In this document: piece after piece, positions 1 to 64,000 of the stretch
Position numbering within the stretch: the first letter of the stretch is position 1
Layout: every line of letters begins with the position of its first letter
Assembly (NCBI RefSeq): GCF_016862555.1
Contig: NZ_BONE01000002.1
Span: forward strand, 1-64,000
From: Asanoa siamensis
GTDB taxonomy: Bacteria; Actinomycetota; Actinomycetes; Mycobacteriales; Micromonosporaceae
Direction of reading: 5' to 3'
Length of the DNA: 64,000 bases
Position numbers and translations under genes: made by a program
Notes under the pieces: generated by a model
Told to the model about the DNA's origin: nothing
The model's input: the letters and a program-made list of their open reading frames with translations, nothing else
Databases searched by the model: none

Positions 1-13
1 GCGAGGGCCGGCG

Positions 14-760
14 TCAGCGCGCTCCGGTCGCCGCGGTCCGCTGCCCCAGCCGGCGTTCCAGGTTCAGGTGCAGCGGGCGGCCCACCTTGAGCACGTCGCG
101 GCCCAGCATCCCGTTGAGCAGGCCCGCCGACGAGGCGTACCAGGCGATCAGCGCCGCGATGATGCCGAAGTACCCACCGATCCGCACGACCTGGGCGTTG
201 TCGACGAAGAAGCCGATGCAGAGCACGACCTCGGTGACGCCCAGGAAGAAGAACAGGGCGAACAGCGCCTCGTTGACCTGACTCGCGAACAGGGTCAGGT
301 AGAGGTTGAACAGCGCGAACGCCAGGAAGATCCAGGCGAGGTCGTTGCGCTGCGCCGCGGCGGGAGCGCCCGGCGCGACGAGGATCAGATACAGCGCCAG
401 GCCGAGATAGAACGCGCCGTACATCGAGAACGCGACCGTGCCGAACAGGTTGCGGTTGCGGAACGACCACATGCCGGCGAGCAACTGGACGAGGCCGCCG
501 GCGAAGATGCCGAAGGTCAGCCAGGCGATCGTGCCGTTCGTCCAGCCCGCGTTGAACGCGGACCACAGGAACGTCGCCAGTGCGAACGCGGCCAGGCCCA
601 GGGGAAGCGCGTCGGCCACGCCACCGAGGGTGCCGGCCCGCGACTCGGCGGCGGCCTCCCCTCGCGCGACCCCCTGTTCGGGCATCGACATGCGCGGGTC
701 CCCGGGTCGGCCGCCGAGCGGCCGGTTCGGTTCGCCCATCGCGGGTGTCTGGTCGGTCAT
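14..760 (-). CDS. Acetate uptake transporter, GPR1/FUN34/SatP (YaaH) family
   Basis: A 248-residue inner-membrane protein with about six hydrophobic helices after a roughly 45-residue polar, Gly/Pro-rich N-terminus. Residues 49-56 (ADALPLGL) match the NPAPLGL-type signature that opens the first helix in this family, and the FGTVAFSMYGAFYLGLA segment matches the second signature. Family members import acetate or succinate with protons. I start at the ATG at 760 because a GAGGGGG ribosome site lies just upstream; an upstream start at 880 would add a basic, non-membrane extension. The specific substrate is inferred from the family only. The neighbouring TetR gene is in tandem but ends 170 bases upstream and is probably a separate unit. 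Confidence 0.85.
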   Translation of the reverse strand: MTDQTPAMGEPNRPLGGRPGDPRMSMPEQGVARGEAAAESRAGTLGGVADALPLGLAAFALATFLWSAFNAGWTNGTIAWLTFGIFAGGLVQLLAGMWSFRNRNLFGTVAFSMYGAFYLGLALYLILVAPGAPAAAQRNDLAWIFLAFALFNLYLTLFASQVNEALFALFFFLGVTEVVLCIGFFVDNAQVVRIGGYFGIIAALIAWYASSAGLLNGMLGRDVLKVGRPLHLNLERRLGQRTAATGAR

Positions 761-931
761 CGCGACCCCCTCTTCGGCAGACAACGCCAGACGCGCGTGT
801 GGCGTGCGCCTGCGGTGGCGGAAGAGGCGGTGCACAACCCGGTCTACGCGGCCGGGCCGCCACCGGACGGCGCCCGACACGTGCGCATTTCCACTATTTC
901 ATCGCGCCCCGGGGCCGCCAGCCGTTCGCCT

Positions 932-1633
932 TTATCCGGGATGGGAGGGACCGCTGTTGCGGTCGGTGATCAACACGCCGACGCCGTCGAGGATGCGGGC
1001 GAGGCCGAACTCGAGCGCCTGGTTCTGCCCGCCGCCGCCGCGCGCCTCGCCCAGCGCCGCGCTCAGGGCGGGGAAGCGCTCCGCGCGGCCGGCGACCAGC
1101 AGGGCGATCGCGTCGTCGACCGTGCCCTCCGCGTCGGCCGGCAGGGCCGCGGTCTGCTGGGCCAGGTTGCGCACGTGGCCGACCAGGGTGACGGCGACGT
1201 CGAGCATCTCGGCGCCGCGCAATCCGGTGCCGGTCAGGCTGGCCACCGCCGCCTCGAGCCAGCCGAGCTCGTTGGGGCCCATCACCCGGGGACCGACCGC
1301 GGCCTCGAGCGCCCACAGGTGGGCGGCGAACGCGTCGAACAGGGCGTGCGACCAGGCGTCCAGGTCCGTGCGCCAGTCGCGGCCGCGCAGCGCCGGTGGC
1401 TCGCCGAGGCCGAGGTCGAGCATCAGCGCGACGAGCTCCGCCTTGCCCGGCACGTACCGGTAGAGGGCCATCTTGGTCACGCCGAGCTGGTCCGCGACCC
1501 GCTGCATGGTGAGCGCGGCGAGCCCGTCCCGGTCGGCGATCTCGATGCCGGCGCGGGCGATGTCGGCCAGCGTGAAGGCCGGCCGCGGTCCACGCCGCGG
1601 CGCGGGCGCCGGTTCCCACAGCAGCTTGTCCAT
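932..1633 (-). CDS. TetR-family repressor with TetR_C-type effector domain
   Basis: A 233-residue regulator. The N-terminal helix-turn-helix runs to about residue 70 and contains the QRVADQLGVTKMALYRYVPGK recognition region typical of TetR; the C-terminal part resembles the tetracycline-repressor class of ligand domains. The ATG at 1633 is preferred over the GTG at 1642, because AAGGTGG sits at ribosome-site distance and overlaps that GTG. It is divergent from a flavin monooxygenase, and the 85-base gap holds one long palindrome (1666-1704), so it very likely represses both genes. The inducer is unknown; a planar aromatic or drug-like substrate of the monooxygenase is a reasonable inference. 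Confidence 0.9.
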   Translation of the reverse strand: MDKLLWEPAPAPRRGPRPAFTLADIARAGIEIADRDGLAALTMQRVADQLGVTKMALYRYVPGKAELVALMLDLGLGEPPALRGRDWRTDLDAWSHALFDAFAAHLWALEAAVGPRVMGPNELGWLEAAVASLTGTGLRGAEMLDVAVTLVGHVRNLAQQTAALPADAEGTVDDAIALLVAGRAERFPALSAALGEARGGGGQNQALEFGLARILDGVGVLITDRNSGPSHPG

Positions 1634-1665
1634 CGCCGCCACCTTAGGGCTTGCCGTCGGTCGAA

Positions 1666-1704
1666 AACTGTGTCTATCGTAAACCGTATCCGACAGACAC
1701 AGTT
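1666..1704. promoter_or_regulatory. 39-bp palindromic operator between tetR and FAD monooxygenase
   Basis: The left arm AACTGTGTCTATCGTAAAC and right arm GTATCCGACAGACACAGTT flank a single central C. Sixteen of 19 arm positions pair, and the outer ten (AACTGTGTCT / AGACACAGTT) are perfect. It is central in the divergent intergenic region and covers any plausible -10 sequences of both genes. TetR dimers bind such dyads; the assignment to the adjacent TetR is inference from position. Confidence 0.85.
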
Positions 1705-1717
1705 AAGGAGATCGAGC

Positions 1718-2896
1718 ATGAGCGCACTCAGCGGGTTCCGGGTCCTGGTGTCGGGTGCCGGCATCGCGGGGCCGGCGCTGGCCTGCCGGCTCGCCGACGC
1801 GGGCGCCGAGACCACCGTCGTGGAGGTCGCGCCGCGGCTGCGGACCAGCGGGTTCGCCGTCGACTTCCGCGGGCCGACCCACCTCGCCGTGCTGGAGCGG
1901 CTCGGTGTCCTCGACGACCTGCGGGCGGTGCAGACCCACGCCGGCGCGATGCGGACGGTCGACGCCGCCGGTCGGACCATCTTCGAGCTCCCGGCCGCGT
2001 TCGCCGGGGGCGACATCGAGGTGCGCCGGCGCGACCTGACGGCCGTGCTGCACCGACGCTCCGCCGACCGGGTCCGCTACGTGTTCGGCGACTCGATCAC
2101 CGCGCTGCGTGACGGTCCCGGCGGGGTCGAGGTCGCGTTCCGGGGTGGTGGGGAAGCGACCTACGACGCCGTGGTCGGCGCCGACGGCATCCACTCGACC
2201 GTGCGCCGGCTGGCGATGGGGCCCGAGGAGCGGTTCGTGCGGCACCTCGGCTATCACATCGCGGGCTGGGACGTGCCCAACGACGTAGGCGCGATGACCG
2301 TCTCCCAGCAGTACAACGTGCCCGGCCGGATGGCGAGCGTGGCGGCGGACGAGCGTGACCCGGCAACGGCCGGCGCGCTCGTCGTCTGGGCGTCCGGTCC
2401 GCTGCGCGTCGGCTGGCTCGACACCGACGCCCAGAAGCGGGCCGTGGCGGCGGCGTTCGGGGGACTGGGCTGGCACGTGCCGCGCCTGCTCGCCGGTCTC
2501 GCCGACGCGCCGGACCTCTACTTCGACGCGATCAGCCGGGTCTCCGTGCCGACCGTGCACAAGGGACGGATCGTGCTGCTCGGCGATGCCGCGTGGGGCG
2601 TCACCCTGGGCGGCATGGGCGTCGGCACGGGCGTGGTCGGTGCCTACGTGTTGGCGGGGGAGCTCGCCCGCACCGGTGGTGACGTCACGGCCGCGTTCGC
2701 GGCCTACGAGCAGCGGATGCGGTCGTACGCGGGGCGGTGGCAGAAGGGCGCGAGCCCCGGTCGGTTCCTGGCCCCGGCGACCCGGGCGGGCCTCTGGTTC
2801 CGCAACACGATGTTCCGTCGCGCCGCGGTCCGCCGCCTACTGGTCAGTAGCTCGACGGCCCTGGCCAAGTCGGCCGACCTGCCCGAGTACCCGTGA
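1718..2896 (+). CDS. FAD-dependent monooxygenase (TetX / p-hydroxybenzoate hydroxylase fold)
   Basis: A 392-residue flavoprotein. The dinucleotide-binding GAGIAG is at residues 13-18, the second NADPH/FAD motif GADGIHS at 154-160, and the FAD-ribityl GD motif (LLGDAAWG) near 289. This is the complete class A monooxygenase arrangement, at the usual length. Such enzymes hydroxylate aromatic or polyketide substrates, some inactivating antibiotics such as tetracycline or rifamycin. The start at 1718 follows AAGGAG with seven bases spacing. It is divergent from its probable TetR repressor across a 39-bp palindrome, suggesting induction by the compound it modifies. The substrate cannot be told from sequence. 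Confidence 0.9.
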   Translation: MSALSGFRVLVSGAGIAGPALACRLADAGAETTVVEVAPRLRTSGFAVDFRGPTHLAVLERLGVLDDLRAVQTHAGAMRTVDAAGRTIFELPAAFAGGDIEVRRRDLTAVLHRRSADRVRYVFGDSITALRDGPGGVEVAFRGGGEATYDAVVGADGIHSTVRRLAMGPEERFVRHLGYHIAGWDVPNDVGAMTVSQQYNVPGRMASVAADERDPATAGALVVWASGPLRVGWLDTDAQKRAVAAAFGGLGWHVPRLLAGLADAPDLYFDAISRVSVPTVHKGRIVLLGDAAWGVTLGGMGVGTGVVGAYVLAGELARTGGDVTAAFAAYEQRMRSYAGRWQKGASPGRFLAPATRAGLWFRNTMFRRAAVRRLLVSSSTALAKSADLPEYP

Positions 2897-2937
2897 CCCG
2901 GATCACGGCGCGCGCGACGGTGACGCTGGGCTAGCGT

Positions 2938-2969
2938 TCTGACGGTTGTCAGATCTGACGGCTGTCAGA
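2938..2969. promoter_or_regulatory. Two tandem 16-bp palindromic operator sites
   Basis: TCTGACGGTTGTCAGA (2938-2953) is followed with no gap by TCTGACGGCTGTCAGA (2954-2969). Each is a perfect TCTGAC-N4-GTCAGA dyad, and the pair is also a larger imperfect palindrome centred on the junction. The block ends 20 bases before the cupin start, where it could overlap the promoter. This looks like cooperative binding of two repressor dimers. The regulator is not identifiable in this window. Confidence 0.75.
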
Positions 2970-2989
2970 ACATTTGAAACGGGGTACGC

Positions 2990-3517
2990 ATGAGCCTTCC
3001 ATTCCAGGACGCGATCGCCGACGACCCGCGCTACACCAAGCGCGGAGCGGTCTTCGTGCCGGCGGGCGAGGGGATCCAGCGCTGGGTCGCCGGCGACATG
3101 TACTCGGTCAAGGCCACGGCCGGGACCACCAACGGCGCTCTCGGTTTCGTCGAGGCCTCGGTGCCGCCCGGCGGTGGCCCGGTCGCCCACGTGCACAACA
3201 AGGAGAGCGAGGCGTTCTACCTCCTCGACGGCGAGTTGGAGTTCCTGGACGGCGACGAGACCTACACCGCGCACTCCGGCGATTTCGTCTTCGTGCCACC
3301 GGGCATCCGCCACCGGTTCAAGAACAAGGGCCTGCACACCGCGAAGCTGCTGTTCCTGTTCAGTCCGGGCGGCGCGGAGGAGTCCTTCGTGGTCGGTGGC
3401 GACGAGCCGGTGCCGGGCCAGCCGATCCCGGCCTGGGGCATGGAGCGGTTCGGGAAGATGATGGCGGACATCGCGCCGCTCGACCTACAGGTCGACATCC
3501 TGCCCGAATCGGAGTGA
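2990..3517 (+). CDS. Cupin-domain protein
   Basis: A 175-residue single-domain cupin. The metal-binding motif is intact: His67, His69 and Glu74 in the first cupin motif (HVHNKESE) and His108 in the second (PPGIRHRF). It resembles the quercetin-dioxygenase-like small cupins of actinobacteria, which may be mononuclear-metal enzymes or small-molecule binders. The ATG at 2990 follows an ACGGGG ribosome site. Two tandem operator sites end 20 bases upstream, so expression is probably tightly repressed. It is not obviously in an operon with the oxidase subunit downstream (94-base gap). The reaction is unknown. Confidence 0.8.
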   Translation: MSLPFQDAIADDPRYTKRGAVFVPAGEGIQRWVAGDMYSVKATAGTTNGALGFVEASVPPGGGPVAHVHNKESEAFYLLDGELEFLDGDETYTAHSGDFVFVPPGIRHRFKNKGLHTAKLLFLFSPGGAEESFVVGGDEPVPGQPIPAWGMERFGKMMADIAPLDLQVDILPESE

Positions 3518-3610
3518 GCTGAGCGGGCCTCACCCGATCGGGGCGCGTCTGCCGGCCGGCCATGGTCGTTAGGCCCAAGGCTGGTTGGCAGACGACCCCG
3601 GGGGCCCGCT

Positions 3611-5359
3611 TTGACGTCCGTAGTTCCAAAGCCGATCGTCACGCGTCCATGGCCGATGCGCGATCAACCGCGGGGGAACGCACTCGCCCGCCTGATCCGC
3701 ACGACGGACGCGAAGCAGATCGGAATCCTGTATCTCACCACGGCGTTCGGCTTCTTCGTCGCGGGCGGGATCATGGCGCTGCTGATGCGCGCCGAACTCG
3801 CCCGGCCCGGGCTGCAGTTCCTCTCGACGGAGCAGTACAACCAGCTCTTCACGATGCACGGCACGATCATGCTGCTGCTGTTCGCGACGCCGATCGTGTT
3901 CGCCTTCGCGAACTTCGTGGTGCCGCTGCAGATCGGCGCGCCGGACGTGTCGTTCCCACGGCTCAACGCGTTCGCGTACTGGCTGTATCTGTTCGGTGGT
4001 TCGCTGGTCCTGATCAGCTTCCTGACACCGAGCGGCGCCGCCGACTTCGGCTGGTTCGCCTACACGCCGCTCAGCGACGTCGAGAACTCGCCCGGCGTCG
4101 GCCCGAACATGTGGGTGTTCGGTCTGATCATCTCCGGCCTGGGCACCATCCTGGGCGCGGTCAACATGATCACGACGATCGTCACGCTGCGCGCGCCCGG
4201 CATGACGATGTTCCGGATGCCGATCTTCACCTGGAACATCCTGATCACCAGTGTGCTGGTCATCTTCGTCTTCCCGCTGCTGGCCGCCACGCTGTTCGCG
4301 TTGGGCGCCGACCGGATCCTCGACGCCAAGGTCTACGAGCCGTCGACGGGCGGCCCGCTGCTCTGGCAGCACCTGTTCTGGTTCTTCGGCCATCCCGAGG
4401 TCTACATCGTCGCCCTGCCGTTCTTCGGCATCGTCACCGAGGTCATCCCGGTCTTCTCCCGCAAGCCGGTATTCGGCTACAAGGGACTCGTCGGTGCGAC
4501 CATCGCGATCGCGGCGCTGTCGATGAGCGTGTGGGCGCACCACATGTTCGCGACGGGCCAGGTGCTGCTGCCGTTCTTCAGCTTCCTCAGCTATCTGATC
4601 GCCGTACCCACCGGTGTGAAGTTCTTCAACTGGATCGGCACGATGTGGCGGGGCCAACTCACCTTCGAGACACCCATGCTGTTCTCGGTAGGCTTCCTGG
4701 TGACATTCCTGCTCGGCGGCCTGACGGGCGTGCTGCTGGCCAGCCCACCGGTGGACTGGCACGTCTCCGACTCGTACTTCGTCGTCGCGCACTTCCATTA
4801 CGTGCTCTTCGGAACGATCGTGTTCGCCGTCTATTCCGGGGTCTATTTCTGGTTCCCGAAGATGTTCGGCCGGATGCTCGACGAACGCCTAGGGAAGATC
4901 CATTTCTGGTTGACCTTCATCGGCTTCCACACGACGTTCCTGGTGCAACACTGGGTGGGCAACGAGGGCATGCCCCGGCGCTACGCGGACTACCGCCCGA
5001 CCGACGGTTTCACGACGCTCAATGAGATCTCGACGATCGGAGCGTTCATTCTGGGGGCGTCGACGCTACCGTTCATCTACAACTGCTGGAAGGCCTACAA
5101 GGCGGGCCCACTGGTGCTGGCCGACGACCCGTGGGGGCACGGCAATTCCCTGGAATGGGCGACGTCGTCGCCACCACCGCTGCGCAACTTTGACAGGATG
5201 CCCCGGATCCGCTCGGAACGACCGGCCTTCGACGCGAAGTTCCCGGAACTGGCGGCGGGCTCGCAGTCGATCGCGGGGCCGCCGGAGGGTGGGGCGAAGC
5301 CCTTCACCCGCGAATCCGACGGCGGCGCCTCCTACCCGGAGGACAAGCAGAGGCGATAG
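3611..5359 (+). CDS. ctaD: Cytochrome c oxidase (aa3-type) subunit I
   Basis: A 582-residue, about 12-helix catalytic subunit of the terminal haem-copper oxidase. All six metal-ligand histidines can be placed: His83 (haem a), His261 in HPEVY, His310 and His311 (Cu-B) in WAHHM, His394 and His396 in HFHYV. The cross-linking Tyr of HPEVY is present. A TTG start at 3611 is chosen because it retains the conserved N-terminal [10 protein letters not shown], preceded by a GGGGG stretch; the alternative internal ATG would remove it. No ctaC, ctaE or assembly gene is nearby, so this is a stand-alone copy, perhaps a second subunit I assembling with subunits encoded elsewhere. Confidence 0.95.
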
Positions 5360-5748
5360 GTGCTGTTTCTGGCTCGGGTCCGCGTGGGGCGCGACCGTCG
5401 CTCCCGCCAGGCACCGCTCCGCTTCGCTCCGCTGCGACCTCCGCAGCGGGTCACGGTCACAGAGCGAACCCGCGCGGCCCAGCCGGTGCGCAATGACCGG
5501 GACGCCGGGCTGAAGGTTGAGCCCGCGGTCGACGCGAGCACCTGTTCGCCCGCCCGGCTCAGCCGGGTGGCGGCGTCGGCCGGGGGCGCGATGACCGGCA
5601 AGCCAGACTGAAGGTCGAGCCTGCGGCAGCGCGGCTGAGCGGGGTAGGAAGACTGTGGCAGCGCTCGTTAGCAGGGACGCGATGACCGGCACGGCGGTCT
5701 GAAGGTCGGGCCTGCGGTCGACGTCGAGCATCTGGTCGGCCGCGCGGC
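5360..5748. other. Gene-free stretch holding degraded copies of the adjacent 3' end
   Basis: No credible complete gene is seen. Most of this stretch consists of degenerate tandem copies, on the minus strand, of the last ~100 bases of the membrane-protein gene that ends at 5749. In suitable frames they still read as relatives of its C-terminus, for example DLQTAVPVIASLLTSAATVF beside the real DLQSGVLVIAPLLAGAATVF. The part next to ctaD (5360-5489) shows nothing recognisable. Confidence 0.6.
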
Positions 5749-5860
5749 TCAGTCGGGTAGGAAGACCGTGGCTGCGCCGGCCAGGAGGGGCGCGATGACC
5801 AGCACGCCGGACTGAAGGTCGGCCAGCAGCCCACGGTCGACGCCGAGCACCTGCTCGATC
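5490..5860 (-). repeat. Degenerate tandem repeat of the membrane-protein 3' end, about four units
   Basis: The plus-strand phrase GATGACCGGCANGCCGGNCT followed by GAAGGT recurs starting near 5490, 5588, 5679 and 5792, a spacing of 98, 91 and 113 bases. The associated phrases CGGTCGACG..GAGCA and CGGCTCAG..GGGTAGGAAGAC also recur. The copy at 5792 is inside the real gene; the others lie beyond its stop codon and have drifted. Confidence 0.7.
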
Positions 5861-7004
5861 TCGTGGCGCCGGGCCACGCGATCGAGCAGGTCGGCGGCGG
5901 GCGCGCCGGCCAGCGCCACCAACTCCCGGCAGACCTTCCGGGCGGCGGTGCGAACGGCGGTCGCCGCCGGGGCATAAGCGATCGCCATGAGCAGCGACAT
6001 ATTCGCTCCGAACAGGACGATGACACCGTCGGCCGCAGCCCCACGCGGCGCGGGCGCCGCACCCAACGCCAGGGTGGCCAACGTGACCAGACTGCCGAGG
6101 GCGCCGAGCGAACCGGCCAGCAGCCGCCGAAGCGCGAGCAACTCCTCGACCCGTTCCCCAGCATCGACACGGACACCACACGGCGGCGCCTGTCTCGCGG
6201 TCACGCCAACTCGCTCGCCGCGCACGGCGGTGCGGGCAGTTTGGTGGGTTGCGGTTGCGCCGGTTTGGTCGCGGGTTGCGGTTACGTCAAGCCGTTCATG
6301 CGCCAGGGTGGTCCCGGTTCCTTCGCGGTCCGGAGTGGCGGCGACCTTCTCCTGGACCAAGGCGGCTTCGGTCCGTTCGTGGGTCGTGGTGGTGTCGGCC
6401 GGTTCGTGGGTGGCGGTCGTGCCGACCTGCTCGCGGCTTGCGGTGGCGTCAGGCGGTTGGTGGGTTGCGGTCGTGGCGACGTGGTCGGAGTTGCGGTCGC
6501 GTGGACCTGTCCGTGGGGCGAGGTTGTGTCGGGCGGTTCGTGGGTTGCGGTCGGACTGACCTGCTCGTCCCTCGCAATCGCGAAGGCGCGCTCGCGGATC
6601 GCCGCCAGGCCCGCCGCCACAGGGACTGCCGCCAACACCGCGAGTGTCACCAGCAGCAGTCCGATCGGGCGGCGGGCGACGACCTCCGTGCCAGGTGCGG
6701 AGGCGGACACCGCCAGGCTCACCGCGAACAGCAGCAGGCTGGCGCAGCCGAGCAGGGCCACGTACCGGAGCACGGCCGATCGCCTGACCGCGCCCGCCGC
6801 GAGGATCTCCGGCCAGCGCGCCAGGCCGTACCCGAAGACCGCGCCGCTCGCTGTGGTCAGGCCGATCGCCATGCCAGCCCAGACCACCCAGAGGTCGCTG
6901 CCCCGGTGGGTCGACCAGAGTGCGATCGCCAGCCCGCTCGCGGCGCCGAGAACCACGTAGGCGCCGCGGGCCGGAGCGGCCCGCCACCACGGAACTGCCG
7001 GCAC
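5749..7004 (-). pseudogene. Membrane protein with Thr/His-rich repeats, split by a frameshift near 6490
   Basis: The first half, read from a GTG at 7004, has about four hydrophobic helices followed by DEQVSPTATHEPPDTT-type repeats. That frame runs into a basic, Pro-rich unnatural tail that stops at 6282. From about 6490 the same repeat continues in the neighbouring frame (DHVATTATHQPPD, EQVGTTATHEPAD) and leads to another hydrophobic domain ending at 5749 in VFLPD. Restoring one base near 6485-6495 would give one protein of about 418 residues: membrane domain, repeat linker, membrane domain. Codon use stays GC3-rich on both sides. It may be a true pseudogene, a phase-variable gene, a frameshifting site or a sequencing error. 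I recognise no family. Confidence 0.6.
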
Positions 7005-7037
7005 GACCCACAGTGTACGAAGGCATCGAAAAATTTC

Positions 7038-7069
7038 GTTAGGTCTATTTACTGTTAGGTTTGTTTACC
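7038..7069 (+). promoter_or_regulatory. Tandem 16-bp direct repeat upstream of the LPMO gene
   Basis: GTTAGGTCTATTTACT (7038-7053) is directly followed by GTTAGGTTTGTTTACC (7054-7069), 13 of 16 identical. The stretch is strikingly AT-rich for this DNA and lies 55-86 bases before the LPMO start, a usual position for promoter and activator or repressor sites. It also lies just upstream of the divergent membrane gene at 7004, so it could serve both. The binding protein is unknown. Confidence 0.55.
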
Positions 7070-7123
7070 TTATGGTGTGGCCAGGAAGGGATCGGTATCG
7101 CTCTATGAAGTGAGGAGGACTTC

Positions 7124-7840
7124 ATGCGTAGACGCATCATGCTTCCCGTGTTGACCGTCGCCGCCCTGCTGGTCTCGATGTTCCTGGCCGCGCCGGCGCA
7201 GGCGCACGGCTACATCTCCTCACCGGCCAGCCGGCAGGCGATGTGCGCGCAGGGGCGGGTCGCCAACTGCGGTGACATCGTGTACGAGCCGCAGAGCGTC
7301 GAGGCGCCCAAGGGCTCGATGCAGTGCAACGGTGGCGGCAGCCGGTTCGGTGTCCTCAACGACAACAGCCGCAACTGGCCCGCGACGTCCGTCGGGCAGA
7401 ACGTGACCTTCAACTGGGTGATCACCGCCCGGCACGCCACCAGCACCTGGGAGTACTTCGTCGGCGGCACCCGCATCGCGGTCTTCGACGACCGTGGGGC
7501 GCAACCCGGCGCGACCAAGTCGCACAACGTCAGTCTCGGCGGCCGCACCGGCCGGCTCACCGTGCTGGCCCGCTGGAACGTCGCGGACACCGCGATGGCC
7601 TTCTACGCCTGCGTCGACCTCCAGGTCGGCAGCGGCGGCGGTGGCGGCACCAACCCGCCGCCGACGAACCCGCCGCCGGCGACGTGCGGCAGCCCGTGGA
7701 GCGCGAGCGCGGTCTACAACGGCGGCGCGGTCGTCTCGCACAACGGCCGGCGCTGGCAGGCCCAGTGGTGGACGCAGGGCGAGACGCCCGGCACCACCGG
7801 CGAGTGGGGCGTCTGGCGCGACCAGGGCGCCTGCTCGTAG
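7124..7840 (+). CDS. Secreted AA10 lytic polysaccharide monooxygenase with chitin-binding module
   Basis: A 238-residue secreted copper enzyme that oxidatively cleaves crystalline polysaccharide, most likely chitin. The signal peptide ends AQA, leaving His28 as the mature N-terminus, the first ligand of the copper histidine brace; His104 in TARHATSTW is the second and Phe160 (AMAFY) sits at the usual axial position. After a Gly/Pro linker (about 170-186) a CBM5/12-like domain follows with exposed Trp residues (WQAQWWTQGETPG). The start follows GTGAGGAGG. Regulation is suggested by the tandem 16-bp repeats upstream, and a hairpin terminator follows. It probably works with chitinases encoded elsewhere. 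Confidence 0.95.
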   Translation: MRRRIMLPVLTVAALLVSMFLAAPAQAHGYISSPASRQAMCAQGRVANCGDIVYEPQSVEAPKGSMQCNGGGSRFGVLNDNSRNWPATSVGQNVTFNWVITARHATSTWEYFVGGTRIAVFDDRGAQPGATKSHNVSLGGRTGRLTVLARWNVADTAMAFYACVDLQVGSGGGGGTNPPPTNPPPATCGSPWSASAVYNGGAVVSHNGRRWQAQWWTQGETPGTTGEWGVWRDQGACS

Positions 7841-7849
7841 GCACCGAAC

Positions 7850-7888
7850 GACCCCGCGCCACCGCTGACGAACCGGCGGCGCGGGGTC
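7850..7888 (+). terminator. Hairpin terminator after the LPMO gene
   Basis: A perfect 11-bp stem, GACCCCGCGCC (7850-7860) with GGCGCGGGGTC (7878-7888), separated by a 17-base loop and starting nine bases after the LPMO stop codon. There is no T-run, as is common in actinomycetes. Confidence 0.7.
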
Positions 7889-7949
7889 GGCACCGCACCA
7901 CCGCTCGGACCGCGGGCCAGCACAGCGTCGGGATGGAGGCGGTTCCACA

Positions 7950-8498
7950 ATGAAGCTGCGGGTTCTGGGGCTGGCGGCCCTGCTCGTGCTGCTCGCCGGC
8001 TGTGGCGCGGGCCAGCAGGCCGCGGCGGCGCCACCGTCCTACAACGACACCGACGTGATGTTCCTCCAGATGATGCTCGCCCACCACGAGCCCGCCGCGA
8101 AGCTGCTGGCGCTGGGGGAGAAGCAGGCCGCCGACCCCGCGGTCAAAGCCGTCGCGACCGAGTTGGCCTCCGCCCAGGCGACCGAGACCGCCACCATCCG
8201 CGACCGGCTCACCGGCTGGGGCCAGCCGCTGGTGTCCGCGGCCCACGCGGGCGCGCACGCGGAGCACGGCGGGCTCCCGCTGCTCGACGAGGCCGAGCTG
8301 ATCAAGCTGGCCGGGCTCACGGGCCGCGAGTTCGACACCGCTTTCCTGACCATGCTGACCGGTCACCAGCACGGGGCGGTGGAGCTGGCCCGGATGGAGG
8401 CCGCGACGGGCATCGACCCCGCGACCCGCGAGCTGGCCGCCCGCACCGAGGAGACGGTCCGCGCCCAGATCCAGCGCCTGCTACGGATGGTCGGCTAG
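7950..8498 (+). CDS. DUF305 lipoprotein
   Basis: A 182-residue exported lipoprotein. The N-terminus is a signal peptide with lipobox LLAGC, and the rest is a DUF305 (ferritin-like helical) domain. The characteristic MFLQMMLAHHEPAAKLLALGE segment and the second-half TMLTGHQHGAVELARME segment are both present. Family members are often found near copper- and metal-handling genes; whether it serves the preceding copper enzyme is only a suggestion from proximity. The start at 7950 follows GGAGGCG. Its stop codon overlaps that of the convergent downstream gene in one CTAG. Confidence 0.88.
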   Translation: MKLRVLGLAALLVLLAGCGAGQQAAAAPPSYNDTDVMFLQMMLAHHEPAAKLLALGEKQAADPAVKAVATELASAQATETATIRDRLTGWGQPLVSAAHAGAHAEHGGLPLLDEAELIKLAGLTGREFDTAFLTMLTGHQHGAVELARMEAATGIDPATRELAARTEETVRAQIQRLLRMVG

Positions 8499-9259
8499 AA
8501 GACGACCCGGGCGGCCTCGAGCGGGCTGTCCGGCGGCAGGTCGACGCCGTCGCGGCCCGACAGGTGCAGCATCATCGCCAGCGTGTCGGCGGTGACCGCC
8601 TCGACCGGCGCCCCCCGGCCGATCTCCCAGACGCCGCCCGCCGGCCCGGTCAGCTCGAGCCGCAGCGGCGGCCGCTTCCAGCCCCGGTCGAGGTCCCGGA
8701 CCACCTGGCCGACGATCTCGAAGTCGTGCTCGTCCACGTCGAACACCCGGCTGGTCGCCCGGGCCAGCTCCAGCCGGTGCATCCAGGTGTCCCGGGGCAG
8801 CACCACGTCGGCGAGGTAGCCGAGGTTGGGCTCCTGCAGCGGCGACTCGGGGAAGAACCGGTCCGTCGAGATGCGCCGGAACAGACCGGGCATCAGGCGT
8901 ACGCGTCGGATCGCGACTGGGCCGTTCTTGGCCAGGTGGGCGTAGAGCTCAGCCGGCTGCAGCCGGCCCAGGTCGTCGAGCTGCACCTGGTTGTGGCCGT
9001 CGAGCGCGATCAGGTCGGGATAGCGCTTTTTGGCCATGCGGATCCGGCGCAGCAGCACCGTCGGCCGGGCGAGCTCCTCGTACTGGCCGCAGACGTGCGC
9101 AACGACGTCCTTGACCGTCCAGCCTCGGCAGTCCGTGGCCCGTACCCAGTCCGTTTCGTCGAGTGCGGCCACCGCGGCCAGGAACGACCGAAGCTCCGCG
9201 GCGGCGACGCCCGCGGCGCGGCTCCGGCTCAGTGCGTGCGGACGGGTGTCCGTGGCCAT
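8495..9259 (-). CDS. Maleylpyruvate isomerase-like, mycothiol-dependent (DinB-fold) family protein
   Basis: A 254-residue protein of the actinobacterial family that uses mycothiol or binds a metal in a DinB-like four-helix bundle. The hallmark opening (ATDCRGWTVKDVVAHVCGQYEE) is near residue 45 and the second His region (PRDTWMHRLELAR) near 163, followed by a C-terminal SCP-like part. The ATG at 9259 is chosen because GGGAGGTG stands at correct spacing; the GTG at 9268 is inside that ribosome site. The substrate is unknown. Convergent with the DUF305 gene, sharing a CTAG. Confidence 0.8.
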   Translation of the reverse strand: MATDTRPHALSRSRAAGVAAAELRSFLAAVAALDETDWVRATDCRGWTVKDVVAHVCGQYEELARPTVLLRRIRMAKKRYPDLIALDGHNQVQLDDLGRLQPAELYAHLAKNGPVAIRRVRLMPGLFRRISTDRFFPESPLQEPNLGYLADVVLPRDTWMHRLELARATSRVFDVDEHDFEIVGQVVRDLDRGWKRPPLRLELTGPAGGVWEIGRGAPVEAVTADTLAMMLHLSGRDGVDLPPDSPLEAARVVF

Positions 9260-9398
9260 CGCGATCACCTCCCTCTTAGAAAGCTAAGCGCGACACGCCG
9301 GGCGATCGGTCGCGATTGCCCGAACTTCCGAGATTCGCCTTAGATGCGAAGTTTCCCGCATATATTCGGGCCTGGGAGTGTTGTGAAGGGAGAAACCA

Positions 9399-10145
9399 AT
9401 GGGGAAACTGCGCACGAGGGTGGGCTTGGGCGCGGCGGTGGTCGGGATCGGGCTGGCGCTGGGAGCGCCGGCGTTCGCGTCGGATGGTCCCGGCTTCCAG
9501 ATCACGAGTCCGCAGAGCGGCTCGAACATTCCGAACTCGCCGACCGTCAAGGGTCTCGGCCGGCCTGGTGCCCAGGTGGCTGTCGAGGCGATCAGCCAGG
9601 GCAACAACAACGGCAACCACCACTACAACAACAACAACGGCAACCGGCCGGGCGGCGGCAACGGCAACGCGCCCGGCGCCAACCAGCCCGGCAACGGCCC
9701 CGGCAGTGGCCCGGGCAACGGCCCCGGCAATGGCCCCGGCAACGGCCCGGGCAACAACGGCGCCAACCAGCCGGGCAACAACCAGCCCGGCAGCAACAAC
9801 CAGCAGGGCAACAACAACCAGTGGCAGAACCACGGCAACGAGCCCGAGAGCGGCGGCGTCGCCGGCCGGTGCAACACCACCGTCAACCAGAACGGCTGGT
9901 GGCAGTGCACCATCTCGCCGAACCTCCGTCCCGGCCGCTACAAGATCGTCGCCCGGCAGAGCCTGCCCGGCGCTCCTAACGAGGTCGCCGCGGTCGACAA
10001 CCTGACGGTGCCCGGCGGCCAGCTGCCGGTCACGCCGGGTCCCGACCCGGTGCCGGTGGTCGCGGGTGGCCTGGTGCTGCTCGCCGGCGGCGCGGTCGTC
10101 GTCGCCGCGACCCGCACCCGCCGCCGCGGCAAGCACGCGGCCTGA
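9399..10145 (+). CDS. Secreted, membrane-anchored surface protein with Asn/Gly/Pro low-complexity region
   Basis: A 248-residue exported protein: signal peptide ending GAPAFA, a short domain with the ITSPQSGSNIPNSPTVKGLG motif, then about 85 residues of Asn, Gly, Pro and Gln. This includes consecutive NGPG units (about residues 100-120) and GNN/QPGN repeats. A folded part with two Cys (RCNTTVNQNGWWQCTISPNL) follows, then a C-terminal membrane helix and a basic RTRRRGK tail. This layout suits a wall- or membrane-anchored surface protein; there is no LPXTG. The start follows AAGGGAG. I recognise no characterised family. The repeat region is likely unstructured and variable in length. Confidence 0.75.
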   Translation: MGKLRTRVGLGAAVVGIGLALGAPAFASDGPGFQITSPQSGSNIPNSPTVKGLGRPGAQVAVEAISQGNNNGNHHYNNNNGNRPGGGNGNAPGANQPGNGPGSGPGNGPGNGPGNGPGNNGANQPGNNQPGSNNQQGNNNQWQNHGNEPESGGVAGRCNTTVNQNGWWQCTISPNLRPGRYKIVARQSLPGAPNEVAAVDNLTVPGGQLPVTPGPDPVPVVAGGLVLLAGGAVVVAATRTRRRGKHAA

Positions 10146-10157
10146 GCACAAAACGAA

Positions 10158-10189
10158 GGTGGAGTCGCCCGACGCCGGGCGGCTCCACC
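10158..10189 (+). terminator. Hairpin terminator after the surface-protein gene
   Basis: GGTGGAGTCGCCCG (10158-10171) pairs with CGGGCGGCTCCACC (10176-10189) over 14 bp with one G-T pair and a 4-base loop, 13 bases after the stop codon. Confidence 0.8.
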
Positions 10190-10220
10190 GCCGCATGCCG
10201 AGGCGTTTCCGAGGCAGGGA

Positions 10221-10658
10221 ATGGGTAGGTACCGACCCGTGACAGATCAGCACAGCCGCCTGCCCGGCATGGACGACGACACGGTCGCCGCTCTCGGCAA
10301 GCTCAGCGAGGCGCTGGAGACGGTCGAGCGGGTACGCGGCCACCTCTACTCCCTGCACCAGCTCACCGGCCACGCCGACCTGATGCTGGACGAGGCCGTC
10401 GACCTGCTCCGCCAAGCCGGCCACGACGAGCTGGCCGACACCGTGCGGGACGAGCTGATCGGCCGCAACGTCATCGAGGGCCGGTGGACCTACCAGATCG
10501 TCGAGGACTACGACGCCGGCTACTACGCGGCCTTCCGCAACGTCGAGACCCGGGCCCGCGACGAGCTCGCCGGCGGCCGGCGGCACATCTACGAGGCCGA
10601 GATGAAGGACCGCCGCCGCACGAAAGGCCGTCGGGGCCACGAGAAGGGACCGACCTAG
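10221..10658 (+). CDS. Conserved hypothetical actinobacterial protein
   Basis: A 145-residue, charged, mainly helical protein with no signal peptide or membrane segment. A central helix-rich part (LGKLSEALETVERVRGHLY, then ADLMLDEAVDLLRQAGHDELADTVRDEL) is followed by an aromatic segment (GRWTYQIVEDYDAGYYAAF) and a basic tail. I do not know its function. An alternative GTG start at 10239 would remove six residues and is equally credible. Its stop codon overlaps that of the convergent hydrolase in CTAG. Confidence 0.7.
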   Translation: MGRYRPVTDQHSRLPGMDDDTVAALGKLSEALETVERVRGHLYSLHQLTGHADLMLDEAVDLLRQAGHDELADTVRDELIGRNVIEGRWTYQIVEDYDAGYYAAFRNVETRARDELAGGRRHIYEAEMKDRRRTKGRRGHEKGPT

Positions 10659-11884
10659 TAACCCGTCCCGCTGAGCACCGACGCCGGGCGCAGGATCGAG
10701 TCCAGCCACCCGAACGCCCGCGCGTGGAACAGCGTCCGCGCCCCCGCCTCGCAGTGGTCGCCCGCCCCCTCGGCCACCGTGAACGTGATGAGCTGCTTGC
10801 GCGTCGTCAGCGCGTCGTACAGCTCCGGCGCCTGCGCCCCCAGCGGGTCGCCCTCGGCGTGGCAGACCAGCATCGGGCAGGTGATCCGCCCGGCCCGGCC
10901 CTTCATCGTGTAGTCCCGGAGCATGTCGATGTAGGTCACCGCGTCGGCCGCGCCGTGCACGAGCTGACCCCGGCGCAGCGACCAGCCGGCGGTCGACCGC
11001 CGCTCGAACCCGCGCAGCACCCGGCGCAGGACCGCCGTCGACGACGGGCGCCCCTCGGCGAAGCCGCGCGCGACCGGTCCCGGCATCAGCTTCAGCACCG
11101 AGTCGAACAGGTCGTACTGGCCGCCGTCGGCGATGCACGCGGCCAGCCGGTGCTCGCCGCTGGCCGCGCGCGGCGCGAGGTAGCCGCCGAGGCTCAGGCC
11201 GATCAGCGCGATCCGGTTGACGTCGATCGCGGCCTGCTCGAGCACGAAGTCGACCACCGGCGTGAGCACGTTCTCGTAGTCCGGCCGCATGACCATGCCG
11301 CGCTGCAGCAGCGCCGCGCCCTGGCCCGGCCCGTCGAAGGTCAGCACGTCGTAGCCGCGGGCCAGCGCCGCCGCCCCGTTGAAGAAGTAGAGCTCCTCGG
11401 CGGTGCCGTCGTAGCCGCCGACGCAGATCAGCAGGGGCCGGTCGCGGGTCTCGCCCTCGGTCCGGAAGAGGTACCCCGGCATGGTGCGGTCGCCGAACGG
11501 GATCTCCACCTGCCGCGGCGGCGACGGCATCAGCGCGGCGCCGCGCCGGAACGCGTCGGTCTGCCGCAGGTTGGCCTCCACCGCCCGGCGGTCGAGCGGC
11601 GCGCCGAGCATCATCGTGCCCGCGTTGCGGAAGTAGTTCGACGCCCGCCAGTACGCCAGCCGGGCGCTCTCGGTGTGCCCCGCCGTCTCCTCCGCCTCGG
11701 CCAGCGCCTGGACGCGGTTGGCGGTCAGGGTCCACTCGTTGTACCAGCTGTCCAGGTCGGTGCCCTGGACCCGGGCCAGCGTGGCCAGGCACTCGCCGAT
11801 GTCGGCGCCCCCGTACGGGGTGTGGCCCATGGTGCGCAGCGTCTGCGCGCCGAACAGCTCGTCCTTGGCGCCGATCCTGGTCAT
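10655..11884 (-). CDS. Alpha/beta hydrolase (FrsA / acylaminoacyl-peptidase-like)
   Basis: A 409-residue cytoplasmic hydrolase. An N-terminal helical cap of about 150 residues precedes an alpha/beta-hydrolase core. The nucleophile elbow is GLSLGGY, the acid is in HAEGDPLGA, and the His in GAGDHCEAG. The cap-plus-core architecture resembles dihydroxypseudooxynicotine hydrolase and related C-C hydrolases or esterases. The ATG at 11884 follows GAGGAGG at six bases; the earlier start at 11923 has no ribosome site. The substrate is unknown. Divergent from the SRPBCC gene at 11974 over 89 bases, so the two may be co-regulated. Confidence 0.85.
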   Translation of the reverse strand: MTRIGAKDELFGAQTLRTMGHTPYGGADIGECLATLARVQGTDLDSWYNEWTLTANRVQALAEAEETAGHTESARLAYWRASNYFRNAGTMMLGAPLDRRAVEANLRQTDAFRRGAALMPSPPRQVEIPFGDRTMPGYLFRTEGETRDRPLLICVGGYDGTAEELYFFNGAAALARGYDVLTFDGPGQGAALLQRGMVMRPDYENVLTPVVDFVLEQAAIDVNRIALIGLSLGGYLAPRAASGEHRLAACIADGGQYDLFDSVLKLMPGPVARGFAEGRPSSTAVLRRVLRGFERRSTAGWSLRRGQLVHGAADAVTYIDMLRDYTMKGRAGRITCPMLVCHAEGDPLGAQAPELYDALTTRKQLITFTVAEGAGDHCEAGARTLFHARAFGWLDSILRPASVLSGTGY

Positions 11885-11973
11885 CGGAACCTCCTCGGGC
11901 TGGGCCTCTGGCCAGCGTCGCACGCCCCGGACTGGCAGGCTGGTGAAAGCCGAAACGTCAGGAGAAACGGATC

Positions 11974-12435
11974 ATGACCAGTCGGGCGTACGAGGACTCG
12001 GCGCTGCCGCCGATCGTCCGGGAGCTGGTGGTGCCGCTGGGGCCGACGGAGGCGTTCGACCTGTTCACGGCGCGGATCGGCGACTGGTGGCCGCGGGCGT
12101 TCACGGCCTCCGGCGAGGCGCTGGCCGGCGTGGTGCTGGAGCCGCGGGTCGGCGGTCGGGTCTACGAGCGGTCCGGTGACGGCACCGAGCACGCGTGGGG
12201 CGAGGTGGGCATCTGGGAGCTGGCCTCCCGGGTCGCGCTGAGCTGGACGCACGGGCTGCGCACCCCGGGCGCGACGCTGGTCGACGTGAGCTTCACGCCC
12301 GACGGTTCGGTCACCGACGTCCGCCTGGAGCACAGCGGCTGGCACCCCGACCAGTCCGCCGACCACGCCCGCTTCGCCGCCGACGGCGGCTGGACGATGG
12401 TCCTGGAGTCCTACCGCGCCCGGGCGGCCGCCTAG
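11974..12435 (+). CDS. SRPBCC-domain protein (AHSA1 / activator of Hsp90 ATPase-like)
   Basis: A 153-residue START-like ligand-binding fold protein: the opening strand (IVRELVVPLGPTEAFDLFT), the WWP..FTASGEALAGVVLEPRVGGRVYERSGDG pattern and the terminal helix (GWTMVLESYRARA) are characteristic of the AHSA1 group. These proteins bind hydrophobic ligands; most bacterial members have no known role. The start follows a GGAGAAACGG stretch. Divergent from the hydrolase and convergent with the MFS exporter, with stop codons overlapping in CTAG. Confidence 0.85.
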   Translation: MTSRAYEDSALPPIVRELVVPLGPTEAFDLFTARIGDWWPRAFTASGEALAGVVLEPRVGGRVYERSGDGTEHAWGEVGIWELASRVALSWTHGLRTPGATLVDVSFTPDGSVTDVRLEHSGWHPDQSADHARFAADGGWTMVLESYRARAAA

Positions 12436-13775
12436 ACCCGCCGGGCGACCACGACGGCGGCGCCGCCGAGCAGCGTGGAGAGGGCCAGCGTGCCGGCGAA
12501 CGACCACCACGCCCCGATGCCGGCCAGCGACTGGAAGATCAGGCCGGTGACCGCGAGCGCGAGGCTGCCCCCGACCACGTCGGCGATGCTCTTCGCCGCC
12601 GTGTTGAAACCCTGGGTGCCGGGCGCCGACGCGGCCAGCACCAGCGTGCTGACCCGCGGGTAGATGAGCCCCATCCCGCCGCCCGCCAGCAGCCAGCCGG
12701 CGCCGACGAACAGCCAGTGCGGGGTGAACAGCGCGGTGAGCAACTCCGCGGCGGCGCCGGCGGCGAGGAACAGCGTGCCGAGCCGCATCACCGCCGCGTC
12801 GGTCCAGCCGAGCCGGCCCTGGACGTGCGACCCGGTGGCCCAGGAGATCGCCCCGACGGTCAGCGTGAAGCCGGACAGCCAGCTCGGCAGGCCGTACCGG
12901 TCGTGCAGCAGCAGCGGCAGGTAGACCTCGGTGCTGAAGAACGTGCCGCCGGCGGCGGCGCTGAGCAGCACCGCCGCGGGCAGGCCGGGCCGCGCCCGGA
13001 ACGTGTCGGGCGGCAGCAGCCGGCGCACCGTGACCACCACGGCCGCGATCGCCACGGCCGCCAGCAGCCAGCCCCGCGCGTCCGGGAGGTCGCTGGCCAG
13101 GCCGGCCGTGACCGCGCCGCCGGCGACTACCGCGGCCGCGGCGATCCGCCGGCCGTCGCGCGCCGCACCGGGGTCGCCGCCCGGCAGCGCGCCGCGCAGC
13201 GCCGGCAGGGTGAGCAGGGTGGCGGCCCCGACCAGCACGAGCACGCCGAGGAAGACCCAGTGCCAGCTCCACGCGTCGGCGACCAGCCCGGCGACGAACG
13301 GCCCGACCATCGAGGGCACCACCCAGGCCGCGGCGAACAGGCCGAAGATCCGCGGGTGCAGGTCCGCCGGGTAGACGGCGGCCACCAGCACGTACAGGGC
13401 GACGGTGATGCCGCCGGCGCCCAGGCCCTGCAGCAGGCGGCCGGCGACGAAGACCGGCATCGTCGGCGCGGTGCCGGCCACGGCCAGACCCAGCGCGAAG
13501 ACCGCGATCGCCGTCAGCAGCGCCCAGCGCGGCCCGCGCCGGTCGGCCCAGGCGCCCGCGACCACCATCCCGACCACGCCGGTCGCGGTGGCGGCCACGA
13601 ACGCCAGCGAGTAGAGCGCCCGCCCGTCGAGGTCCGCGGTGATCGCCGGCATCACCGTGGTGATCGCCAGCGCCTCGAACGCGGCCAGGAACACCAGGCT
13701 GGTCGAGCCGACCGTGGCCAGGGCGTATCGGCGGGTGAGCAGGCTGGCGCGCGGTTCGGCGAGGGTGGCGGTCAC
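12432..13775 (-). CDS. MFS drug-efflux transporter under a SoxR-like promoter
   Basis: A 447-residue major-facilitator protein with 12 or more hydrophobic helices and the loop motif GAWADRRGPRWALL after helix 2; HKLP-type arrangement and length fit a drug:proton antiporter. The start is taken as the GTG at 13775. It falls about seven bases after a -10 GATCAT, making the message leaderless; the only earlier in-frame start (TTG at 13796) lies inside the operator. The promoter carries a perfect CCTCAA-N6-TTGAGG dyad between -35 and -10, predicting induction by redox-active compounds. In known actinomycetes SoxR controls exporters of this kind. Confidence 0.88.
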   Translation of the reverse strand: MTATLAEPRASLLTRRYALATVGSTSLVFLAAFEALAITTVMPAITADLDGRALYSLAFVAATATGVVGMVVAGAWADRRGPRWALLTAIAVFALGLAVAGTAPTMPVFVAGRLLQGLGAGGITVALYVLVAAVYPADLHPRIFGLFAAAWVVPSMVGPFVAGLVADAWSWHWVFLGVLVLVGAATLLTLPALRGALPGGDPGAARDGRRIAAAAVVAGGAVTAGLASDLPDARGWLLAAVAIAAVVVTVRRLLPPDTFRARPGLPAAVLLSAAAGGTFFSTEVYLPLLLHDRYGLPSWLSGFTLTVGAISWATGSHVQGRLGWTDAAVMRLGTLFLAAGAAAELLTALFTPHWLFVGAGWLLAGGGMGLIYPRVSTLVLAASAPGTQGFNTAAKSIADVVGGSLALAVTGLIFQSLAGIGAWWSFAGTLALSTLLGGAAVVVARRV

Positions 13776-13781
13776 CGCACG

Positions 13782-13812
13782 ATGATCCGACCTCAAGCCC
13801 GCTTGAGGTCAA
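13782..13812 (-). promoter_or_regulatory. MerR-type (SoxR-box) promoter of the MFS exporter
   Basis: Read on the minus strand: -35 TTGACC (13812-13807), 19-bp spacer, -10 GATCAT (13787-13782). The perfect palindrome GACCTCAAGC-CC-GCTTGAGGTC (13789-13810) fills the spacer. The long 19-bp spacer with a centred dyad is the hallmark of MerR-family activators, and CCTCAA-N6-TTGAGG is the SoxR half-site pair. SoxR itself is not in the window. Confidence 0.85.
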
Positions 13813-13818
13813 CCGAAT

Positions 13819-14850
<1,032 letters not shown>

Positions 14851-14981
14851 GGGTCCCATACTGCCTCGCGCACCGGCAGACTGCCCGTCTGATCTTCCTC
14901 TCCAGGTGCGGAGCGCGGTAGCTTGACCGAGCATCGATGATGGTCGAGTTTCCGTCCCGAACGCCCAGGAGGCATCCATCC

Positions 14982-15965
14982 ATGTGCGTCAACGACCACG
15001 AAGCACACCAGAACGTCGCGCCGATGGCCGCGGAGCAGTTGCACACCCTGACCCGGCGCGGTGCGCTGCGGGCCGCGGGCGTCGCGGCGGCGGCGGGGGC
15101 CGTCGGAGCCGTCGGCGGCATGGCGGCCGGCGCGAGCCCGGCCAGCGCGGCACACGGCGGTGGCCGGCCCGGCCGGGTGCCCCGCGACCAGATCAGCGTG
15201 CAGCTCTACACCCTGCGTGACCAGCTCGCGGCCGACCTGCCGGGGACGCTGCGGGCGCTCGCCGACATCGGCTACACCCGGGTCGAGCACGCCGGGTTCG
15301 TCGGCCGCACCGCCGCCCAGTTCAAGGCCGCGCTCGACGCCGTCGGGCTGCGGGCGACCTCCGGCCACGTCGGCATTCCCCAGCCGTTCGACGCCGCCAC
15401 CTGGCAGGCCGCGCTGGCCGACGCCCGGCTGCTGCGCCAGCGCTACATCGTGCACCCGTTCTTCGGCGTCGGCGCCAACGGCGTCATCCGCGACTCGGCG
15501 ACCTACCGGGCGTTCGCCCGCGACCTCAACAAGGCGGGCGCGCTGGCACGCAAGGCCGGGCTGCGCTTCGGCTACCACAACCACCACTTCGAGTTCTTCC
15601 GCCTCGATGGTGGCACCACCACCGGCTGGGACATCCTGACCGAGGAGACCGACCCTGACCTGGTGCACCTCGAGGTCGACCTGTTCTGGGTGACCCGGGG
15701 CGCGCACGACCCGGTCGACGTCATCCAGGCCAACCGTGGCCGGATCAAGCAGTTCCACGTCAAGGACATGAACGCCGACGGCTCGTTCGAGGACGCCGGG
15801 CAGGGTCTGATCGACTTCGCCCGGATCTTCCGGCACGGCCGCGAGGCGGGCATCGACGAGTTCATCGTGGAACGCGACGACGCCGGCACCACGCCGCGCC
15901 AGCCCATCCAGGCGATCGACACGGCCCGGGTGGGTTACAACTACCTGGCCAACCTCAGGTTCTGA
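14982..15965 (+). CDS. Tat-exported sugar-phosphate isomerase/epimerase-like TIM-barrel protein
   Basis: A 327-residue xylose-isomerase-like TIM barrel. An N-terminal twin-arginine signal (LTRRGALRAAGVAAAAG, cut after PASA) directs folded export. The barrel begins at ISVQLYTLRDQL and keeps metal-site residues in GYHNHHFEF, LEVDLFWV and QFHVKDMN. Members isomerise or epimerise sugars or inositols; the exported forms are uncharacterised. The ATG at 14982 follows AGGAGG with nine bases, so the earlier ATG at 14937 is rejected. It is divergent from the reductase gene and convergent with the conservon. Confidence 0.85.
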   Translation: MCVNDHEAHQNVAPMAAEQLHTLTRRGALRAAGVAAAAGAVGAVGGMAAGASPASAAHGGGRPGRVPRDQISVQLYTLRDQLAADLPGTLRALADIGYTRVEHAGFVGRTAAQFKAALDAVGLRATSGHVGIPQPFDAATWQAALADARLLRQRYIVHPFFGVGANGVIRDSATYRAFARDLNKAGALARKAGLRFGYHNHHFEFFRLDGGTTTGWDILTEETDPDLVHLEVDLFWVTRGAHDPVDVIQANRGRIKQFHVKDMNADGSFEDAGQGLIDFARIFRHGREAGIDEFIVERDDAGTTPRQPIQAIDTARVGYNYLANLRF

Positions 15966-15983
15966 CGCGGGATCGGCCGAGGC

Positions 15984-16592
15984 TCATGCGACAGGTGTCG
16001 GGGAGCCGCGGCCATATTCCTCGCGCAGCGCGCGCATCGCGTGCTCGACGACCTCGATGAGCGTCTCCTTGACCGCGTCACGGCGGCGGGCGTCGGTCAT
16101 CAGCAGCGGGACGTCCGGCGGGATGGCCAGCGCCTCGCGCACCTCGTCGACCTCGTAGGTGCGGGCGCCCTCGAAACAGTTGAGGGCCACCAGATAGGGC
16201 AGGTTCTGGCGCTCGAAATAGTCGAGCGGTGCGAACGCGTCGGTGATGCGGCGGGTGTCGACCAGCACCACCGCGCCGACCGCACCGCGGACGAGCTCGT
16301 CCCACATGAACCAGAACCGGGTCTGACCGGGCGTGCCGAACAGGTAAAGGATCAGGTCCTCGGCCATCGTGATCCGGCCGAAGTCCATCGCCACCGTGGT
16401 GGTCTCCTTGCCGGGCACCTTCGAGCGGTCGTCGATGCCCGCCCCGGCCGTCGTCAGCAGCGCCTCGGTGGTCAGCGGGGTGATCTCGGAGACCGCGCCG
16501 ACCAGCGTCGTCTTGCCCACCCCGAAGCCGCCGGCGATGACGATCTTCGCCGAGACGATGCCCCGCTCGCGGTCATAGCCTGCGTAGTCCAC
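15984..16592 (-). CDS. cvnD: Conservon GTPase (CvnD-type), operon 1
   Basis: A 202-residue small GTP-binding protein, last gene of the first conservon. Walker A GGFGVGKTT lies at residues 21-29, followed by the DFGRI switch, LFGTPGQTRFWFMWDE and an NCFEG base-recognition segment. In actinomycetes the four Cvn proteins form a membrane-associated complex resembling a eukaryotic GPCR/G-protein relay and affecting development or secondary metabolism. A GTG start lets the gene overlap the DUF742 gene by 20 bases, indicating translational coupling. The paralogue in operon 2 (41945-42547) is easily aligned. Confidence 0.93.
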   Translation of the reverse strand: MDYAGYDRERGIVSAKIVIAGGFGVGKTTLVGAVSEITPLTTEALLTTAGAGIDDRSKVPGKETTTVAMDFGRITMAEDLILYLFGTPGQTRFWFMWDELVRGAVGAVVLVDTRRITDAFAPLDYFERQNLPYLVALNCFEGARTYEVDEVREALAIPPDVPLLMTDARRRDAVKETLIEVVEHAMRALREEYGRGSPTPVA

Positions 16593-16938
16593 TCAGCACC
16601 CTCTCCAACAGTTCCATCCGTTCCTCATAGCGCTGGGCGGGTGCGGCGCTGTGCAGCGTCAGCAGTCCCTCGCCGACCATGTCGGCCACGATCACCCGGG
16701 CGACGCCGAGCGGGAGGCGGGTGTACGCGGCGATCTCGGCCAGCGACTGGGGCGCGGACTGGCAGATCTGCGCGATGCGGTACTTGTCGTGGCCCGCGAA
16801 CCTGGCCTCGGCGACGGCCCGTTCGCTGGCCGTCAGCACGGCCTCGAGGGCGATGTGCCGGGAGGGTTCGGTGCGGCCGCGGGTAACCGCGTAGGGGCGC
16901 ACCAGGGCGCCCCGTGGATCGCCGTGCGGCGGCTCCAT
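16573..16938 (-). CDS. cvnC: Conservon DUF742 protein (CvnC-type), operon 1
   Basis: A 121-residue winged-helix-like DUF742 protein. The signature opening LVRPYAVTRGRTEP is present, followed by the helix-turn-helix-like LAEIAAYTRLPLGVARVIVADMVGEGLL and the AQRYEERMELLERVLSGLRRL tail. In conservons this protein binds the roadblock and GTPase partners. The ATG follows GAGGAGGTAACCGCGG. Stop and start overlap with the downstream GTPase. Confidence 0.92.
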   Translation of the reverse strand: MEPPHGDPRGALVRPYAVTRGRTEPSRHIALEAVLTASERAVAEARFAGHDKYRIAQICQSAPQSLAEIAAYTRLPLGVARVIVADMVGEGLLTLHSAAPAQRYEERMELLERVLSGLRRL

Positions 16939-16997
16939 CCGCGGTTACCTCCTCACTGCTGTGCGGGGGCGGCACGTTCTGTTCCATGATGGACTGT

Positions 16998-17414
16998 TCA
17001 GGACCGGCGGCCCAGCGCCGCCTCGCGGCGTTCCGGGGACAGGGCCTTGCCGACCCGCTCGACCAGCAGGGCCATCTCGTAGCCGACCTGCCCGACGTCG
17101 CTGTTGCGCGCGGCGAGCACGGCCATCGCGGAACCGTCGCCGATGGTCATCAGGAACAGGTATCCGCTGTGCATCTCGATCACGTTCTGCAGCACGTTGC
17201 CGCCGTCGAACATCCGCGCGGCACCGGTGGTCAGGCTGACCACGCCCGAGGTGATCGCGGCGAGCTGGTCGGCCCGGTCGGCCGGCAGGTCCCGCGACGA
17301 GGCGAGCAGGAGACCGTCGGCGGACACCGCCACCACGTGCGCGATGCCCGCGACGCTGTCGGCGAAGTTGTCCAGCAACCAGGCCATGTCCTGCATGGTC
17401 GGTGCCTTGTTCAT
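16998..17414 (-). CDS. cvnB: Conservon roadblock/LC7 protein (CvnB-type), operon 1
   Basis: A 138-residue roadblock/LC7 fold protein, resembling GTPase-activating or GTPase-binding platforms such as MglB. The typical [36 protein letters not shown] opening, the [24 protein letters not shown] core and the [12 protein letters not shown]-terminal helix are present. Its ATG overlaps the kinase stop as ATGA, so it is translated with the kinase. It probably transmits sensor state to the GTPase. Confidence 0.93.
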
Positions 17415-20224
17415 CGGTTCTCCTCGCGTTGGTCGAGCTCGGCGCCGGCCGTGCGGCCGCGCTGCACACCGCGGTGGTACGCGGAGAGCAGCCCGCGGAC
17501 CTCCTCCGGCGCACGCTTGACGCCCTGCGGCTGTGGGGTCTCCACACCGCCGGGCACGAGTTGGGCCTGCGGCACCCGCTTCGGCAGGCCCGACCGCGTC
17601 GTGCCGTCGGTCGCCGGCGCGGCGGCCCTGCCGGCCCGCTCCCAGCCCTCGTCCGCCGCGGTGCGCCAGAGGTCGTCGGCCCGTGCGGCCGTTGCCGGGC
17701 CTGCCTGGGCCGGGACCGGGGGTGGGGTGGGCGCGGGCGGCGGCACGGCGGCGGCCGGCGGCAACGGCGGCGTGGGCGGCGTGGGCGGTGGCGATGGCGA
17801 TGGCGCCGGGCGGGGTGGCGGCGCCGGGCGGGGTGGCGGTGGTGCGGGCCGGGGCGGCGGTGGTGCCGCTGTGGTGCCGGCCGCCGGCGACGGGAGGTAG
17901 CCGTCGGGGACCTGCATGATCTGGGTCGAGGTGTGCCCGTGCGACTGGAACCAGACGGCCTCCATCTCGCGGAAGATCGGCATCTCGGTGGTCGCCTCCC
18001 GGCTGGGCTCCGCGAGCAGGGCGGGCTCGGTGCTGGGCGGGGCCGGCACGGTGTTGGGCGCGGCCGGCACGGGACGTGGGGGCGGCGGGACGTCCAGCCG
18101 GACGGGCGGCTCGGCCAGCGTCGTGGCCGACGCGCGGTTGGCCCAGGCGCTGCCACCCGGCACGTGGCCGTTGCCGGCCGCGAGCGTGCCCACCTCGCCC
18201 CCCGCCGGCACCCGCTTGCGGGGCAGCAGGGTCGGCGGACGGCCCGCGTGCAGCGGCACCACCACGATCTCGGCGGGCAGCGTCACCAGGGCGACCGTGC
18301 CCTGGTCGAGGGTGCGGCGCAGCTCGACGAGGATCCGGTAGCGGGCCGCCAGCCGGGCCACGACCGCGAGGCCCATCAGCCGGAACGCCGACACGTCGAC
18401 CGGCGACGGCGCCCGCAGCCGCGCGTTGAGCACCTCGAGCTGGTCGTCGTCGAGGCCGAGCCCGCGGTCCTCGATCTGCACCACGACGTAGTCCCGGACC
18501 CGGCGGGCGTCGGCCACCACCACCGTGTGCGGCGGCGAGAACCGGGTGGCGTTGTCGAGCAGCTCGGAGACGATCCGCACGACGTCGTTGACGGCGCGGG
18601 CGGTCACCGACACGTCGGAGTCGACGGTGCCGAACTCGATCCGGTTGTAGAACTCCACTTCGGACTGCGCGGCGCGCAGCGCGTCGATCAGCAGCGCGTC
18701 CTCGCCCCGCGGCGGTGCGGTGTCGGCGCCGGCCAGCACCAGCAGGTTCTCGTCGTTGCGGCGCATCCGGGTGGCCAGGTGGTCGAGCACGAACAGCTTG
18801 GCCAACCGCTTCGGGTCCTCCTCGCCGCGTTCGATCGCGTCGAGCTCGCCGATGATCCGGTCGACCAGCGTCTGGCTGCGCCGGGCCAGCGTCAGGAACA
18901 TCGCCGAGACGCTGGTGCGCAGCGCGGCCTGTTCGGCCGCGATCCGGACGGCTTCCCGGTGCACCACGTTGAACGCGGCGGCGACCTCGCCGACCTCGTC
19001 GCGGTTGGTCAGCTTGATCGGGTCGCGCACCCCGTTGACGATCTCCTCGACGCCGCCCTCGCCGACCTTCTCGAGCTCGCGGAGCCGGCCGACGGCTTCG
19101 GGGAGACCGTGGTTGGCCACGGTCAGCGCGCCGTCCCGCAGCCGGAACAGCGACCGGTTGAGCGACCGGGCGATCACGATGGCCAGCAGCAGCGCCAGCA
19201 GCAGCACCGTCAGCACGAGCGTGCCCTCGATCGTCGCCTGCCGGACTGCGGCGCCGCGCGCGGTGTCGGCCTGGCCGAGCAGGTCACGCTCGAGGTTGGT
19301 CTCGGAGTAACGCATCAGGTCGTTGACCGCGCCGATGGCCGGGCTGCCGACGGCGGCCGGGAACGGTGCCGGCTCGCCGACCGAGCGGGTGAGCTGGGCC
19401 GAGATCTGGTCGGCGAGCAGCGAGGCGTCGCCCGTGACCGTGCGGTCGACCGTGGCCTGCTGCGCCGCCGAGGCCGATGCCGCGAAGGCGACGAACGCCT
19501 CCTGCTGGCTGGTCAGCGTGGCGACGAACGCGGGGAACTGCTCCTGGCTCAGGCCGCCCGAGGAGAGCGCGAAGAAGACGACCGCCTCCTCCTCGGCGGT
19601 GGCGGCCTTGGCGCGGGCGAACGCCGCCATCGCGCGCAGGCTCTCGGCCAGGTCGCCCTCGCCGGAGACCTGACCGAGGGCCTCGCCGTACGCGACCAGG
19701 TCGTCGAGGACGACGCCGTAGCGCAGGACGGCCTCGGCGACCGACATCTGGCCGCGGGCCAGCGTCTCCTCGCGGATGGCGGCGAGGCCGGCCAGGTGGC
19801 CGTCGATCGCGGCGAGCCGGTCCCGCACCGTCCCGGGGAGGTCGGGGAGGTTGGCCCGGCGGGCGGTGTAGGTCGTCGCGAGCGCGTCGGTGGCGCGTAC
19901 CCGCAGGTTGTAGGGCTCGGCCTGGGCCTCCGGCGTGGCCAGGAACGCGGCGGCCGCCATCCGCTCCTTGTGCAGGCTCTGCGTCAACGCCGAGACGTCG
20001 ATGGAGAGCTCGCTCAGGGAGCGGATCAGCGTCGCCTCGGAGGCCTCGCGGGAGACGTCGACCAGCCGGACCGCCGCGAGCGCGACGACGGCGACCAACG
20101 GCACCAGCAGCAGCAGGCCGAGCTTCGAGCGGATGCGCGCGTCGGCCAGGCGCGGGAAACCCCGTCGCTCCAGGCTCGACGCGCCCGGGCTGCCCGAGGA
20201 CAGCGTCATCCGTCCGGCGCTCAC
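17411..20224 (-). CDS. cvnA: Conservon sensor histidine kinase-like protein with NIT domain (CvnA-type), operon 1
   Basis: A 937-residue membrane sensor. A first membrane helix lies at about 35-55, a long helical extracellular NIT-type domain to about 325, a second helix about 333-352, then a HAMP-like linker and a GHKL ATPase domain with the N-box [15 protein letters not shown] and G-box [11 protein letters not shown]. The phosphoacceptor helix has the conservon form [19 protein letters not shown], lacking an obvious H-box His. About 270 residues of Pro/Ala-rich disordered tail follow. The GTG at 20224 follows GGAGG at seven bases. The gene leads the operon. Confidence 0.92.
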
Positions 20225-20622
20225 GCCATCGCCTCCGTGGTGGGTTACGTGGCGGGTCCGCCACCGGTCGTCACGGCGCCCCCGCGGCTCACGCGGCACG
20301 GCGGCGATTTCATCAGAGTTGGCCGATGTACGGAAGGGTTATGCGGTGCCTAAACGGTCGGTCGGTGCGGATCGGTCGGTCGGCGCCGGAAGCTGTCCAT
20401 TCGGACAGCGCGCTGAGCTGGCCGGTCGCAATCTCCGTGTCGGCTTGGACACGAAAAGTAATGTCCATTGTGCGGACCGCGTTCTCGAATATTGAGACAC
20501 TGAGATATGGAAATTCTTCGTCCTTGACCTCTGGGGACGGGCTTGGCAAGGTTTCTCAACGCTTGCCGACCGCTGTCGGTCCTCGTCTCTCCACTGAGGA
20601 ACGCCTGTCGAGGAGGAATCCC
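20225..20622. other. Divergent regulatory region between conservon 1 and a substrate-binding lipoprotein gene
   Basis: No gene is supported here. The 398 bases include an unusually AT-rich stretch (about 20445-20525, with CTCGAATATTGAGAC), reiterated GGTCGG units near 20358-20383, and a perfect inverted repeat at 20392-20409. It presumably holds the promoters of both divergent units. Confidence 0.5.
20392..20409. promoter_or_regulatory. Candidate operator, perfect inverted repeat
   Basis: GCTGTCC-ATTC-GGACAGC is a perfect 7+4+7 dyad midway in the divergent region upstream of the conservon kinase and the lipoprotein gene. A further GGACA..TGTCC pair follows around 20446-20465. Regulatory function is inferred only from symmetry and position. 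Confidence 0.4.
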
Positions 20623-21816
20623 GTGCGTTTCCAGGCCCGCGCGGTCGCTGCCGTCGCCGCGACCGCACTCGCCGTGACACTGGCCGGCTGCGGCGACGGC
20701 GACGATGCCGCCGCTGCCGCGCCGACCGGTCCGATCGTGGTGGCCGCCGACCTCGAGCTGTCCGGCTCCGGCGCCAACACCGGGCAGGCCTTCCGGCGCG
20801 CGCTGGAGCTGCGGGTCGACCAGCTCAACGGTTCGGGGCTGACGGGTGGGCGCCCGATCGAGCTGCGGATCAAGGACAACCGCTCCGACGCGGCGGAGAG
20901 CCTGCGCAACGTGCAGGAGTTCGCCGCCGAGCGGGCGGTCAGCGCGATCATCATGGGCGCCTGCGACCAGTGTGCCCTGAACGCCGCGAAGACGCTCGAC
21001 GAGCGGGCCATCCCGGCCATCTCGCTGGCTGCGGCGGGCGCGGTGGCCAGCCCGGTGGCCGAGCGCCGGTTCCTGTTCAAGGTCGGGCCGAACGCCAACG
21101 ACAACGCGGCCGCGCTGGCCGCGGAACTTCGCCGTACGCCGGGCCTGCGCAAGCTCGGCCTGCTGCACACCAGCGACGGCTACGGCGCGGAGGGAGCGGC
21201 GGCGCTCGACCGGGAGCTGGGCAAGGTCGGGCTGCGGCTCGCGGCCAAGGCGACGGTCAAGCCCACCGCCGACGACCTCGACGGCGCCGTCGAACGGCTG
21301 GCCTCGGCCGCGCCGGACGGGCTGCTGGTCTGGACGGGGGCCGAGCAGGCCGCGCTGGTGGCGTCCGCGCTGGCCGAGGAGGACTACCGCGGCCGGCTGT
21401 TCTTCGACGCCGCCGCGGCCGGTGACCTGTTCCTCGGCGGCGGTGTCGGGCGGACGCCGGACGGCAGCACGATGGTGTTCACGCAGACGATGGTGATCGA
21501 CGACGTGATCGCCACGACGCCGGCGAAGGCGGCGCGCAAGCAGTGGTTCAGCGACTACACCGCCAGGTGGGGCAGCTACCACGGGATCGCCTCGTTCGCG
21601 GCCGACGCGCTGCAGTTGGTCACCGACGCGGCGGTGCGGGCCGGCGCGGACCCGGCGAAGCCCGACCGGTCCGCGATCCGGGACCAGCTCGAGATGGCGC
21701 AGATGGACGGTCTCTCGGGCGCGATCCGGCTGACCCCGGACAACCACTCGGGCCTGATGCGCCAGTCGCTCACGATGCTGGTGGCCCGCGGCGGCCGCTG
21801 GCGCCTGGCGGGCTAG
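20623..21816 (+). CDS. ABC-type branched-chain amino-acid-like substrate-binding lipoprotein
   Basis: A 397-residue periplasmic-binding-fold (type I, LivJ-like) lipoprotein: signal peptide with lipobox LAGC (about residues 22-25), then PIVVAADLELSGSGANTGQAFRRALELRVDQLN, IKDNRSDAAESLRNVQEF and the MGACDQCALNAAKTLDERAIP segment. The GTG at 20623 follows AGGAGG with six bases. No permease or ATPase of the Liv type is adjacent, so it is an orphan binding protein, perhaps a receptor for the neighbouring divergent conservon sensor. That link is speculation from location. Convergent with the next permease gene, sharing CTAG. Confidence 0.85.
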   Translation: MRFQARAVAAVAATALAVTLAGCGDGDDAAAAAPTGPIVVAADLELSGSGANTGQAFRRALELRVDQLNGSGLTGGRPIELRIKDNRSDAAESLRNVQEFAAERAVSAIIMGACDQCALNAAKTLDERAIPAISLAAAGAVASPVAERRFLFKVGPNANDNAAALAAELRRTPGLRKLGLLHTSDGYGAEGAAALDRELGKVGLRLAAKATVKPTADDLDGAVERLASAAPDGLLVWTGAEQAALVASALAEEDYRGRLFFDAAAAGDLFLGGGVGRTPDGSTMVFTQTMVIDDVIATTPAKAARKQWFSDYTARWGSYHGIASFAADALQLVTDAAVRAGADPAKPDRSAIRDQLEMAQMDGLSGAIRLTPDNHSGLMRQSLTMLVARGGRWRLAG

Positions 21817-22580
21817 GCGGTCGTTTCCCTCACCCAGGGAAGGACCACCCGCTCCAGGCTCACCAGGGCGTAGAACAGGACGATGCTCATCAGCGAGAGC
21901 AGGGCGACGCAGGCGAACGCGAGCGCCGTGTTGCCGCTGCCGCCGGACGAGCTGATCAGGTAGCCCAGGCCGGCGTCGGCGGCGAACAGCTCGCCCACGA
22001 CCGCGCCGACCACGGCCAGCGGCAGCGCCACCTTGAGGCCCACGAACACCTGCGGCATCGCGGCCGGGAAGCGGATCTTCACGAACGTCTGCACCCGGGA
22101 CGCGTCGAGCGACCGGGTCAGCTCGACCAGGTCGGCCGGCGTGCTGCGCAGCCCGGCCGCCGTCGCCAGGGTGATCGGGAAGAAGCAGAACAGCACGGCC
22201 ATCACGATCTTCGGCGCGCTGTCGAAGCCGAACCAGACGATCAGCAGCGGGACGATCGCCACCTTCGGCGCCGCGTTGAGCGCCACCAGCATCGGGTAGA
22301 CGGCCCGCTCGACCGTCCGCGAGCCGGCGATCAGGGCGCCGATCAGCACACCGGCGACCACCGAGATGCCGTAGCCGGCCAGGGTCTCCCAGAGGGTCAC
22401 CTGCGCCTCGGCGAACAGGTCGCCGGGCATCTCGCCGAACACCCGGAACACCTCGAGCGGCGTCGGCACGAGGTAGGGCTGGATCTCGAAGGCGACCACG
22501 GCCAGCCACCAGAGCCCCACGGCGGCCACCGTGCCGACCACGGGCAGGGCGACGGCGAACACCCGCGCGCGCAGGGTCAT
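21813..22580 (-). CDS. ABC transporter permease, SsuC/TauC/ThiX-like
   Basis: A 255-residue permease with about six helices. The cytoplasmic coupling (EAA-like) region reads ELTRSLDASRVQTFVKIRFPAAMPQVFVGLKVALPLAVVGAVVGE, typical of nitrate/sulfonate/taurine-type importers. The upstream gene on the same strand encodes the matching binding protein (52-base gap), and the ATPase is in the divergent unit at 24723. The substrate could be an alkanesulfonate, a pyrimidine precursor or another small organic. Confidence 0.9.
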   Translation of the reverse strand: MTLRARVFAVALPVVGTVAAVGLWWLAVVAFEIQPYLVPTPLEVFRVFGEMPGDLFAEAQVTLWETLAGYGISVVAGVLIGALIAGSRTVERAVYPMLVALNAAPKVAIVPLLIVWFGFDSAPKIVMAVLFCFFPITLATAAGLRSTPADLVELTRSLDASRVQTFVKIRFPAAMPQVFVGLKVALPLAVVGAVVGELFAADAGLGYLISSSGGSGNTALAFACVALLSLMSIVLFYALVSLERVVLPWVRETTA

Positions 22581-22632
22581 CGAACCTCCACTGTGGTCGG
22601 GAGCGGCCGCGGGGGCCGCTCCCGACGGTCGG

Positions 22633-23670
22633 TCAGGCGGTCGGCTTCGGGATCAGGTTGAACGAGATGACGTCCTCGGGCTTGAGGCCGTCCGGGATCG
22701 CGCCCGCGCCCTGCAGGATCGCGATGCTGCGGGCGGCCCGGGCCTGGTCGATCTGGCCGAGACCGGAGCCGAGGTCCACGTACGGCCGCATCAGCGTCAT
22801 CTCGGCCGCGGCGACCGGTGCGGGCTGGGTCTTCTCGAACTTGGCGTAGATCTGCCCCGCCTCCTGCGGGTTGCCGATCGTGTCGGCGAGGCCCTTGAGC
22901 AGCGCGGTCATGAACCGCTTGACCTGGTCGGGCTTCTCCTGCGCGGTCTTCTTGGACACCCCGATCGCACCGCCGAACAGGTCCGTGATCACATCGGTGT
23001 ACGGGAGCACGACGGCCTTCTTGCCGCCGGCGGCCCGTTCGACGCCCGGCTTGCCGACCGGGAACTGGGTGATCACGTCGACCTGCTTCGAGGCGAGCAG
23101 TTGCGGCTGCTGCTGCGGCGCGACGTTCTGGAACTTCACCTTCGTGGCGTCGATGCCCGCGAGCCGCGCGTACGTCGGGAACAGCACCTGGTTGACCGAG
23201 CCGGGCTGGGCGCCGATCGTCTTGTTCTCCAGGTCGCGCGGCGTGCTGATGCCGCTCTCCTCCAACGCCATGAGGGCCGTCAGCGACCGCTGCTGCACAG
23301 CGCCGACGATGGTGAAGTCGTTGATGCCGCCCTGGCGCCCGTACTCCAGGAACGCGCCCGTGAGGTCGATGGACGCGTACTGGACCGTGCCCGAGCTCAG
23401 CGCCTTGAGGTTGGGGTTGGTGCCCAGGCCCGGCTTGACGTCGACCTCGAGGCCGGCCTCCTTGAAGTAGCCCTTGTCGATCGCGGCGTAGACATAGGAC
23501 TCACGGCCGAAGAGGCCGAAGCCGCTCATGTACGTGACCTTCTCCAGCGGGCCGGCGGCGGCGTTCTGGGTGTTGCTGGCGGGCGCTTTGTCCTCGGAGC
23601 CGGAGCAGGCGGCCGTGGACAGCATCAGCGCTGCGATGCCCACGGCCGCTACTGCGCGGAGGGTTCTCAT
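22633..23670 (-). CDS. ABC transporter substrate-binding lipoprotein, NMT1/SsuA-like
   Basis: A 345-residue lipoprotein with a signal peptide and lipobox (LSTAAC), then a type II periplasmic-binding fold of the NMT1/THI5/SsuA class (FGRESYVYAAIDKGYFKEAGLEVDV, TIGAQPGSVNQVLFPTYARLAGID). The ATG at 23670 follows AAGGGA. It begins a two-gene unit with the permease, divergent from an LLM oxidoreductase and the ATPase. No TPP riboswitch motif is visible upstream, so thiamine-precursor uptake is not particularly favoured. Confidence 0.9.
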   Translation of the reverse strand: MRTLRAVAAVGIAALMLSTAACSGSEDKAPASNTQNAAAGPLEKVTYMSGFGLFGRESYVYAAIDKGYFKEAGLEVDVKPGLGTNPNLKALSSGTVQYASIDLTGAFLEYGRQGGINDFTIVGAVQQRSLTALMALEESGISTPRDLENKTIGAQPGSVNQVLFPTYARLAGIDATKVKFQNVAPQQQPQLLASKQVDVITQFPVGKPGVERAAGGKKAVVLPYTDVITDLFGGAIGVSKKTAQEKPDQVKRFMTALLKGLADTIGNPQEAGQIYAKFEKTQPAPVAAAEMTLMRPYVDLGSGLGQIDQARAARSIAILQGAGAIPDGLKPEDVISFNLIPKPTA

Positions 23671-23808
23671 GACGGGTGGTCCCTTCGATGCATCGAGGTA
23701 TTGACACTCATTGGGGATGGGACGACGCACCACCCTAGGGGAAACCCGGCGATCGGGACAGCCCGCACACCTATCCGTTCCGGGCAGGAAAGGGATAACC
23801 TACCGTCG

Positions 23809-24726
23809 ATGCGTCTCCGGATCTTCGCCTCCACCAAGGGCGGCACCAGCTACGCCGACATCGCGGGCCTCGCGCGACACGCGGCGGCCTGCGGCTTCGA
23901 CGGCTTCTTCCGGCCCGACCACTACCTGCCGCTGGGCGGCCCGCCCGACCCGACGCCGACCGACGTGTGGACGACCCTGGCGGGGCTGGCCCGCGACACC
24001 AGCCGGATCCGGCTCGGGTCGCTGATGACCGCGGCGACGTTCCGTTCTCCGGGCGCACTCGCGGTGACGGTGAGCCAGGTCGACCAGATGAGCGGCGGGC
24101 GGGTCGAGTTGGGGCTCGGCACCGGGTGGTACGAGCCGGAACATCGCGCGTACGGTCTCCCGCTGCCGCCGGTGGGCGAGCGGTTCGAGCGGTTGGCCGA
24201 GCAGTTGGCGATCGTGACGGGACTGTGGGGCACGCCCGCCGGTGACTCGTTCTCGTACGCGGGTTCGCACTACACCCTGGTCGGCGCGCCGGCGCTGCGG
24301 GCGACCCAGCGGCCGCGCCCGCCGCTGATCGTCGGCGGCAAGGGCCCGCGCCGCACGCCGCGGCTGGCGGCCCGCTTCGCCGACGAGTACAACGTGCAGT
24401 TCGCGAGCCCGGCGGACACCAAGGAGCTGTTCGGCCGGCTCGACGTCGAGGCGGCGCGGTCGGGCCGGTCGGTGACGCGCTCGGTCTGCGTGTCGGTCGC
24501 CTGTGGCCGTTCCGCGGCGGAGTGGGAGCGCCGGGCGGCGGTGCTGCGACCGCCGGTGCGGGCCGCCGCGTCGGGTTGCTACGGCTCGGTCGACGAGGTG
24601 GTCGACTACCTCGGCCAGTTCGCGGCGCTCGGCGCGGAGCGGGCCTACCTGCGGATCGCGGACCTGGCCGACCACGACCATCTCGACCTGATCGCGAGCG
24701 AGGTCATGCCGCAGGTGACCGGATGA
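23809..24726 (+). CDS. LLM-class flavin-dependent (F420 or FMN) oxidoreductase
   Basis: A 305-residue luciferase-like TIM-barrel enzyme: FRPDHYLPLGG, IRLGSLMTAATFRSPGALAVTVSQVDQMSGGRVELGLGTGWYEPEHRAYG and PPLIVGGKGPR are the standard motifs. In actinobacteria many of these use F420. Its stop overlaps the ATPase start as ATGA, so the enzyme and the importer ATPase are translated together, and it probably oxidises the imported compound (compare alkanesulfonate SsuD next to SsuABC). The ATG at 23809 has no close ribosome site; the message may be leaderless. Confidence 0.9.
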   Translation: MRLRIFASTKGGTSYADIAGLARHAAACGFDGFFRPDHYLPLGGPPDPTPTDVWTTLAGLARDTSRIRLGSLMTAATFRSPGALAVTVSQVDQMSGGRVELGLGTGWYEPEHRAYGLPLPPVGERFERLAEQLAIVTGLWGTPAGDSFSYAGSHYTLVGAPALRATQRPRPPLIVGGKGPRRTPRLAARFADEYNVQFASPADTKELFGRLDVEAARSGRSVTRSVCVSVACGRSAAEWERRAAVLRPPVRAAASGCYGSVDEVVDYLGQFAALGAERAYLRIADLADHDHLDLIASEVMPQVTG

Positions 24727-25583
24727 TCCAGCTCTTCGGTGTGTCGCAGGTGTTCGCCGGTGGCCGGGCGGGCACGGTCGAGGCGCTGCGCGACATCGAC
24801 CTGAAGATCGAGGAGGGCGAATTCGTCGCGGTGCTCGGCCGGTCGGGCTGCGGCAAGTCCACGCTGCTGCGCCTGGTGGCGGGCCTGCTGCGGCCGACGC
24901 TGGGCGAGATCCAGGTGGCCGGCGAACGGGTCACGCGGGCGCGGCGCGACATCGCGATGCTGTTCCAACGCCCGGCCCTGCTGCCCTGGCGCTCGGTCTT
25001 GGACAATGTGCTGCTCCCGGCGGAGATCTTCAGGCTGGGCCGGTCGTCGTTGCGGGCGCGGGCACTCGGGCTGCTGGAGATGGTCGGCCTGGCGGGCTTC
25101 GAGAAACGGCTGCCGCACGAGCTGTCGGGCGGCATGCAACAGCGGGTGGCCCTGTGCCGCTCGCTGCTGACGGGCCCGCGGGTGATGCTGATGGACGAGC
25201 CGTTCTCGGCGTTGGACGCCCTGACGCGCGAGGACCTCTCGACGGAGCTGCAGCGGATCCACATGGAGAACCGGGCGACGATCATGTTCGTCACCCACTC
25301 GATCGACGAGGCGGTGCTGCTGGCGGACCGGGTCGTGGTGCTGACCCCGCGCCCGGGCCAGATCCAGGAGATCGTCGACATCGACATCCCGCGACCACGG
25401 TCGCTGGGCCGCACCGCCGACCTCGACCAGGTCGCCAAGACCCGCGCCGAGCTGCACGAGCTGCTCCGCCACCCGGGTTCCGGTCTTGCCACCGCGGACC
25501 TGGCAGGGACGGGCCCCCCAGGGCCCGGCCCGGTGTCCGGCGGGAGCGACGGTCGTGCCCCCGACGGACCCGGGCAAGCCTGA
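24723..25583 (+). CDS. ABC transporter ATP-binding protein, SsuB/TauB-like
   Basis: A 286-residue ATPase: Walker A GRSGCGKST at residues 39-47, Q-loop LFQRPALLPWRSVLDNVLLP, signature LSGGMQQRVALCRSLL, Walker B VMLMDEPFSALDALTRE and H-loop VTHSIDEAVLLADRVVVL. This subclass drives nitrate/sulfonate/taurine importers. It is coupled by ATGA to the LLM oxidoreductase and presumably assembles with the divergent permease and binding protein. The last ~40 residues are a Gly/Pro-rich tail of no known function. Confidence 0.93.
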   Translation: MIQLFGVSQVFAGGRAGTVEALRDIDLKIEEGEFVAVLGRSGCGKSTLLRLVAGLLRPTLGEIQVAGERVTRARRDIAMLFQRPALLPWRSVLDNVLLPAEIFRLGRSSLRARALGLLEMVGLAGFEKRLPHELSGGMQQRVALCRSLLTGPRVMLMDEPFSALDALTREDLSTELQRIHMENRATIMFVTHSIDEAVLLADRVVVLTPRPGQIQEIVDIDIPRPRSLGRTADLDQVAKTRAELHELLRHPGSGLATADLAGTGPPGPGPVSGGSDGRAPDGPGQA

Positions 25584-25587
25584 TCTT

Positions 25588-26127
25588 CTATGCCGCCGGT
25601 TGCCAGACGAACTCGCGTGCCGGCACGGACGTCAGCGACGCGAAACGGTTGTTCACTTCGGACGCTTCGCGGCTGTTGGGGAAGGCGTTGGTGCACGAGA
25701 CGGGCGCGCTGCTGCCCGACATCAGGTCGCTGCACAGACCCGTGCGGCGGTCCGGCAGGCCGAGCAGGTGGCCGAACTCGTGTGTGGAGATGCGCGGCTG
25801 GTAGTAGCCCTGGTTGACCGCCTGCCGGCCCATGATCCAGTAGCCGTTGCCGAGTGACTGCGTGTAGGCACGGGGCCAGCCGTTGTCCGCGTAGACCCGG
25901 ATGTTGGGCGTGCGGCCGCTGGGCACCGGCTCCAGGCGCACGTTGCTCACCCGGCTGTTCCAGTTGGTCGCGCCCTGCCGGGCCACCTGCTGGAACTCCT
26001 GCGCCTGGCTGACGTCGTAGTAGAGCACCCGGACCGCGGCCTGGGCCACGCCGACGGACGCCAGTTGCACGCCGACCAGCGCGGCCGCGACGAGGGCGAG
26101 GGTGGAGAGTCTGCGGCGTAGGGACAT
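25588..26127 (-). CDS. snpA: Snapalysin (M7 small neutral metalloprotease)
   Basis: A 179-residue secreted zinc endopeptidase. After a signal peptide ending AQA (residue 30) the domain VRVLYYDVSQAQEFQQV leads to the metzincin motif HEFGHLLGLPD, with His116, Glu117, His120 and the M7-specific Asp126. Two Cys (GLCSDLMSG and VSCTNAF) fit the family disulfide. ATG 26127 follows GAGGAGG. In Streptomyces, snapalysin is often next to a LysR activator gene; none is found here. It ends five bases from the convergent ABC ATPase stop. Confidence 0.93.
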   Translation of the reverse strand: MSLRRRLSTLALVAAALVGVQLASVGVAQAAVRVLYYDVSQAQEFQQVARQGATNWNSRVSNVRLEPVPSGRTPNIRVYADNGWPRAYTQSLGNGYWIMGRQAVNQGYYQPRISTHEFGHLLGLPDRRTGLCSDLMSGSSAPVSCTNAFPNSREASEVNNRFASLTSVPAREFVWQPAA

Positions 26128-26329
26128 CGGGGTGCCTCCTCGTGGGAGTCGAAGGGAGGCCAGCCTATCGAGAATCATCGATCAGTTGGAGATCCCGGCG
26201 GGCACCTACCGCGGCGGGATGGTATGGCAGGCACTACCCCGGGTTGGGGTACCTGCGGCAGTGACCCGGCACCCGCCCGACCGGGACAGTGATAAGCGAA
26301 GGATTCGCGGCTATGGGGGAGCGACGACG

Positions 26330-26494
26330 ATGGGCGGACGATCCACAGTGGGCATCCGGGCGGCCGGCCTGCTGCTGCTGGCCCTGCTCGGGATGACCGC
26401 CGGCGGTGTGCTCGGGAAGATGCCCGTGATGGCGGACTGGTCGCCGGTGCCGGTGGCGCCGGTCATGGAGTGGGCGGTCGACGCGAGCTGGTGA
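26330..26494 (+). CDS. Small single-span membrane or secreted peptide, hypothetical
   Basis: A possible 54-residue protein with one hydrophobic helix (VGIRAAGLLLLALLGMTAGGVLG) and a short Pro/Trp-containing exterior (MADWSPVPVAPVMEWAVDASW). The ATG at 26330 follows a GGGGGAG stretch. No family is recognised. The small size makes it uncertain, but codon use is GC3-rich and no better gene occupies this gap. Confidence 0.45.
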   Translation: MGGRSTVGIRAAGLLLLALLGMTAGGVLGKMPVMADWSPVPVAPVMEWAVDASW

Positions 26495-26571
26495 GGCGGG
26501 CCGCCGGGTGCGTGACATTTCGGTCATAAGCCGCGTTATTGAATGCGGGCCGGTGTCCGGACCCATCACCC

Positions 26572-27420
26572 ATGGAGGCCTTGTTGAAGAGATACCTGGT
26601 CGCCCTGCGGCGGCGCTGCCCGCTGCTGTTCGTGCTGGTCGCGCTCGCGGCGCTGACGCTGCCCGCCGGTGCCGCCGTCGCCCGCCCCGTGCCGGCGGAG
26701 GACGCCTACCAGCTTCGGCCGACGATCGTCCTGGTGCACGGCGCGTGGGCCGACGGCTCGTCCTGGAACGCCGTCACCACCCGCCTGCAGGCGGCCGGCT
26801 ACACGGTGCGGGTGCCCCCGAACCCGTTGCGCAGCCTGGCCGGCGACGCTGAGACCACCGCGGACTTCCTCGCCACGATCGCCGGCCCGATCGTCCTGGT
26901 CGGACACTCGTACGGCGGCGCCGTCATCAGCAACGTGCGCAACGACAACGTGCGCGGCCTGGTCTATGTGGACGCTTTCGTGCCGGACGAGGGCGAGAAG
27001 GTCGCACCGCTGGTCGGCGACGACTCGATCCTGGCCGGCGACCCGGCCGGGGTCTTCGACTTCGTGCCGTACCCGGGTGCACCGAAGGGCGACGCCGACC
27101 TCTACCTGAAGGAGTCGGTCTTCCTCACCGGCTTCGCCGAGGGGGTGCCGTTCGAGCAGGCGCGGGCGCTCTGGGCGACGCAGCGGCCGCTCGCGGCGAG
27201 CGCGAGCAACCAGGAGTCCGGTCCGGCGGCCACCTGGAAGAGCATCCGGTCCTGGTACGTGCTGGGCACCGCGGACAAGGTGATCCCGGCCGACCGGCAG
27301 CGCGCGATGGCGGAGCGGGCGGGCTCGGCGGTCACCGAGGTCGACGCCGGCCACCTGTCGCTGATCACGCACCCCGACGAGGTGGCCGCGGTCATCGCCG
27401 AGGCGGTCAAGAAGAGCTGA
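26572..27420 (+). CDS. Exported alpha/beta hydrolase
   Basis: A 282-residue hydrolase with a signal peptide (KRYLVALRRRCPLLFVLVAL, cut near AVA). The fold starts at RPTIVLVHGAWADGSSW with the oxyanion HGAW, nucleophile Ser in VLVGHSYGGAVI and the catalytic His in DAGHLSLI. It resembles salicylate-esterase/hydroxynitrile-lyase-like (EstC) enzymes. The true start may be TTG at 26581 or 26584, which follow GGAGG; the ATG at 26572 has no ribosome site. The substrate is unknown. It is followed by a strong bidirectional hairpin. Confidence 0.85.
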   Translation: MEALLKRYLVALRRRCPLLFVLVALAALTLPAGAAVARPVPAEDAYQLRPTIVLVHGAWADGSSWNAVTTRLQAAGYTVRVPPNPLRSLAGDAETTADFLATIAGPIVLVGHSYGGAVISNVRNDNVRGLVYVDAFVPDEGEKVAPLVGDDSILAGDPAGVFDFVPYPGAPKGDADLYLKESVFLTGFAEGVPFEQARALWATQRPLAASASNQESGPAATWKSIRSWYVLGTADKVIPADRQRAMAERAGSAVTEVDAGHLSLITHPDEVAAVIAEAVKKS

Positions 27421-27427
27421 CACGGGT

Positions 27428-27460
27428 GCGGCCGCCGGCCCTCGTCGGGTCGGCGGCCGC
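27428..27460. terminator. Bidirectional hairpin terminator
   Basis: GCGGCCGCCG (27428-27437) pairs perfectly with CGGCGGCCGC (27451-27460), with extra pairing GCC/GGT inside. It fills the 44-base gap between the convergent hydrolase and RNase HI genes. Confidence 0.75.
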
Positions 27461-27464
27461 GGTG

Positions 27465-27917
27465 TCAGCGGGCGGCCGCGCCCTCGCGCGCCTCCTGCAG
27501 GCCGCGGGCGGCCAGGCGGTCGGCGCGCTCGTTCTCCGGGTGGCCGGAGTGGCCCTTGACCCAGTGCCAGCTCACCTCGTGCGGCGCGAGCGCCGCCTCC
27601 AGTCGCTGCCACAGGTCGACGTTCTTGACCGGGGTCTTCGCCGCGGTCTGCCAGCCGTTGGCCTTCCAGCGGGGCAGCCACTTCGTGATGCCGTCCCGCA
27701 CGTACACGCTGTCGGTGTGCAGCCGGACCGTCACCGGGCGGGTCAGGCTCTCCAGCGCGCTGATCGGCGCCATGAGCTCCATCCGGTTGTTGGTCGTCGC
27801 GGTCGCCTCGCCGCCGCAGATCTCCTTCTCGACCGTGCCGAAGCGCAGCACCGCGCCCCAACCGCCCGGTCCCGGGTTGCCGCTGCAGGCGCCGTCCGTC
27901 CAGATGTCCACGGTCAT
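27465..27917 (-). CDS. rnhA: Ribonuclease HI
   Basis: A 150-residue RNase HI that removes RNA from RNA:DNA hybrids. Active-site residues Asp8 ([18 protein letters not shown]), Glu47 (NNRMEL), Asp69 (LHTDS) and Asp133 (ERADRLA) are all present, with His123 in the flexible loop (VKGHSGH). Length is normal for a free-standing E. coli-like enzyme. Many actinobacteria also carry a fused RNase H, so this may be one of two. Divergent from the SRPBCC/TetR operon over 44 bases. Confidence 0.95.
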
Positions 27918-27946
27918 GCGGGCACCCTACGTGATGCCTTTCCGGT

Positions 27947-27962
27947 TGTACCATCTGGTACA
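27947..27962. promoter_or_regulatory. TetR-type operator overlapping the SRPBCC start
   Basis: TGTACC-ATCT-GGTACA (27947-27962) is a perfect 6+4+6 dyad whose last base is the A of the SRPBCC ATG. Bound repressor would block a leaderless transcript outright. The most likely binder is the TetR encoded by the second gene of this operon (28390). Confidence 0.75.
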
Positions 27963-28393
27963 TGATGCTGACGACGAGCACCGACGCCCACGCCGATCTC
28001 GCTTCGGCCTGGGCGGTGTTGCGCGACGTGACCGACTGGCCACGCTGGACGCGGTCGATGACGTCGGTGGAACGGCTCGACGAGGGCCCGTTGCGGCTCG
28101 GCAGCCGGGCGCGGATCAAGCAGCCCGGCATGCCGCCGCTGGTCTGGGAGGTCACCACGTTCGTCGACGAGGCCGAGTTCTCGTGGACGAACCACTCGCC
28201 GGGGGTACGGACGGTCGGCCGCCACCTGATCGGCACCACCGCCGGGGGCGGCACCCGGATCACGCTCGAGCTGCACCAGACGGGCCCGCTCGCCGGGGTG
28301 CTCAACCTGCTGTCGGGCCGGCGCAACCGGCGCTACCTGGCGCTGGAGGTGGCCGGCCTGAAGGCCGCGAGCGAAGCGGCCGCCCGCCCGTGA
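27962..28393 (+). CDS. SRPBCC-family (START-like) protein
   Basis: A 143-residue polyketide-cyclase/START-like protein. It shows the usual strands and the WPRWTRSMTSVERLDEGPLRLGSRARIKQPGMPPLVWEVTTF core, a WTNHSPGVRTVGRHLI middle and a C-terminal helix. It presumably binds a small hydrophobic molecule. No ribosome site precedes it, and the operator touches its start codon, so it is probably leaderless (an ATG at 27965 is also possible). Its stop overlaps the next gene's GTG as GTGA, making a two-gene autoregulated operon. Confidence 0.85.
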   Translation: MMLTTSTDAHADLASAWAVLRDVTDWPRWTRSMTSVERLDEGPLRLGSRARIKQPGMPPLVWEVTTFVDEAEFSWTNHSPGVRTVGRHLIGTTAGGGTRITLELHQTGPLAGVLNLLSGRRNRRYLALEVAGLKAASEAAARP

Positions 28394-28950
28394 GCGCCGC
28401 CCGCGACGCGCTGCTCGACCGGTGTTTCGAGGTGGTCCGCCGGCACGGGTTCAGCCAGTTGAGCCTGCGCGAGATCGCGGCCGAGGCGGGCACCAGCCAC
28501 CGGATGCTGATCTACCACTTCGGCTCGCGGGACGGGTTGCTGGCCGAGGTGGTGGCCCGGATGGAGGCCGCGCAGCGGGCGCTCCTCGCGACGCTCGCGG
28601 CCGGCGAGTCCGATGTGTTCGCCGCCTCGCCGGCCTTCTGGGCGCAGCTCACGGGGCCGGACGTCCTGCCGGCGCAGCGGCTGTTCTTCGAGGTCTACGT
28701 GCAGGCGCTCTACGGTCGCGAGTGGACGGCCGCGTTCCGCGCGTCGGTGATCCGCGCGTGGGAGGAGCCGCTGGCGGAGCTGTTTCGGCGGGCGGGCGCC
28801 GACGCGGCGCGCGCCCGCGCGTACGCCCGGCTCGGCCTGGCGGTCACCCGCGGGCTGGGACTCGACCTGCTGATGAGCGGGGAGCGGGCCGAGGTGGACG
28901 CGGCGATGGAGCTGTTCGGCGAGTTGGCCCGCGCGGACCTGCGGGGCTGA
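28390..28950 (+). CDS. TetR-family regulator, coupled to the SRPBCC gene
   Basis: A 186-residue TetR protein. The helix-turn-helix is LSLREIAAEAGTSHRMLIYHFGSRDGLL (about residues 21-48); the C-terminal ligand domain is of ordinary length. GTGA overlap with the upstream SRPBCC gene implies 1:1 translation coupling. Autorepression through the palindrome at 27947-27962 is a natural model, with the SRPBCC protein perhaps handling the same ligand. A hairpin follows. Confidence 0.88.
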   Translation: MSAARDALLDRCFEVVRRHGFSQLSLREIAAEAGTSHRMLIYHFGSRDGLLAEVVARMEAAQRALLATLAAGESDVFAASPAFWAQLTGPDVLPAQRLFFEVYVQALYGREWTAAFRASVIRAWEEPLAELFRRAGADAARARAYARLGLAVTRGLGLDLLMSGERAEVDAAMELFGELARADLRG

Positions 28951-28977
28951 GGGCGCCCTGGCCGGCGACTGTGGGCT

Positions 28978-28995
28978 GGCGGCGCGTGCGCCGCC
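28978..28995. terminator. GC-rich hairpin between convergent genes
   Basis: GGCGGCGC-GT-GCGCCGCC is a perfect 8-bp stem with a two-base tip (probably four bases in practice), between the TetR gene (+) and the DUF4126 gene (-). It could stop transcription from either side. Confidence 0.5.
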
Positions 28996-29017
28996 CGCCG
29001 CCGGCGGCCGGGGCGGC

Positions 29018-29503
29018 CTAGGCGGAGGTCGGGCGTTGGGGCGCGATGGTGCAGGCGGCCACCGCCGTCGCGACCGTGAGGAGGTCCTCGGCGATCGCGG
29101 CCGTGACGGCGTTGACCTTGTCGGTGCCCGCCCACCGGCGCCACAGCGCGCCCGCATAGCTGCCCGCGACCGCGCCCGCCGCCCCGCACAGCGCGCCCAG
29201 CCCCGGGTGCGAGCGGGCCCGCAACGCCAGGGCGGCACCGCCCGCCGCGCCGGCGACGAGCCGACCGGCGAGGTTCGGTGGGGACAGCCGGCTCGGGGTG
29301 CTCGGCAGCTTGTCGATCACCAGTTCCACCGCCGCGCCCGCGCTGAGCAGGGCCCGGCCGGGGGTGCTGGCCGCACGGTCGAGCACCGCGGCGGGTGTGC
29401 CCGGGCGGGTCGTCAGCGCGACCGCCGCCAGACCCGTCGCGCTCCGCCCGCCCGAGGCGACGCCGACGAGGAAAGCACCGGTCAGGGCGGCTGCGGACTC
29501 CAT
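29018..29503 (-). CDS. DUF4126-family membrane protein
   Basis: A 161-residue, Ala/Gly-rich protein with about four hydrophobic segments. GGRSATGLAAVAL near the N-terminus, ELVIDKLPSTPSRLSPPNLAGRLVAGAAGGAAL and GALCGAAGAVAGSYAGALWRR match the DUF4126 pattern. Function is unknown in this family. It sits ten bases downstream of the phosphatase on the same strand and is probably co-transcribed. Confidence 0.7.
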   Translation of the reverse strand: MESAAALTGAFLVGVASGGRSATGLAAVALTTRPGTPAAVLDRAASTPGRALLSAGAAVELVIDKLPSTPSRLSPPNLAGRLVAGAAGGAALALRARSHPGLGALCGAAGAVAGSYAGALWRRWAGTDKVNAVTAAIAEDLLTVATAVAACTIAPQRPTSA

Positions 29504-29513
29504 GCCGGAAACG

Positions 29514-30152
29514 CTACCGCCCGGCCGGGCCGCCGGCAGCCGGTTGCTCCAGCAGCCGGGATCGCACGGCCTCGAGGTGGGCCGCGTCGACGTCGCACTC
29601 GGCCAGGTAGGTCGAGACGTCCCCGTACGCGTCGTGCAGGTAGGTCAGTGTGTTGACCATGTAGGCCCGGTCGACGCCGGTGGTCAGCGCGTAGTCGTCG
29701 GCGATCTGGTCGTCGGGCACGCCCGCGACCAGCAGGAGGAGGGCGACCAGCACGCCGGTGCGGTCCTTGCCCTCCAGGCAGTGCACCAGCACCCCGCCGG
29801 GCGGGGCGTCCGCGACCGCCCGGAAGGCCGCGCCGATCTGGGGGCGGTTGTATTCGAGCATCGCGACGTAGCTGTCGGGCAGGATCTCGTAGTCGTCGTC
29901 GCCCAACAGCGGCCGGTGCGCGTAGATCGGGTCACCCTCGAACGGGCTCGGCCGCTGGACGCACTCAGCCGTCCAGCGCAGGTCGACGATCCGGCGCAGG
30001 CCACCGGCCCGGATGGCGGCGATCGCCGGCGCGGTCAGCCGGTGCGGGCTGTCGGAGCGGAGCAGCGCCTCGGACCGGACCCGCCGCCCGCCGGCCGTGG
30101 TGAGGCCGCCGAGGTCGCGCACGTTGGTGCAGTCGGGCCAGTCGAGAATCAT
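29514..30152 (-). CDS. Tyrosine/dual-specificity protein phosphatase (PTP family 3-like)
   Basis: A 212-residue phosphatase of the actinobacterial/LipA-type class that can act on phosphotyrosine and phosphoinositides. The P-loop VHCLEGKDRTG contains the catalytic Cys and Arg with the Lys/Asp typical of lipid-active members; the N-terminal TNVRDLGGLTTAGGRRVRSEALLRSD is the family opening. ATG at 30152 is chosen. Its ribosome site (GGGAGGG) is contained in the second arm of a perfect 15-bp inverted repeat, so translation could be controlled by folding. Confidence 0.88.
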   Translation of the reverse strand: MILDWPDCTNVRDLGGLTTAGGRRVRSEALLRSDSPHRLTAPAIAAIRAGGLRRIVDLRWTAECVQRPSPFEGDPIYAHRPLLGDDDYEILPDSYVAMLEYNRPQIGAAFRAVADAPPGGVLVHCLEGKDRTGVLVALLLLVAGVPDDQIADDYALTTGVDRAYMVNTLTYLHDAYGDVSTYLAECDVDAAHLEAVRSRLLEQPAAGGPAGR

Positions 30153-30159
30153 GAGCGCC

Positions 30160-30205
30160 GTTCCCTCCCGTGGGCGGATCCACATGGTGCCCCACGGGAG
30201 GGAAC
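30160..30205 (-). promoter_or_regulatory. 15-bp perfect inverted repeat covering the phosphatase ribosome site
   Basis: GTTCCCTCCCGTGGG and CCCACGGGAGGGAAC are exact complements (30160-30174 and 30191-30205) with a 16-base loop. In the minus-strand transcript the second arm contains GGGAGGG, the phosphatase ribosome site. It may be a terminator for the preceding gene, a translation-inhibiting hairpin, or both. Confidence 0.65.
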
Positions 30206-30218
30206 GCCCGCGACCCGG

Positions 30219-30899
30219 TTACGTGCGGCGCGCCGCGACCAGCCGGCGCCGGCCGACGAGGAGCGACCCGACCAGGACGACGGCGGCCACGCCGGCCAGC
30301 CACGGCGTGACGCCCGTCGAGGAGCGACTGGCGACCGGCTGCGCCTCCACGATTTGTTCTGCCACCGGGGCGTCGGCCGGGGGTGCCACGACCGCCGCGA
30401 ACGGATCGCGCCGCTCGTCGACGGGCAGCAGCGGCGGCTTGACCGCGCCGGGCCAGTACTCGGCCAGGTGCTCCTTCGTCAGCGCGACCACGGTGGGCAA
30501 CTGCTCGAGCCCGCGATTCGCGCTGATCGTGCCGACCTCGTACGCCGGGAACCAGCCCTGGATGCCGGTGACGGTGAACGGCCCGTCATGCGGCAGCACG
30601 ACGGACACCGCGTAGTGCGCCGGCTCCGCGAGCGGCACGGCCGCGAACTTCGTCTCCTTGCCCGACCTGTCGGTCAGCCGCAGGGCGACCTCGTCGAGCT
30701 TGCCCTGGTGCGGATGGAACCCGTGCTGCAGGACCCACATCCCGACGGTGTAGGTCTGGCCGGCCGTCAGCTTGGCCGGCATGGGCTCCAGCACGGTCGC
30801 CGCCCAGCCCCCGGCCTGGGCCGGGCCCGGCGCGGCGAGCGCGCCGACGGTCACCGCGAGCAGGGCCGCCGCCAGTATGTGCCGCACTGTCTTCGACAT
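30219..30899 (-). CDS. Secreted membrane-anchored protein with YtkA/FixH-like domain
   Basis: A 226-residue exported protein: signal peptide ending AQA (about residue 29), a beta-rich domain (GWAATVLEPMPAKLTAGQTYTVGMWVLQHGFHPH, then VALRLTDRSGKETKFAAVPL and HYAVSVVLPHDGPFTVTGIQGWF) like YtkA/FixH or CopC folds, then a Pro/Ala linker, one membrane helix and a basic tail. The His-rich QHGFHPHQG could bind copper, but this is inference. The ATG at 30899 follows GGAGGTG; the GTG at 30908 is inside that site. Confidence 0.7.
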   Translation of the reverse strand: MSKTVRHILAAALLAVTVGALAAPGPAQAGGWAATVLEPMPAKLTAGQTYTVGMWVLQHGFHPHQGKLDEVALRLTDRSGKETKFAAVPLAEPAHYAVSVVLPHDGPFTVTGIQGWFPAYEVGTISANRGLEQLPTVVALTKEHLAEYWPGAVKPPLLPVDERRDPFAAVVAPPADAPVAEQIVEAQPVASRSSTGVTPWLAGVAAVVLVGSLLVGRRRLVAARRT

Positions 30900-30916
30900 G
30901 TTCGCCACCTCCGCTG

Positions 30917-31320
30917 GTGACGAGCCGCCCGGGCACCGGCCGGTTCCACCCCACCCGCCGAGTGGACTGCGTCGTCGACGTCGCCAACATCACCACGATG
31001 TCCAAGGCCGCGGCGCCGTCGCGCTCGTACCCCAGATGATCACCCAGCCGGTCGCGGCCGCGGAGGTCGGTGCGGCGCTCGCCGAGGTGGTCGACGGCGG
31101 CCCGCGCGGCCGGGTGCCCGACGTCGGCGGCCCGCGCGTGGAACGCCTGCCGGACCTGACCCGCCGGCTGCTCCGGCACCGCGGCCGGCGCCGCACCTCG
31201 GTCCCGGTCCGGCTGCCGGACCGGACGGGGCGGGCGATGAACGGCCCGGACCAGCTACCGGGCCCGGACGCGGTCCTGCGCGGACCGACCTTCGCCGAGT
31301 GGCTGAGCCTCCTCGCGTGA
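30917..31320 (+). pseudogene. Remnant of an NmrA-like SDR (NAD(P)-binding) gene
   Basis: Two pieces of one protein survive in different frames. The first, VDCVVDVANITTMSKAAA (from about 30962), corresponds to the region after the Rossmann nucleotide-binding loop; it stops at about 31039. The second, from about 31010 to 31320, reads VALVPQMITQPVAAAEVGAA and RVPDVGGPRVERLPDLTRRL, ending in the usual FAEWLSLLA. The glycine-rich N-terminus and about 120 central residues are missing. This is a decayed gene with internal deletion. Confidence 0.7.
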
Positions 31321-31355
31321 CCGGGTGCGGCTCGTCCGCGCCCGGTCAGCCCTGA

Positions 31356-32315
31356 TCAGCCGGACAGAGCCTGGTCGACCACCAGCAGCGTCTTGCCCCG
31401 CGTGGCGCGCGCCTCGATCGCCGCGTGGGCGTCGGCGGCGCGCTCCAGCGGGAAGCGCTGGCCGATCACCGGCCGCAGCCCGCCCGCGGCCGCGAGCCGC
31501 AGCGCCTCACCCGTCAGCGCCCGCAACTCCGCCGGCGTGCCGGTCGCGCCGCGCAGCAGCGTCACCCCGCGCGCCGCGGCCTCCGCGTCGGTCACGTCGG
31601 ACCACGCGCCGCTCGACAACCCGTAGCTGAGCATCCGCCCACCCCGGTCGAGCAGCCCGAACGCCGCCCGTGCCACCGCGCCGCCGACCCCGTCGAAGAC
31701 CACGTCGACGGGCCCGAGGCCGTCCGCCCACCCGGGCGCGGTGTAGTCGACCGCCCGGTCGGCACCCAGGTCGGCGACCAGCCCCAGCTTGCCGCCGCCG
31801 GCCGCGCCGAGCACGGTCGCGCCCGCCGCCTTCGCGAGCTGCACCAGCAGCGTGCCGACGCCGCCCGCGGCCGCTTCGACCAGCACCCGCTCGCCGGGCC
31901 TGGGCGCGGCCGCGCGGAGCAGCAGCAGCGCGGTCCGGCCGTCGGCGAGCAGCGCCACCGCGGTGTCCAGGGCGAGATCGGCGGGCACGGGTACGAGGCC
32001 CGCGGCGTCGACGGCGACCCGGGACGCGTACGCGCCGGAACCGCCGGTCGACGTCACCACCCGGGTGCCGACCAGCGCCGGGTCGACGCCGGGGCCGACC
32101 GCGCCGACCACGCCGCCGACACCGTTGCCGGGCACCATCGGGAGATCGCCCGTGTACGGCCCGAAGCCCGTCGCCCGGAACATCGTCTCGACGAACGTGA
32201 TGTTGGCGTAGGCCACGTCCACCACGACCTGGCCCGGCCCGGGCAGCGGATCGGGCGCCGTGCCGGGCTCGAGCACCGACGGGTCGCCGTACCGCGTCAA
32301 CCACACGACTCGCAT
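31356..32315 (-). CDS. Zinc-less quinone oxidoreductase (NADPH:quinone reductase, MDR family)
   Basis: A 319-residue medium-chain dehydrogenase/reductase. The GroES-like N-terminus (MRVVWLTRYGDPSVLEP, MVPGNGVGGVVGAVG) and the Rossmann motif AAAGGVGTLLVQLAKAAGATVLGAA fit quinone oxidoreductases, and zinc-binding Cys clusters are absent. The ATG at 32315 lies seven bases after a -10 GATCCT, so the message should be leaderless. The promoter is of SoxR-box type like that of the MFS exporter. An oxidoreductase of this class is a classic SoxR target in Streptomyces. Confidence 0.9.
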   Translation of the reverse strand: MRVVWLTRYGDPSVLEPGTAPDPLPGPGQVVVDVAYANITFVETMFRATGFGPYTGDLPMVPGNGVGGVVGAVGPGVDPALVGTRVVTSTGGSGAYASRVAVDAAGLVPVPADLALDTAVALLADGRTALLLLRAAAPRPGERVLVEAAAGGVGTLLVQLAKAAGATVLGAAGGGKLGLVADLGADRAVDYTAPGWADGLGPVDVVFDGVGGAVARAAFGLLDRGGRMLSYGLSSGAWSDVTDAEAAARGVTLLRGATGTPAELRALTGEALRLAAAGGLRPVIGQRFPLERAADAHAAIEARATRGKTLLVVDQALSG

Positions 32316-32322
32316 ACGCCGA

Positions 32323-32353
32323 AGGATCACACCTCAACCGAGGTTGAGGTCAA
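32323..32353 (-). promoter_or_regulatory. MerR-type (SoxR-box) promoter of the quinone oxidoreductase
   Basis: On the minus strand: -35 TTGACC (32353-32348), 19-bp spacer, -10 GATCCT (32328-32323). The spacer carries ACCTCAACCGAGGTTGAGGT (plus strand, 32331-32350), a near-perfect palindrome with CCTCAA-N6-TTGAGG half-sites. The same hexamers and spacing occur at 13782-13812. The -35 overlaps the end of trmO. Confidence 0.85.
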
Positions 32354-32754
32354 CGTTCGGCGACACCGCCGAGGACCGGCTTGACGTCGACGATCGGCGT
32401 ACCGTCGAGGGCTTCCAGGTTGTCGACCTTGACCCGGACGCCGTCGACCTCGAGCACGGTGACCCGGTGCAGGCCGATCGGGTTGGGCCGGTCCGGCGAG
32501 CGCGTGCTGAACACGCCCGTGCGGGGGCGGGTGGCGTCGCCGCGCGGGTGCACCGCGAGCACGTCCCGGGCCGCCCGGTCGAACCAGGTGAGCAGCAGGA
32601 TCTCCTGGCCGGGCGCGAGGTCGGCGAGCGCGGCGGCGACCGCCGGGTCGAACTCCAGCCAGGCGTCGGGCCCGCCCTCGTCGCCCTGTTTCGGCGCGGC
32701 CGCGGCGTCGGTCAGCGGTGAGGAGACGACCCCGACCGGGGAGATCTCAATCAT
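32350..32754 (-). CDS. trmO: tRNA (t6A37)-methyltransferase TrmO-like (TsaA/YaeB)
   Basis: A 134-residue TsaA-domain protein. Signature pieces are [54 protein letters not shown] and [19 protein letters not shown]. coli TrmO methylates N6 of t6A in tRNA-Thr; this actinobacterial form lacks the C-terminal domain and may be divergent. ATG at 32754 overlaps the end of the sigma-factor gene by eight bases, so it is translationally coupled to it, an unexpected pairing. Confidence 0.85.
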
Positions 32755-34003
32755 CCGCCGATCGTAGCGATTCGAGGCGCCGGGCCAGGTAGTCCCGCTC
32801 GGGTTCGTTGCCGACGAGCGCGAGCGCCGACTCGTACGCGTCGGCCGCCTCGCCGGTGCGGCCCAGCCGGCGCAGCAGGTCGGCGCGGGCCGCGGGCAGC
32901 AGGTGGTAGCCGGCGAGATGCCGGTCGGCGGCGAGCGCGTCGAGCAGCGCGAGCCCGGCCTCGGGACCATCCACCATGGCCACCGCGACCGCCCGGTTGA
33001 GCTCGACCAGCGGCGAGGGCGCCACCGCGCGGAGCACGTCGTAGAGCGCGACGACCTGGGGCCAGTCGGTGGTGGAGACGGACGCGGCGTCGTCGTGGAC
33101 GGCGGCGATGGCGGCCTGCAGCGCGTACGGGCCGGGCGGCCCGCCGGTCAGCGCGTCGACCACCAGCCGCCGACCCTCGGTGATCTTGTCGAGCGTCCAC
33201 AGCGAACGGTCCTGGTCGTCGAGCAGCACCAGGCGGCCGGCGGGGTCGACCCGGGCCGGCCGGCGGGCGTCGACCAGCAGCATCAGCGCGAGCAGGCCGG
33301 CCACCTCCCGCTCGCCGGGCAGCAGCCGGTGCAGGATCCGGGCCAGCCGCACCGCCTCGTCGACCAGGTCGCCGCGGACGAGGGTCGGGCCGCCGGTCGC
33401 CGCGTACCCCTCGGTGAAGATCAGGTAGATCACCCGCAGCACCGCCGGGAGCCGGTCGGGTAACTCGGCCGCCGCCGGCACCCGGAACGGGATCCGCGCG
33501 TCGCGGATCTTGCGTTTGGCCCGGACCACGCGCTGCGCCATCGTCGCGGGCGGCACGAGGAACGCCCGCGCGGCCTCGGGCGTGGTCAGGCCGGCCAGGC
33601 AGGTCAGGGTGAGCGCGAGTTGGGCGTCGAGGCCGAGCGCCGGGTGGCAGCAGGTGAAGAACAGCCGCAGCCGTTCGTCGGGCGCGTCGTCGCTCCACAC
33701 CGGATCGACCGGCGGGGCGTTGTCGCGACGGTCGGCCTCGACCTGGAGCAGGGCCAGCTTCGCGGCGAAGACCTTGTCGCGCCGCAGCTTGTCGACGGCG
33801 CGGTGCCGGGCGACCGTGAGCAGCCACGCGCCCGGGCGGTCGGGCACGCCGTCCGTGGGCCAGCGCGCCACGGCGGTCGCGACCGCGTCGGCCGCGACCT
33901 CCTCTGCCAGGTCGAGATCGCCCAGGGTACGGACGAGCGCCGCGAGCAGCCGGCCCCACTCCTCGCGGAAGACGGCTTCGACGCTGTCCGTACCCATGGG
34001 CAT
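32747..34003 (-). CDS. ECF sigma factor with long C-terminal (TPR-like) extension, ECF42-like, copy 1
   Basis: A 418-residue sigma-70-like factor. Region 2 is [38 protein letters not shown] to KLRRDK, region 4 is [55 protein letters not shown], then about 200 residues of helical repeats ([23 protein letters not shown]) replace an anti-sigma factor, as in the ECF42 group. The gene follows a YCII/DGPF gene by five bases and overlaps trmO. A second YCII/sigma pair lies at 51607-53155. The start at 34003 (or 33997) lacks a clear ribosome site and depends on coupling. Confidence 0.9.
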
Positions 34004-34008
34004 GGTGC

Positions 34009-34359
34009 TCAGTCGCCGAACTCCATGATGGGGCGGACCTCGATGGAGCCGCGGGTCGCGCCGGGGCAGCGCTCGGCCCACTCGATCGCGGCGTCCAGGT
34101 CGGGCACGTCGATCAGGTAGTAGCCGCCGAGCACCTCGCGGGTCTCGGCGAACGGGCCGTCGGTGACCATCCGCTGCCCGTCGCGCACCCGCACGGTCGT
34201 GGCGGTCGACGACTCCTGCAGCGCGTCGCTCCCCTGGACGACGCCCGCCTTCTGGATCGCGTCGGAGTAGGCCCAGTACTCGTTCATCACCTTCTCGTCC
34301 TCGGCCGGGTCGGGCGTGCCGCGGTTTTCCTCGCTGTAGATCAGCAACAGGTAGCGCAT
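34009..34359 (-). CDS. YCII/DGPF-domain protein, partner of ECF sigma factor 1
   Basis: A 116-residue YCII-related (DGPF) protein: [14 protein letters not shown] at the start, the name-giving [34 protein letters not shown] and EVRPIMEF at the end. These genes nearly always precede ECF42-type sigma genes; whether the protein is a sensor, a regulator or a target is not settled. The start is preceded by GGGAGAAACCC. It leads the YCII-sigma-trmO operon. Confidence 0.92.
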
Positions 34360-34451
34360 GGGTTTCTCCCTATGGCATGCGGTGGTCGGTGACCACCTCT
34401 CATCCTGATGACGAGCGGGTCGGCCGCAATCGACATCGCGGGCCGAAATTT

Positions 34452-35258
34452 CTAGACCGGTATCGCGAGAGTGACGGTCAGGCCGTCTTCCACCTCGCCG
34501 GTGACGGTGCCCAACTGCAGGGAGTAACCGTCGCTGAACACCATGTCGGATTCGAGCGTGGTGTCGCGCATGTTGCGCACGCTCTGCTCGTAGCCGGCGG
34601 TGGCGTAGACCTTGGTGCTCGGGTCGGCCGGCAGGGCGATTTGGCTGGTGCGCAGCTTGTCACTGGCCGTGGTCGCCTTGTCGAGCGTGGCGTAGACCTC
34701 GAAGTGGATGTGCGGCCAGCGGCCGTCGTACGCGGCGGGGTAAATGCTGGTGAAGGTCAGCTTGCCGGCCGCGTCGGCGACCTGGACGCCGCGGAGGTAG
34801 TTCTCCTGCTCGACGCCCTGCGAATACAGCGAGTAACGGCCCTGCTGGTCGCAGTGCCAGAGGTAGACGGCGGCGCCAGCTAGCGGCCGGCCGTCGCCGT
34901 TGGCGACGTCGAGCACCGTGAGGGCGATCGTCAGCGGCACACCCGTCGCGACGGCCGATCCAGTGCCGAAGCTGCGGGTGAGGTCGCTGCGCACGATGCC
35001 GCTCTCGGTGAGGACGTTGACGCCGTTGGAACCGTCACCGGGGTACGGCCCGGCGGTCTCCTCGGGGATCTCACCGTCGGCGGCGGTGCTCCGCGCGGCC
35101 GGGGGCGGGCCGCTGCGGGGTCCCGTCGTCGTTTCACCGGCCGGTGCCGAGCAGCCCGCGACGGTGGCCGCGCCCACGCCGCCGAGCAGGCCGAGCAGTC
35201 GCCGCCGGCTGAGCAGCGTGGGCAGGTCGAGCGAGAGTCCCTGGTCGTGCTGGTGCAT
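34452..35258 (-). CDS. Exported intradiol ring-cleavage dioxygenase-like lipoprotein
   Basis: A 268-residue protein with an N-terminal SRRRLLGLLGGVGAATVAGC, a twin-arginine signal and lipobox. The dioxygenase fold follows: PEETAGPYPGDGSN, LTVLDVANGDGRPLAGAAVYLWHCDQQGRYSLYSQG and FTSIYPAAYDGRWPHIHFEVY, which provide the two Tyr and two His iron ligands of intradiol dioxygenases. Exported actinobacterial members (like Streptomyces SACTE_2871) act on catechols outside the cell and may attack lignin-derived aromatics. The ATG at 35258 follows AAGGAGG. Confidence 0.88.
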   Translation of the reverse strand: MHQHDQGLSLDLPTLLSRRRLLGLLGGVGAATVAGCSAPAGETTTGPRSGPPPAARSTAADGEIPEETAGPYPGDGSNGVNVLTESGIVRSDLTRSFGTGSAVATGVPLTIALTVLDVANGDGRPLAGAAVYLWHCDQQGRYSLYSQGVEQENYLRGVQVADAAGKLTFTSIYPAAYDGRWPHIHFEVYATLDKATTASDKLRTSQIALPADPSTKVYATAGYEQSVRNMRDTTLESDMVFSDGYSLQLGTVTGEVEDGLTVTLAIPV

Positions 35259-35299
35259 CGGCGGCCTCCTTGGTGTGGTGGCCCCTAGAGTTCGTCGGA

Positions 35300-35731
35300 T
35301 TACTGCGGCGCCGCTTTCGGCGGGCTGTGGGGTGGCTGTGGGTCCAACTCCTGGAAGAGGGTGACGTGCAGGTCGCCGGGGGCGTCGAGCCGGGAGTTCA
35401 GCGACCGCCACGGCGTCTCCGTCGGCGGTGCCACCTCGGCTGCGCCCGCGTCGACGAGCGCGGCCGTGCCCGCGGCGGTGTCGTCGACCTCGAACGCGAT
35501 CCGGAATCTTGGCGCCACGGGCCGCCCGACCTCGACCTCGTCGATGTAGCGGTGATGCGCCGGGTTGGCCAGTTCCAGCGTGGCCCGGCCGGCCTCGAGG
35601 ATCATCACCCGCTCGTCACCGCCACCACTGAACGCCGCCTCCTCGGTGAGCCCGAGCGCGTCCCGGAAGAACGCCACGGCCGCGTCGTAGTCCTCGACCT
35701 CGACCACCAGTCGCATCTGATTGACCCGCAT
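35300..35731 (-). CDS. VOC-superfamily (glyoxalase/bleomycin-resistance-like) protein
   Basis: A 143-residue single-domain vicinal-oxygen-chelate protein: MRLVVEVEDYDAAVAFFRDALGL at the start, RVMILEAGRATLEL mid-way, and the second repeat FRIAFEVDDTAAGTAALVDAGAA ending DLHVTLFQEL. Such proteins are lyases, dioxygenases or drug-binding resistance proteins. The exact role cannot be told. It lies ten bases downstream of the dehydrogenase on the same strand, so it is likely in its operon. Confidence 0.85.
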   Translation of the reverse strand: MRVNQMRLVVEVEDYDAAVAFFRDALGLTEEAAFSGGGDERVMILEAGRATLELANPAHHRYIDEVEVGRPVAPRFRIAFEVDDTAAGTAALVDAGAAEVAPPTETPWRSLNSRLDAPGDLHVTLFQELDPQPPHSPPKAAPQ

Positions 35732-35741
35732 GGCGGTTAAC

Positions 35742-36644
35742 CTAGCCGCGGCTCGACCTCGTGCGTAGCTCGCGGAGGTGCTTGGCCATCGTGCTGATGT
35801 CCTTGTCGGCGTAGCCGTCGTCGAGCGCGGCGGCCACCGCGGCCTTGTTGGCCAGGGCCTGCGGCATCGGGACGCCCACGCGCTCGGCCAGCGCCAGCAC
35901 CAGGTCGGCGTCCTTCGCGACGAGGTCGAGCGAGAACGCGACGGGCGTGTCGTCGGGGTGCTCGAAGACGGCCCGCTTGTACTTCAGGAACGGTGCGCCC
36001 GTCGCACCCGCCTCGAACACGTCGTACGCCAGGGCGGGGTTGATGCCGGCCGCCTGTGCCAGCACGTACGCCTCCGAAAGGCCCTGGTTGATCGCGATGA
36101 GCAGGGTGTTGATCGCGACCTTCATCGTGGCGCCGGTCCCGGTCGGTCCGATGTGGAAGACCTTGCTGCCCAGCTTGTCGAGGATCGGCCTGGCCTGCTC
36201 GATGTCGTCGGCGTCGCCCGCGGCCAACACGGTCAGCGTGCCGGCTTCGACGGCGGAGACGCTGCCGGAGACGGGGGAGTCGACGTGTACGCCGCCGGCG
36301 CCGCGCACCATCTCGGCGAGCCGCAGCGTGGTGTGCGGGTCGATGGTGCTGGTGTCGACGACGATGGTGCCGCGCCGGAGCCCGGCCACGATCCCGTCGC
36401 GCCCCTCGTGCGCGCCCAGGTCCGCGGCGTCGTTGGAGAGCGAGACGAGCACGACGTCGGAGGTCCCGGTGGCCTCCCGCGGCGTCCCGGCGACGGTCGC
36501 GCCGGTCCGCGCGGCCACGTCCTCGGCGGTCTCCCGGGTGCGGTTCCACACGGTCACCGGATAGCCGAACGTGCGCAACCGCCCCACCATCGCGCCGCCC
36601 ATGTGCCCGCTGCCGATCACCGCCACCCGCGTCGTGTCCGTCAT
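35742..36644 (-). CDS. NAD(P)-dependent 3-hydroxyisobutyrate dehydrogenase-like enzyme
   Basis: A 300-residue beta-hydroxyacid dehydrogenase. The Rossmann motif VAVIGSGHMGGAMVGRL is at residues 7-23; the substrate-binding DSPVSGSVSAVEAGTLTVLAAGD and catalytic Lys region (GTGATMKVAINTLLIAINQGLSEA) are intact. Related enzymes act on 3-hydroxyisobutyrate, tartronate semialdehyde or succinic semialdehyde (GLYR type). The substrate is not determined. It is followed closely by the VOC protein gene. Confidence 0.9.
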   Translation of the reverse strand: MTDTTRVAVIGSGHMGGAMVGRLRTFGYPVTVWNRTRETAEDVAARTGATVAGTPREATGTSDVVLVSLSNDAADLGAHEGRDGIVAGLRRGTIVVDTSTIDPHTTLRLAEMVRGAGGVHVDSPVSGSVSAVEAGTLTVLAAGDADDIEQARPILDKLGSKVFHIGPTGTGATMKVAINTLLIAINQGLSEAYVLAQAAGINPALAYDVFEAGATGAPFLKYKRAVFEHPDDTPVAFSLDLVAKDADLVLALAERVGVPMPQALANKAAVAAALDDGYADKDISTMAKHLRELRTRSSRG

Positions 36645-36695
36645 CCCCCCATCCTCCCACCGCGCGTGGCCAGGTGTTTCTCGTTCGCGTCGGGC

Positions 36696-38762
36696 TCAGC
36701 GCGGGGGTGGGCCGACCGCGACCGCTTCCGGCGGCTGGTTGCTCTCCGTGTCGACCAGGCGGGTGGCGATGCGGCTGAGGGCTGCGTCCAGGTCGGCCCG
36801 GGTCGGGCGCTGGCCGTCGCGTTCCGGCAGTTTGGTCAGCAGCCAGGCCTTCCAGGCCTCGGCGAGCCGGCCGTAGTACTCCTCGCCCCGGCCGGTCAGG
36901 CTCAGGCACTCGTTGTCGTCGATGGCCACCAGCCCGCGGAAGGCGGCCTGGGCGAACGCCGGGCGCAGCACCGGGCCCGGGAGGCGGTAGGCGCGGCCGA
37001 TGCCGTCGAGGTCGATGGGGCCCGCGTACCGGGTGCGCAGGTGGATCTGGGCCAGGCACCAGGCGTCGGCGGCGCCCAGGCCGGTGCCCGAGGCGGCCAG
37101 CACCGCCGGCGCCGCGGTCGGGCCCTCGCTGCGGAACACCCGGGAGATCGCCCGCTCGAGCTCGCCGTCGGAGCTCTGCGCGTCCGGCATGCCGAAGCCC
37201 TCGCCCAGGTCGGGTGCGGCTTTGCGGGCCATGTCGCGCAGCGGCACCTCCTTGAGGAACCAGGCGAGCGCGAAGGCGATCAGCGGCACCGGGACGGCGT
37301 AGAGGAAAAGGCTGTGCACCGACTGCGCGTACGCCTCGATGATCGGTCCGGACTGGTTCGGTGGCAGGTTGTGCACCGCGCTCGGCACGCCGAGCACATT
37401 GGGTGGGATCACCCCGGTCTGGCGGAGTGCGTCGGTCAGATGGTGGTTGAGCTGGTTGGCGAAGATCGTGCCGAACACGGCCGCGCCGAACGAGCTGCCC
37501 AGGGTGCGCAGGAAGGTGACGCCGGAGGTGGCGACGCCGAGGTCGCGGTACGCCACCGTGTTCTGGACGATGATGATCAGGATCTGCATCGACAGGCCGA
37601 TGCCCACGCCGAAGACGAACATGTAGACGGACGTGAGCAGCACCGACGTGCCGGTGCCGGCCCGCGAGAGCAGGAACAGGCCGAGGGCCATGACCAGGCC
37701 GCCGGCGATCGGGAAGGCCTTGTAGCGGCCGGTGCGGCTGACGGTGGTGCCGGCCAGGACCGCGGTCACGAGCAGCCCGATCACGAGGGGCAGCGTGCGT
37801 ACGCCCGAGACCGTCGCGGACACACCCTGGACCCATTGCAGGTACGTGGGCAGGAAGGTGAGCGCGCCGATCAAGGTGAAGCCGACGACGAAGCTGAGCG
37901 CGGACGAGACGACGAAGACGCGCGACTGGAACAGCCGGATCGGCAGCACGGGCTCCTGTGCCCGGCGCTCGTTGAAGCCGAACGCCACGAGCAGGACGAC
38001 CGACACGGCGAACAGCCCGATGATGACGGGGGAGTTCCAGGGGTACTCGGTGCCGCCCCAACTCGTCGCCAGCGTGAGGCCCGCGGCGCCGGTGCCGATG
38101 AGCACGATGCCGGCGTAGTCGATGATCGGCCGGCGGTTGCTGGTGATCGCCGGGATGGTCCGGGCGGCGACCAGGATGACCAGCACCGCGAGCGGCACGT
38201 TGATGTAGAACACCCAGCGCCAGCCGAGGCCGCTGTCGGTGAACAGGCCGCCGATCAGCGGGCCGACGACGGTGGCCAGGCCGAACACGGCGCCGAGCCC
38301 GCCCTGGTAGCGGCCACGGTCGCGGAGCGGGATCACGTCACCGATCAGGGCGGTCGCGGTGACGAGCAGGCCGCCGGCGCCGATGCCCTGGACGGCGCGC
38401 GAGGTGACGAGCCAGATCAGGCTCTGCGCGGCACCGCAGAGCAGCGAGCCGAGGATGAAGACCAGGGCGCTGACCTGGAAGATCCGCTTGCGCCCGAACT
38501 GGTCACCGAACTTCCCGGCCAGCGCCGCGGCGACGGTCTGCGTGAGCAGATAGGCGGTCACGACCCAGGACAGATGATCGGCGCCACCGAGCTCACCGAC
38601 GATCGTGGGCAGGGCGGTCGCGACCACGGTCTGATCCATGGCGGCAAGCAACAACCCGAGCGCGACGGTGCCGTAGATGACGTTGATCTGGCGCCGTGAC
38701 AACTCGGGCCGGCGCACGTCGTCGCCCGGGCTTTCTGCAGCCGCCGTGATCGCCACGCGCAC
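36696..38762 (-). CDS. DHA2-type (14-helix) MFS drug exporter with C-terminal cytoplasmic domain
   Basis: A 688-residue EmrB/QacA-type multidrug antiporter. Helix 1 DQTVVATALPTIVGELGG, the loop motif GKFGDQFGRKRIF, and motif C GAVFGLATVVGPLIGGLFTD are typical. After the last helix (about residue 510) a 170-residue soluble tail contains a winged-helix-like segment (LDGIGRAYRLPGPVLRPAFAQAAFRGLVAIDDNECLSLTGRGEEYYGRL). Such tails occur in some actinobacterial DHA2 proteins, and their role is unclear. Divergent neighbours are absent and no operator is evident. Confidence 0.9.
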   Translation of the reverse strand: MRVAITAAAESPGDDVRRPELSRRQINVIYGTVALGLLLAAMDQTVVATALPTIVGELGGADHLSWVVTAYLLTQTVAAALAGKFGDQFGRKRIFQVSALVFILGSLLCGAAQSLIWLVTSRAVQGIGAGGLLVTATALIGDVIPLRDRGRYQGGLGAVFGLATVVGPLIGGLFTDSGLGWRWVFYINVPLAVLVILVAARTIPAITSNRRPIIDYAGIVLIGTGAAGLTLATSWGGTEYPWNSPVIIGLFAVSVVLLVAFGFNERRAQEPVLPIRLFQSRVFVVSSALSFVVGFTLIGALTFLPTYLQWVQGVSATVSGVRTLPLVIGLLVTAVLAGTTVSRTGRYKAFPIAGGLVMALGLFLLSRAGTGTSVLLTSVYMFVFGVGIGLSMQILIIIVQNTVAYRDLGVATSGVTFLRTLGSSFGAAVFGTIFANQLNHHLTDALRQTGVIPPNVLGVPSAVHNLPPNQSGPIIEAYAQSVHSLFLYAVPVPLIAFALAWFLKEVPLRDMARKAAPDLGEGFGMPDAQSSDGELERAISRVFRSEGPTAAPAVLAASGTGLGAADAWCLAQIHLRTRYAGPIDLDGIGRAYRLPGPVLRPAFAQAAFRGLVAIDDNECLSLTGRGEEYYGRLAEAWKAWLLTKLPERDGQRPTRADLDAALSRIATRLVDTESNQPPEAVAVGPPPR

Positions 38763-38783
38763 CCCCGTACGCCCGTTGGGCCT

Positions 38784-39554
38784 TCAGCCTATGGGCGGAA
38801 TGAGCACGTTGAGGCAGGTTACGCAACCTTCGAGTTTCTCGTACTCGCTGATGTCCACGACGACCGGCGCGAACCCGAGCCGATGGATGAGGTCGGCGGT
38901 CCGCGGGGCGGAGGCGGCGATCAACACCCGCTCGTCCCCGAGCGGCACGACGTGGCAGCCGGCTTCCTCCTCGACGGGAAGGAGCGGGGGCAGGGCGCGG
39001 ATGTCGACGAGGCCGGGCAGGGCGACGAGGGTGCCGTCGGGCAGGGCGGTGACGGCGGACTTGAGGTGCAGGACACCGTGGAGGGTGACGGGGGTGGTGG
39101 TCCGGCCACGGGTGGCGAGGTGGTCGCGGAGTTGGGCGAAGCCGGCCTCGTTGGTTCTCCCGCCGACGCCGACGTAGACGTGGTCGCCAACCTGGAGCAC
39201 GTCACCCCCGTCGAGGGTGCCGGGCGCTTGGATCTCGACGACGTCGAGCAGCAGGGCTTCGGCGGCGGCCCGCGCGCCTTGGACCTCCGGCCGCCGTTCG
39301 GGCGCGCCGGGCCGGGTGACCACGGCGAGCCCACCACAGACGACGAGCGTGTCCTCGACGAACACGCTGTCGGGGCAGTCATCGGCGGGCGCGACGTCGA
39401 CGACGGACCAGCCCGCGTCGGCGAGCGCGGCGCGGTAGGCGTCACGCTGCCGCCGGGCCAGCCCGACGTCGATGGGCGAGCGTTCGATGTGCGTGACGAT
39501 CCCGTCGGCAAGCCGTGGACTGGGCGCCCGAACGAGCGCGGTACCGGTGATCAT
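38784..39554 (-). CDS. ddaH: Dimethylargininase (DDAH), N(G),N(G)-dimethylarginine dimethylaminohydrolase
   Basis: A 256-residue guanidine-modifying enzyme: the pentein fold begins with ALVRAPSPRLADGIVTH, and carries SVFVEDTLVV (Glu/Asp), GTLDGGDVLQVGDHVYVG, catalytic His in GVLHLKSAVTALPDG and catalytic Cys247 in EGCVTCLNVLIPP. It would hydrolyse methylated arginines to citrulline and methylamines; arginine-deiminase-like activity is the main alternative. The ATG at 39554 has only a weak ribosome site. Confidence 0.9.
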   Translation of the reverse strand: MITGTALVRAPSPRLADGIVTHIERSPIDVGLARRQRDAYRAALADAGWSVVDVAPADDCPDSVFVEDTLVVCGGLAVVTRPGAPERRPEVQGARAAAEALLLDVVEIQAPGTLDGGDVLQVGDHVYVGVGGRTNEAGFAQLRDHLATRGRTTTPVTLHGVLHLKSAVTALPDGTLVALPGLVDIRALPPLLPVEEEAGCHVVPLGDERVLIAASAPRTADLIHRLGFAPVVVDISEYEKLEGCVTCLNVLIPPIG

Positions 39555-39612
39555 GCGCCCGATTCTTGGCTGCCGCGGCCAGCGACGCAACGCCACCGCC
39601 GCCTCACGGGCG

Positions 39613-41175
39613 TTAGCGGCGCAGGGAGGTGGTGATGGTCATCAGGTCGGACTGGGTGATGGGCTCGCCCTTGCCGCCGCGGGCCTCCTGCATCGCCTTG
39701 GCCAGTTGGGCGCGGCGGAGCACCTCGCCGATATCCGCGCCGCTGAAGCCGTGGCTGGCCGCGGCCAGGGCGGCCGGGTCGACGTCCTTGGCGAACATGG
39801 TGAAACCCGCGTACTCGTGGCGTTCCGCCAGGTCCCGGATCTTCATCTTGAAGATCTCGGCGCGGCCGGTCTCGTCGGGTAGCGGGATCGACAGCTTGAT
39901 GTCGAAGCGGCCCGAGCGGATCAGGGAGTCGTCGACCCGGTGTGGGAAGTTGGTCGTCGCCACCACGATCACGTTCTCGTTCTCTTCGATCAGGGTGTTC
40001 ATCTCCTGCTTGAAGATGCCGGCCACGGCGTTGACGGCCTGGCTCGCCGCGTCGCCGCCCGCGCCGGCGTAGCTGATGATGCTGTCGAACTCGTCGAAGA
40101 GCATCACCGTCGGGTGCCGGTAGCGGCGGGCCTCCTGGAAGATCGTCTTGATGTTGCGCTCGGAGCCGCCGAGCCACTTGTCGAGGATCTCGGGCGTACG
40201 GATCTCGCGGAACGTCGCCCCGATCTCGTTGGCCAGCGCCCTGGCGAGCATGGTCTTGCCGGTGCCGGGCGGGCCGTAGAGCAGGATGCCCTGCGGCCGC
40301 CGCGCGCCCCAGCGGGCCATGATGTCGGGGTGCCGGAAGCTGACGGCGATCTCGCGGAACTGGCCGACGATCGCGGTCAGGCCGCCGACGTGGTCGAGGG
40401 TGACGTTCTCGGTGCGGGTCGGCCCCGGCGAGGCGGCCGACGGCTGCGCCGCGTCCGGCGGCGGCTGGCTCTCGCGGCGGCCGATCACGTAGGTGCGCCC
40501 GCGCAGCGGCGCTTCACCGCCCACGAACTCGCCGACGACGCGCAACACCAGCAGCGTCATCTCGCGGAGCAGGTCGGTGGTCATCTCGGTGCTGGGGACG
40601 GCGGCCCGGATCGAGACGGTACGCGGCCCGCCGCGCAGCGGCCCGTCGGACGAGAACGGGTTGGAGTTGCCGGACGCCGGTGGCCCCGCATAGGTGATCG
40701 TCGCCTTGAGCCCGGCCGCGTTCGCGGCGGCCAACGGGTCGACCTTCTCGCCGTAGTCGTCCGGCGGCCAGATCGTGCGCACCAACCGGCTCGGCACGGT
40801 CGCGATCACCTCGGCGCCTTGCGCGATCTTGCTCGCCACCGGCCCGTCATTGCCGAACCGCTTGGCGAGCATCGCCCCGAGCGGCGCCGCGGCCCCGAGC
40901 ATGGCGGCGTCGAACATCGTGCGGGCGGTCGGCCCACCCTTGACGCTCACGTCGGCCGACATCTGATGGGTCAGCGCGCCGTCGACGGTGGCGGTGTCCA
41001 GCCAGTAGCGGACGTCCTGCACAGGCGGCGGAAAATAACCACCACCCAACAACCGCACCCGATCTTCCCGCGCCGCCACAATGATCGCTGGACCATCGTT
41101 GATCACCAAGCGCGCACCGAGCACCTCAACGGTCTCGGTGCCGCGCCGCGGCCCGTTAGAGGCTCCGTCCGACAT
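39613..41175 (-). CDS. AAA-type ATPase
   Basis: A 520-residue protein. The N-terminal ~255 residues form an unassigned domain with a short Gly/Ala-rich hydrophobic stretch (TMFDAAMLGAAAPLGAMLAKRFG). The AAA module has Walker A GPPGTGKT at 301-308, Walker B VMLFDEFDSI, sensor-1 VVATTNFP and arginine finger RSGRFD; it resembles the FtsH/Cdc48/ESX-associated class. The ATG at 41175 follows GGGGGTGG. It may be a remodelling or segregase-type ATPase; partners are unknown since it stands alone. Confidence 0.88.
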   Translation of the reverse strand: MSDGASNGPRRGTETVEVLGARLVINDGPAIIVAAREDRVRLLGGGYFPPPVQDVRYWLDTATVDGALTHQMSADVSVKGGPTARTMFDAAMLGAAAPLGAMLAKRFGNDGPVASKIAQGAEVIATVPSRLVRTIWPPDDYGEKVDPLAAANAAGLKATITYAGPPASGNSNPFSSDGPLRGGPRTVSIRAAVPSTEMTTDLLREMTLLVLRVVGEFVGGEAPLRGRTYVIGRRESQPPPDAAQPSAASPGPTRTENVTLDHVGGLTAIVGQFREIAVSFRHPDIMARWGARRPQGILLYGPPGTGKTMLARALANEIGATFREIRTPEILDKWLGGSERNIKTIFQEARRYRHPTVMLFDEFDSIISYAGAGGDAASQAVNAVAGIFKQEMNTLIEENENVIVVATTNFPHRVDDSLIRSGRFDIKLSIPLPDETGRAEIFKMKIRDLAERHEYAGFTMFAKDVDPAALAAASHGFSGADIGEVLRRAQLAKAMQEARGGKGEPITQSDLMTITTSLRR

Positions 41176-41458
41176 TGATCCACCCCCGTCAGAAACCGGG
41201 TCGACCCGCAAGCTAAGACTGACACGCCCCGCCCACCCCGGCCACCGATCGCGCCCGAACACCCACCCCACCGCCCGGCACGCCCTGTTCGCTCCCCGAG
41301 ACGCCGCTAAGCACCGCTATCGTCATGTTCGTCCGCTTTCCGTGGGGCACATGCCCGCCCGGGGCCCGGCGGGTGCGACGCCGCGCGTCCGCAGGAGCTG
41401 GCGGGTGCCAGGCCGCGCGTTCGCACGGAAAACGCCGTGTGAGAGCCCTTCGCGGGCC

Positions 41459-41911
41459 TCAGGACACGCAGAACTCGTTGCCCTCCGGATCCTGCATCGT
41501 CACCGCGAAGTAATCGTTCCCCGGGTCGTCAAGAACCCGGAAGACGCTAGCCCCGGCCGCGCATAGTCGGGCGACCTCCGCCTCCACCGCCGCCCGCCGT
41601 TCGGCCAGCGGCCGCGAACGCCCGCCGCTCACATCCAGGTCGAGATGCAGGCGGTTCTTGACGGTCTTCCCCTCCGGAACCTGCTGGAACCAGAACCTCG
41701 GCCCCACACCCGCCGGGTCGACCAGCCGATCCGGTAGATCAGGCGCGCCGGCCAGCTCGGCTTCGGGCACGCCGACGCTGCGATACCACGCGTGCCACGA
41801 CGCGAAGCCCGACGGCGGCGGCGCCAGGTCGTAGCCCAGCGCCGTCGCCCAGAAGGCCGCCTGCGAGGTCGGGGACGCGCAGTCGATCGTGATCTGAAAG
41901 CTCGTCGTCAT
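41459..41911 (-). CDS. VOC-superfamily (glyoxalase-like) protein
   Basis: A 150-residue glyoxalase-like protein of the subgroup with the opening FQITIDCASPTSQAAFWATALGYDLAPPPSGF, an internal GPRFWFQQVPEGKTVKNRLHLDLDV and the C-terminal VTMQDPEGNEFCVS. In this subgroup most proteins are of unknown role. The ATG at 41911 is preferred; a GTG at 41929 would add six residues. It lies 33 bases downstream of the second conservon on the same strand and may be read through from it. Confidence 0.85.
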   Translation of the reverse strand: MTTSFQITIDCASPTSQAAFWATALGYDLAPPPSGFASWHAWYRSVGVPEAELAGAPDLPDRLVDPAGVGPRFWFQQVPEGKTVKNRLHLDLDVSGGRSRPLAERRAAVEAEVARLCAAGASVFRVLDDPGNDYFAVTMQDPEGNEFCVS

Positions 41912-41944
41912 GCGGCCATCTTCGACCACACGTACGACAAGAAA

Positions 41945-42547
41945 TCAGTGCGCGGCCACCCGGTCGCCGCGGCGGGACGCGACGTGCTCGACCAACGCGA
42001 TCAGCAGGTCCTTGCCCGACTGCCGGTCCCGCGCGTCGCACAGCAACACGGGCACGTCCGGATCGAGGTCGAGGGCGTTGCGGACCGAGTCCGGGCTGTG
42101 CTTCTGGATCCCGTCGAAGCAGTTCACGCCCACCACGAACGGCGTGTTCCGCGTCTCGAAGTAGTCGACCGACGGAAAACAGTCGGCCAGCCGCCGGGTG
42201 TCGGCCAGCACGACCGCGCCCAGGGCGCCGAAGGCCAACTCGTCCCAGAGGAACCAGAAACGGTCCTGGCCGGGCGTACCGAAGAGGTAGACCTGCAGGT
42301 CCTCGTTGATCGTGATCCGGCCGAAGTCCATCGCGACCGTGGTCGTGGTCTTGCCCTCGACACCGGATACGTCGTCGGTGGCCTCGCTCGCCGAGCTGAG
42401 CACCTCCTCGGTCTGCAGCGGACGGATCTCGCTGACCGCGCCGACCAAGGTGGTCTTACCCACGCCGAAACCGCCCGCGATCAGGATCTTCAGGGCGATC
42501 GGGATGTGTTGCCCCTCCCCGGGTCGGTCAGAGTGCACGGAGTCCAT
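41945..42547 (-). CDS. cvnD: Conservon GTPase (CvnD-type), operon 2
   Basis: A 200-residue GTPase. Walker A GGFGVGKTT (25-33), DFGRITINEDLQVYLFGTPGQDRFWFLWDE and VNCFDG follow the same pattern as in operon 1 (15984-16592), confirming paralogy. It overlaps the upstream DUF742 gene by 20 bases, exactly the overlap length found in operon 1, so the operon architecture is strictly conserved. Confidence 0.93.
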   Translation of the reverse strand: MDSVHSDRPGEGQHIPIALKILIAGGFGVGKTTLVGAVSEIRPLQTEEVLSSASEATDDVSGVEGKTTTTVAMDFGRITINEDLQVYLFGTPGQDRFWFLWDELAFGALGAVVLADTRRLADCFPSVDYFETRNTPFVVGVNCFDGIQKHSPDSVRNALDLDPDVPVLLCDARDRQSGKDLLIALVEHVASRRGDRVAAH

Positions 42548-42914
42548 TGACCACCGCCTGGAGGATGTCGTTATCGGGCAGGGAGGCCGCGGGCTGCGGC
42601 TCGTAAGAAGCCACGAGCCCGGCGGAGAGCAGATCACCAAGGAGTACGCGTACGACGCCGAGCGCCAGATCGACCCGGGCCGACAACTCGGCGACCGCCA
42701 CCGGACGCTGCGCGACCTCGATGATCGCGCGGTGTTCGGGTTGCAGCGGCGCGAGGTCGACCCGGTCGAGCGGGGCCGCCACGACGAATGCCACGAGGTC
42801 GAAGCCGCTGGCCGGCTTCACCCGGCCGCCCGTCACGGTGTACGGGCGGACGACCGGGCCGGCGTCCATGTCCAGCCAGTCGGGCTGGCCGGAGCGGCGC
42901 GGGTCAGCCACCAT
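42528..42914 (-). CDS. cvnC: Conservon DUF742 protein (CvnC-type), operon 2
   Basis: A 128-residue DUF742 protein: VVRPYTVTGGRVKPASGFDLVAFV, then VAVAELSARVDLALGVVRVLLGDLLSAGLVASYEP and the ILQAVVNGLRAL tail. The winged-helix-like middle matches that of the operon 1 protein. It overlaps the roadblock gene by 11 bases and the GTPase gene by 20, so the three are tightly coupled. Confidence 0.92.
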   Translation of the reverse strand: MVADPRRSGQPDWLDMDAGPVVRPYTVTGGRVKPASGFDLVAFVVAAPLDRVDLAPLQPEHRAIIEVAQRPVAVAELSARVDLALGVVRVLLGDLLSAGLVASYEPQPAASLPDNDILQAVVNGLRAL

Positions 42915-43338
42915 CGGCGCTCCCCGGCGGTGCGGTCGGCGGGATCCGGGCCGGCGAGGTGAGGTTCTGGCCGACGCGGGTGACGAGCATGGCCATCTCG
43001 TACGCGGCCAGCCCGATGTCGGTCTCCGACGTCGCGAGCAGCGCGAGGCACGCGCCCTGGCCCGCCGCGGTCACGAACAGGTATGCCTGCTCCATCTCGA
43101 CCACCGTCTGCCGCACGGCACCGGCGTCGAAGTGGCGGGCCGCGCCCTTCGCGAGGCTCTGGAAGCCCGCCGCCATCGCGGCCAGGTGCTCGGCGTCGTC
43201 GCGTTCCAGCCCGTGGGTCGAACCCATCAGCAGCCCGTCGGCGGAGAGCACGATCGCCTGTTGCGCCCCGGGCACGCGGGCGACTAGGTCTTCGAGCAGC
43301 CAGTCGAGGTTGGACTGCGGCCTGGTCGTCTGCGTCAC
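42904..43338 (-). CDS. cvnB: Conservon roadblock/LC7 protein (CvnB-type), operon 2
   Basis: A 144-residue roadblock protein: NLDWLLEDLVARVPGAQQAIVLSADGLLMGSTHGL, the RHFDAGAVRQTVVEMEQAYLFVT core and AAYEMAMLVTRVGQNL. Its GTG at 43338 directly follows the kinase stop codon TAA (no intervening base). It probably links the sensor to the GTPase, as in operon 1. Confidence 0.93.
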   Translation of the reverse strand: MTQTTRPQSNLDWLLEDLVARVPGAQQAIVLSADGLLMGSTHGLERDDAEHLAAMAAGFQSLAKGAARHFDAGAVRQTVVEMEQAYLFVTAAGQGACLALLATSETDIGLAAYEMAMLVTRVGQNLTSPARIPPTAPPGSADGG

Positions 43339-46300
43339 TTACGCGTCCTTTCCGGATGGATCTTCGACCTGCGACGCACCGTCGGGGGCTGGGTCCGCGG
43401 ACCGGTCGCCCTTGTCGGGCGTCGGTCGCTCCTGCGAGGGTACGGGTGGCGTCGCGGACCCGATCCCCTCCATCCGGTCGGGAAGTTGACCCGACGCTCC
43501 GGTCCCTGACACCGGCACCCGCGGCTCGATGGACACCGTGTCCTTCTCGCCGTCACCGCCGGATTCCTCGGCACCGCCACCGCCCCCGGCGACCGTGCCG
43601 TCCCCCGTGCTCTTCCCCGCACCGGCACCGTTCCCGCCGGTGGCGTCATTAGCCGACCCCCGCCCCTTGCCGCCACCGACGGCGGAAAGGCCGGCGATCC
43701 CGGCACCGTTCCCGTCGCCGGCCCGACCATGGTCGCCGTTGCCCGCGGAACCGCCGGCGTGGCCGTGGTCGCCGCTGTCCGCTGCGCGGGTCGCGCCACC
43801 AGCGATGCCGCCGCTGGCGCGGCCGGAGTCGTCGTTGTCGGCCGAGCGGATTACGCCAAACCCGGAGCGTCCGGCGGTCGGGCCATCGGCGGTGCCGAAG
43901 CTGGCGCGGGCGAGGTCGTCCTTGCCGGTCGTGCCGAACCCGGTGGGTCCGGCGGTCGGGCCGTCGGCGCCGTCGGTAGCGCGGGACGCGCCCGTATCGT
44001 TCGTGCCTTCGCCGTTCGGGCCCGGAGTGGTCGGCGACGTGTAGCGGCGGATGCGCAGCGCCCGCGTCGCGTCACCGGGCGGCGCGTCGGTGGCCGGCGG
44101 CGGCGGCGTCCACATCGGCCTGCTCGGCGACTCCCCGCCGGACCCGGCGGACGGCCCGCCGGCACTCTCCGCGGACGGCCTGGCCGTGCTCTCCTGGCGA
44201 CCGCGGTTGGTTCCTGCCTGCAAGGCCGACATCCGGGCCCGCACCTGCTCCGGGTCGATCGGCGCCGGCGGTGCCGACGACGGTGCCGCCGCACCACCCA
44301 GACCCGTCGGGAAGCCCCCCGACGGCTCGTCGGTCGGCCGCCGCAACTGCGGTGCCAGGTGGCGCTGCCGGTTGCGGCGCGGCAGGCCGTCCTCGCCGAC
44401 GACCAGTTCGGTGGTCGCCTCCTCGGGCGGCCGCTGCCGGCGCCGCTGGACCGGCAGGCCGAGCACCGGCGTCGGCTGCGCGGCTACGTCGGCCGGCGAC
44501 GCTGGCACGGGCGGCAAGGTGGGCGGCAGCGACGACGCCCGCGGCGGGGTCGAGCCGTTCGACGACGTCCGCGGCGCGGTCAGGCCGCCGGACAGCGCCG
44601 TCGGCCAGTTCGCGCCCGGGGACGACGCCCACGCCCCGTTGGCCGTGCCGTCAGAGGCCGGCTCCGGAGCGGCGGCGGGGGTGTCGGGCACCGACCACAC
44701 TGGCGTGTCACCGGTGTGTTCCGCGGCCACCAGCACCGCGTCCTCGGTGCCCGAGGGCAGAGCGGCCGGGCCGCCGTCGGTCGAAGGCGTGCGGCCCGGC
44801 AGGGCCAGCGCGCCCGCACCCGCCCCGATCAGGGCGGTCGGCAGCAGGGCGACCGCGGTCACGCCGCCGTACGGCGACGGGCGGAGCTGCACGCGTACGC
44901 CGTGCCGGGCGCCGAGTTGGGCCACCACGAACAGGCCCAGGCGCGCGGAGTTCGTCGGGTCGAACTCCGGTGGCTCGGAGAGCCGCTGGTTGGCCTCCGC
45001 GATCGCCTCGGGCTCCATGCCGAGGCCGCGGTCCTCGATCTCCACCGCGTACCCGTTGGGCACCGTCTGTCCGGAGACCCGCACCTTCGTGTGCGGCGGC
45101 GAGAACGACGTGGCGTTCTCGATCAGCTCCGCGAGCAGGTGGATGACGTCGGCGACGGCGCGGCCGGCCACCGCCGCGGGCTCGATCGCCATGATGTTGA
45201 CCCGCGGGTAGTCCTCGACCTCGGAGACCGCGCCACGGATCACGTCGATCATCGGGACCGGCACCCGCCAGCCACGACCCGGTGCGGCGCCCGCGAGCAC
45301 GACCAGGTCCTCGGCGTGCCGGCGCATGCGGGTGGCCAGGTGGTCGACGCGGAACAGGTCGCCCAGCTCGTCCGGGTCGGTGGTGCGCCGCTCCATCTTG
45401 TCGAGCAGCGCGAGCTGGCGGTGCAGCAGCGTCTGGCTGCGCCGGGCGATGTTGAGGAAGACCTCCGACAGGCCGCGGCGCAGCACCGCCTCGTCGACCG
45501 CCGAGCGGACCGCCGTGCGTTGGACCGCGGCGAAGGCGTGACCGACCTGGCCCAGCTCGTCGGAGCCGAACTCGAGCGGTGGCGACTCGGCCTCGACGTC
45601 GATCTCCTGGCCGCGGCGCAACCGGCCGATCAGCGCGGGCAGCCGCTCGTCGGCCAGTTCCAGCGCGGCGGCGCGCAGCCCGATCAGCCGGCGGATCAGC
45701 TCACGACCCACGCGTACGGAGATGTAGAGCGCGATCGTCACCGCGACCAGGCCGAGGAAGCCGGCCAGCGCCAGCCGGATCAGGATGCCGGTCGCCACCG
45801 GGATGGTCCGGTCGGCCAGCCGGTCGGACGCCGCCAGCTCGAAGTCGCGCAGGTCGTGCTGCACCCGGTCGTACGCGGACGCCCACGCCGTCTCCGTCAC
45901 CGGCGGCGCCGCGTTGCTGCGGCCCTTGGTCACCAGCGTGTCCAGCATGCCGTTGAGCTGCTTGAACGCGGCGCCTTCGGTCAACTGGGTGTACGCGTTG
46001 CGGTCGTCGTCGGGCAGTTCCGCCAGTGCCGAGTCGTAGAGGTAGCGCTGTGTGCCGACGATCTGCACGAACTGCGGGTGCTCGTCGGGGCCGAACCGGC
46101 CGCCCGCGTACACGCCGGAGAGCAGCGCGTCGGCCCGCGCCAGCACCTCGCGCGCCCGGCCCAGCGAGGTGATCGCCCGGGCCTCCCGGCCGAGCTCCTC
46201 GTCGGGGAGGGCGACCAGCACCGAGAACGCGCGGAACGCCGAGTCGATCACGCCGTTGTAGAGGCCGAGCGCGCCCGCCTTGTCCATGTCGCGGCGGTCG

Positions 46301-46689
46301 ATGAAGTCGCGGCCCGAGGGCAGCACCGCGAACGCCTGGTCGAGCTGGGCGAGCCGGCTCTTCAACTCGTCGCTGGTGTCGGCGTCGGCGGACCGGCGGC
46401 GGAACTCGGCGATCGCGGCGTCGGTCTCGGCGCGCTCGGCGTTGAGCCGCTCGGGGCTCGTACGCTCGGCCAGGTAGACAAGGGACAGTCGCCGTTCCTG
46501 CTGCAGCGCCGCCACGACGTTCTCGCCGGGCCGGCCGATGTCGTCGAGCAGACCCTGCGCCGAGAGCAGGCTCAACGCCGGCCCGAGCGTCAACGTGGTC
46601 GCGAAGATCCACAGTGCCGTGAGAGCGGCGATCGGCACACCGACCAGAGAAATGATCTTCGAACGGATCGACCAGCTGCGCGAATTCAT
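43339..46689 (-). CDS. cvnA: Conservon sensor histidine kinase-like protein with NIT domain (CvnA-type), operon 2
   Basis: An 1116-residue sensor: membrane helix near 15-38, extracellular NIT-type domain (ALQQERRLSLVYLAERTSP) to about 315, second helix, then the [19 protein letters not shown] dimerisation helix, N-box ELIENATSFSPPHT and G-box EDRGLGMEPEA. Unlike copy 1, a His is present in the RRHAEDL position. The last ~430 residues are an unusually long Gly/Ser/Pro-rich tail with recurrent GFG..(R/T)SxD and Gly/Asp/His-rich units. The ATG at 46689 follows GAGGAC. Its operon is divergent from the FVDDP-domain gene pair. Confidence 0.93.
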   Translation of the reverse strand: MNSRSWSIRSKIISLVGVPIAALTALWIFATTLTLGPALSLLSAQGLLDDIGRPGENVVAALQQERRLSLVYLAERTSPERLNAERAETDAAIAEFRRRSADADTSDELKSRLAQLDQAFAVLPSGRDFIDRRDMDKAGALGLYNGVIDSAFRAFSVLVALPDEELGREARAITSLGRAREVLARADALLSGVYAGGRFGPDEHPQFVQIVGTQRYLYDSALAELPDDDRNAYTQLTEGAAFKQLNGMLDTLVTKGRSNAAPPVTETAWASAYDRVQHDLRDFELAASDRLADRTIPVATGILIRLALAGFLGLVAVTIALYISVRVGRELIRRLIGLRAAALELADERLPALIGRLRRGQEIDVEAESPPLEFGSDELGQVGHAFAAVQRTAVRSAVDEAVLRRGLSEVFLNIARRSQTLLHRQLALLDKMERRTTDPDELGDLFRVDHLATRMRRHAEDLVVLAGAAPGRGWRVPVPMIDVIRGAVSEVEDYPRVNIMAIEPAAVAGRAVADVIHLLAELIENATSFSPPHTKVRVSGQTVPNGYAVEIEDRGLGMEPEAIAEANQRLSEPPEFDPTNSARLGLFVVAQLGARHGVRVQLRPSPYGGVTAVALLPTALIGAGAGALALPGRTPSTDGGPAALPSGTEDAVLVAAEHTGDTPVWSVPDTPAAAPEPASDGTANGAWASSPGANWPTALSGGLTAPRTSSNGSTPPRASSLPPTLPPVPASPADVAAQPTPVLGLPVQRRRQRPPEEATTELVVGEDGLPRRNRQRHLAPQLRRPTDEPSGGFPTGLGGAAAPSSAPPAPIDPEQVRARMSALQAGTNRGRQESTARPSAESAGGPSAGSGGESPSRPMWTPPPPATDAPPGDATRALRIRRYTSPTTPGPNGEGTNDTGASRATDGADGPTAGPTGFGTTGKDDLARASFGTADGPTAGRSGFGVIRSADNDDSGRASGGIAGGATRAADSGDHGHAGGSAGNGDHGRAGDGNGAGIAGLSAVGGGKGRGSANDATGGNGAGAGKSTGDGTVAGGGGGAEESGGDGEKDTVSIEPRVPVSGTGASGQLPDRMEGIGSATPPVPSQERPTPDKGDRSADPAPDGASQVEDPSGKDA

Positions 46690-46926
46690 CAGTCCTCGCC
46701 CGAGGGTTGGCAGGATCGACGACACACGCCCTGTCGACTCCCGCCAGAAAAGCCGACACCGCCGGTGACGCGTGCGCCTTGGGCAGGATACGCAACAGGC
46801 GGCGGCCGCACTACAGCCGGACGTCAATGTCCCGGCCGCTGGTCGGCCGGCGCGAAAAGTTCTGCCCACAACCAGGGTTCGCGGTCGTTGCCATCTGGGA
46901 AATAAGCAGGGCGAAGGAGGAACGCC

Positions 46927-47505
46927 ATGTCGCCCACCCAGATCGTCGTTCTCGTCATCGTCATCGTGGTGCTCGTCGCGGTCGGAGTCTTTGCCTGGAC
47001 GGCGATGCGTCGCCGCGCCCTGCGCGACCGGTTCGGTCCGGAGTACGACCGGGCCGTCGAAACACAGGAGAGCCGGGCGGCAGCCGAGCGGGAGCTGCGC
47101 GATCGTGAGCGCCGCCACGCTGAGCTGACTCTCACACCCCTCACCCCCGAGTCGCGGGAGCGCTACGCCCAGGCCTGGGAAGAGCTGCAGGTCATGTTCG
47201 TCGACGACCCCGCCCGCGCCGTCGGTGCCGCCGACGCGCTCGTCACCCGGCTGGTCGCGGAGCGCGGCTACCCGACCGAGGACTACGACGACCAACTCGC
47301 CCACCTGTCCGTCGAGCACGCCCGCACGCTGGGCAACTACCGCGACGCACACGACATCCACCTCGCCAACGAACGCGGCGAGGCCAGCACCGAGCAACTG
47401 CGCCAGGCGGTCGTGCACTACCGCGCGCTGGTCGCGGACCTGCTCGGCGACGAGCCCGTGCGCACCCAGCAGCACACCGACGGCCCGGTCACCGACGCCC
47501 GCTAG
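46927..47505 (+). CDS. Membrane-anchored FVDDP-domain protein (conserved hypothetical)
   Basis: A 192-residue protein with one N-terminal membrane helix (residues 5-26), a charged coiled-coil-like stretch (about 40-67) and a soluble domain starting YAQAWEELQVMFVDDPARAVGAADALV. The C-terminal helices (LRQAVVHYRALVADLLG) complete it. The same domain ends the next protein. I know of no assigned function. ATG follows AAGGAGG. It is 237 bases from, and divergent to, conservon 2, so shared regulation is possible. Confidence 0.8.
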   Translation: MSPTQIVVLVIVIVVLVAVGVFAWTAMRRRALRDRFGPEYDRAVETQESRAAAERELRDRERRHAELTLTPLTPESRERYAQAWEELQVMFVDDPARAVGAADALVTRLVAERGYPTEDYDDQLAHLSVEHARTLGNYRDAHDIHLANERGEASTEQLRQAVVHYRALVADLLGDEPVRTQQHTDGPVTDAR

Positions 47506-47523
47506 CTTTCGAGGAGAACCGAC

Positions 47524-48663
47524 ATGACCTACCAGGACCAGCGCAGCGACGACCACCCCGAGGCGGTGCTCTCCGACCCGGTGCCGGTGCAGCGGACCGC
47601 CCCGGACGACGAGAACCTCGACCACGACGCGGACCGCGACGGCGTCGACGACCGCACCGAGGCCGACGCCGGCTACCACGACAACGCGGACCCGGAACGC
47701 GGCTACCACGACAGCGCCGAACCCGACAGTGCCGAGCCCGAGCGCGGCTTCCACGACAGTGCCGAGCCGGAGTCAGGCCAGCACGACAACGCGGTGCTGG
47801 TCGCCGGCCCCCACGACGAGGGCCACCACGAGGGCAACGCGCCGGGGGAGGGCTTCCACGAGAACGCCGACGAGCCCGTCGACGCGGATCGCGACGGTGT
47901 CGACGACCGTGTGACGGACACCGAGGTACGCGACGAGACAGACGTCTACCAGGAGGCCGAGGACGACCGCACCGGGTACGACGACCCGGTGGTCGCCTCG
48001 CCCGTCGACACCGACGCCGAGCGCACCGGCGTCGACGACGAAGACCTCGACCGCGCCCACGACGACCGCGCCCACGACCACGCCCCGACGTTCCCGGACT
48101 CCGCCCTGGCGCCGGCCGCGTTCGGTGCCGCCGCGGCCGGCGGCGTCGCCGGAGCCGCCGCGATGGCCGCCTCCCGGACCGACACCCGCACCGACGTCGA
48201 CGCCGTCGACCGCCGGCTCGAGGACGACCGCCTGGCCGACGACGACCGCGACCGCTTCACCGACGTCACGGACCGCGTCGCCGACGAGCCGGCGGACGAC
48301 GACGACGAGCGGCCCGCCCACGACGAGCCGGAAGCACAGGAGCAGACAGAGCAGACCCAGACCGAGCTCATGCCCGGCGAGGTCGAGGCCGCACCGGTCA
48401 CGGCGCTCGTCGCGGTCGAGGCCGCGCAGGGCTTCCGGGACCGCTGGCGCGAGGTGCAACTCCGCTTCGTGGACGACCCGCGCGGCGCCACGGCCGAGGC
48501 GCAGGGCCTCGCCGAGGAGGTCGCCGACGCCCTGGTCGACGCGCTGAACGCCATGCGCTCCGACCTCGGCAACTGGGGAGCCACGGACGGCGCCGACACC
48601 GAGCACCTGCGGGTGGTCGTCCGCCGCTACCGCGACTTCCTGGACCGCATGCTGCAGAGCTGA
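47524..48663 (+). CDS. Very acidic repeat protein with Ca-binding-like motifs and C-terminal FVDDP domain
   Basis: A 379-residue protein. Residues 1-190 are rich in Asp, Glu and His, with YHDNA/YHDSA/FHDSA/QHDNA repeats (51-113). The decapeptide DADRDGVDDR appears twice, at 35-44 and 120-129, resembling the DxDxDG loop of EF-hands or thrombospondin type 3 repeats. A hydrophobic Ala/Gly segment (196-216) follows, then more acidic sequence, and the C-terminal 80 residues (FRDRWREVQLRFVDDPRGATAEAQGL ... LRVVVRRYRDFLDRML) match the domain of the upstream protein. It starts 19 bases after that gene, in one operon. Function unknown. Confidence 0.78.
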   Translation: MTYQDQRSDDHPEAVLSDPVPVQRTAPDDENLDHDADRDGVDDRTEADAGYHDNADPERGYHDSAEPDSAEPERGFHDSAEPESGQHDNAVLVAGPHDEGHHEGNAPGEGFHENADEPVDADRDGVDDRVTDTEVRDETDVYQEAEDDRTGYDDPVVASPVDTDAERTGVDDEDLDRAHDDRAHDHAPTFPDSALAPAAFGAAAAGGVAGAAAMAASRTDTRTDVDAVDRRLEDDRLADDDRDRFTDVTDRVADEPADDDDERPAHDEPEAQEQTEQTQTELMPGEVEAAPVTALVAVEAAQGFRDRWREVQLRFVDDPRGATAEAQGLAEEVADALVDALNAMRSDLGNWGATDGADTEHLRVVVRRYRDFLDRMLQS

Positions 48664-48691
48664 CCCCACGGGCAGGAGGCCCACGAACGGG

Positions 48692-48727
48692 AACGGTCCG
48701 TTGTCACCGCGGTGGCAACGGACCGTT
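48692..48727. terminator. Strong hairpin terminator between convergent genes
   Basis: AACGGTCCGTTGTCACC (48692-48708) pairs with GGTGGCAACGGACCGTT (48711-48727) over 17 bp with one G-T pair. On the plus strand it is followed by TCTCAG. It lies between the acidic-protein gene and the convergent secreted-protein gene. Confidence 0.85.
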
Positions 48728-48729
48728 TC

Positions 48730-49419
48730 TCAGCTTAGCGCCTCCGGGACCAGCCGCTCGCCGTTGACCTCGACCGACCCGGTGGTCAGGTCGAGCGCCG
48801 GCGCCGGCTGCGCCACCCCGTCGATCTGCAGGATGCCGACCTGTCGCCCCTCGACCACGATCCAACCGCCGCGGACCTGGGCGTTGCGCACCTGGGCGGT
48901 CGCCCGGTAGAGCCCCGACGGCTTGCGCACGGCGCCGATGTCGAACGTGAAGCTCTGCCGCCCCACCGTGACGGTGCCCTCGGCCCGCTTCTCGTCGAAC
49001 GTCCCGGTGATCTTCCCGTTCTTGCCGGTCAGTGCCAGCTTCTCGTCGACCGCGGTGCCCTGGAACCACGCCTCGATCCGGTTGCCGTCACAGACGTACG
49101 CGACGGCCACGCCTTCCTTGACCGCGATCGCGATGCTGGCCGCGCCGCCGCGGGTCGAACCACCCCAGGTCACGGTGACCTTCTCCTGCGCCTGCGCGCG
49201 GGCGGGCGGCGGCGTCACCGCGCGGTCCGCCGGCGGCTGCGTGGTCGGCGCCGCCGCGGTCGGCGAGGCGGTCGGCGAGGCAGGCGGGGGCGCGGGAGCC
49301 GCGACCTCGGCGGCGGCCGCCACCGGCTCCACCACGGTCAGCGCGTTGTTGGCGGCGAACAGGCCGGCACCGGCCGCGAGGCCCACGACCAGCGTGACGA
49401 CGGTGCCCAGGCGCTTCAT
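48730..49419 (-). CDS. Secreted hypothetical protein
   Basis: A 229-residue exported protein: signal/anchor helix (TVVTLVVGLAAGAGLFAAN), Pro/Thr/Ala-rich linker (about 40-75) and a beta-rich domain (VTVTWGGSTRGGAASIAIAVKEGVAVAYVCDGNRIEAWFQG, then LTGKNGKITGTFDEKRAEGTVTVGRQSFTFDI). The fold suggests a cell-surface or secreted beta-domain; I recognise no family and no catalytic motif. ATG follows GGGGAG. It is divergent from the symporter. Confidence 0.75.
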   Translation of the reverse strand: MKRLGTVVTLVVGLAAGAGLFAANNALTVVEPVAAAAEVAAPAPPPASPTASPTAAAPTTQPPADRAVTPPPARAQAQEKVTVTWGGSTRGGAASIAIAVKEGVAVAYVCDGNRIEAWFQGTAVDEKLALTGKNGKITGTFDEKRAEGTVTVGRQSFTFDIGAVRKPSGLYRATAQVRNAQVRGGWIVVEGRQVGILQIDGVAQPAPALDLTTGSVEVNGERLVPEALS

Positions 49420-49521
49420 GCTGCACTCCCCGCAAGCGACATTCCATACAGGAGACAGCCTCTCCCGTACGGCTGTCTACGGACAACTACGCAGGGCGGA
49501 ATATGACAGTTCATCCAGCGT

Positions 49522-49540
49522 CGAAACTGAGTGAGTTTCG
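49522..49540. promoter_or_regulatory. Candidate operator upstream of the SSS symporter
   Basis: CGAAACT-GAGTG-AGTTTCG is a perfect 7-bp inverted repeat with a 5-base centre, 74 bases before the symporter GTG and 103 bases before the divergent secreted-protein start. A regulatory role is inferred only from symmetry and position. Confidence 0.4.
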
Positions 49541-49613
49541 GAAATGGCGACCTGGGTAGTTCCGCCGCCGGATCGATCCGAGCCGTTCGGACCGGCGGAC
49601 GGAAGGGGGCGCT

Positions 49614-51269
49614 GTGGACGGTGGGCTGCGGCTGGACCTCAACTGGTTGGACTACACGCTGCTGGCGCTCTACTTCGTCACCGTGCTCGGCGTCGGCTTC
49701 GCGGCCCGGCGGGCGATCAAGACCAGCGTCGACTTCTTCCTCTCCGGGCGCTCGTTGCCGGCCTGGGTGACGGGGCTGGCGTTCGTCTCCGCGAACCTCG
49801 GCGCCCTGGAAATCATCGGCATGGCCGCCAACGGCGCCCAGTACGGCATCATGACCACGCACTACTACTGGATCGGCGCCGTACCCGCGATGGTCTTCCT
49901 CGGCATCGTGATGATGCCGTTCTACTACGGCTCCAAGGTCCGTTCGGTGCCCGAGTACCTGCGCCGGCGGTTCAACACCAAGGCCCACCTGCTCAACGCG
50001 ATCACGTTCGCGGTGGCGCAGATGCTGATCGCGGGCGTCAACCTGTACGCGCTGGCTCTCGTGCTCGACGCCCTGCTCGGCTGGCCGCTCTGGATCTCCA
50101 TCATCGTGGGCGCCGCGATCGTGCTGACCTACATCAGCATCGGCGGCCTGACCTCGGCGATCTACAACGAGGTGCTGCAGTTCTTCGTCATCCTGGCCGG
50201 GCTCATCCCGATCACCGTGATCGGCCTGGTCAAGGTCGGCGGGATCAACGGCCTGTTCGACAAGGTACGGGACAGCGACCTCGGCGAGGCCGGCCTGCAC
50301 GCGTGGGCCAACACAGGCTCGTCCGACAACCCCCTCGGCGCGCACTGGCTCGGCATCGTCTTCGGGCTCGGCTTCGTGCTCTCGTTCGGCTACTGGACCA
50401 CGAACTTCGCCGAGGTGCAGCGGGCGTTGTCAGCGCGGAACATGAGCGCCGCCCGGCGTACGCCACTGATCGCCGCGTACCCGAAGCTGCTCATCCCGCT
50501 CCTGACCGTGATTCCCGGCATGATCGCCGTCGTCACGGTGCAGGGTCTCGGCGCCGACGAGGGCGATCTGGTCTACAACAACGCGATCCCGCTGCTGATG
50601 CGCGACCTGCTGCCCAACGGCGTCCTCGGCATCGCGGTCACGGGCCTGATGGCGTCGTTCATGGCCGGCATGGCGGCCAACGTCAGCGGGTTCAACACCG
50701 TCTTCACGTACGACATCTGGCAGACGTACGTGCGGAAGGAGCGCTCGGACGACTACTACATCCGGATCGGCCGCATCGCGACCATCGGCGGCATCGTGGT
50801 CGGCATCGGCACGGCCTTCATCGCCGCCGGGTTCAGCAACATCATGAACTACATCCAGGCGCTGTTCTCCGTGTTCAACGCCCCGCTGTTCGCCACCTTC
50901 ATCGTCGGCATGTTCTGGAAGCGGATGACCGCGGCGGCCGGCTTCTGGTCGCTGCTGTCGGGCACGGTGGTCGCGCTGGCGACCTACCTCCTCTACCTGG
51001 GTGGCGCGCTGCCGTTCGACACCGACCTGGAGGAGAGCTTCTGGGGCGCCGGCCTCGCCTTCGTCACGGTGCTGGTGGTCGCGTTCGTGCTGAGCCGGTT
51101 CGGCCAGCCCAAGCCCGACAGCGAGCTTCGTGGCCTGGTCCGCGGACTCGGTGGCGTCGACCTCAAGGGTGACGTGATCGCCGGCGACGCGGCCTGGTAC
51201 CGCTCGCCGCTGCTGCTGGGCGGCATCGCGCTGGCCCTGTCCCTGTTGTTCTACATCCCGGTCTGGTGA
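49614..51269 (+). CDS. Sodium:solute symporter (SSS family, SGLT-like)
   Basis: A 551-residue LeuT-fold transporter with about 14 helices. The N-terminal DFFLSGRSLPAWVTGLAFVSANLGALEIIGMAANGAQYGI and the GGLTSAIYNEVLQFFVILAGLIP segments are like Vibrio SGLT and actinobacterial sugar-type SSS members; FMAGMAANVSGFNTVFTYDIWQTYVRK matches the sodium-site helix 8. The GTG at 49614 follows GGAAGGGGGC. The substrate (sugar, sialic acid, solute) is not decidable. The small protein after it is probably co-expressed. Confidence 0.9.
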   Translation: MDGGLRLDLNWLDYTLLALYFVTVLGVGFAARRAIKTSVDFFLSGRSLPAWVTGLAFVSANLGALEIIGMAANGAQYGIMTTHYYWIGAVPAMVFLGIVMMPFYYGSKVRSVPEYLRRRFNTKAHLLNAITFAVAQMLIAGVNLYALALVLDALLGWPLWISIIVGAAIVLTYISIGGLTSAIYNEVLQFFVILAGLIPITVIGLVKVGGINGLFDKVRDSDLGEAGLHAWANTGSSDNPLGAHWLGIVFGLGFVLSFGYWTTNFAEVQRALSARNMSAARRTPLIAAYPKLLIPLLTVIPGMIAVVTVQGLGADEGDLVYNNAIPLLMRDLLPNGVLGIAVTGLMASFMAGMAANVSGFNTVFTYDIWQTYVRKERSDDYYIRIGRIATIGGIVVGIGTAFIAAGFSNIMNYIQALFSVFNAPLFATFIVGMFWKRMTAAAGFWSLLSGTVVALATYLLYLGGALPFDTDLEESFWGAGLAFVTVLVVAFVLSRFGQPKPDSELRGLVRGLGGVDLKGDVIAGDAAWYRSPLLLGGIALALSLLFYIPVW

Positions 51270-51274
51270 GGGCG

Positions 51275-51595
51275 ATGAGTGACGAAGAACTGCTCAGCGA
51301 CAGCGAGGAAGAGCGCAGGTCGGCCGCCGCGCGGATGTTCGACGTCCGCCGGGTGATCGGCGGGTTGTTCGTGGTGTACGGCGTGATCGTGAGCCTGGTC
51401 GGCGCGTTCGACGGTGCCGGCGCGCTCGACAAGGCCCAGGGCGTACGGATCAACCTCTGGGCCGGGTTGGCGATGCTGGCCGTGGGGGTGCTGTTCCTCG
51501 TGTGGCAGTGGATTTCTCCGGCGGAAGCGCCGGCTTCCGATGACTCGGCCGGCGACGCTGTCGAAAATGGGGAGGGCGACGCGTCGGTCCGGTGA
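51275..51595 (+). CDS. Small two-helix membrane protein linked to the symporter
   Basis: A 106-residue protein with a polar acidic N-terminus (SDEELLSDSEEERRSAAARMFDVRR) and two hydrophobic helices (IGGLFVVYGVIVSLVGAF and LWAGLAMLAVGVLFLVWQWI), then an acidic tail. It starts six bases after the symporter stop (or at the overlapping GTG at 51266), a constant arrangement for accessory subunits of such symporters. The exact role is unknown. Confidence 0.75.
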   Translation: MSDEELLSDSEEERRSAAARMFDVRRVIGGLFVVYGVIVSLVGAFDGAGALDKAQGVRINLWAGLAMLAVGVLFLVWQWISPAEAPASDDSAGDAVENGEGDASVR

Positions 51596-51606
51596 AGGAG
51601 GAAGCC

Positions 51607-51960
51607 ATGAAATACATGCTCATGCTCTTCGAACCCGAGACCGACTGGGAGTCCCGCCCCGAGGAACTGCAGGCGAGCCTGGCCGAGCACGACACGTTCT
51701 CGGCCTGGCTCAAGGAACGCGGCATCGCGGAGGTGGGCGGCGAGGCGCTGCGCGGGCCCAGCATGGCCACCACGCTGCGCAAGGTCGGCGACGAGATGGT
51801 GGTCACCGACGGGCCGTACGCCGAGTTGAAGGAGAGTCTCGGCGGCTACTACATCATCGACGCGAAGGACCTCGACGAGGCGATCGAGGCGGCGAAGCGC
51901 TGCCCGACCGGCACGGCGACGGAGATCCGCCCGATCTGGGACGTCTCCGATCTCACCTGA
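51607..51960 (+). CDS. YCII/DGPF-domain protein, partner of ECF sigma factor 2
   Basis: A 117-residue DGPF protein: MKYMLMLFEPETDWESRPEE, VVTDGPYAELKESLGGYYIIDAKDLDEAIEAAKRCP and TEIRPIWDVSDLT. It is the paralogue of the protein at 34009-34359. ATG 51607 follows AAGGAGG. The stop codon TGA (51958-51960) falls where the next gene's conserved N-terminus should begin, which implies translational coupling or frameshifting into the sigma gene. Confidence 0.9.
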   Translation: MKYMLMLFEPETDWESRPEELQASLAEHDTFSAWLKERGIAEVGGEALRGPSMATTLRKVGDEMVVTDGPYAELKESLGGYYIIDAKDLDEAIEAAKRCPTGTATEIRPIWDVSDLT

Positions 51961-52006
51961 GGTCGACCGCGCGCTGGCGACGGCGTACCGCCGTGAGTGG
52001 GCCCAG

Positions 52007-53155
52007 GTGCTCGCCACGGTGGTGCGCCTGACCCGCGACCTGGACGCCGCGCAGGACGCGGTGCAGGAAGCCTTCGCGTCCGCCGTCACGGCGTGGCGCG
52101 AACGCGGCGTGCCCGACAACCCGGGCGGCTGGCTTACGGCGACGGCGCGGCGGAAGGCGGTGTCGGCGCGCCGGCACGCGGACGCGATCGAGAGCCGCCT
52201 GCCGCTGCTGGTGGTCGACGAGCCGGGAGCCACGGGGGTGTTCCCGGACGACCGGTTGCGGCTGCTGTTCACCTGCTGCCACCCGGCGCTCGATCTGCCC
52301 GCCCGGGTGGCGCTGACGCTGAACGTCGTGTGTGGACTGCCGACGGCCGACATCGGCCGGATCTTCCTGGTGCCGCCGGCGACGATGGCGGCCCGGGTGA
52401 CCCGGGCGAAACGCAAGATCCAGGCGGCCGGCATCCCCTACCGGGTGCCCGGCCCGGCCGACCTCGGCGAGCGCCTGCCGGCCGTCCTCACCACGATCTA
52501 CCTGTTCTTCGTGCAGGGCCACACGCCACCGCGCGGCACCGAGCTCACGGCCGCGGACGTCACCGCGCGGGCGATCGACCTGGCCCGGTTGCTCGCGGAC
52601 CTGCTGCCGGACGAGGCGGAGGCCCGCGGCCTGCTGGCGTTGCTGCTGTTGACCCAGGCCCGCCAGCCGGCGCGGGTGGACGCGACCGGCGCACCGGTGC
52701 TGCTGGCCGACCAGGACCGGTCGCGCTGGGACGCGGCACTGAGCGGCGAGGGGCTGTCGCTGGTGCGGCCGGCGCCGCGCGGCCCGTACGCCATCCAGGC
52801 GGCGATCGCCGCGGTCCACGCGCTGGCCCCACGGGCCGCGGACACCGACTGGTCCGCGATCGTGCGCCTCTACGACGACCTGCTGGCCGTGCACCCGTCA
52901 CCGGTCGCGGCATTGGCCCGGACGATGGCGTTCGCCGAGGTGGCCGGTCCGTCGGCCGGCCTGGCGGAGGTGGACCTGCTGGCGGCCGACTCGCGGCTGG
53001 CCGGCTATCACGTGCTACCCGCGGCCCGCGCCGATCTCCTGCGCCGCCTGGGTCGAACGGCCGAGGCAGCCGACGAGTACGACCGCGCGGCGGAGCTGGC
53101 CGGGAACGCCGCAGAGCGTGCCTACCTCCGGACCAGAGCCGCCGACCTGCGCTGA
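52007..53155 (+). CDS. ECF sigma factor with C-terminal extension, ECF42-like, copy 2 (start unclear)
   Basis: A sigma factor of at least 382 residues, colinear with copy 1: region 2 through DLDAAQDAVQEAFASAVTAW, region 4 with [51 protein letters not shown], and a helical tail. Conserved coding sequence begins upstream of the GTG at 52007: VDRALATAYRREWAQ is encoded from 51962, but no ATG, GTG or TTG stands in that frame before it. The coordinate given is therefore the first ordinary start codon; the natural one may be unusual (ATC at 51950) or reached by frameshift from the YCII gene. Confidence 0.85.
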   Translation: MLATVVRLTRDLDAAQDAVQEAFASAVTAWRERGVPDNPGGWLTATARRKAVSARRHADAIESRLPLLVVDEPGATGVFPDDRLRLLFTCCHPALDLPARVALTLNVVCGLPTADIGRIFLVPPATMAARVTRAKRKIQAAGIPYRVPGPADLGERLPAVLTTIYLFFVQGHTPPRGTELTAADVTARAIDLARLLADLLPDEAEARGLLALLLLTQARQPARVDATGAPVLLADQDRSRWDAALSGEGLSLVRPAPRGPYAIQAAIAAVHALAPRAADTDWSAIVRLYDDLLAVHPSPVAALARTMAFAEVAGPSAGLAEVDLLAADSRLAGYHVLPAARADLLRRLGRTAEAADEYDRAAELAGNAAERAYLRTRAADLR

Positions 53156-53170
53156 CGCGCCAATGGAAAC

Positions 53171-53209
53171 GGGTCCCCGCCCCGGCTGCCGATACCAGGA
53201 CGGGGACCC
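53171..53209 (+). terminator. Hairpin terminator after sigma factor 2
   Basis: GGGTCCCCG (53171-53179) and CGGGGACCC (53201-53209) form a perfect 9-bp stem with a 21-base loop, followed by GCGGTCTTGTT, 16 bases after the sigma stop codon. Confidence 0.65.
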
Positions 53210-53218
53210 GCGGTCTTG

Positions 53219-53307
53219 TTACGAGAGCGGCGGGTAGGCGTCGCGCTCGGGGTTACGAGAGCGGTGGGTAGGCGTCGCGCTCGCGGTTACGAGAGCGGTG
53301 GGTAGGC
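53219..53307 (-). repeat. 34-bp tandem repeat duplicating the end of the cellulase gene
   Basis: The plus-strand phrase TTACGAGAGCGG(C/T)GGGTAGGC begins at 53219, 53253 and 53287, period 34. The unit at 53287 is the genuine 3' end of the cellulase gene (YPPLS and stop); the two beyond it repeat that coding end plus CGTCGCGCTCG. Each extra unit reads DAYPPLS-stop on the minus strand, in a different frame. Confidence 0.85.
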
Positions 53308-55560
53308 ATTCGCCATGAGCTGGCGGAACTGTGCACCGAACCAGGCGCCCGAGATCGGGGCGTCCGGCAGCGCGCCGGTCAGGTTGTTGCCGTTGAGCTG
53401 GTTGCCGGTGTAGGTCGGGTCGCACATCCGGTCGAAGCCCTTGCCGTCGTTGTTCGGGATCTCCCGGCTGGAGCCGTCCGACTCACCCGGCGGCTTGACC
53501 CACACGTACGCGTCGATGCCGGTCGCCGGGTTCGCGGTCGGCCGCTCACCGAGGCCCGCCCCGCTCTGGTTGCACCAGTTGCCGGCGTGGATCCGCCGGT
53601 CGATGCGGGACTGGTCGACGAACTGGTTGAGGTCGGTCGACGTGCTCGGTGCGGTCGGTCGCGCCGAGCCGCCCCAGCCGTTGCGGGACGTGTCGATCAG
53701 CATGCCGATGTTCGACGCGAAGCCCTGCGTCACCAGCTCCTGCCGGAACGCCTGGGCGAACGTCAGCTCGTCGACGTACTGGTTCCAGTCGACCCAGCGG
53801 GACTGCCGGATCTGCTGGCCGTTGACGGTCGTGCTGATGGTGAAGTGCTGCTCGCGCAGCGCCGAGTAGTTGGCGGTGTTGACGATGAAGCCGTGCACCT
53901 TGTCGACGGTCGAGCCGGCGGCGGTCGCGGCCTGCTTGAGCTTCTGGGCCGTCGGGCGGAAGTTGCTGTCCCAGCCGATCCAGCCGTGGTGGGCGGCGTC
54001 GATGTAGTTGTAGACGTTGGGGATCGCGCCGAGCTTGTTCAGCGCGTACCCGACGCCGTTGACGTAGCCGCCGTTGCTCTCCATCGTCTGGCACTTGGCG
54101 ATGTTGAGGTTGGTGACCAGGTTCGGCAGCGAGTCGATCTCGATGATCGTGATGATCCGCAGGCTGCGGTACTTGGTGTCGCCCAGGATCGCCGCGATCG
54201 GGTCGATGTACTCGCTCTGGTAGCGCGGCAGCCCGTCGACGGGGAGCTCGCCGTTGGAGGCCAGCGCCGCGCAGTCACGACCGGGCAGGTTGTAGATGAC
54301 GAACTGGATGTAGCCGGCACCCTGCGCGAGCGCGGCGTCGAGGTGGTCACGGACGCCCATCGGGCCGTTGGACTGGCTGTCCGGGGTGCCCTCGATGGCG
54401 GCGATCCGGTCGAGCCAGACGGCGGTGGGCTGGTTGGACACCCGGGAGCCGCCCGGCTCCGCGGCCGCCTTGGCCGACCACTCGGGGTTCACATAACCAC
54501 GGGCACCGGCGTACGGGTTGTCGGCGCGCGGGCCGCCGCCGGGCACGTCGTTGTCGGACTCGGTGGCGGTGACGCTGACGTTGCCCGCGGAGCTGGTCGC
54601 CGCGATCGTCGCGGTGCCGTTGGTCGTGTCGCTGTCCTCCGACGCGCTGACGGTGACCGGCACGCCGGTGCTCCAGTTGGCGCTGGTCAGCGAGAGGCTC
54701 GTCGGGGCGATCGTGATGTTGGTGTCACCGGTCTTGGCCAGCGACACGGCGACCGAGCTGGTCGGCGCGGCGCTGAGCCGGTAGGTAACCGTGGCGGAGC
54801 CACCTTCGGGCACGCTGACCGCGCCGGTGCTGGCCTGCAGCACGGGTGTCGACGACCCGCCGCCGACGGTGAACGGCACGGCCGAGGTGGTCGTGGAAAG
54901 CCCCGCGCTGTCGAACGCCCGGGCGGCCGCGGTGTGGCTGCCGGAGGCGACGCCGGTGGCGCTGAAGGAGTAAGGCGCGGTCGTGTCGCTGTTGACCACC
55001 GTGCCGTCGATCAGGAACTCGACCCGGCTGATCGGCCCCTCGACGTCGCTGGCGGTCGCGGCCAGCGGCACGGCGGCGCCGGCGGCGAAGGTCGCGCCGC
55101 TGGTCGGGCTGGTCAGCGCCACGGTCGGCGCGGTGTTCCCGGGCGTCGTGCCGCCACAGGTGGTGCCGTTGACGGTGAACGAGGTCGGCTTGGGGTTGCT
55201 CCCGCTCCACGACCCGTTGAACCCGAGCGACGTGGACGCGCCGCTCGCCAGGGTGCCGTTGTAGCTCAGGCTCTGCGCCGTGACGTTCTGGCCGCTCTGG
55301 GTCCAGGTCGCCGACCAGCCCTGCGTCACGCGCTGGTTGGCGTTGGGGAAGGTGAAGCCGAGCGACCAGCTGGTCAGCGCGTCGCCGGTGTTGCGCAGGG
55401 TGACGCTGGCGGTGAAGCCGCCGGGCCAGTCGTTGGTCGTATAGGTGACGTCGCAGGCGACGGCCGCCTGGGCGGGCGACGTGGGCGCGACGATGCCCGC
55501 GGCGGCGAGCAGGCCGGCCCCGGCGACGGCGATCAGCCGCCGTCTAGTCGACAGAGTCAT
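53287..55560 (-). CDS. Secreted GH6 cellulase (cellobiohydrolase/endoglucanase) with CBM2
   Basis: A 757-residue multidomain enzyme. Signal peptide 1-32; CBM2 cellulose-binding module about 34-135 with the conserved Trp; a bacterial Ig-like domain 143-232 (SDVEGPISRVEFLIDGTVV); a Calx-beta-like domain about 238-336; and a GH6 catalytic domain 348-757 with Asp384 (VWLDRI) and Asp429 in the PGRDCAALASNGE motif, the acid. It cleaves cellulose, probably from the non-reducing end. The ATG at 55560 follows AAGGAGAA. A CebR/CelR-like box lies 185 bases upstream, indicating cellobiose induction. Confidence 0.95.
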   Translation of the reverse strand: MTLSTRRRLIAVAGAGLLAAAGIVAPTSPAQAAVACDVTYTTNDWPGGFTASVTLRNTGDALTSWSLGFTFPNANQRVTQGWSATWTQSGQNVTAQSLSYNGTLASGASTSLGFNGSWSGSNPKPTSFTVNGTTCGGTTPGNTAPTVALTSPTSGATFAAGAAVPLAATASDVEGPISRVEFLIDGTVVNSDTTAPYSFSATGVASGSHTAAARAFDSAGLSTTTSAVPFTVGGGSSTPVLQASTGAVSVPEGGSATVTYRLSAAPTSSVAVSLAKTGDTNITIAPTSLSLTSANWSTGVPVTVSASEDSDTTNGTATIAATSSAGNVSVTATESDNDVPGGGPRADNPYAGARGYVNPEWSAKAAAEPGGSRVSNQPTAVWLDRIAAIEGTPDSQSNGPMGVRDHLDAALAQGAGYIQFVIYNLPGRDCAALASNGELPVDGLPRYQSEYIDPIAAILGDTKYRSLRIITIIEIDSLPNLVTNLNIAKCQTMESNGGYVNGVGYALNKLGAIPNVYNYIDAAHHGWIGWDSNFRPTAQKLKQAATAAGSTVDKVHGFIVNTANYSALREQHFTISTTVNGQQIRQSRWVDWNQYVDELTFAQAFRQELVTQGFASNIGMLIDTSRNGWGGSARPTAPSTSTDLNQFVDQSRIDRRIHAGNWCNQSGAGLGERPTANPATGIDAYVWVKPPGESDGSSREIPNNDGKGFDRMCDPTYTGNQLNGNNLTGALPDAPISGAWFGAQFRQLMANAYPPLS

Positions 55561-55744
55561 TGCCGTGTCTTCTCCTTGGCCTGACCGGGTCCGTACCCGG
55601 GGGTGGGGGTGTGGGTTGCTTGGCCCGGCCCGGTCAGGCGCCAGCGCACGGCGTCGCACCCGCCGTCCGGAGTAGACGAACCCCGGTGCCCTCGGCGATT
55701 ATCAGTGCGAACCGCGTAGATGTGGCTCGATGAGGATTCTGTCA

Positions 55745-55758
55745 TGGGAGCGCTTCCA
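55745..55758. promoter_or_regulatory. CebR/CelR-like operator
   Basis: TGGGAGCGCTTCCA differs by one base from the 14-bp palindrome TGGGAGCGCTCCCA bound by the LacI-family cellobiose repressors CebR and CelR in Streptomyces and Thermobifida. It lies between the divergent cellulase and hypothetical genes. The repressor gene is not in the window. Confidence 0.8.
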
Positions 55759-55806
55759 TCACAAGCGCTCGATGGACACGGCAATCGAGGATGCAGAATT
55801 CTCGTC

Positions 55807-56694
55807 ATGGTCAACGTGACAGGCGACGGCGCGTTCTCGGTGAACGGCGTGGGCGTCGACAGTGCGCCTTTTCCCCTGGCCTTCTCCCTCGACGAGGTAG
55901 CCGGCTGCTGGTTGGTCTCCGCGACCGCGGCTCAGGCCAGCGAGCTCGCCGACCTCCTCGCGGCGGCCGCGGGCCTCTCGGTCGCGGTGGTGAACCTGGC
56001 GACCAACAGCTATGTCGACGAGGACTTCGCCCCGTGGCCGTCCGCGCGGATCGCCGCGGCACAGGGTGTGCGGGCCGAGGTGCACGACTTCGGGGCACTG
56101 TCCGACGGGGTCAATGTCGGCTCCCAGGGGCTGGTCCTGCGAGCCACCGACCTGCCGGCGTTCCTTGACGGCTGGTCGCCGTACGAACTGGCGTTCGCCG
56201 GCCTGTCGCACGCACCGAGCGCGGGCGACCTCGACGCCCTCGCGCTCACCGTTGGGACGACCGCCGGCGGCGACTCGATCGTCGCGAACGTGCCAGGCGC
56301 GACGCTCTGGTACTCGGGGCATGACGACTGCTATGTCTGGATGGAGACGGTCGATCGGTCCTGGGCCATTCAATTGCTTGCTCGGCTGTTGGCCCTCCAT
56401 GCCGGCTCGGCCCTGGTCGACGGCGTACCGGTCGAAATCGTCGAACCGCGCGAGGAAGTCGTGGAGAGGCTGCTCGCGCAGAGCCCGCACTGGGTCGGCG
56501 TGGTCGCCGACAGCACTCCGGGCACCCTGGCCATCGAGCTGTCCGCCACCGCGGGGCGCTGGCGACTGGGCGATGCGCTGCCGGAGGAGGTCGATCGCAC
56601 CGCGACCTACGACATCGCGGATGGCGACTGGCGGCTCAGTCGACTACCACTACCTCCAAGCGGCGGGGGCCGTGCACGCCCTCGACGCGGTTGA
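55807..56694 (+). CDS. Hypothetical protein
   Basis: A 295-residue cytoplasmic protein with no signal peptide. Sequence such as AFSLDEVAGCWLVSATAAQASELADLLAAAAGLSVAVVNL and WAIQLLARLLALHAGSALVDGVPVEIVEPREEVVERLL suggests an alpha/beta protein. I recognise no family. The start (ATG 55807) has a weak GAGGATG upstream. Its last 59 bases overlap the convergent lutC gene, so either the C-terminus is unusual or one gene is extended. Confidence 0.55.
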   Translation: MVNVTGDGAFSVNGVGVDSAPFPLAFSLDEVAGCWLVSATAAQASELADLLAAAAGLSVAVVNLATNSYVDEDFAPWPSARIAAAQGVRAEVHDFGALSDGVNVGSQGLVLRATDLPAFLDGWSPYELAFAGLSHAPSAGDLDALALTVGTTAGGDSIVANVPGATLWYSGHDDCYVWMETVDRSWAIQLLARLLALHAGSALVDGVPVEIVEPREEVVERLLAQSPHWVGVVADSTPGTLAIELSATAGRWRLGDALPEEVDRTATYDIADGDWRLSRLPLPPSGGGRARPRRG

Positions 56695-57268
56695 GCTCGA
56701 TGTCGCTCGTGGCCGACGGGCCTGAGATCATCGTGAGCGGGCGGGTCGGGTCCGCCAGGCGGCGCAGGGCCGCGGGCAGGCGCTCGACGACCTGGTCGAC
56801 CCGGACCACGCAGACGTGGTGGTCGGGCACCAGGGTCAGCAAGCGGCGGCCCTGGTCCGGGCCCGCGTCCAGGATGATCGTGCCGGTCTGGGCCACCGCC
56901 ACCGCGCAGCCGGTCACCACCGCCACGCCCGGTGCGTCGAGGGCGGTGACCGTCAGCGGCGCCGGATCGCCGTCGATCGCGCGCGAACCGGCGAACGAGG
57001 ACGACCACGACGACGGTACGCCCGGCGGCAGCACGAGCGACGGCACGTCGGCCAGCAGCGCACCGACTGTGGCCGGCAGGTCGGCGGCCGTGCACCGGCG
57101 GACCGTGGCCTTGTAGTCCTCCAGCCGGTCCACCAGCAGGTCGACCACCTCGGCACCCGGCGGGCCGTCGTCCGACGCGTAGTCGCGCGGCACCGGCACC
57201 GGCGCCGTCGGCATCGCGGCGCGGACGCGGCGGAGGATCTCCGTGCGGGCGTCAGGACGAGTGCTCAC
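56636..57268 (-). CDS. lutC: LUD-domain protein, L-lactate utilisation LutC-like
   Basis: A 210-residue LUD (YkgG) protein: ARTEILRRVRAAM at the start, the LUD core VAVVTGCAVAVAQTGTIILDAG and the final PSATSDIELNRVEGVHGPRRLEVVVVD that is nearly diagnostic. With LutA and LutB it forms the iron-sulfur L-lactate dehydrogenase (oxidising lactate to pyruvate) known from Bacillus. It overlaps lutB by 17 bases. Final gene of the operon. Confidence 0.93.
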   Translation of the reverse strand: MSTRPDARTEILRRVRAAMPTAPVPVPRDYASDDGPPGAEVVDLLVDRLEDYKATVRRCTAADLPATVGALLADVPSLVLPPGVPSSWSSSFAGSRAIDGDPAPLTVTALDAPGVAVVTGCAVAVAQTGTIILDAGPDQGRRLLTLVPDHHVCVVRVDQVVERLPAALRRLADPTRPLTMISGPSATSDIELNRVEGVHGPRRLEVVVVD

Positions 57269-58694
57269 GGGCCCACCATTCGCGGAAGGTCTGCTTGGGC
57301 GGCAGCGGGGCGTCGCGCGTCGAGGTCCACGCCGACAGTGGCCAGGGGAGCCGGCGCAGGGTGCCGCGGCCGCCCGCCGCCAGGCGTAGCGGTGCGGCGC
57401 CGCGGCGGGCCGCGCGCAGGGCGGCGGCGTACCGGCGGCGGTCGCGCATCACGTAGGACATCGTGCGCATCGCCGTGCGCTCAGCCGAGGGCCGGCTGCG
57501 GGCGGCGTCCACCCCGGACTGTCGCAGATGGACCAGCACCTGCGGGATGTCGATCCGGACCGGGCAGGCGTCGAAGCAGGCGCCGCAGAGCGTCGACGCG
57601 TACGGCAGCGTGCGGTTGGCCCCCTCGCCGCTCATCTGCGGCGACAGGATCGCCCCGATCGGCCCCGGATACACCGACCCGTACGCGTGCCCGCCCACCC
57701 GCTCGTAGACGGGGCACACGTTGAGGCACGCCGAGCAGCGGATGCAGCGCAGCGCCTGGCGCCCGACCGGGTCGGCCAGCGTGTCGGTGCGGCCGTTGTC
57801 GACCAGCACGATGTGCACCGTCTGCGGCCCGTCGCCGGGTGTCACGCCCGTCCACAGCGACGTGTACGGGTTCATCCGCTCGCCCGTCGACGAGCGCGGC
57901 AGCAACTGCAGGAACACCTCGAGGTCGGCGAAGGTGGGCAGCAGCTTCTCGATGCCGACCACGGAGATCAGCGTCTCCGGCAGGGTGAGGCACATCCGGC
58001 CGTTGCCCTCGGACTCGACCACCGCCAGCGTGCCGGTCGCCGCGATCGCGAAGTTGGCACCGGAGATGCCCACCTTGGTCGACAGGAACCGGGACCGCAG
58101 GTGCCGCCGGGCCGCCTCGGCCAGCGCGGGCGGGTCGTCGGTCAGCGTGGTCGCGTCGACGTCGGCCATTCTGCTCGCGAAGATGTCGCGGATCTGGGTG
58201 CGGTTGTAGTGGATCGCCGGCACCAGGATGTGCGACGGGGTGTCGTCGGCGAGCTGCACGATCAGCTCGGCCAGGTCGGTCTCGACCGCGTTGATGCCGA
58301 CGGCTTCGAGCGCCTCGTTGAGGCCGATCTCCTGGGTGGCCATCGACTTGACCTTGACGACCTCGGCGGTGCCGGTGGCCCGCACCAGGTCGGCCACCAC
58401 GGCGCACGCCTCTTCGGCGTCCCGGGCCCAGTGCACGGTCGCGCCGGCCGCGGTCGCCGCGGCCTCGAACTGCTCCAGCAGGGAAGGCAGCCGCGCCTGC
58501 ACGTCGTCCTTGATCGCGGCACCGGCCACCCGCAGCTGCTCCCAGTCGGACACCTCGCCGACCACCCGCAGGCGCTTGTCGCGGATCGTGTGGGTCGCCT
58601 TGCGCAGGTTGCGCCGCAACTGCTCGTCGCCCAGCTCCCGGCGGGCCGCCGTCGGGAACGGCAGCCGCGTGACGATGTTCCCGGTGCCCGTCAT
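57252..58694 (-). CDS. lutB: Iron-sulfur LUD-domain protein, LutB-like
   Basis: A 480-residue protein with a LUD domain (KVKSMATQEIGLNEALEAVGINAVETDLAELIVQLADDTPSHILVPAIH and VGISGANFAIAATGTLAVVESEGNGRMCLTLPETLI) and two 4Fe-4S ferredoxin motifs: CIRCSACLNVCPVY and CGACFDACPVRIDIP. It is the electron-transfer, substrate-handling subunit of the LutABC lactate oxidation complex. ATG 58694 overlaps the lutA stop as ATGA. The C-terminal ~70 residues are basic. Confidence 0.94.
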   Translation of the reverse strand: MTGTGNIVTRLPFPTAARRELGDEQLRRNLRKATHTIRDKRLRVVGEVSDWEQLRVAGAAIKDDVQARLPSLLEQFEAAATAAGATVHWARDAEEACAVVADLVRATGTAEVVKVKSMATQEIGLNEALEAVGINAVETDLAELIVQLADDTPSHILVPAIHYNRTQIRDIFASRMADVDATTLTDDPPALAEAARRHLRSRFLSTKVGISGANFAIAATGTLAVVESEGNGRMCLTLPETLISVVGIEKLLPTFADLEVFLQLLPRSSTGERMNPYTSLWTGVTPGDGPQTVHIVLVDNGRTDTLADPVGRQALRCIRCSACLNVCPVYERVGGHAYGSVYPGPIGAILSPQMSGEGANRTLPYASTLCGACFDACPVRIDIPQVLVHLRQSGVDAARSRPSAERTAMRTMSYVMRDRRRYAAALRAARRGAAPLRLAAGGRGTLRRLPWPLSAWTSTRDAPLPPKQTFREWWAREHSS

Positions 58695-59395
58695 CGCGAC
58701 GCCAGGATCTGCGCGTAGTGGATCGGCGTGACCGGCGCCGACGACCGTGACAACCCGCCGCCGATGTGGGTCAGGCACGAGTTGTCGGCGGCCGCGAGAT
58801 ATTCGGCGGACGTCGACACCACCGCGGCGCACTTGTCGGCCAGCATCGCCCCGGACACCCCCGGATTCTTCAGCGCGAACGTCCCACCGAACCCGCAACA
58901 CTCCTCGGCACCCGAAAGCGGCGAGAGCGTCAGCCCCTCGACCGCCTCCAGCAGCCGCCGCGGCCGGTCACCGAGCCGCAGCATCCGCAGCCCGTGGCAG
59001 GTCGGGTGGTAGGTCACCCGGTGCGGGAAGCGCGCGCCCACGTCGGTCACCCCCAACTCGTCGACGAGGAACTCGGACAGCTCGTACGTGCGGCCGACCA
59101 CGGAGGTCAGCTCCGGCGAGGGCGCCAGCCGCGGATAGCTCTCCCGGACCATCGCGACGCACGACGCCGACGGCGCCACGATCGCGTCGTACCCGGAGAA
59201 GGTCGTCACGAAGTTCGCCACCAGCGGCAGGGCCTCGGCGCGGTAACCGCTGTTGGCGTGCATCTGCCCGCAGCACGTCTGCGCGAGCGGGAACTCGACC
59301 CGGTGGCCGAGGCGCTCCAGCACGGTCACGACGGCCTTGCCGGTGTCGGGGAACATCAGGTCGTTCACGCAGGTGACAAAGAGGGCGATCCGCAT
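58691..59395 (-). CDS. lutA: Fe-S oxidoreductase, LutA-like (CCG-domain protein)
   Basis: A 234-residue protein with two CCG domains: TCVNDLMFPDTGKAVVTVLERLGHRVEFPLAQTCCGQMHANSGY and YHPTCHGLRMLRL with EECCGFGGTFALKNPGVSGAMLADK, which bind an unusual 4Fe-4S cluster. It is the first gene after gntR and overlaps lutB. It accepts electrons during L-lactate (or glycolate) oxidation. Confidence 0.94.
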   Translation of the reverse strand: MRIALFVTCVNDLMFPDTGKAVVTVLERLGHRVEFPLAQTCCGQMHANSGYRAEALPLVANFVTTFSGYDAIVAPSASCVAMVRESYPRLAPSPELTSVVGRTYELSEFLVDELGVTDVGARFPHRVTYHPTCHGLRMLRLGDRPRRLLEAVEGLTLSPLSGAEECCGFGGTFALKNPGVSGAMLADKCAAVVSTSAEYLAAADNSCLTHIGGGLSRSSAPVTPIHYAQILASR

Positions 59396-59398
59396 CTG

Positions 59399-60049
59399 TT
59401 ACCGGCTCTCGAAGAAGGGCAGATGGCGGTCGCGGGCCGCCGTGAGGTGGTCGCGCATCGCGGCGGACGCCGCGGCCGGGTCGCCGGCCGCGACCGCGTC
59501 GACGATGCGGTGGTGCTCGCGCGCGCTGACGCCGTAGTGCGCGGCGGGGAAGTGCAGCCGGAACAGGTGCAGGTGGGCGCGGAGCCGGACGACGGCGTCG
59601 TGCAGCATCCGGTTGCCGGACAGGCCAGCCAGCGTGTGGTGGAACCGGGCGTCCTGGGCGGTGAACGCGGCGACCGCGGCGGCGCCCTCCGGCCCGGGCA
59701 GGTCGGCCTCGGCGCGCAACCCGGCCAGCTCCGCGCCGTCGAGACCGGCCGCGGCGACCCGGGCGGCGGCCGCGGGCTCGAGGATCAGCCGCATCTCCAC
59801 CAGTTCCTCGAACTCGGCCCGGGTCAGCAGCGGCGTGGCCGTGTAACCGACCAGCGGCTTCTTGCTGACCAGGCCGTCGGACTCGAGCCGGGCCAGTGCC
59901 TCGCGCACCGGGGTGGGCGAGACGGCGAGCCGGCGGGCCAGGGCGTCGATGTTGATCCGGGCGCCCGGCTGCACGTCGTGGTCCATGATCAGCGCGCGCA
60001 CCGCGGCGTACACGTCGTCGGTGAGGGTGATCCGTCGAGCCGGCTGCAC
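59399..60049 (-). CDS. GntR/FadR-family regulator of the lut genes
   Basis: A 216-residue FCD-type GntR regulator: winged helix LTDDVYAAVRALIMDHDVQPGARINIDALARRLAVSPTPVREALARLESDGLVSKKP, then the FCD ligand domain (EFEELVEMRLILEPAAAARVA, ARFHHTLAGLSGN, EHHRIVDAVAAGD). LldR-type relatives sense lactate. Start GTG 60049 is chosen, about ten bases after TATAGG, giving a leaderless message; TTG 60055 is possible. It leads into lutABC (3-base gap), with a palindrome just upstream, so autoregulation is likely. Confidence 0.9.
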   Translation of the reverse strand: MQPARRITLTDDVYAAVRALIMDHDVQPGARINIDALARRLAVSPTPVREALARLESDGLVSKKPLVGYTATPLLTRAEFEELVEMRLILEPAAAARVAAAGLDGAELAGLRAEADLPGPEGAAAVAAFTAQDARFHHTLAGLSGNRMLHDAVVRLRAHLHLFRLHFPAAHYGVSAREHHRIVDAVAAGDPAAASAAMRDHLTAARDRHLPFFESR

Positions 60050-60056
60050 GATCAAA

Positions 60057-60070
60057 GATCCTATAGGATC
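60057..60070. promoter_or_regulatory. Palindromic GntR operator
   Basis: GATCCTATAGGATC is a perfect 14-bp palindrome that overlaps the -10-like TATAGG of the gntR-lutABC promoter. FCD-family regulators bind such AT-centred palindromes. It also lies 48 bases upstream of the divergent lactonase gene. Confidence 0.75.
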
Positions 60071-60117
60071 CCTCGCCAGGCCGCAGCCCGGTGCGTGGCG
60101 ATGATTGGATCGACAGC

Positions 60118-61167
60118 GTGACCGACGAGATCGTCTACCTCGGCTGCTACACGAAGGAATCCGGCGGTACGGGGGAGGGGATCGTCGCCGCCACCCGCGA
60201 CCGGGAGACGGGCCGGCTCACGCCCGGTGCCGTGGTCGCGCGTACGCCGTCGCCGTCCTTCCTGGTCTGGCACCCGACCCTGCCCGTGCTCTACGCGGCC
60301 AACGAACTCGCCGAGGGCGAGGTCAGCGGCTGGGCGGTGGACGGCCCGGGCCCGCTGACGGCCGTCGGTCGGGCCGGCACCGGCGGCACCGAGCCCTGCC
60401 ACGTCGCGGTCACCAGCGACGGGCGCCACCTGCTCGCCGCCAACTACGCGAGCGGCTCGATCTCCGTACACCCCTTGGACCCGGCGACCGGCGCGGTGGG
60501 CGAGCGGACCGACCTGGTCGTCCACGACGGGCACGGTCCGGACCGCGACCGGCAGGCCGGGCCGCACCTGCACATGATCTCGATCGACCCCGCGGACGGG
60601 CCGCTGATCGCGATCGACCTCGGCACCGACGGCCTCTATCCCTACCGGGTGGACGGTGACCGGCTCGTGGCGGCCGGCGACCCGGTGCGGCTGGCGCCGG
60701 GCACCGGACCGCGGCACGTGGCGCGGCATCCGGACGGCCGGCGCGCCTACCTGGTCGGCGAGCTGGACGCCATGCTGACGAGCTTCGAGATCGACGGTAC
60801 GGACTGGCGCGAGCGGCACCGGATCGAGGCGAGCACCCGCCCCGGCGCGGAGAGGTATCCCTCCGAGGTCGCCTGCCGGGCCGACGGCCGCTATCTCTAC
60901 CTCGCGACCCGCGGCGTCGACACGGTGTCGGTGTTCGCGTTGGACGGTGCCGCGCCGCGGCTCGTGGCGGAGGTCGACTGCGGCGGCCGGTGGCCGCGGC
61001 ACCTGGCGCTCGCCGGCGACCACCTCTACGTCGCCAACCAGACGGGCGACTCGGTCGCGGTGTTCGCGGTCGACGGGCGGACCGGAGTGCCCACGATGGT
61101 CGATGCGCCGGTCGCGGTCGGGAGTCCGACTTGTGTGCTTGCGCCCCGCAAGACCGTCATTTCGTGA
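60118..61167 (+). CDS. Lactonase-family seven-bladed beta-propeller protein (6-phosphogluconolactonase-like)
   Basis: A 349-residue Pgl/YbhE-type propeller: YLGCYTKESGGTGEGIV at the start, then repeated YAANELAEGEVSGWAV, LLAANYASGSISVHPLDP, YLVGELDAMLTSFEI and YVANQTGDSVAVFAVD blades. A conserved His is in GPHLHMI. Family members hydrolyse 6-phosphogluconolactone or other sugar lactones. Divergent from gntR by 68 bases, it may be controlled by the same repressor. GTG 60118 has no ribosome site, perhaps leaderless. Confidence 0.87.
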   Translation: MTDEIVYLGCYTKESGGTGEGIVAATRDRETGRLTPGAVVARTPSPSFLVWHPTLPVLYAANELAEGEVSGWAVDGPGPLTAVGRAGTGGTEPCHVAVTSDGRHLLAANYASGSISVHPLDPATGAVGERTDLVVHDGHGPDRDRQAGPHLHMISIDPADGPLIAIDLGTDGLYPYRVDGDRLVAAGDPVRLAPGTGPRHVARHPDGRRAYLVGELDAMLTSFEIDGTDWRERHRIEASTRPGAERYPSEVACRADGRYLYLATRGVDTVSVFALDGAAPRLVAEVDCGGRWPRHLALAGDHLYVANQTGDSVAVFAVDGRTGVPTMVDAPVAVGSPTCVLAPRKTVIS

Positions 61168-61320
61168 TCCGCGGAAAAGGTTGGTAGCTAAGGGATTTCG
61201 TCAACTCGTCGGAGTAACACGGTTACAGGAAGTGATGAAAACCGATCCGTTCGTCTCTCCTCCGTAACTTTAATCCGAACGTCCCTGGCAATACGGCGCT
61301 CGGCTCCGCAAGATGGTCGG

Positions 61321-63087
61321 GTGTCTGGCCGGCATCGCATGCGATTCAAGCTTCGCGGGGCTGGCGTCATCGCCGCCGCGATGGCGCTCGTCGTCGTTTC
61401 CACTGGCGTCTACTTCGGTTACCGACAAGTATCCCAACCGGGATGCTCCGGTGAGGCGAAGCTGACCGTCGCCGCCGCGGGTGAGGTGGCCCCCGCCATC
61501 GAGGAGGCCGCCAAGGCCTGGGTCGACGGTGGTGCGCAGGCCGACGGCGTCTGCGTCGCCGTCGAGGTGACGGCGCAGGAGCCCGTCGACGTGGCCGCGG
61601 TGGTCGCCGGCAAGCACGGCGTCGCCCTGGCCGGCGTGGGCCTCGCCAACGGCACCGCCACGATGCCCGACGTCTGGGTGCCGGACTCGTCGACCTGGCT
61701 GCTGCGGCTGCAGAGCGCGGCCTCCGGCTTCTCGCCGACCAACGGTGAGTCGATCGCCCGCAGCCCTGTCGTCATCGCGATGCCCGAGCCGGTCGCGCAG
61801 CAGATCGGCTGGCCGCAGAAGAAGCTCGGCTGGAACGACCTGCTGGACGGGCTCACCAAGAGCACCGCGCTCAAGCCAGGCATCGTCGAGCCGACCCGCG
61901 ACGCGGCCGGCCTCTCCGGCCTGCTCGCGCTCGGCGCGCAGGCGGGCACCCTGGGCGCGCAGGCCCAGAACGTGCAGACCTCGGTGCTGCGCGCGCTCGC
62001 GTCCGGCAAGTCGGCGCTCCGCACCGACCTGCTGGCCCGGTTCCCGCGCTCGACCGACCCGGCCAGCGTCGCGCAGGCGCTCTCCGCCGCGCCGCTGTCC
62101 GAGGAAGACGTCGTCGAATACAACGCGTCCAAGCCGCCGATCTCGCTGGCCGCTCTCTACCTGGAGCCGGCGCCGACGTCGCTGGACTACCCGTACGCGG
62201 TGATGCCCGGCACCGACCCGATGAAGGCCAAGGCGGCCGAGGGCCTGTTCCGCGTGCTGACCGCCCCCGACTTCAAGAACCGCCTCGGCAAGCAGCACCT
62301 GCGCTCCGCCGACGGCACCTGGGGCGACGGCTTCGAGGCACCGGCCGGCGCGCCGAGCCCCGCCGGCACCCCGCAGGTCAAGCCGTCGGGCGACTCCGGC
62401 GGCACCGCGGCCGGCACGTCCGACCCGGCCGTCGTCGAGCGCACGCTGGCGACCTGGACCGCGGTCACGCTGCCCGGCCGGCTGCTCGCCGTCATCGACA
62501 TCTCCGGCACCATGGGCGGCAAGGTCGCCAGCGCCGGCGGCAAGACCCGCATGGACCTCACCAAGGCGGCCGCCACCCGCGGTCTCGGGCTGTTCAGCGA
62601 CGACTGGGCGGTCGGGCTGTGGTCCTTCTCCAGCAACCTCGGCGGGGGCCGGGACTACAAGGAGCTCGTGCCGATCCAGCCGGTGTCCAGCGGACGCTCG
62701 GCCCTGCTCGGCCAGTTGACGACGCTCCAGGCCAAGAAGGGCGGCAACACGGGTCTGTACGACACGATCCTCGCCGCCTACAAGAACGTGCAGAACGGCT
62801 GGCAGAACGGTCGGGTCAACTCGATCGTCATGCTCACCGACGCCATCGGCAACGACGACCCCGAGGGCGGCATCGACCACGCCGGCCTGCTCCGCGAGCT
62901 CAAGAAGCTCAAGGACGACAAGAAGCCGGTGCAGCTGATCATCATCGGCCTCGGCGACAAGGTGAACCGCGGTCCGCTGGACGAGATCACCAAGGTCACC
63001 GGCGGCGGCCTGTTCGTCGCGGAGGACCCGGCGAAGATCGGTGACATCTTCCTACAGGCCATCTCGCTGCGCCCGACCAGCCGCTGA
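61321..63087 (+). CDS. Exported protein with solute-binding-like and von Willebrand A domains
   Basis: A 588-residue extracellular protein. After a membrane helix (GAGVIAAAMALVVVSTGVYFGY) comes a periplasmic type II-like domain (about 45-345: KLTVAAAGEVAPAIEEAAKAWVDGG, TLVPDVWVPDSSTWLLR), a Gly/Pro linker, then a VWA domain with the metal site DISGTMGG and TDAIGNDDPEGG. This pairing is known in actinobacteria but uncharacterised; it may bind surface ligands. GTG 61321 or ATG 61339 begins it. A stem-loop follows at 63103. Confidence 0.82.
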   Translation: MSGRHRMRFKLRGAGVIAAAMALVVVSTGVYFGYRQVSQPGCSGEAKLTVAAAGEVAPAIEEAAKAWVDGGAQADGVCVAVEVTAQEPVDVAAVVAGKHGVALAGVGLANGTATMPDVWVPDSSTWLLRLQSAASGFSPTNGESIARSPVVIAMPEPVAQQIGWPQKKLGWNDLLDGLTKSTALKPGIVEPTRDAAGLSGLLALGAQAGTLGAQAQNVQTSVLRALASGKSALRTDLLARFPRSTDPASVAQALSAAPLSEEDVVEYNASKPPISLAALYLEPAPTSLDYPYAVMPGTDPMKAKAAEGLFRVLTAPDFKNRLGKQHLRSADGTWGDGFEAPAGAPSPAGTPQVKPSGDSGGTAAGTSDPAVVERTLATWTAVTLPGRLLAVIDISGTMGGKVASAGGKTRMDLTKAAATRGLGLFSDDWAVGLWSFSSNLGGGRDYKELVPIQPVSSGRSALLGQLTTLQAKKGGNTGLYDTILAAYKNVQNGWQNGRVNSIVMLTDAIGNDDPEGGIDHAGLLRELKKLKDDKKPVQLIIIGLGDKVNRGPLDEITKVTGGGLFVAEDPAKIGDIFLQAISLRPTSR

Positions 63088-63102
63088 CACGCACCGTTTG
63101 GT

Positions 63103-63133
63103 GGCAACCCGTTCGCCTGGCTAACGGGTTGCC
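63103..63133 (+). terminator. Hairpin terminator after the VWA gene
   Basis: GGCAACCCGTT (63103-63113) and AACGGGTTGCC (63123-63133) form a perfect 11-bp stem with a nine-base loop, 16 bases after the stop codon. Confidence 0.8.
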
Positions 63134-63153
63134 GTCAAGCAAGTGACGGTTTT

Positions 63154-63178
63154 CCGTCCCAGCCCCATCGGGGGACGG
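63154..63178 (+). promoter_or_regulatory. Second hairpin in the leader of the glycosyltransferase gene
   Basis: CCGTCCC (63154-63160) pairs with GGGACGG (63172-63178) with extra CCCC/GGGG pairing inside, preceded by a TTTT run. It lies 68 bases before the next start codon, so it may be part of the leader, a second terminator, or both. Confidence 0.45.
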
Positions 63179-63245
63179 GTGATGGGCGAAGATGTCCAGG
63201 CACCGCTCTCCGGTGCGTCGACACCCACGAGCTGGGGAGGGCTTG

Positions 63246-64000
63246 GTGACGTCGGCGACGCTGGTTAACCCCGCTTCTACGCGCCCGGATTCCGAGCGCG
63301 GCGCCGTCAACGCGGCGTTGGTGCGGGCCCGTCAACGCGCATACGTGCGCGCCGTCATTCTGATCGACATCGCGATGATCACGTTCGCGGTGCTCGGCGG
63401 CTACTTCGTGCGGTTCGGCGAACTGTCCGGCCAGTTCGGTGGTGGAGCGCCGCGTGACTCGCGGCCGTACGCCGTCATCATGGTCGGCCTGGGCGTGGTC
63501 TGGCTGATCTCGCTCAAGCTGATGCGCAGCTACGACGCCCGCCTGCTGGGCTACGGCGTCGACGAGTTCCGCCGGGTCGCGGCGGCCACCGTCCGGCTCG
63601 CCGGCGCCATCGCGATCGTCGGCTACGTCGTCGACCTGGGCGTGGCCCGCTGGTTCCTCGTGCTCAGCTTCGCCCTCGGCCTGGTCGGCCTGGTCGTCGG
63701 CCGCTACGCAGCCCGCAAGTGGCTGCACCACGCCCGGCGCCGCGACGGTGCCTGGTCGCGCCAGGTGCTCGTGGTCGGCGACGCCGTGCACATCAACGAG
63801 CTCGTGGCCACGCTGCGCCGGGAGCCCTACGCCGGCTACCACGTGGTCGGCGCGTGCATCCCGGACGGCCTGATCGCGCCGGTGCCGCAGCGGCTCGGCG
63901 ACGTGCCGGTGGTCGGCTCGTTCCGCACGGTCCTCGAGGCGGTCGAGTCCACCGGGGTCGACACGGTCGCGGTCACCACGTCCGGCGAGCTGACCGCGAT
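63246..64000 (+). CDS. Polyprenyl glycosylphosphotransferase (WbaP/CpsE-like), N-terminal part, truncated by the window end
   Basis: An open frame runs from GTG 63246 through the end of the window, at least 251 residues. It has a hydrophobic N-terminal region with about four helices (VILIDIAMITFAVLGGYFVRFGEL, AVIMVGLGVVWLISLKLM, VRLAGAIAIVGYVVDLG, VLSFALGLVGLVVGRYA) followed by a nucleotide-binding-like VLVVGDAVHINELVATLRREPYAGYHVVGACIPD. This is the CoA-binding-like domain of exopolysaccharide-initiating transferases. The catalytic domain is outside the window. GGGGAGGG precedes the start by four bases. Confidence 0.88.
   Translation, partial: MTSATLVNPASTRPDSERGAVNAALVRARQRAYVRAVILIDIAMITFAVLGGYFVRFGELSGQFGGGAPRDSRPYAVIMVGLGVVWLISLKLMRSYDARLLGYGVDEFRRVAAATVRLAGAIAIVGYVVDLGVARWFLVLSFALGLVGLVVGRYAARKWLHHARRRDGAWSRQVLVVGDAVHINELVATLRREPYAGYHVVGACIPDGLIAPVPQRLGDVPVVGSFRTVLEAVESTGVDTVAVTTSGELTA

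Follow-up and report, generated by a model that had tools for sequence, protein, structure and literature searches.

The window, the whole 64,000-nucleotide stretch of Asanoa siamensis DNA that was analysed, carries on its minus strand a gene for an exporter-like major facilitator (MFS) transporter, preceded by a compact promoter whose spacer is occupied almost entirely by a palindrome. The parts of this arrangement are:

12432-13775, minus strand: MFS transporter of 447 amino acids, exporter-like, matching MFS_1 and weakly resembling EmrB, EmrD and SdrM
13775-13773, minus strand: GTG start codon of the transporter gene, six bases past the -10 element, at the expected transcription start and in the same place in six of six genus members
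13787-13782, minus strand: -10 element GATCAT, 19 nt from the -35 element, with its second-position A and sixth-position T as the conserved letters
13790-13809, no strand assigned: SoxR box ACCTCAAGCCCGCTTGAGGT, inside the dyad at 13789-13810
13812-13807, minus strand: -35 element TTGACC, from direct reading, identical in six of six genus members
13819-14859, minus strand: Xi-class glutathione S-transferase (GST)-like protein of the hydroquinone reductase type, directly upstream, start uncertain

The MFS gene that the initial annotation placed downstream of the promoter is borne out by a Pfam match to MFS_1 (E 1.8e-33, above the cut-off). The pump resembles drug exporters, but lies far below the listed curated efflux cut-offs: among the best 25 of 36 NCBIfam families, it scored 67.4 bits against SdrM (cut-off 550) and 58.5 against efflux_EmrB (cut-off 230.2), and belonged to no curated efflux subfamily. 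By these scores it is related to the SdrM and efflux_EmrB families, rather than a member of either. The GST-like gene, searched as 13819-14871, ends 43 bases before the pump GTG on the same strand; the structures matched by its product are 4PTS, 3R3E (YqjG) and 4USS, and the Xi class is the family of glutathionyl-hydroquinone reductases. Further upstream on this strand, at 15984-20299, are four adjacent genes encoding a NIT/HATPase sensor kinase, a Roadblock/LC7 protein, a DUF742 protein and an ATP_bind_1 protein, a set which we take to be of the conservon type.

Promoters of the MerR family have 19-20 bp between the -35 and -10 elements, with a dyad in between. Read directly, the minus strand of the promoter region runs ...gaattcggTTGACCTCAAGCGGGCTTGAGGTCGGATCATCGTGCGGTGACC..., with TTGACC, 19 nt, GATCAT, six bases and GTG following one another as the initial annotation had described, although the dyad it quoted was the plus-strand reading and the coding strand is the minus. 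Its placement of this dyad within the 19-bp spacer stands only in part: the perfect inverted repeat (10+2+10, at 13789-13810) covers 18 of the 19 spacer positions, but is not wholly inside, reaching into the final four bases of TTGACC. The dyad CCTCAA-N6-TTGAGG, by which a SoxR-regulated promoter is recognised, is present exactly. Aligned with the E. coli SoxR box, given as CCTCAAGTTAACTTGAGG in the available text of PMC4411124, the pump box has equal letters at 14 of 18 positions, the differences being the four central letters alone. The leaderless geometry proposed earlier, with the GTG at the expected transcription start, also holds, and in all six genus members this GTG (13775) is the only in-frame ATG or GTG from -60 to +80 nt of the box end. 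A longer reading frame opening at a TTG inside the box (13796) was rejected because the codon is not conserved in the genus, being TTC in G003 and G005.

The box occurs far more often than chance predicts. Over its 14 fixed positions, ACCTCAA-N6-TTGAGGT has four exact matches in the 8.78-Mb genome, whereas base composition would predict about 0.003 and a first-order model 0.002; CCTCAA-N6-TTGAGG in reversed form, used as a control, had 0 matches. These counts uphold the earlier reading of the dyad as a SoxR box. Mismatched copies are uninformative: with up to three mismatches there were 75 matches per strand in the genome versus 48 for the reversed control, and with up to two mismatches there were two in the window, both exact, a number reached by 26 of 100 shuffles. 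The genome scan also gave five sites with two mismatches. One of the exact copies outside the pump promoter lies within the window itself:

32331-32350, no strand assigned: second exact SoxR box ACCTCAACCGAGGTTGAGGT, from the pattern scan of the window and genome
32328-32323, minus strand: -10 element GATCCT of the second box
31356-32315, minus strand: gene of the zinc-type quinone oxidoreductase/alcohol dehydrogenase family, with an ATG at box offset 16 and thus also of leaderless geometry

This second layout of box and quinone oxidoreductase gene is identical in G001 and G002, and it is separated from the pump box by about 18.5 kb in the window, about 19 kb in G001 and 8.5 kb in G002. On its other side, in the minus-strand stretch 32350-34359, the end of a TrmO-like gene meets the box, and a gene for a sigma-70-domain protein with DUF6596 adjoins a YCII-domain gene. 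The third exact copy (C38) precedes another quinone oxidoreductase gene. The fourth (C31; L045:4842-5198) has no -10 letters, and the NAD_binding_2 gene after it is truncated at the N-terminus; it is perhaps a decayed target, and an exact match is therefore no guarantee of a working promoter. A further box, with a single mismatch, has on one side a SoxR gene termed soxR_A and on the other, divergently oriented, an NmrA-like gene with its ATG 16 nt past the box.

Conservation of the pump promoter extends through the six genus genomes and into the family. All six genus genomes have TTGACC, the dyad, an identical CGTGCG and the GTG in the same place, with 16 of 16 dyad letters in four of them, 14 of 16 in G003 and 13 of 16 in G005 (second half-site degenerate). 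The GST-like gene lies upstream of the pump in five of the six; it is missing there from G002, in which the pump promoter and GTG are the same. Homologues of the pump were found in 23 of 61 family genomes at E 1e-50, with no homologue in the other 38 at this threshold, and three further genus members brought the set to 26, spanning 38-100% identity. A box with at least 12 of 16 letters precedes 25 of the 26, together with the A and T of the -10 element in their positions; in other stretches of these loci the best score over 410 bases was 12 or more in 2 of 206. The one homologue with no box (G058, L291) is just downstream of a quinone oxidoreductase gene on the same strand, and an exact box and soxR lie on that gene's other side. 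An in-frame start at box offset 15 or 16 was present in 21 of the 26, the six genus members included, and absent from those offsets in G042, G072, G008, G068 and G058. Some homologues (L278, L280, L282, L283, L284 and L290) have ACTTCAA/TTGAAG-like boxes where the others have ACCTCAA, and their start geometry is unchanged. Over 60 bases the box region of the family genome G042 (L084) is identical to that of Planosporangium mesophilum (L155), a member of the Micromonosporaceae.

The same geometry recurs at most of the box sites examined. Fifty sites from the family search (in 27 of 61 genomes), and one in G004, had the -10 letters at exactly 19 nt, with the A (offset 4) in 45 of 51 and the T (offset 8) in 50 of 51, consistent with the MerR-type promoter with a 19-bp spacer proposed initially. 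At 34 of these 51 sites, TTGAGG is followed after 15-17 nt by an ATG or GTG from which a frame runs for 85 codons or more. A mechanical rule accepting offsets of 14-17 gave 36, but the lower figure is quoted because two offset-14 starts (L088 and L105) look spurious, the homologous start at L105 being at offset 42. A start could be assigned at 33-65 nt in 12 of the 15 sites without one at 14-17, and eight of these 12 have a ribosome-site-like 4-mer, versus 6 of the 36 with starts at 14-17. Between phyla, starts at offset 14-17 were found in 27 of 44 actinobacterial stretches versus 1 of 35 proteobacterial ones (80 of 119 stretches, from named genomes), a contrast for which Fisher's test, ignoring kinship, gave 1.4e-8, and since the sites and genomes are related such P values overstate certainty. 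This comparison, which left out L165 (Brevefilum), assigned phyla from record titles and accepted any frame that had 85 or more codons or was still open where the locus ended, with no homology check, such that some starts may be wrong; the actinobacterial set includes two genera (L155 and L217) that are probably of the window's own family. At the same -10 offset, the proteobacterial stretches of these 80 of 119 had the A in 33 of 35 and, more weakly, the T in 16 of 35.

According to the available text of PMC4895711 and PMC4681348, leaderless transcripts are those with a 5' leader under about 9-10 nt, and PMC4895711 puts their share of primary start sites at about 21% in S. coelicolor, a species of another genus than Asanoa. 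The geometry of the pump gene fits this definition and is conserved, and the transcript start is predicted to follow from it. Within the literature covered, which comprised mostly titles and abstract openings and few subscription papers, there was no report of leaderless SoxR targets.

A Pfam scan covered 48 products, these being those of 47 of the 51 sites (L082, L085, L109 and L112 were left out) and the neighbour of soxR_A. Half of them (24/48) were of the zinc-binding dehydrogenase/quinone oxidoreductase type, eight were MFS transporters, including four that are the genus's own copies of the Asanoa pump, and among the others were four NmrA-like proteins, two questin-oxidase-like proteins, a single flavin reductase and a single FMN reductase. 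This set fits the SoxR regulon of S. coelicolor, as far as the available part of PMC4146615 describes it. The activators of S. coelicolor SoxR named in the accessible text of PMC5288332 are phenazine methosulfate, benzoquinone and plumbagin; paraquat and menadione bisulfite have no such effect.

SoxR genes themselves accompany the box. Among 154 loci that were retrieved for having a box or the pump, with some overlap between them, the SoxR profile found 35 matches. Thirty-one distinct loci, eight actinobacterial and 23 proteobacterial, encode a SoxR with the Cys4 motif, and one further match duplicates one of these; the remaining three matches are actinobacterial, one being cut off where its locus ends and two being MerR-like with no Cys4 motif (L197, from Amycolatopsis eburnea, and L072, from G022). 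In every Cys4 locus except L199, the SoxR frame is no more than 300 nt from the box, and the divergent gene is, or looks like, one for an MFS transporter in L090 (G009) and in L174 (Amycolatopsis suaedae). Across the 22 family genomes in both searches, all ten with an exact -35-plus-box encode a SoxR over the curated cut-off; twelve have no exact -35-plus-box, of which nine encode such a SoxR, and the three genomes without one (one of them only 69% complete) have no box.

The A. siamensis genome has at least 27 MerR-domain loci, this being the number listed when 150 of the 305 first-look candidates were scored, and encodes the SoxR Cys4 motif CX2CXCX5C twice, in soxR_A (C30), with the cluster motif CTGCGCLSFDEC, and in soxR_B (C3). 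The best solved relative of soxR_A is E. coli SoxR (2ZHG, E 7e-41), from which it differs at several recognition-region residues (SALRFYE for SALHFYE). The box upstream of soxR_A matches 13 of 14 letters, and a soxR_A-type gene with a box of 12-13 of 14 is present in all six genus genomes, the copy in G004 being only a partial match to the SoxR profile without the Cys motif. In a tree of 47 SoxR proteins the soxR_A genes of the genus group with others bearing CCTCAA-like dyads, in an 11-row group that is weakly supported and contains a well-supported inner group of seven rows. By contrast, soxR_B falls among soxR genes of which many lie beside a different dyad, ACTTGAAGT-N2-ACTTCAAGT. Dyads like the latter accompany soxR in 17 of the 47 rows by the analysis's own thresholds (order-wide; L017-L042 and L120-L135), and possibly represent a change of operator specificity; an exact copy of their core, CTTGAAG-N4-CTTCAAG, is absent from the A. 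siamensis genome and present in only 3 of 61 family genomes, so that the idea of a separate soxR_B regulon in the family was set aside. The dyad labels cluster on the tree, with 7 and 5 changes versus 15.1 and 14.2 when shuffled, and separate incompletely, with 8 of 19 CCTCAA-type rows outside the CCTCAA group by the analysis's own thresholds.

Since soxR_B is present without an adjacent box, we infer the identity of the acting SoxR. The regulator might be soxR_B, which also encodes the Cys4 motif, or a cluster-less MerR protein, in which case the promoter would still be of the MerR type; indeed a motif-less MerR-like gene lies at the box on the opposite strand in L197, a locus with both box and MFS gene, and L072 has a weak MerR-like match beside its box. 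Furthermore, a regulator need not carry its own box, and the MerR-domain loci come from about half of the first-look candidates. We give this alternative a small probability. The soxR genes on the side of soxR_B are those often found beside the other dyad, whose core is absent as an exact copy, and soxR_B has neither kind of box in any of the six genus members by the thresholds set here. The CCTCAA box is found at soxR_A alone among the 27 MerR-domain loci, the best of the other 26 matching 9 of 14 letters in the 260 nt upstream of the domain, which lowers the chance that one of these is the regulator without reducing it to nothing.

A quite unlikely alternative accepts SoxR binding, but has the pump translated mainly from a longer mRNA, arising through read-through from the GST-like gene or from an undetected upstream start. 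The proximity of that gene would permit this, a simple scan of 13400-15100 having found no terminator-like site between them, and a half-site of the box holds GAGG, albeit some 15 nt before the GTG; yet no sigma-70-type promoter (spacer 16-18 nt) turned up in the same scan, G002 keeps the box and GTG with no GST gene to read through, and the start offset of 15-16 is retained in 21 of 26 homologues. Because the inverted repeat is perfect over 10 bp and comes after the stop codon of the GST-like gene, it might be taken for a terminator hairpin or for a palindrome that arose by chance; this reading is extremely improbable and was rejected, given four exact copies against about 0.003 expected, a two-base loop with no T run, the lack of any terminator-like match in the simple scan, and the retention of the dyad in G002 without GST.

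The explanation we consider probable is therefore that a SoxR-activated promoter drives a leaderless mRNA for an MFS exporter of molecules that are probably quinone-like or otherwise redox-active. The box, its spacing, the conserved start position and the conserved link to SoxR genes, each of which is evident in the sequences compared, give good support to the view that SoxR controls a leaderless exporter gene. In proteins of the SoxR/MerR type, oxidation of the cluster by a redox-active compound leads to a distortion of the DNA that makes an over-long spacer usable. At the pump gene, a SoxR dimer with [2Fe-2S] clusters, most likely soxR_A, would sit on the dyad between the -35 and -10 elements, where the 19-nt gap is expected to be too long for RNA polymerase to use unaided. 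A redox-active compound would oxidise the clusters, SoxR would distort the DNA and the promoter would open, with transcription predicted to begin at GTG 13775, or within a base of it, and so to yield a leaderless mRNA. We infer such binding, redox switching and transcript start, as well as the substrate of the pump. The pump may act alongside the two quinone oxidoreductases and the NmrA-like reductase whose genes have boxes of this kind; export of a redox-active drug, as initially predicted, is suggested more weakly, by the regulator and by the neighbouring and co-regulated genes, and the sequence does not tell an endogenous from a foreign ligand.

This conserved MFS pump thereby joins the likely actinobacterial SoxR regulon in the Micromonosporaceae, a family of antibiotic producers. 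The combination of the box, NANNNT at 19 nt and a start 15-17 nt past TTGAGG offers a cheap means of finding SoxR targets and of checking start codons. The contrast with Proteobacteria raises the testable question of whether the drug response is deliberately leaderless. It is conceivable, though doubtful, that leaderless translation is a lineage-wide, selected design of actinobacterial SoxR promoters, in which the -35 element, SoxR dyad, -10 element and start codon form a rigid cassette of ~40 bp before pumps and quinone-processing enzymes. Were that so, the response to redox antibiotics would need no Shine-Dalgarno-dependent initiation.

MFS pumps under SoxR control are already known, and the closest parallel is mfsA of S. 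maltophilia, which the available text of PMC4411124 describes as an MFS paraquat pump gene bound and activated by SoxR. Its promoter, TTGACC-19-CATGCT with the box ACCTCAACTGCAGTTGAGGT, shares with that of Asanoa the TTGACC, the 19 bp and a -10 element with A in second and T in sixth position, and its dyad ACCTCAAC...GTTGAGGT likewise spans the spacer. However, the mfsA mRNA has a leader of 39 or 42 nt, whereas the Asanoa start codon is at the expected +1, and soxR is divergent from mfsA in S. maltophilia (PMC4411124) but lies elsewhere in Asanoa. The cyanobacterial CvkR, as portrayed in the accessible part of PMC9938897, also combines a MerR-family regulator with a leaderless mRNA, although it acts as a repressor of a CRISPR-associated transposon system, unlike the Asanoa case. 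In S. coelicolor, leaderless mRNAs have the start codon at or near the 5' end, like the geometry described here (PMC4895711 and PMC4681348, from their available text); the accessible part of PMC4895711 makes no tie between them and SoxR or MerR promoters, PMC4681348 holds neither word, and the S. coelicolor regulon paper (PMC4146615) has no word beginning 'leader' in its text. As given in the available part of that paper, the S. coelicolor transporter is an ABC protein (SCO7008/ecaA) rather than an MFS one, and S. coelicolor soxR is not autoregulated, whereas soxR_A of Asanoa has its own copy of the box. Nevertheless, it is the content of the regulon that the two share, with a transporter, oxidoreductases, an epimerase/dehydratase and a quinone oxidoreductase placed under an actinobacterial SoxR (PMC4146615).
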